Part shown: positions 1 to 14,774 of the stretch, piece after piece
Layout: every line of letters begins with the position of its first letter
How positions within the stretch are numbered: the first letter of the stretch is position 1
Assembly: GCA_016932965.1 (NCBI GenBank)
Contig: JAFGBW010000245.1
Span: forward strand, 1-14,774
Direction of reading: 5' to 3'
DNA: 14,774 nt
From: Candidatus Auribacterota bacterium
GTDB lineage: Bacteria > Auribacterota > JAFGBW01
Program-made: the position numbers and the translations under genes
Notes under the pieces: model-generated
The model's input: the letters and a program-made list of their open reading frames with translations, nothing else
What the model was told of the DNA's origin: nothing
Databases searched by the model: none

Positions 1-359
1 ATTTCCCATTCGTCAGAACCGGATAATGAAACCATGTCATTTTTAGAACCAGGCCATAAGGGATACAGGATATCGTTTTCATCAAACCGTAATGGGAGGT
101 GGGGGATGATACGGGCCAGTAATTTCGGCAGGTTTGTCTTATCAACAGGTGAAACGTTGTCATATTGGTTAGGAATAAAGTATGATTTGCCTTTGTGAGA
201 AAAAGTAGGGAATGGCAGGCTTGTTTTTTTTTCTGTCATCTGTTCTGATTTCGGGGCCAAGTTTTGAGACTGTAATATAAAATGTTTATCCGCCGCAGGG
301 ACAGAAATCACCTCAAATAGAATGGGGAATAGGATAAAGAATGAGATGACGCTCCGCAT
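1..359 (-). CDS. Secreted hypothetical protein, N-terminal part (runs off left edge)
   Basis: An open frame starts at an ATG at 359 and is still open at base 1, so about 119 residues are visible and the C-terminus is missing. The start MRSVISFFILFPILFEVIS, followed by VPAADKH, looks like a Sec signal peptide with cleavage near the Ala-Ala, so the product should be exported. The rest is hydrophilic and rich in Ser, Thr, Pro and Lys, with short stretches such as FSHKGKSYFIPNQYDN and LPLRFDENDILYPLWPG. I do not recognise a family. There is no Shine-Dalgarno sequence. A promoter-like pair sits so close to the ATG that the message may be leaderless. The gene is separated from cimA by a paired-palindrome region. 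Confidence 0.6.
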   Translation of the reverse strand, partial: MRSVISFFILFPILFEVISVPAADKHFILQSQNLAPKSEQMTEKKTSLPFPTFSHKGKSYFIPNQYDNVSPVDKTNLPKLLARIIPHLPLRFDENDILYPLWPGSKNDMVSLSGSDEWE

Positions 360-365
360 TCAGCT

Positions 366-394
366 TTTATACCATATAGGATCAATATGATCAA
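366..394 (-). promoter_or_regulatory. Candidate promoter for the leftmost secreted protein
   Basis: On the minus strand TTGATC (389-394) and TATAAA (366-371) are 17 bp apart, a good sigma-70 arrangement. TTGATC is repeated directly (380-385), which could be an operator half-site. The -10 box ends only six bases before the ATG at 359, implying a leaderless or nearly leaderless transcript. Inferred from consensus only. Confidence 0.35.
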
Positions 395-503
395 TTCGGA
401 TGCGGATTTTTTATTAACAAAGGGACGATGCCTTGAAGGTTATTTACATTCCAGAATCCGATTATGATTTTTAAGATTTTTTCTAATTATCATTTAAAAA
501 TAT

Positions 504-544
504 CGGCCGCAAAGGAAAAGCTGAAAGCATTTCCTTTGCGGCCG
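504..544. repeat. Strong hairpin downstream of cimA (element L, part 1)
   Basis: Perfect 15-bp arms (504-518 and 530-544, CGGCCGCAAAGGAAA and its complement) enclose an 11-base loop that can pair further as GCT-GAA-AGC. No U-run follows on either strand, so it is not a textbook terminator. It may still end or protect the lysC-cimA transcript. It pairs with the palindrome at 571-599 and has a counterpart behind ftsK. No gene is visible in 360-608. Confidence 0.7.
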
Positions 545-570
545 CGTTTAAAAATTTTTGAAAGGGTAAT

Positions 571-599
571 AGGGAAAACTTTTTTAAAAAGTTTTCCCT
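571..599. terminator. 29-bp palindrome just after cimA (element L, part 2)
   Basis: An odd-length perfect palindrome: AGGGAAAACTTTTT (571-584), a central T, then its complement (586-599). It begins nine bases beyond the cimA stop codon. The stem is capped by A/T tracts, so the RNA would form a GGGAAAAC/GUUUUCCC hairpin that could serve as a terminator in either direction. A near-identical palindrome follows ftsK at 14260-14289, in both cases with ACCCTTT(T)CAAAAA next on the minus strand. Confidence 0.55.
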
Positions 600-608
600 G
601 ATTATTTT

Positions 609-2171
609 TTACTTTTTAAAAAGTTTATATTCGATGCTGTCGATCAAGGCTTCGAGGCAGGCCTCGATGATATTTTCGGAGACGCCGACGGTGCCCCAGA
701 TGGTTTTATTATCGGTGGATTCGATGATGACCCGGACGCGTGCGTCCGTGCCGGCGTCACCTTCCAGGACGCGGACTTTGAAGTCGGCGAGCTTGACCTG
801 GGAGAGGACAGGGTAAAAGGGCTCGAGACTGTTACGCAAGGCCGCATCCAGGGCATTGACCGGTCCGTCGCCTTCAGCTGCGAGGTACATCATTTTACCT
901 TTGACAGTCAATTTGATGGTGGCTTCCGTGATGAGTTTATTGTCCCGGTTTTCGATGATGACGCGGTAGGCATGCAGGTCGAAGAAGCTTTTATGGGTAC
1001 CGAGGATTTTCATCATGAGCACTTCGAAGGAAGCCTCGGCGGACTCGTATTCATAACCGCGGTGTTCTTTTTCCTTGAGTTTGGTTAGGATATCTTTTGT
1101 TTTGGGATCATTTTTGTCCAGATTGATGCCGAATTCCTTGGCTTTCATGAGGATATTGCTCTGGCCGGATAATTCCGACACCAGGATCAGCCGGTCTGCT
1201 CCGATGGATTCGGGTTTGACGTGTTCGTAGGCTCTCTGGTTTTTTTGAACGGCGTTCACATGGATACCGGCTTTATGGGCAAAGGCAGCCTCACCGACGT
1301 AGGGCAGGCGGGGGTTATGACGGACGTTTGCCAAATCATCCACCATGCGCGAAACATCGAGGAGACGGGCAAGCTGTTTGGGGGAGACGATTTCATGTCC
1401 GCCTTTTAACTGCAGGTTCGGAAGGATGCTGCACAGGTCGGCGTTTCCGGTGCGTTCCCCGAAACCGTTGATAGTTCCCTGGACGAGTACGGCCCCGCAG
1501 TCAACGGCAATCAAGCTGTTGGCAACGGCAACTCCGGAATCGTTATGGGTATGAATGCCCAGGGAGGCGGTCACGCAGGACTTCACTTCATTAAAAATCC
1601 GCTGAATTTCAGATGGCATGGTTCCGCCGTTGGTATCGCACAGGACCAGGCAATCGGCTCCGGCGGCGGCGGCCGCATTCAGGGTTTGAATAGCGTAATC
1701 AGGATTTTCTCTATATCCGTCAAAAAAATGTTCGGCGTCGAAGAATACCTCTCTGCCGGCTTTTTTCAAAAAGGCCACGCTATCCGTGATCATTTTCAGA
1801 TTGTCTTCATAGCTGACTTTAAGGATATCCGAGACATGGAAAGACCAGCTTTTCCCGAAAATCGTGACAACAGGGGTTTCAACTTTAAGGAGTTTGAGGA
1901 CATTGTCGTCTTTTTCTACTTTCGTATTGGCACGCCGTGTAGAGCCAAACGCGGCAATTTTCGCCTGTTTGAGAGGGGTGCGGCTGATTTGTTCAAAAAA
2001 AGCTTCATCCTTGGGGTTTGAGCCAGGCCAGCCTCCTTCAATATAGTGGATTCCAAGAGAATCCAGCTGCCGGGCGATCTGGATTTTGTCCGCAACGGAA
2101 AAGGAGACCCCCAGCCCTTGAGAGCCGTCTCTCAACGTTGTGTCATACAGGGAGATGGAACGTGATTTCAT
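609..2171 (-). CDS. cimA: (R)-citramalate synthase
   Basis: Condenses pyruvate with acetyl-CoA to (R)-citramalate, the entry to the threonine-independent isoleucine route; cytoplasmic. The 520-residue protein has the alpha-isopropylmalate/citramalate synthase layout: a TIM-barrel domain (about 6-275) opening with LYDTTLRDG (8-16), a divalent-metal HTHND motif at 207-211 and [11 protein letters not shown] near 236-246, then a linker and a C-terminal LeuA-type allosteric domain (about 390-515). The [11 protein letters not shown] segment is typical of the Geobacter-type citramalate synthases. I chose the ATG at 2171, which overlaps the lysC stop as ATGA and puts the family's usual N-terminus (a few residues before YDTTLRDG) at the start. 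An upstream ATG at 2201 would add ten Lys-rich residues. Translation is probably coupled to lysC, since the ribosome site is weak. 2-isopropylmalate synthase is the alternative, but the motifs favour CimA. Confidence 0.9.
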
Positions 2172-3442
2172 TTCTTTTTTGCTTTTTTCTTTTTTGCACA
2201 CGAAACGGGTTTTTCCCTCATCGTGGGCTCATTCAACCTGAAAGCCTTATGGAGAGCCCTGACAGCCGTATCAGCCTGCTCCAGATCAATGACGATCGAG
2301 ACTTTGATTTCAGAAGTGGAGATCATTCTGATGTTGATTTTATTATCCGCCATGGCTTTAAACATGACTGCCGCGACGCCGCAATTGCTTTTCATTCCCA
2401 CTCCGATAATGGAAATTTTAGCGATTTTTTCATCGTAGCTGAATCCTCTCGCCCCCAGTTCTCTTACGATTTTTTCGGAAGTGGAGATGCCTTTCCGGAG
2501 GTCCTCGCGCGGAATGGTGCAAGAGATATCCGTCATCCCCTGCTCAGAGGCATTCTGGATGATGACATCGATATTCAAGTTGTTGTTGGCCAGCATGGTG
2601 AATATCTGGGCTGCGATACCCGGTTTATCAGGCACTCCCAGAATGGATATCTTGGCCTCATTTTTATTGGATGTGATTCCGGTGATAACGGGATTTTCCA
2701 TATTTTCTCCTTCTTCCTGAATAAATGTTCCGATTTTATCTGGTTCGAAAGACGAGCGAACCTGAACAATCACATGGTATTTTTTCGCGAATTCAATGGA
2801 TCGTCCATGCATGACTTTGGCTCCTGCTGCTGCTAATTCGAGCATTTCATCATAAGTGATCGTAGGAAGTTTGAATGCTTCAGGAACGATGCGCGGGTCC
2901 GCGGTAAAAACTCCGTCAACATCCGTATAGATATCGCAGACATCGGCTTTAATGGCAGCGGCAATGGCTACTGCCGTAGTGTCGGACCCGCCGCGGCCCA
3001 GTGTGGTGATATTATTGTTCGCGTCTATCCCCTGAAAACCCGCGATAATAACGACGTTATTCTTTTTTAATGCTTTAAAGATATTTTCTCCTTTGATCTC
3101 CAGTATGCGAGCCTTGGTATGAAAGGAGTCAGTCTTGATCCCCACCTGGGCGCCGGTGAAAGAAACCGCGTCTACGCCTTCAGCGTGAAGCGCCATGGCC
3201 AGAAGTGAAACGGAAACCTGTTCCCCGGTTGAAACGAGCATGTCCATTTCCCTCTCTGACGGAAAAGGACAGATTTGTTTTGCAAGGGAAATCAGGGAGT
3301 CTGTGGTTTTTCCCATTGCAGAGACGACCACGACCACCTGGTGACCTTGATTTTTTTCACGGATGATGATTTTCGCTACGTTTCGGATTCTTTCCACATC
3401 TGCGACAGAAGAACCACCAAATTTTTGAACGACTAACGTCAT
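2168..3442 (-). CDS. lysC: Aspartate kinase
   Basis: Phosphorylates aspartate, the first step toward lysine, threonine, methionine and diaminopimelate; cytoplasmic. The 424-residue protein shows the amino-acid kinase domain (about 1-235) with KFGGSS at 7-12, STGEQVS at 71-77 and GRGGSDTTA at 149-157, then two ACT regulatory domains (about 265-330 and 342-405), typical of monofunctional lysine- or threonine-sensitive enzymes. The last eight residues, KKKKAKKK, are a basic tail that I do not expect in the family. The start is supported by AAGGA about ten bases upstream. It lies 5' of cimA with an ATGA overlap, so one mRNA supplies both the aspartate-family branch and an isoleucine route that does not need threonine. 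An internal start at 2701 probably yields the regulatory half alone. A long antisense open frame across this gene is a shadow. Confidence 0.95.
   Translation of the reverse strand: MTLVVQKFGGSSVADVERIRNVAKIIIREKNQGHQVVVVVSAMGKTTDSLISLAKQICPFPSEREMDMLVSTGEQVSVSLLAMALHAEGVDAVSFTGAQVGIKTDSFHTKARILEIKGENIFKALKKNNVVIIAGFQGIDANNNITTLGRGGSDTTAVAIAAAIKADVCDIYTDVDGVFTADPRIVPEAFKLPTITYDEMLELAAAGAKVMHGRSIEFAKKYHVIVQVRSSFEPDKIGTFIQEEGENMENPVITGITSNKNEAKISILGVPDKPGIAAQIFTMLANNNLNIDVIIQNASEQGMTDISCTIPREDLRKGISTSEKIVRELGARGFSYDEKIAKISIIGVGMKSNCGVAAVMFKAMADNKINIRMISTSEIKVSIVIDLEQADTAVRALHKAFRLNEPTMREKPVSCAKKKKAKKK
2699..2712 (-). promoter_or_regulatory. Internal ribosome-binding site and start inside lysC (beta subunit)
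   Basis: Within lysC an AAGGAG (2707-2712) sits five bases before an in-frame ATG (2699-2701) at Met248, just ahead of the first ACT domain. Starting here gives a 177-residue protein containing only the two ACT domains. This is the alpha2-beta2 arrangement known for Bacillus subtilis aspartokinase II and Corynebacterium glutamicum LysC. That the site is used here is inferred. Confidence 0.7.
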
Positions 3443-3508
3443 GATAATTCATTCCTTTTTCTTTTAGTGACGGATTTTTTAGATCACAGGTCGAAAATAT
3501 CTCGTGAT

Positions 3509-3537
3509 AATATAATCGCCTCTCATTTAGCTAGCAA
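3509..3537 (-). promoter_or_regulatory. Candidate promoter of lysC-cimA
   Basis: On the minus strand TTGCTA (3532-3537) and TATATT (3509-3514) are separated by 17 bp, placing the transcript start about 60 bases before the lysC ATG. I looked for a lysine riboswitch or leader peptide with a terminator in this leader and saw neither. Confidence 0.45.
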
Positions 3538-3700
3538 GTATTTTAATGCCGTGAAAAGAAGGTATAAGATTTCCTTATATTGTCCCATCGGGTCCATGAA
3601 GAATGGTTCACGATGTGTTTATTTTCCACGCGATAATAATAAACGGCCATGGCTTAATATAAATAAGTACACTTCCGGCTCTGCTGGAAGGCTCATTAAG

Positions 3701-3724
3701 TTTGACAGTTACGGGAGTGTCAAA
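3701..3724. repeat. TTTGACA/TGTCAAA inverted repeat in the lysC-omptin gap
   Basis: A perfect 7-bp inverted repeat (3701-3707 and 3718-3724) with a ten-base spacer. Just left of it is a weaker hairpin, CTTCCGGCTCTGCTGGAAG (about 3672-3690). It could be a small operator or the end of a decayed insertion sequence. I cannot tell which. The stretch 3540-3730 otherwise holds only a 35-codon minus-strand frame (3543-3650), with no recognisable product. Confidence 0.35.
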
Positions 3725-3730
3725 AATTAA

Positions 3731-3945
3731 TTTTCACCACGGAGGACACGGAGTTTATCATCATGCCTTGAAGGCGTGATGGATCTCAAATGACAAATAT
3801 GAAATTTCAAATTGCAGGCTTTTCACCGGCTACCTTCGTGCTTTTTGTGTCCTCCATGGTATAAAAGGAAATATGCCAAGTTCTGTGGCTTTATATTAGA
3901 GGCTTTGAACCGATACCATTTCAAGCCTCCATCTTCAGGTGGAGG
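3731..3945. repeat. Palindromic intergenic repeat, copy A (3' side of omptin gene)
   Basis: Inverted arms TTTTCACCACGGAGGACAC (3731-3749) and the complement of 3847-3866 enclose about 97 bases with an inner hairpin (3760-3780) and an A/T-rich stretch. A tail follows (3867-3945) containing ATATGCCA, GAACCGATA and TTTCAAGCCTCC, ending in a hairpin CCTCCATC-TTCA-GGTGGAGG (3926-3945). The last hairpin may also terminate the omptin transcript. The same order of parts recurs at 5017-5205. Confidence 0.7.
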
Positions 3946-3971
3946 TAACTGACTCCGTGAAAATGGTTCAA

Positions 3972-4907
3972 TCAAAACCGGTATCCTGCAGAGGCAGAAA
4001 AATTTTTCTGTGTGCTTTCTATCTCATGATCAATGGTCCAGAATGAGCCGTAAGATTCGCCATCGTAAACGGTGTCTTTTTCCGTGCCTTCGGCGCTGAA
4101 TTTCAACTGATCTATTTGAAGGACAATGAACCATTTTTCATTGAATTCATAACGTCCCTGCAGGAATAAACGGGTGGCGTCTCCGTCGGCATCTGTTTTT
4201 GCGAGGATATAGCGAAGCTTATGATCATCTTTATCGGTTATTCCGGCATTGGGGGAATAAGCCAGGCCGGCTGTGACGGAAAATTTATTGCCGGTGAATT
4301 TTCCTTTTGCTTCCAGGTAAAACATATTGAGAACGGACTCGTAGGAAATAACCGTATGAGTCGTATCGGTGTAATGCTCCTCCCACGGTGCTGAAGGATA
4401 CCACTGGTCAAGGTTGGAGGCGTCCCAGGAATACTTCTGATGTAAATAGCCTGCCCCCAGCGCCAGATGGAAATGTTTTGGCAGTTCGAACCAGTAAGCC
4501 CCCGACACATCGACCGTATTTCCTGAGAAATCCGTATCAGAGGTGGAAAAAACGTCCAGGCGTCCCGGGGAAAGCCAGTCTGAATCCTTGAGCTTTCCGG
4601 CTTCAGACGAAAGATTCATGGTTATGTCAATTTTTGCTTCAATATTTTTTTTGAAGCGAAAATCAAATCCGATATTTCCGTTCCAGATTTCAAGCGGAAA
4701 GGAAAGCTCGCTCAAGGGAAAATGCTGTTCGTATGAATACCATCCCATTATCGTCGTGGTGCCGCCGATCTGGTAGGTGACATCGCCGGACATTTTTCCT
4801 ATTGTGCCTGTCAATTCAAACTGGAAGGTCTTATCCGGGGCGGCAGAGAGGAACCCTGATAAAAACAGCAGCAGGAAAAAAACAGATCCTTTTCTGAAAT
4901 TTCTCAT
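3972..4907 (-). CDS. Omptin-family outer-membrane aspartyl protease
   Basis: A 311-residue exported beta-barrel. A signal peptide covers about 1-23 (MRNFRKGSVFFLLLFLSGFL, then an Ala-Ala site), and the chain ends in GYRF, the terminal aromatic used for barrel assembly. It follows the OmpT/Pla layout segment by segment: PLSELSF (like SQLDWKF), DSDW at 108-111 (like DQDW), GAGYLHQKYSW at 151-161 (like AGYQESRYSF), YSPNAGITDKDDH ending at 229 (like the NDEH segment). The four catalytic residues of omptins (Asp83, Asp85, Asp210, His212 in mature OmpT) have visible equivalents Asp108, Asp110, Asp227 and His229, so it should be an active surface endopeptidase. Which substrates it cuts is unknown. 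AAGGAG six bases before the ATG supports the start. It is transcribed alone and flanked by two related repeats, suggesting it is an accessory gene. Confidence 0.85.
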   Translation of the reverse strand: MRNFRKGSVFFLLLFLSGFLSAAPDKTFQFELTGTIGKMSGDVTYQIGGTTTIMGWYSYEQHFPLSELSFPLEIWNGNIGFDFRFKKNIEAKIDITMNLSSEAGKLKDSDWLSPGRLDVFSTSDTDFSGNTVDVSGAYWFELPKHFHLALGAGYLHQKYSWDASNLDQWYPSAPWEEHYTDTTHTVISYESVLNMFYLEAKGKFTGNKFSVTAGLAYSPNAGITDKDDHKLRYILAKTDADGDATRLFLQGRYEFNEKWFIVLQIDQLKFSAEGTEKDTVYDGESYGSFWTIDHEIESTQKNFSASAGYRF

Positions 4908-4948
4908 GTAGGTCTCCTTTAACTGGTATTTGTTTGTTTTTAATTAAT

Positions 4949-4980
4949 CCGGTAAACCGCCGCTGCAGCGTTTGGACCGG
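4949..4980. repeat. Imperfect hairpin in the omptin leader
   Basis: CCGGT (4949-4953) pairs with ACCGG (4976-4980), and AAAC pairs with GTTT after a bulge, around a CGCTGCAGCG palindrome. It lies 42-73 bases upstream of the omptin ATG and could be a regulatory structure in the leader or an operator. I see no clear promoter around it. Confidence 0.3.
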
Positions 4981-5016
4981 TGAAGTCTAATAGTTCCGGA
5001 ATTTTTTAATAAATAG

Positions 5017-5205
5017 TATCACCACGAAGGGAATTGGGAAAAGTTTTGAATTGTGAGTAAAAAAATCTCATCATTCCAACTCATAACTCAAAACTCACAA
5101 TCCCAATTTTTTTATCCTTTGTGGTGAAAAAATACATATGCCACGTTCAGCGGCTCAATACAACAGAAGTTTTGAGCCGATAATGATTTCAAGTCTCCTT
5201 TTCTG
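5017..5205. repeat. Palindromic intergenic repeat, copy B (5' side of omptin gene)
   Basis: Arms TATCACCACGAAGGG...ATTGGGA (5017-5038) and the complement of 5101-5126 enclose a loop made of near-repeats such as TGTGAGT and ACTCATAACTCAAAACTC, which are themselves largely self-complementary. The tail (5127-5205) carries ATATGCCACGTTCAGCGGCT, GAGCCGATA and TTTCAAGTCTCC, matching the tail of copy A in order and strand. This accounts for most of the 4908-5271 gap. No gene is evident there. Confidence 0.7.
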
Positions 5206-5271
5206 GCGGGAAAAATTGATTTTTATTTTTTCTCATTTAAATCATATTCACAGATTATGTTCGTTGTCCTG

Positions 5272-5556
5272 TCAATGGATCTTGTGTTTCTTTCTGACAA
5301 GAGAAATGAAAGGAGAAAATATTTTTTTGATAAGATGTTTTGCTTTTCTTTCATAAGTTCTATTGAAGAAAAACAACAGGGGAACCCCGATGATGATAAG
5401 AGGAAAACCAGGAATCACCGGGATTATCCATCCAACGATCCCCATGAGGATGAGCCCTATACCTATAAGGGGATAAAGGATTTTTTTCCATAGCGGGCGC
5501 TCATCAGGCGCCTTTTTTTTCATGAGTATTTCTTTTACTTTCTGTTTTACTTTCAT
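5272..5556 (-). CDS. Small PGPGW/DUF454-like membrane protein
   Basis: A 94-residue protein with a Lys-rich start (MKVKQKVKEILMKKK), then one long hydrophobic block or tight hairpin (about 27-64: LYPLIGIGLILMGIVGWIIP, VIPGFPLIIIGVPLLFFF) and a basic cytoplasmic tail ending RKKHKIH. A Gly-rich first helix followed by IPGFP and a second helix resembles the PGPGW and DUF454/YbaN inner-membrane families, whose roles are unknown. Its ATG overlaps the stop of the permease gene as ATGA, so the two are probably cotranslated. The family assignment is by pattern only. Confidence 0.65.
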   Translation of the reverse strand: MKVKQKVKEILMKKKAPDERPLWKKILYPLIGIGLILMGIVGWIIPVIPGFPLIIIGVPLLFFFNRTYERKAKHLIKKIFSPFISLVRKKHKIH

Positions 5557-6365
5557 GATTTTTTTCTTTTTGGATCGCTTACAGACTGGAGCATTTCGCC
5601 TAAGAGGTTGAATACCAGAACCATGATGCTGATCAAAAATCCGGGTAAAAGGGGTATCCAGGGACAGGTGATCAGCATGTCTCTCCCTGAACTGATCATG
5701 CCGCCTAAAGTGGGATAAGGCGGTGGAATCCCCAGGCCTAGAAAACTCAAACCTGATTCAGCCAGCATGAATGTTCCGAGTTTCATGGAGAAACTCACGA
5801 TCAAAAGCGGGATACAATTAGGCAGAATATGGCGCACGATGATTTTCCCGGATGAACTGCCCAAAACGGTTGCGGCTGTAATGAATTCCCTGTTTTTGAG
5901 TGTCAGGGTCTGTCCCCGGATGAGTCTTCCGAAATCAGCCCAGCCTGCAATACTCAAGGCTATCACAACCGAGAGAAAACCTGCCGGTAAAACAACGGAG
6001 ATGCCTATGGCAAGCAGAAGAGAGGGAAAAGCCAGGGCCAGGTTCATCACCTGGGAGATGAGGATATCCGTTTTCCCTCCGTAATAACCGGATATCAGAC
6101 CCAGGGCGGTTCCAATAAAACAGGAAAGACTGGTTGCGATCAATCCTATCAAAAGGGTGGTTCTGCCTCCAAAGAGCATTCGGGACAGGATGTCCCTTCC
6201 CAGTTCATCAGTACCAAAAAGATGCTGCCCCGAGGGAGGCTCGCAGGTCATTGTTGCATGGGTCCGCATGGGATCATGGGGTGCCAGTAAAGGAGCCAGG
6301 ATAAAAAAGAGGCATAACAGGAAAAAGATATAAAATATCAAGCGGATGTTTTTATTTTTGTTCAT
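5553..6365 (-). CDS. ABC transporter inner-membrane permease, DppC/OppC type
   Basis: One of the two channel subunits of a peptide/nickel-class ABC importer; inner membrane. The 270-residue form from the ATG at 6365 has an OppC-type N-terminal helix (about 7-27), the family's FGTDELGRDILSRMLFGGR stretch (50-68), further helices, and a cytoplasmic coupling (EAA-type) loop at 160-183 (EFITAATVLGSSSGKI to LPN). The next conserved segment is ESGLSFLGLGIPPPYPTLGGM near 203-223. A TTG at 6380 would add five residues. No partner DppB permease, ATPase or binding protein lies beside it: upstream is a 350-base gap and downstream is only a small membrane protein. It must assemble with subunits encoded elsewhere, or be a remnant whose frame remains intact. 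The substrate cannot be told. Confidence 0.88.
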   Translation of the reverse strand: MNKNKNIRLIFYIFFLLCLFFILAPLLAPHDPMRTHATMTCEPPSGQHLFGTDELGRDILSRMLFGGRTTLLIGLIATSLSCFIGTALGLISGYYGGKTDILISQVMNLALAFPSLLLAIGISVVLPAGFLSVVIALSIAGWADFGRLIRGQTLTLKNREFITAATVLGSSSGKIIVRHILPNCIPLLIVSFSMKLGTFMLAESGLSFLGLGIPPPYPTLGGMISSGRDMLITCPWIPLLPGFLISIMVLVFNLLGEMLQSVSDPKRKKS

Positions 6366-6503
6366 TTTGGGTTTATCCAAACAGGCATAACGTCAATCCC
6401 GTACGGATACCGTTATATGTAATATAATGAGTTTAATCTTACAATTACAGTTTGTTGTTCATCATCTCAGCGTACAGATATTAAGTGTTTCAGAATTAAT
6501 GAG

Positions 6504-6629
6504 AGGAGAATTCAGAATAATCCAGGAATTTTTCAGAGAGAAGCCCATGATCTGATGGCATGCCTGTCAGATAACGTATTCATACAATGATCTGTTTGTT
6601 TTAATACTGGATTTTAGAATTCTGACTCC
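6504..6629. repeat. Imperfect inverted-repeat element in the gap before the permease gene
   Basis: AGGAGAATTCAGAATAATCC (from 6504) and the complement of about 6602-6629 (AGGAGTCAGAATTCTAAAAT, then CCAGTATT) form arms of some 27 bases around a 70-base interior, with GAATTCTGA/GAATTCTG motifs. It has the same build as the two elements around the omptin gene but a different sequence. The rest of 6381-6718 holds a weak GAGGG/CCCTC hairpin (about 6664-6686) that might end the upstream operon. No gene is seen. Confidence 0.45.
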
Positions 6630-6718
6630 TGAATTCTGTGAGGTTGCTGATTGCCGGTTATAGAGGGTAACTTTTTATCTCCCTCGGCCCAAATACAGAT
6701 TGTTACGCTCTATATATA

Positions 6719-6958
6719 TCATGATTTGATTTCGCTGACATCATTTAAGCTCTGACAAAAAGGACAGCGGACGATGTTTTCGCTTCTATTGTATAAAAAT
6801 GACTGAAAACAGATGGAACAGGTCAGGGTGTCCTTTGATTCAGGTTTCGTGGAAAGGGTTTGATTTTTATATTCCATGCTCAGCCAGAGGATGAAAATGA
6901 CCATGATAGGGATCATGAGATACAGAAAAAACGCAGTTGAGAAAGACACCAGGATCAT
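6719..6958 (-). CDS. Membrane-anchored zinc-ribbon miniprotein
   Basis: A 79-residue protein: an N-terminal membrane helix (about 5-27, ending IFILWLSMEY), a short linker, then a single zinc-ribbon with CSIC (47-50) and CPFC (65-68). With a basic linker and no signal cleavage site, the ribbon probably faces the cytoplasm. Its ATG overlaps the stop of the tonB-like gene (ATGA), making it the last member of the TPR-exbB-exbD-tonB unit. No named family came to mind. A metal-binding adaptor for the motor is a guess from position only. Confidence 0.75.
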   Translation of the reverse strand: MILVSFSTAFFLYLMIPIMVIFILWLSMEYKNQTLSTKPESKDTLTCSICFQSFLYNRSENIVRCPFCQSLNDVSEIKS

Positions 6959-7698
6959 TCGTTTTCCTCCATGGAATGGATGATGAATCTGCCCCTGAAG
7001 CTGATCTTCCTGTTTTTTAGAGGTAAAATCGTGGATTGAAACGATCTCAGTATTTTCTGATCAAAGGCAGAATCACCGGAAGATTGATCAATCTGACAGT
7101 GAAGGATTTCGTTCTTGTCTGAAAATGAGACTAAAATGACAAGGGGGGACGAAGAAGAGGCTTTTAATTTTATTATTTTGTTCCTTAAGAAAGCGAATTT
7201 GTCCTCGATCTCAGTTTTATTTCTGCCCTGATATTCCATCCTGTATCTGAAAGGGATTTTCATTTCCGATTTATCCTCGGTCAGGGGAAAAGGCCTATAC
7301 AGGGCAATCTGATTTTCCTCCAACGGAAGAAACCGTTCCGCATTCAGTTCCGGTTCAAAGTAATAGGCTTCTTCGGCAATCATTTTTTCCGCTTCCTTGA
7401 AATATTCGTCTCCTTCAACGGGTGCAAAGCCACGTATCTGGTTGACATGAAAAAACATCTTCTCTTTAAAGCCTGCATTGCTTTCAGGCAGGGAGATAAA
7501 CGATGGGGCTGCTATCGGTTTGTCGGTCGTGAATGCTTTCGGTGCAATCCGTTCCTGAAAATCCTGAAGAAGGGAAACTTCGGTGATGGATAGCTCCTGA
7601 ACGACAGGAGTCCGGATCGAAATGATCATCATTCCGAAAGCATGTAATCCCAATGCCAGCAGGAGACAGAAGGAGAAAATGCGGTTTTCCCATTTCAT
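6955..7698 (-). CDS. TonB-like energy transducer
   Basis: A 247-residue protein with one N-terminal membrane anchor (about 7-27) and a large periplasmic part. The anchor holds a His (His19, in LALGLHAFG) where E. coli TonB has its essential His20. The C-terminus (about 190-245) fits the TonB C-terminal fold: ILVSFSDKNEILHCQIDQSS, GDSAFDQKIL, then a final strand. It lacks the usual Pro/Lys-rich spacer; the middle is acidic and ordinary in composition. It should transmit ExbBD-derived force to an outer-membrane or periplasmic partner. I use the ATG at 7698, one base after the exbD stop, with AGAGGAAA upstream. A TTG at 7740 would overlap exbD and add 14 basic residues. TolA-like function is an alternative. 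Confidence 0.75.
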   Translation of the reverse strand: MKWENRIFSFCLLLALGLHAFGMMIISIRTPVVQELSITEVSLLQDFQERIAPKAFTTDKPIAAPSFISLPESNAGFKEKMFFHVNQIRGFAPVEGDEYFKEAEKMIAEEAYYFEPELNAERFLPLEENQIALYRPFPLTEDKSEMKIPFRYRMEYQGRNKTEIEDKFAFLRNKIIKLKASSSSPLVILVSFSDKNEILHCQIDQSSGDSAFDQKILRSFQSTILPLKNRKISFRGRFIIHSMEENE

Positions 7699-7699
7699 T

Positions 7700-8116
7700 T
7701 TATTGATGTTTTTCCTCTTTAAAACGGGTGGCGATGGCAAAACGGCTCAGATTGTTGTTTTTCGCGATGCTCATGATTTCAACTACCTTGCTGTGCCGGA
7801 TATTACCGTCAGCCTTGATCACAATCATCGTTTGAGGATCTACCTTTGAAAGTGAGCGGAATTTCAGCTTCAATTCATCCAGGGTGATGCGGTTTGTATC
7901 GTAAAAAAGCAGTCCTTCCTGCGTGAGGCTGATCTCGACGCTTTTTTCCTTTTGGTTTTCGATCACGGAAGCCTGGGGAAGATTCACTTTGATTCCGGGT
8001 TGAATCATGAAAGAAGAGGAGAGTAAAAAGAAAATATTCAGCAAAAAAACCATGTCGATCATGGGCGTCAGGTCTAGGCCTGCCTGAATATGGAACTTTC
8101 TCTTTATGCGTTTCAT
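7700..8116 (-). CDS. exbD: ExbD/TolR-family proton-channel subunit
   Basis: A 138-residue inner-membrane protein: short basic cytoplasmic N-terminus, one membrane helix (about 18-37) beginning DLTPMIDMVFLLNIFF, and a periplasmic domain to the end. Asp21 in PMIDMVF is the conserved proton-carrying aspartate of ExbD/TolR. With ExbB it forms the proton-driven motor that energises the TonB-like protein encoded next. A 56-base gap separates it from exbB. That gap holds a 13-codon minus-strand mini-frame whose stop (TAA) lies one base before the exbD ATG, which could couple translation since the ATG has no clear Shine-Dalgarno of its own. ExbD and TolR cannot be separated by sequence here; the TonB-like neighbour favours ExbD. 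Confidence 0.9.
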   Translation of the reverse strand: MKRIKRKFHIQAGLDLTPMIDMVFLLNIFFLLSSSFMIQPGIKVNLPQASVIENQKEKSVEISLTQEGLLFYDTNRITLDELKLKFRSLSKVDPQTMIVIKADGNIRHSKVVEIMSIAKNNNLSRFAIATRFKEEKHQ

Positions 8117-8172
8117 GTTAGTTCATGGGAAAATCATTCAGTTTTATTGCCTGATTCATAAGGATTCAGTCT

Positions 8173-8862
8173 TCACCCGCGTTTGTGACGGCCCGGTGTG
8201 TAGGCTTGAGTCATTTTCTGTCCCTCTAAGGCGAGTTCGTTTTCTTTTTTTATCTCTTCAATGAGCTCGAGTATTTCCGTGGAAGACCGTTCGATCTGGA
8301 CAGAAAAAATGTCTATTCTTGCCACCGTAAAGCTGTATGCCAGAAAAGAGGGAATGGCGACTGTCAAGCCCGCTGCGGTTGTGATCAGAGCCACGGAAAT
8401 GCCTCCGGCCAGATCCGTTGGATTGACAATTCCCGCCTTGGTCTGAATCACTCTGAAACATTCGATCATACCCAGAACCGTGCCCAATAATCCCAGCAAA
8501 GGGGCAATGTGCGCTGAGATGGATAAAAGCTGAACGTTTCTTTCCAGACGAGGCATCTCATGTGTGATGCTGTTCTCAATCGACTCCTTGATGAGTTCCC
8601 TGTTTTCATCATGTTTGATGATCCCGTTTTTTAATACTGCAGCTACGGGTCCCGGGGAATCCGAACACAAGGTAATGGCCTCGACCCATCGCCGGCTCCT
8701 CATGAGTTCGCAAAGTTTTTTCATGAAAGGATCCAGGTTCAATGAAGCTCTTTTGAAATGATACAGCCGTTCGAAGAAAACCGCGCAGCTCACAATCGAA
8801 CAGAGTACAATGGGATACATGAGAGGGCCGCCCTTTATAAATAATTCGATGAAGGTATTCAT
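8173..8862 (-). CDS. exbB: ExbB/TolQ/MotA-family proton-channel subunit
   Basis: A 229-residue inner-membrane protein with three helices (about 13-32, 116-138, 158-182), the ExbB/TolQ arrangement with a large cytoplasmic loop between helices one and two. Family motifs are visible: APLLGLLGTVLGMI (120-133) and ALITTAAGLTVAIPS (158-172), the latter holding the threonines that line the proton path. It forms the oligomeric channel around ExbD. Its ATG overlaps the stop of the TPR gene as ATGA, so the motor is translated together with the TPR protein. The tail (TPGRHKRG) is basic and cytoplasmic. Confidence 0.9.
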   Translation of the reverse strand: MNTFIELFIKGGPLMYPIVLCSIVSCAVFFERLYHFKRASLNLDPFMKKLCELMRSRRWVEAITLCSDSPGPVAAVLKNGIIKHDENRELIKESIENSITHEMPRLERNVQLLSISAHIAPLLGLLGTVLGMIECFRVIQTKAGIVNPTDLAGGISVALITTAAGLTVAIPSFLAYSFTVARIDIFSVQIERSSTEILELIEEIKKENELALEGQKMTQAYTPGRHKRG

Positions 8863-11336
8863 GGACCTTCCTTTCCTCGGTAAAGATAAAACTTTAATTT
8901 TCGTATGCGATACCGCAAATCTTCTTTATTCACTTTTTTTCCTTCCTGAAGCAGTTTTTTCAGCAAGGGGATCGCCTTGGCATATTCCTTTTTTTCTTCA
9001 TAACGTTCCACACAGAAAAAGATCGCTTCGGCCATGATGTCTTCAGTGCATTCATCATAAATGACCTTTAATCCCACATCAAGTGCTTTCTCGGATTCTC
9101 CGGAGAGGTGAAGACACTTCGCCTGCTTTATTAGCAGAGCGTGATTGTTTTTCTTCGATTCTGTCAGATACAGTCGGTTGGCTTTTTCATAATAGATCGA
9201 GGCATTTTTATATTCTTCTGTTTTTTGAAACAACTCAGCGAGGTACTCAAAGGCATTTCTTCGCAAATAGGAATCTTCGTAAGCAGTCTCGAAAACGATG
9301 AAGCTGTCGATGGCGTTCTCAAATTCACCGAGCTTGTCATACGATTCTCCTGTTAAAAAATAAGCGTCGGGAATCAGGTCGGAAGAGGGTAAATTCCGGA
9401 TCAAACGGGACAAAAACGAGATGGCCTGTTCATACTGGCCAAGACGGAATGATGATTTTCCGGCCAGATAAAGGCTGTTGTCCATGAGATCGGATTGAGG
9501 ATATTGAGCAATCAGATTTTGAAAATGCTCAAGCGATTTCGCATCGTTCTCATGGTTGTATTCATATTCTCCCAGCCAGAATTCCACCTGGGGGGCCAGT
9601 TCAGAAGAACCATACTGCTTCAGGAAAGAGGTGAAAAGTTTCACGGCCTTGTCCTCTTGTTTGGAGAGGAAATAACACCAACCCATGAAATAGAACGCCT
9701 GCTGACGGATGATCCGGTTTTTTACCGATACCAGGACTTTTTCGTAATCGTTCAATGCTTCTTCGTATTGACCCATGTTGTAATGACAATTTCCGGTCTC
9801 CAGTCTGGCGTAATCGGAGAAATTGCCTTTAGGAAATTGTTCAACAGACTTCCGGAAAAAGGAAAGCGCTTCCTCATATTTTCCCTTTTCATACAGCAGT
9901 CTTCCGCTCCGCCATAATGCTTCCTCGATAAAATGACTATGAGGACAGTCCTCACAAAGCGTTTTCCATGAGGTTATGGCCTCTTCGTTATGCCTTAATT
10001 TTTGATGGATCATGCCGAGCTTGAATAAGGCTTCGTCTTTGCGTTCCGACAACGGATAGCGTTTCAGAAAAGCCCGGAATAAATTGAGCCCCTCCGAATA
10101 ATGTTTCAATAGATACAGACAGTTCCCAGTCATCAGCCAGGCTTCCAGAGTGAACTTATGGTCCAGATTCATTTTCAGGGCTTTTTTGAACCGAAGAAAA
10201 GCTTCCCTGATATTCCCCGATTCGAAATAGACCCAGCCCAGTCCGTATACACCGTATAATTCATTGATCATGTCCTCGTCTTTCAAAAGGATCAGCTTAT
10301 GATAAATGGAAATGGCCTGCTCCATCTTTTTTTGACGGTAATATGCTTCCCCCAGCCAATAAAGGCTTTTAAAGTAGATTTCATTATTCACAGGTTTTTC
10401 AGTCAATTCCAGAAGGAGTTTTTCCGCACCGGCATAGTCATTCAGCTGAAGATGCGTCTGGCCCAGCATCAGATCAGCCACTTCCCAGTTCTTTGCAAAA
10501 GGAAATTGCCGGAGATACCGTTGAAGCAGATCTTGCGCCTGACGGTATTTTTTGAGGTTCCAATAACTCAGACAAAGGCCGAACAAGGCCTCCTGTTTTC
10601 CTGTGTCCGTCACTTTCGGTTCTTCGTAAACGCTCAAAAAACGCTTTTGTCCGGAAAGATAATCTTTTTCATCCAAAAACAGCCGCCCTGACAGGAGATT
10701 GGCTTTTTCTTTCAAAAGAGGTGCAAGATCCACGGTCAACTCCACTAATTTTAAAAGATTTTGAGCTTGTTTGAGCTTCCCCTGCTGAAGCATGCATTCC
10801 ATCAACAATAGCTGAAAATGCGATTTTTCGTTTTCATTTTCACAGTGTTGGATCTGATCATTCAGATAGCTTTCAGCAAGCTGGTATTTTTTATTTTCCG
10901 TATAGGAATCAATCAGGAGCTCCAGGGCCGTGTATTTTTTTGATTGTGGACAATCCATCTTCCAGATCATGTTCAGCGTTTTTTCAGCGAGATAATAGTC
11001 GGATTTTCCCAGAAAGATGTTCATCTTGAGCAGAAATACATCAAAGGAGTTCAGAAATGAATTTTTCTGGATCAGAAGCTTATCCAGCCATTTTTCCGCT
11101 TGTTTCCAGTTTTTTTGACGATAAGCTGAAAAGGCGAGCAAAAGAGCTCCTTCCTGTGAAAGCTTGTCATTCAAGGTGTTTTCATTGTGCAGATGGGATA
11201 ATTTCTGTTCCACCACCTGATAGAACTCATCATAGTAAGCTTTTTTGGCCAGATTGAGATCGGATTCCGTTATGGTGAAGCCTTCCAGGGAAAGAGAAAA
11301 TAAAATGATTAAATGAGCGGTAAAATTCATTTTCAT
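8859..11336 (-). CDS. Large secreted TPR-repeat protein of an ExbBD/TonB operon
   Basis: An 825-residue protein with an N-terminal signal-like segment (MNFTAHLIILFSLSLEGFTI) and then tetratricopeptide repeats almost end to end (about 35-810). Clear examples include the segments starting WLMTGNCLYLLKHYSEGLNL, ALFKLGMIHQKLRHNEEAIT, ALWRSGRLLYEKGKYEEALS and AYFLTGESYDKLGEFENAID. Such arrays are scaffolds for protein partners. Export suggests a periplasmic role, comparable in place to the TPR protein CpoB/YbgF of Tol-Pal loci but much longer. It is first in the operon and overlaps exbB (ATGA). I chose the ATG at 11336 because earlier codons fall inside the promoter. ATG at 11330 is equally possible. 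No enzymatic motif is seen. The partner, cargo or receptor is not in the window. Confidence 0.85.
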   Translation of the reverse strand: MKMNFTAHLIILFSLSLEGFTITESDLNLAKKAYYDEFYQVVEQKLSHLHNENTLNDKLSQEGALLLAFSAYRQKNWKQAEKWLDKLLIQKNSFLNSFDVFLLKMNIFLGKSDYYLAEKTLNMIWKMDCPQSKKYTALELLIDSYTENKKYQLAESYLNDQIQHCENENEKSHFQLLLMECMLQQGKLKQAQNLLKLVELTVDLAPLLKEKANLLSGRLFLDEKDYLSGQKRFLSVYEEPKVTDTGKQEALFGLCLSYWNLKKYRQAQDLLQRYLRQFPFAKNWEVADLMLGQTHLQLNDYAGAEKLLLELTEKPVNNEIYFKSLYWLGEAYYRQKKMEQAISIYHKLILLKDEDMINELYGVYGLGWVYFESGNIREAFLRFKKALKMNLDHKFTLEAWLMTGNCLYLLKHYSEGLNLFRAFLKRYPLSERKDEALFKLGMIHQKLRHNEEAITSWKTLCEDCPHSHFIEEALWRSGRLLYEKGKYEEALSFFRKSVEQFPKGNFSDYARLETGNCHYNMGQYEEALNDYEKVLVSVKNRIIRQQAFYFMGWCYFLSKQEDKAVKLFTSFLKQYGSSELAPQVEFWLGEYEYNHENDAKSLEHFQNLIAQYPQSDLMDNSLYLAGKSSFRLGQYEQAISFLSRLIRNLPSSDLIPDAYFLTGESYDKLGEFENAIDSFIVFETAYEDSYLRRNAFEYLAELFQKTEEYKNASIYYEKANRLYLTESKKNNHALLIKQAKCLHLSGESEKALDVGLKVIYDECTEDIMAEAIFFCVERYEEKKEYAKAIPLLKKLLQEGKKVNKEDLRYRIRKLKFYLYRGKEGP

Positions 11337-11354
11337 TGTGCAATCAAAATAGAT

Positions 11355-11383
11355 AGTATAAGCTTTCAATGAGTGAATATCAA
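11355..11383 (-). promoter_or_regulatory. Promoter of the TPR-exbB-exbD-tonB operon
   Basis: TTGATA (11378-11383) and TATACT (11355-11360) on the minus strand are exactly 17 bp apart. Predicted transcription starts only about a dozen bases before the ATG at 11336, with no Shine-Dalgarno between. It lies in the 93-base gap shared with the divergent secreted-protein gene, so the two may be coregulated. Confidence 0.6.
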
Positions 11384-11429
11384 GTGTAATGCTTTGGTTG
11401 ATAATTGGTTACAGAGAGATGGTACATCA

Positions 11430-12062
11430 ATGAGGTTCTTTACCTTTTGTGTTTTTTTTATGACTATTTTTTCGCCTTGCAGCAGTCCTGCCAAAGCAGA
11501 GATACCCATGGGAGCCAATAAATACTCAACGTTAAGGATAGAATATTCCATTTTAGGAGAACATCAGAAAGGCCAGGAAATTTTTATTCAGAAAAACGGT
11601 AAAACTTACAGGGAAGTCAACATCCTTACCAAGGTTTTAAGAAAAGAATACACTGAACACACCATTGAAATTGACGACGGAACCTATTTTTACAGAATCA
11701 ATCTGGTGGATAAAACAGGTATGAAATTGCCTTCCATCAACCGGATTAAAAGACAGATGGTTGAGAACAATCCTCATTTATTCGGCAAGGGTAAGCTGAA
11801 TCCCTTGAGTATTTCTCCTCCGCAGGGATTACTAAAAAAAACCGAAAACATTCTGGGCAGAGAGTGCCGCATCTATCTGCATCATAATCAGATGATTTAT
11901 ATATGGGATGAGATCATCCTGAGAGAAATAAACGATGTTTTCGGAAAAACCGTCAAAGAAGCAAAGAAACTGGATTTGAATATTCCGATCGAAGAGACCT
12001 TTTTCAGCGTGCCTGAAGGGATCCATTTTTTCGATTCTGTTCAGAGTTATCTTCCCTCATGA
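11430..12062 (+). CDS. Secreted hypothetical protein, divergent from the TPR operon
   Basis: A 210-residue protein with a signal peptide (MRFFTFCVFFMTIFSP then CSSPAKA, cleavage after AKA) and a beta-rich periplasmic domain of about 180 residues. It holds ILGEHQKGQEIFIQKNGKTY, REVNILTKVLRK, a central ILGRECRIYLHHNQMIYIWD and a terminal FSVPEGIHFF. The alternation of short strands and the closing VPEG loosely recall DUF4412-type envelope proteins, but I do not claim membership. I chose the ATG at 11430 because of the signal peptide and GAGAG upstream; an in-frame GTG at 11373 would bury it. The sole complete plus-strand gene here, it shares its upstream region with the TPR operon. After its TGA the same frame stays open with a membrane helix (see 12063-12263). 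Confidence 0.75.
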   Translation: MRFFTFCVFFMTIFSPCSSPAKAEIPMGANKYSTLRIEYSILGEHQKGQEIFIQKNGKTYREVNILTKVLRKEYTEHTIEIDDGTYFYRINLVDKTGMKLPSINRIKRQMVENNPHLFGKGKLNPLSISPPQGLLKKTENILGRECRIYLHHNQMIYIWDEIILREINDVFGKTVKEAKKLDLNIPIEETFFSVPEGIHFFDSVQSYLPS

Positions 12063-12263
12063 TCCACGGTTGTCCTGATAAAGGAAGATGATATCATCAT
12101 TTCAAGCTCCCGGTACCGCTTTTGGTATTGGACTTTTTTTGTTGCCGCTGTCTACGTGTTCGGGGTGTTCGGGATTGCTGGATTCCGGCTTTGGCTGCGG
12201 TTTCAACAGGCAAGAGATGTAATGATAAAAAAACAGGAGGAGGTACCATACTCTTTTCTTTGA
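12063..12263 (+). other. Open frame with a membrane helix directly after the stop of the secreted-protein gene
   Basis: In the same frame as the preceding gene and immediately after its TGA, 66 sense codons follow before the next stop. They encode KEDDIIISSSRYRFWYWTFF, VAAVYVFGVFGIAGFRLWLR and a charged tail ending QEEVPYSFL, a convincing single-pass helix with positive flanks. There is no ATG, GTG or TTG before the helix. AAGGA at 12081-12085 could serve only rare ATC/ATT starts. Either it is a C-terminal anchor cut off by a nonsense change or read through, a gene with an unusual start, or a shadow of the opposite strand. Confidence 0.3.
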
Positions 12264-12352
12264 AAAGATTTGATAAAAACAGTAGATGGCCAGCCATAGG
12301 ATCAGATTCCAGGACAGGAGAAAAAATGCCTCGCACCTCCCCCTGTTATCAT
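12108..12352 (-). other. Possible frameshifted small membrane protein after the NSS transporter gene
   Basis: An ATG overlapping the transporter's TGA (12350-12352) opens a frame that closes after 16 codons. One added T in the six-T run (12321-12326) would join it to a frame encoding FFLLSWNLILWLAIYCFYQI and a second hydrophobic stretch RVWYLLLFFYHYISCLL, then a Pro/Glu-rich tail ending PIPKAVPGA. Some NSS transporters have a small one-helix partner encoded downstream (MetS of C. glutamicum MetPS). This could be one, with a real or sequencing frameshift. It is codon-aligned and antisense to the plus-strand frame, so at most one is likely real. Confidence 0.25.
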
Positions 12353-13905
12353 GATCGTGCCTCCAGTTCCTTTTTTCTTTTTCTCCACGCTATTTTGACC
12401 AGAACCGCCAGTGTCATAAAGAGAAATAATAATATCAGACGAATGCCGATGATATAGGGTTTGTTCTCAGGCAAAACACCGGATAAAAAAATCGTCGGTA
12501 TCCATTCCTGGTAAAACCAGGCCCCTAAAATGATCAGCAGAAAAACAGGGGTGACGTATTTGATGATGAATTTGTAAATTTTCGGGACTTCTAGGTCCGC
12601 TCCGTGATGTATTTCCTCCCAGGCTTTGTCCATGCCGAAAACCCAGCCGAATAACAGCGTCTCAATGGTGGCGAACAGCACCAGGCAGAATGTCCCCCCC
12701 CAGAAATCCAGGTCGTTCAACACGCCTTTTCCAAGAAATAAAACCGCAGGCTGGCAAAGAATAAAGGCTGCTATGCCTAAAATGTAAACCGCCTTTTTTC
12801 TAGACAGGGAGAATTCGTCTTCCAAAAACGCAATCACCGGCTGCGAGAGCGAGATGGAAGACGTGACGCCTGCTATAAAAAGCAAAATAAACCACAACGA
12901 CCCGAAGAGCGAACCAAAAGGGATTTTTTGGAAGATGACAGGCATGGTCACAAAACCCAGGTTGAAAGCGCCGGATTTGGCTATCTCTGAAATGCCGACC
13001 GGTCCGAAAAAAGCAAAGGCAGCCGGGATCACGATGCTACCTCCCAAAACCACCTCCGCCATTTCATTCATGCTGACTGAAGTCAGTCCGGAAAGGACAA
13101 CGTCATCTTTTTTTTTCAGATAACTGGCGTATGTCAGGATCACGCCGATCCCCACACTCAATGTAAAAAAGATCTGACCTGCGGCCGCCAGCCAGACCTT
13201 GGCTGAAAGAAGGCTTTGCCACTGGGGGTTCCATAAAAAACCCAGACCTTCTTTCACATTCCACGCCGGCTGAGCCGCATCAGGAGCCCCCAGCATAAAC
13301 ACTCTTGCAGTGATCACAATACCGATCAGGAATAAAACAGGGAGCGCAATTTTGCATAGTTTTTCAATGCCGCCCCTGATGCCGTAATAAATCACCCAGA
13401 GATTGATGATGAACGTAATCAGGAAAAAGAAGTACGCTGTGGGATTGAAATTGCAGCCTCCTTTTCCGTCAAGTCCCTGATAAGCCTTTAAAAAAGCCTG
13501 CATGGAAGATTGATCCGTGCAGCCCCAGTAGGCAGATTTGATGGAAAAATAGCTGTAAGCGAGCGTCCAGGATTCAATGTAGGTGTAATAAATGAAAATG
13601 ACCATGGGCCCGAAAATTCCGATGATCCCGAAATATTTGATGAACCGGTTTTTCTGCCACATGGTGTGAAAGATTCCCGGCGCCGTGCCGTGGCCGAAAC
13701 CGCCTCCGTAACGACCCAGCGTCCATTCAATCCACATGAGAGGAATGCCCAATAAAAGAAGCGAAATGAAGTACGGGATCATGAACGCTCCGCCGCCGTT
13801 TCCCGCCGCCTGAACCGGAAAACGCAGAAAATTACCCAGCCCGATGGCGCTGCCCGCCACCGCCATGATGATACCAAACCTTGACCCCCAAGTCTGTCTT
13901 GCCAT
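12349..13905 (-). CDS. Neurotransmitter:sodium symporter (NSS/SLC6) family transporter
   Basis: A sodium-coupled inner-membrane importer, of the LeuT/MhsT/Tyt1 class, usually for amino acids. The 518-residue protein opens with MARQTWGSRFG and the first-helix signature GLGNFLRFP (22-30) followed by GNGGGAFMIPY (35-45), the unwound TM1 region that binds substrate and sodium. About twelve hydrophobic helices follow, with the long loop after TM3 (YWGCTDQSS) and a short basic tail KRKKELEARS. The length is usual for bacterial NSS proteins with twelve helices. The start at 13905 has AGGAG eight bases upstream. An ATG at 13947 lies inside a hairpin and is unlikely. The substrate cannot be read from this. 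A 21-bp perfect hairpin in the leader may regulate it. Confidence 0.92.
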   Translation of the reverse strand: MARQTWGSRFGIIMAVAGSAIGLGNFLRFPVQAAGNGGGAFMIPYFISLLLLGIPLMWIEWTLGRYGGGFGHGTAPGIFHTMWQKNRFIKYFGIIGIFGPMVIFIYYTYIESWTLAYSYFSIKSAYWGCTDQSSMQAFLKAYQGLDGKGGCNFNPTAYFFFLITFIINLWVIYYGIRGGIEKLCKIALPVLFLIGIVITARVFMLGAPDAAQPAWNVKEGLGFLWNPQWQSLLSAKVWLAAAGQIFFTLSVGIGVILTYASYLKKKDDVVLSGLTSVSMNEMAEVVLGGSIVIPAAFAFFGPVGISEIAKSGAFNLGFVTMPVIFQKIPFGSLFGSLWFILLFIAGVTSSISLSQPVIAFLEDEFSLSRKKAVYILGIAAFILCQPAVLFLGKGVLNDLDFWGGTFCLVLFATIETLLFGWVFGMDKAWEEIHHGADLEVPKIYKFIIKYVTPVFLLIILGAWFYQEWIPTIFLSGVLPENKPYIIGIRLILLFLFMTLAVLVKIAWRKRKKELEARS

Positions 13906-13934
13906 AGTAAAATCTCCTATTTTATTAAGCTTGT

Positions 13935-13979
13935 ACGAAGGGAACATTTTCTTTTAAAAAAAGAAAATGTTCCCTTCGT
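13935..13979. repeat. 21-bp perfect hairpin in the transporter leader
   Basis: Arms 13935-13955 and 13959-13979 are fully complementary with a three-base loop. The stem starts ACGAAGGGAACATTTTC and ends in A/T tracts. It sits 17 bases upstream of the transporter's ribosome site. It could be a terminator/attenuator-like structure, a barrier, or a mobile palindrome. On the plus strand it is followed by a second hairpin (14005-14047). Confidence 0.65.
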
Positions 13980-14004
13980 GCTTCCTTTTAAAAGAAAATA
14001 ATGG

Positions 14005-14047
14005 GAGCCCCATGATTTATCTTGAAACAAGAAAAATCATGGGGCTC
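14005..14047. repeat. Second hairpin upstream of the transporter gene
   Basis: Perfect 14-bp arms (14005-14018 GAGCCCCATGATTT and 14034-14047). The 15-base interior contains CTTG-AAA-CAAG, so nearly the whole 43 bases can pair. Together with 13935-13979 it resembles the paired-palindrome elements behind cimA and ftsK, but in the opposite order and without their shared spacer. The stretch 14048-14195 shows no gene and no structure that I can support. Confidence 0.6.
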
Positions 14048-14195
14048 AGACAATTGTATTCACTATTCCGGGCGCATAACGTTCAAAATCTGTCCTATGT
14101 GTGGTTGGATGCCTGATTTATTTCGGTTTAATACAAGCAGATTTTATTATGTATCGTCCAATACTAATTAGTTCTATTTATACTAAAATTTATTT

Positions 14196-14232
14196 TCGCA
14201 TTCATGGGAAGATTTTGTTCCCATGAATGCGA
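14196..14232. repeat. Hairpin downstream of ftsK (element R, part 1)
   Basis: Perfect 15-bp arms, TCGCATTCATGGGAA (14196-14210) and its complement (14218-14232), with a seven-base loop. It occupies the same relative place as the 504-544 hairpin does behind cimA, though the stem sequence is unrelated. Confidence 0.65.
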
Positions 14233-14259
14233 CCGACAAAGGTTTTTTGAAAAGGGTGC

Positions 14260-14289
14260 GGGAAAAACTTTTTGCAAAAAGTTTTTCCC
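14260..14289. terminator. 30-bp perfect palindrome just after ftsK (element R, part 2)
   Basis: GGGAAAAACTTTTTG (14260-14274) is followed by its exact complement (14275-14289). It lies 22 bases past the ftsK stop. It is nearly the same as the palindrome behind cimA (571-599), and on the minus strand both are followed after two to four bases by ACCCTTT(T)CAAAAA. It is a plausible terminator for ftsK and perhaps for converging transcription. Confidence 0.6.
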
Positions 14290-14311
14290 TCCTATTTCCT
14301 TTTATAAAAAA

Positions 14312-14774
14312 TTATTCATTGGACGGAGCGGAATCTTTTTCCACGTAGATTTCCCTGGTTTTTCCTCCGGTTACAGCGGGTCCGATGACGGCTTTGGCTT
14401 CCAGTTCCTCCATGAGGCGCGAGGCGCGGTTGTAACCGATCTTGAATTTTCTCTGTAAGAGGGACGTGGAGGCCTGCTGGGTTTCCCGGATGAATTCAAC
14501 GGCCTCTTTGAAGAGGGGGTCTTCCTCCCCTTCGAATTCAATGGGTCCTTCGAGAGCGTTCAACGTGATCGGGTCGTATTCCGGTTCCCCCTGGGATTCC
14601 CAGTATTCAACGGCTTTTCTGATTTCATCATCATCCAGGTACGCTCCCTGGATACGGACAAGATCCGAGCTTTGCGGGCTTAGAAACAGCATGTCGCCGT
14701 AACCCAATAATTTTTCAGCGCCGATCGTGTCCAGAACGGTTCTGGAATCCACTTTGGCTGAAACTCGAAAGGCA
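14312..14774 (-). CDS. ftsK: DNA translocase FtsK, C-terminal part (5' end beyond window)
   Basis: FtsK is the septum-anchored hexameric ATPase that pumps DNA during division and activates dimer resolution. Only the last 153 residues are visible; the frame is open through base 14774. The first residues (AFRVSAKVDSRTVLDTIGAE, then KLLGYGDMLFL) are the conserved end of the RecA-like motor. After a linker comes the gamma domain, a winged helix that reads polar KOPS sites: DPLFKEAVEFIRETQQAST, then LLQRKFKIGYNRASRLMEEL, AKAVIGPAVTGGKTREIYV, very close to the family consensus. The GTG within KVDSR (14750-14752) is an internal codon, not a start. The short acidic tail DSAPSNE is ordinary. It is the last gene of its transcript, closed by paired palindromes. 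Confidence 0.95.
   Translation of the reverse strand, partial: AFRVSAKVDSRTVLDTIGAEKLLGYGDMLFLSPQSSDLVRIQGAYLDDDEIRKAVEYWESQGEPEYDPITLNALEGPIEFEGEEDPLFKEAVEFIRETQQASTSLLQRKFKIGYNRASRLMEELEAKAVIGPAVTGGKTREIYVEKDSAPSNE

Follow-up and report, generated by a model that had tools for sequence, protein, structure and literature searches.

The window, as we call the whole 14,774-nucleotide stretch analysed here from a Candidatus Auribacterota bacterium, carries a conserved five-gene operon that runs on the minus strand from 11336 to 6719 in the order TPR protein, ExbB, ExbD, TonB-like protein and a small membrane zinc ribbon (ZnR). The transduction of proton-driven force to the outer membrane is best known from two well-studied systems. 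We estimate a probability of roughly 0.5 that this operon is a third, dedicated force module of the Ton/Tol superfamily which has a TPR solenoid as its partner and stands apart from both receptor-serving Ton and Tol-Pal. The features are listed below, with the evidence for each in parentheses.

8859..11336, minus strand: TPR solenoid protein, exported, 825 aa (Pfam TPR families, AF2)
8173..8862, minus strand: ExbB/TolQ-type proton-channel subunit, 229 aa (PF01618, E 4.9e-31; ExbB tree)
7700..8116, minus strand: ExbD/TolR-type subunit, 138 aa (PF02472, E 1.1e-27; motif table)
6955..7698, minus strand: TonB/TolA-like force transducer, 247 aa (alignment, AF2, VIA)
6719..6958, minus strand: membrane zinc ribbon ZnR, 79 aa (conserved family, invariant Cys, charge analysis)
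11355..11383, minus strand: promoter-like site TTGATA-17-TATACT, 5' of the operon (10/12 match; not above chance)

Operon layout and encoded proteins

The initial annotation had the gene content, strand, order and outer coordinates (6719-11336) right, as well as a 1-bp gap, which lies between ExbD and the TonB-like gene. It had also counted three ATGA overlaps, and here it needs correcting, as there are two such 4-bp overlaps in the operon, TPR/ExbB and TonB-like/ZnR. ExbB and ExbD are 56 bp apart, ATG 8116 being the earliest possible start in the ExbD frame, and the third overlap is therefore absent. The promoter-like site is located 19 bp 5' of the TPR start and matches at 10 of 12 positions; however, promoter and terminator scans of the window found such sites no more frequently than expected by chance (from shuffled sequence for the promoter scan), and an Rfam search returned no match. 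On the opposite strand, a divergent gene (11373-12062, plus) encodes a secreted protein of 229 aa without a Pfam match. It was considered as a sixth component and rejected since its homologs adjoin the operon in just two further loci (L027 and L030). The window also encodes an omptin-like outer-membrane protein (3972-4907, minus; PF01278, E 1.3e-12).

ExbB and ExbD both exceeded their Pfam cut-offs, and ExbD retains the transmembrane Asp (LTPMIDMVFLL), consistent with the proton channel expected of a Ton system. Against the NCBIfam models, ExbB scored best with TolQ (TIGR02796, 94.5 bits, below the cut-off of 221) and ExbD with TolR, again below the cut-off. In some relatives the proton-binding Asp of ExbD is replaced, by Asn in L029, L052, L204 and L207 and by Thr in L209, and L211 has no recognisable Asp at this site; in those genomes, the motor may have a different mode of action or be non-functional.

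The C terminus of the TonB-like protein remained under the Pfam cut-off (PF13103, E 0.038), and the alignment exhibited a near-invariant His in its transmembrane helix. In the AF2 model, built from 13 sequences, residues 3-28 formed a confidently predicted transmembrane helix, followed by a disordered linker and, at moderate confidence, an H-E-E-H-E domain at the C terminus; the model thus has the N-terminal helix and TonB-fold C-terminal domain of a Ton transducer. A Foldseek search with this model gave no match at E under 0.001, so the fold assignment depends on the consistency of the VIA rows. In a second look with VIA, each of the top 22 rows (Z 7.9 to 4.9) was a TonB C-terminal domain or TolA-III, with unrelated chains starting at Z 4.4; TolA-III (Z 7.9) was a slightly closer match than TonB. 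Predicted structure thereby rescues the assignment, and in the model the C-terminal domain of the transducer has the TolA/TonB fold. This domain is missing from several orthologous transducers. Proteins of 136-154 aa were observed between ExbD and ZnR in seven loci (L056:7355-7774, L202:7261-7686, L205:7536-7949, L207:1446-1856, L210:2588-3052, L213:7049-7513 and L214:7148-7609); these have an N-terminal transmembrane helix, in most cases of the SxxxH type, and their length apparently leaves no room for both a linker and a TonB-type C-terminal domain. Together with the Asn and Thr substitutions in ExbD, the transducers lacking the domain indicate that the machine is not uniform.

The TPR protein matched Pfam TPR families and exceeded the cut-off of the generic ybgF model of NCBIfam. 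In its AF2 model (mean pLDDT 85.8), a long series of helical hairpins spans approximately residues 131-819. The N terminus is hydrophobic and without a lipobox, suggesting that the protein is probably periplasmic; its orthologs have Sec-like signals as read by eye. Although the model resembles many unrelated TPR solenoids, for example the Campylobacter periplasmic flagellar scaffold 9hmf_K, this is a common architecture and was not counted as evidence. Among 29 genomes tested, the ortholog (E 1e-34 or better) was found only in those with a whole or partial operon, and the same restriction held for matches at E 1e-15 or better. A wide gap separated the ortholog from the next TPR match, and in every operon-bearing relative the best match to the window TPR protein was the operon gene. 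By these sequence comparisons, the TPR gene tracks the operon as a specific ortholog.

ZnR consists of a single transmembrane helix followed by CxxC...CxxC, and the four Cys are invariant across the family, which predicts a zinc binder. Positive charges follow the helix in 48 of 50 family members, and by the positive-inside rule the ribbon is predicted to face the cytoplasm. For the window ZnR, no Pfam family, zinc ribbon families included, was over the cut-off, and the best Pfam match among 15 members, ranked by E-value, was PF02150 (E 1.3e-5). No match to any described family was found. The initial annotation had remarked that a zinc ribbon is not known as a part of Ton or Tol systems, and in the open-licence literature searched none was indeed described, nor did we find there a description of this five-gene set.

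Distribution of the gene set and the ExbB tree

Profile searches detected ZnR in 27 of the 44 searched genomes of the window's phylum and in 15 of 340 outside it. Within the phylum, 14 loci, window included, unite ExbB, ExbD, the TonB-like ORF and ZnR, with the TPR gene upstream in 13; in the remaining genome (G026) a different contig carries the TPR match. Outside the phylum, where the 15 independent loci were selected on ZnR alone, ExbB/ExbD were within 7 kb of ZnR in 11, order and strand were kept in 10 of these 11, and a TPR match was upstream in 7 of the 15. A scan of the genome contigs with the single ExbB protein gave no match, but the ExbB alignment as query did. This search is a sample of matches which yields no prevalence; among the matches listed, at least nine loci also carry ZnR (two in Omnitrophota, one in Hydrogenedentota, four in Verrucomicrobiota, one in Lentisphaerota and one in a further bacterium). 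The recurrence of the five-gene order in many genomes rules out chance, and the neighbourhood check proposed with the initial annotation thus came out in its favor, with the set recurring in the phylum and in several others and the TPR gene tracking the operon.

The TonB-like and ZnR genes were also found together away from ExbB (L028, L031 and L045). Conversely, families f8, f9 and f11 have no TonB-like gene at this locus: their orthologous ExbB-ExbD pair is followed by a large gene, read as dnaE-like, and no ZnR was found in their genomes. From this sequence record, ZnR is a genuine, conserved protein family whose occurrence is linked to the TonB-like gene. In G005 (L040:10802-11720), the ORF after ExbB encodes a TonB-type transmembrane helix fused to ZnR, and no ExbD match was present in the locus; the fusion and the missing ExbD may be an assembly fault. 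In one genus (family f3; L032, L044 and L046-L051), ZnR adjoins genes read as an MlaE/MlaF-like ABC transporter, with no ExbB near ZnR. Genes read from the sequence as guaB-like, guaA-like or dnaE-like were observed 3' of ZnR in L027, L029, L034, L036, L040, L055, L059 and L065, spanning several families and phyla.

A quick tree of 131 ExbB rows placed the ZnR-linked ExbBs and their ZnR-less orthologs, with one exception, in one group of 54 rows (support 93, 2 changes). The TolQ rows and the second ExbB of the host fell outside this group, and its sister comprised clusters from Ignavibacteriota and Bacteroidota. That second ExbB (L143:163-1829, G000:C239) is beside a 328-aa TonB/TolA-like protein at a contig edge.

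Possible clients and competing explanations

No receptor gene is present inside the window operon. Six operon genomes (G004, G011, G013, G019, G022 and G026) gave zero matches to Plug and zero to the PF00593 barrel; their completeness ranges from 74 to 96 percent (G013 74%, G022 81%), and since most of the genomes are incomplete MAGs, the lack of a detected receptor carries less weight in these. In the window's own genome Plug was matched 16 times, and a receptor-serving role is therefore possible in that organism. TolB and Pal are missing from the window operon, and relatives have a separate tolQRAB-pal-ybgF cluster elsewhere (L147-L151; identified from position, size and sequence reading), while in the host Pal and YbgF are encoded on contig C19. 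The six receptor-less genomes and the separate tol-pal cluster of relatives suggest that neither classical client explains the gene set across genomes.

The initial annotation had described the operon as receptor-free, which is true of the window set and does not extend to some homologous clusters. A protein with a mostly LPEFVITG-like N-terminal motif is encoded between TPR and ExbB in L027:8411-9946, L060:6563-8272 and L201:5534-6943, and a protein of this type occupies the same position in L061, L069, L098, L130, L075 and L172; in the Ignavibacteriota and Bacteroidota clusters of the sister ExbB group it has 526-574 aa. Our reading is that of a plugless barrel carrying a segment like a TonB box, and the copy in G012 (L027), which matched PF00593 without a plug, is the one that Pfam supports. 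Clusters with this barrel-like protein were found in Ignavibacteriota, a Cyclobacteriaceae genome, G012, G049 and G167. The TPR-barrel-ExbB-ExbD-TonB clusters (Ignavibacteriota, Cyclobacteriaceae and G049, in whose stretch no ExbD match was found) share with the operon the upstream TPR gene, the ExbB-ExbD-TonB order and the sister ExbB group; they differ in the extra protein taken as an outer-membrane barrel and in having no detected ZnR.

In a mechanism that we consider plausible, inferring those steps that go beyond gene content and fold, ExbB and ExbD would form a rotary proton channel in the inner membrane, on which the TonB/TolA-like protein would dock via its SxxxH-type transmembrane helix to move force into the periplasm. 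The physiological partner of the transducer would be the long periplasmic TPR solenoid and not a TonB-dependent receptor, and the TPR protein would hand the force on to a complex located in the outer membrane or bound to peptidoglycan, for housekeeping envelope maintenance. ZnR would be next to the transducer and hold its metal ribbon on the cytoplasmic side, most likely serving motor assembly or gating. We hypothesize, with the initial annotation, that the TPR array may replace a receptor or Pal/CpoB. Its suggestion of a dedicated envelope machine holds to the extent that TonB-dependent receptors and Tol-Pal fail to explain the set across genomes, but TPR proteins are not new to Ton operons, TtpD2 being an earlier case (PMC6957404). 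The reading as a dedicated module is favored by the conserved order, the TPR ortholog tracking the operon, the TolA/TonB fold, the receptor-less genomes, the separate tol-pal and the ExbB grouping, and also by the positive-inside pattern of ZnR, the joint absence of the TonB-like and ZnR genes in f8, f9 and f11, and the G005 fusion. The Plug matches of the host, the barrel-bearing homologous clusters, the non-uniform ExbD proteins and transducers, and the incomplete MAGs count against it.

TtpD2 is a 425-aa TPR protein essential to TonB2-dependent siderophore use in Vibrio, where it belongs to the Ton operon (PMC6957404), and by analogy our operon could be an accessory Ton system energizing TonB-dependent receptors encoded elsewhere, with its TPR protein acting like TtpD2. 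The 16 Plug matches, the barrel-like protein with its LPEFVITG-type motif in homologous clusters, the proton channel subunits and a transducer of TonB/TolA fold built from transmembrane helix, linker and C-terminal domain are all in keeping with Ton. However, the operon adds an exported TPR solenoid and ZnR to ExbB-ExbD-TonB and persists in the six genomes without a detected receptor, its TPR protein is twice as long as TtpD2 and first in order, neither TtpB nor TtpC is encoded, and several orthologous transducers lack the C-terminal domain for gripping a TonB box. We consider this explanation rather unlikely. A variant of Tol-Pal that constricts the outer membrane during cell division, with the TPR protein standing in for CpoB, would account for the best scores against TolQ and TolR models (though below cut-off), for a C-terminal domain slightly nearer to TolA-III, and for a TPR relative of CpoB over the generic ybgF cut-off. 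The missing TolB and Pal, the complete separate tol-pal of relatives, the Pal and YbgF on contig C19, and the position of TolQ outside the ZnR-linked ExbB group make such a variant improbable.

It is less probable still that the genes are a conserved housekeeping cluster which forms no single physical complex and in which ZnR has an unrelated role. The MlaE-MlaF-like neighbors of ZnR in genus f3, where no ExbB is nearby, and the frequent adjacency of the set to guaB, guaA or dnaE agree with this, but not the tight gene overlaps, the tracking of the operon by the TPR ortholog, or the joint absence of the ZnR and TonB-like genes. Proton motors with TPR partners have been described in the PVC group, where TPR genes are beside TolQ-type motors with vWA transducers in TPR-TolQ-TolR-TolR-vWA clusters, and roles in motility or macromolecule uptake were suggested (PMC12204202). 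The operon resembles these clusters in its TPR gene beside a TolQ-type motor and comes from the same broad bacterial group; it differs in having a transducer of TolA/TonB fold instead of vWA, one ExbD, and ZnR. A motor for surface motility or macromolecule uptake, like that of Myxococcus gliding (AglRQS) or the vWA-type TPR motors, is highly improbable here, as the operon has no vWA, adhesin or motility gene. A possible link to Akkermansia mucin uptake (Mul1A) was dropped after no tie to the operon was found in the open literature searched.

Significance for poorly studied phyla

Extending the preferred reading of a dedicated module, we tentatively propose, while regarding it as somewhat doubtful, that Verrucomicrobiota, Lentisphaerota, Omnitrophota, Hydrogenedentota and the window's phylum have a third Ton/Tol class which pulls a TPR solenoid, for which the TonB-fold domain is dispensable, and which the membrane-bound ZnR controls from the cytoplasm. 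A third module with a TPR partner and a zinc ribbon, kept also in genomes where no TonB-dependent receptor was detected, would mean that the motor serves a further core client in envelope-bearing phyla that have been little studied, and the operon gives genes of unknown function in those phyla a testable context.
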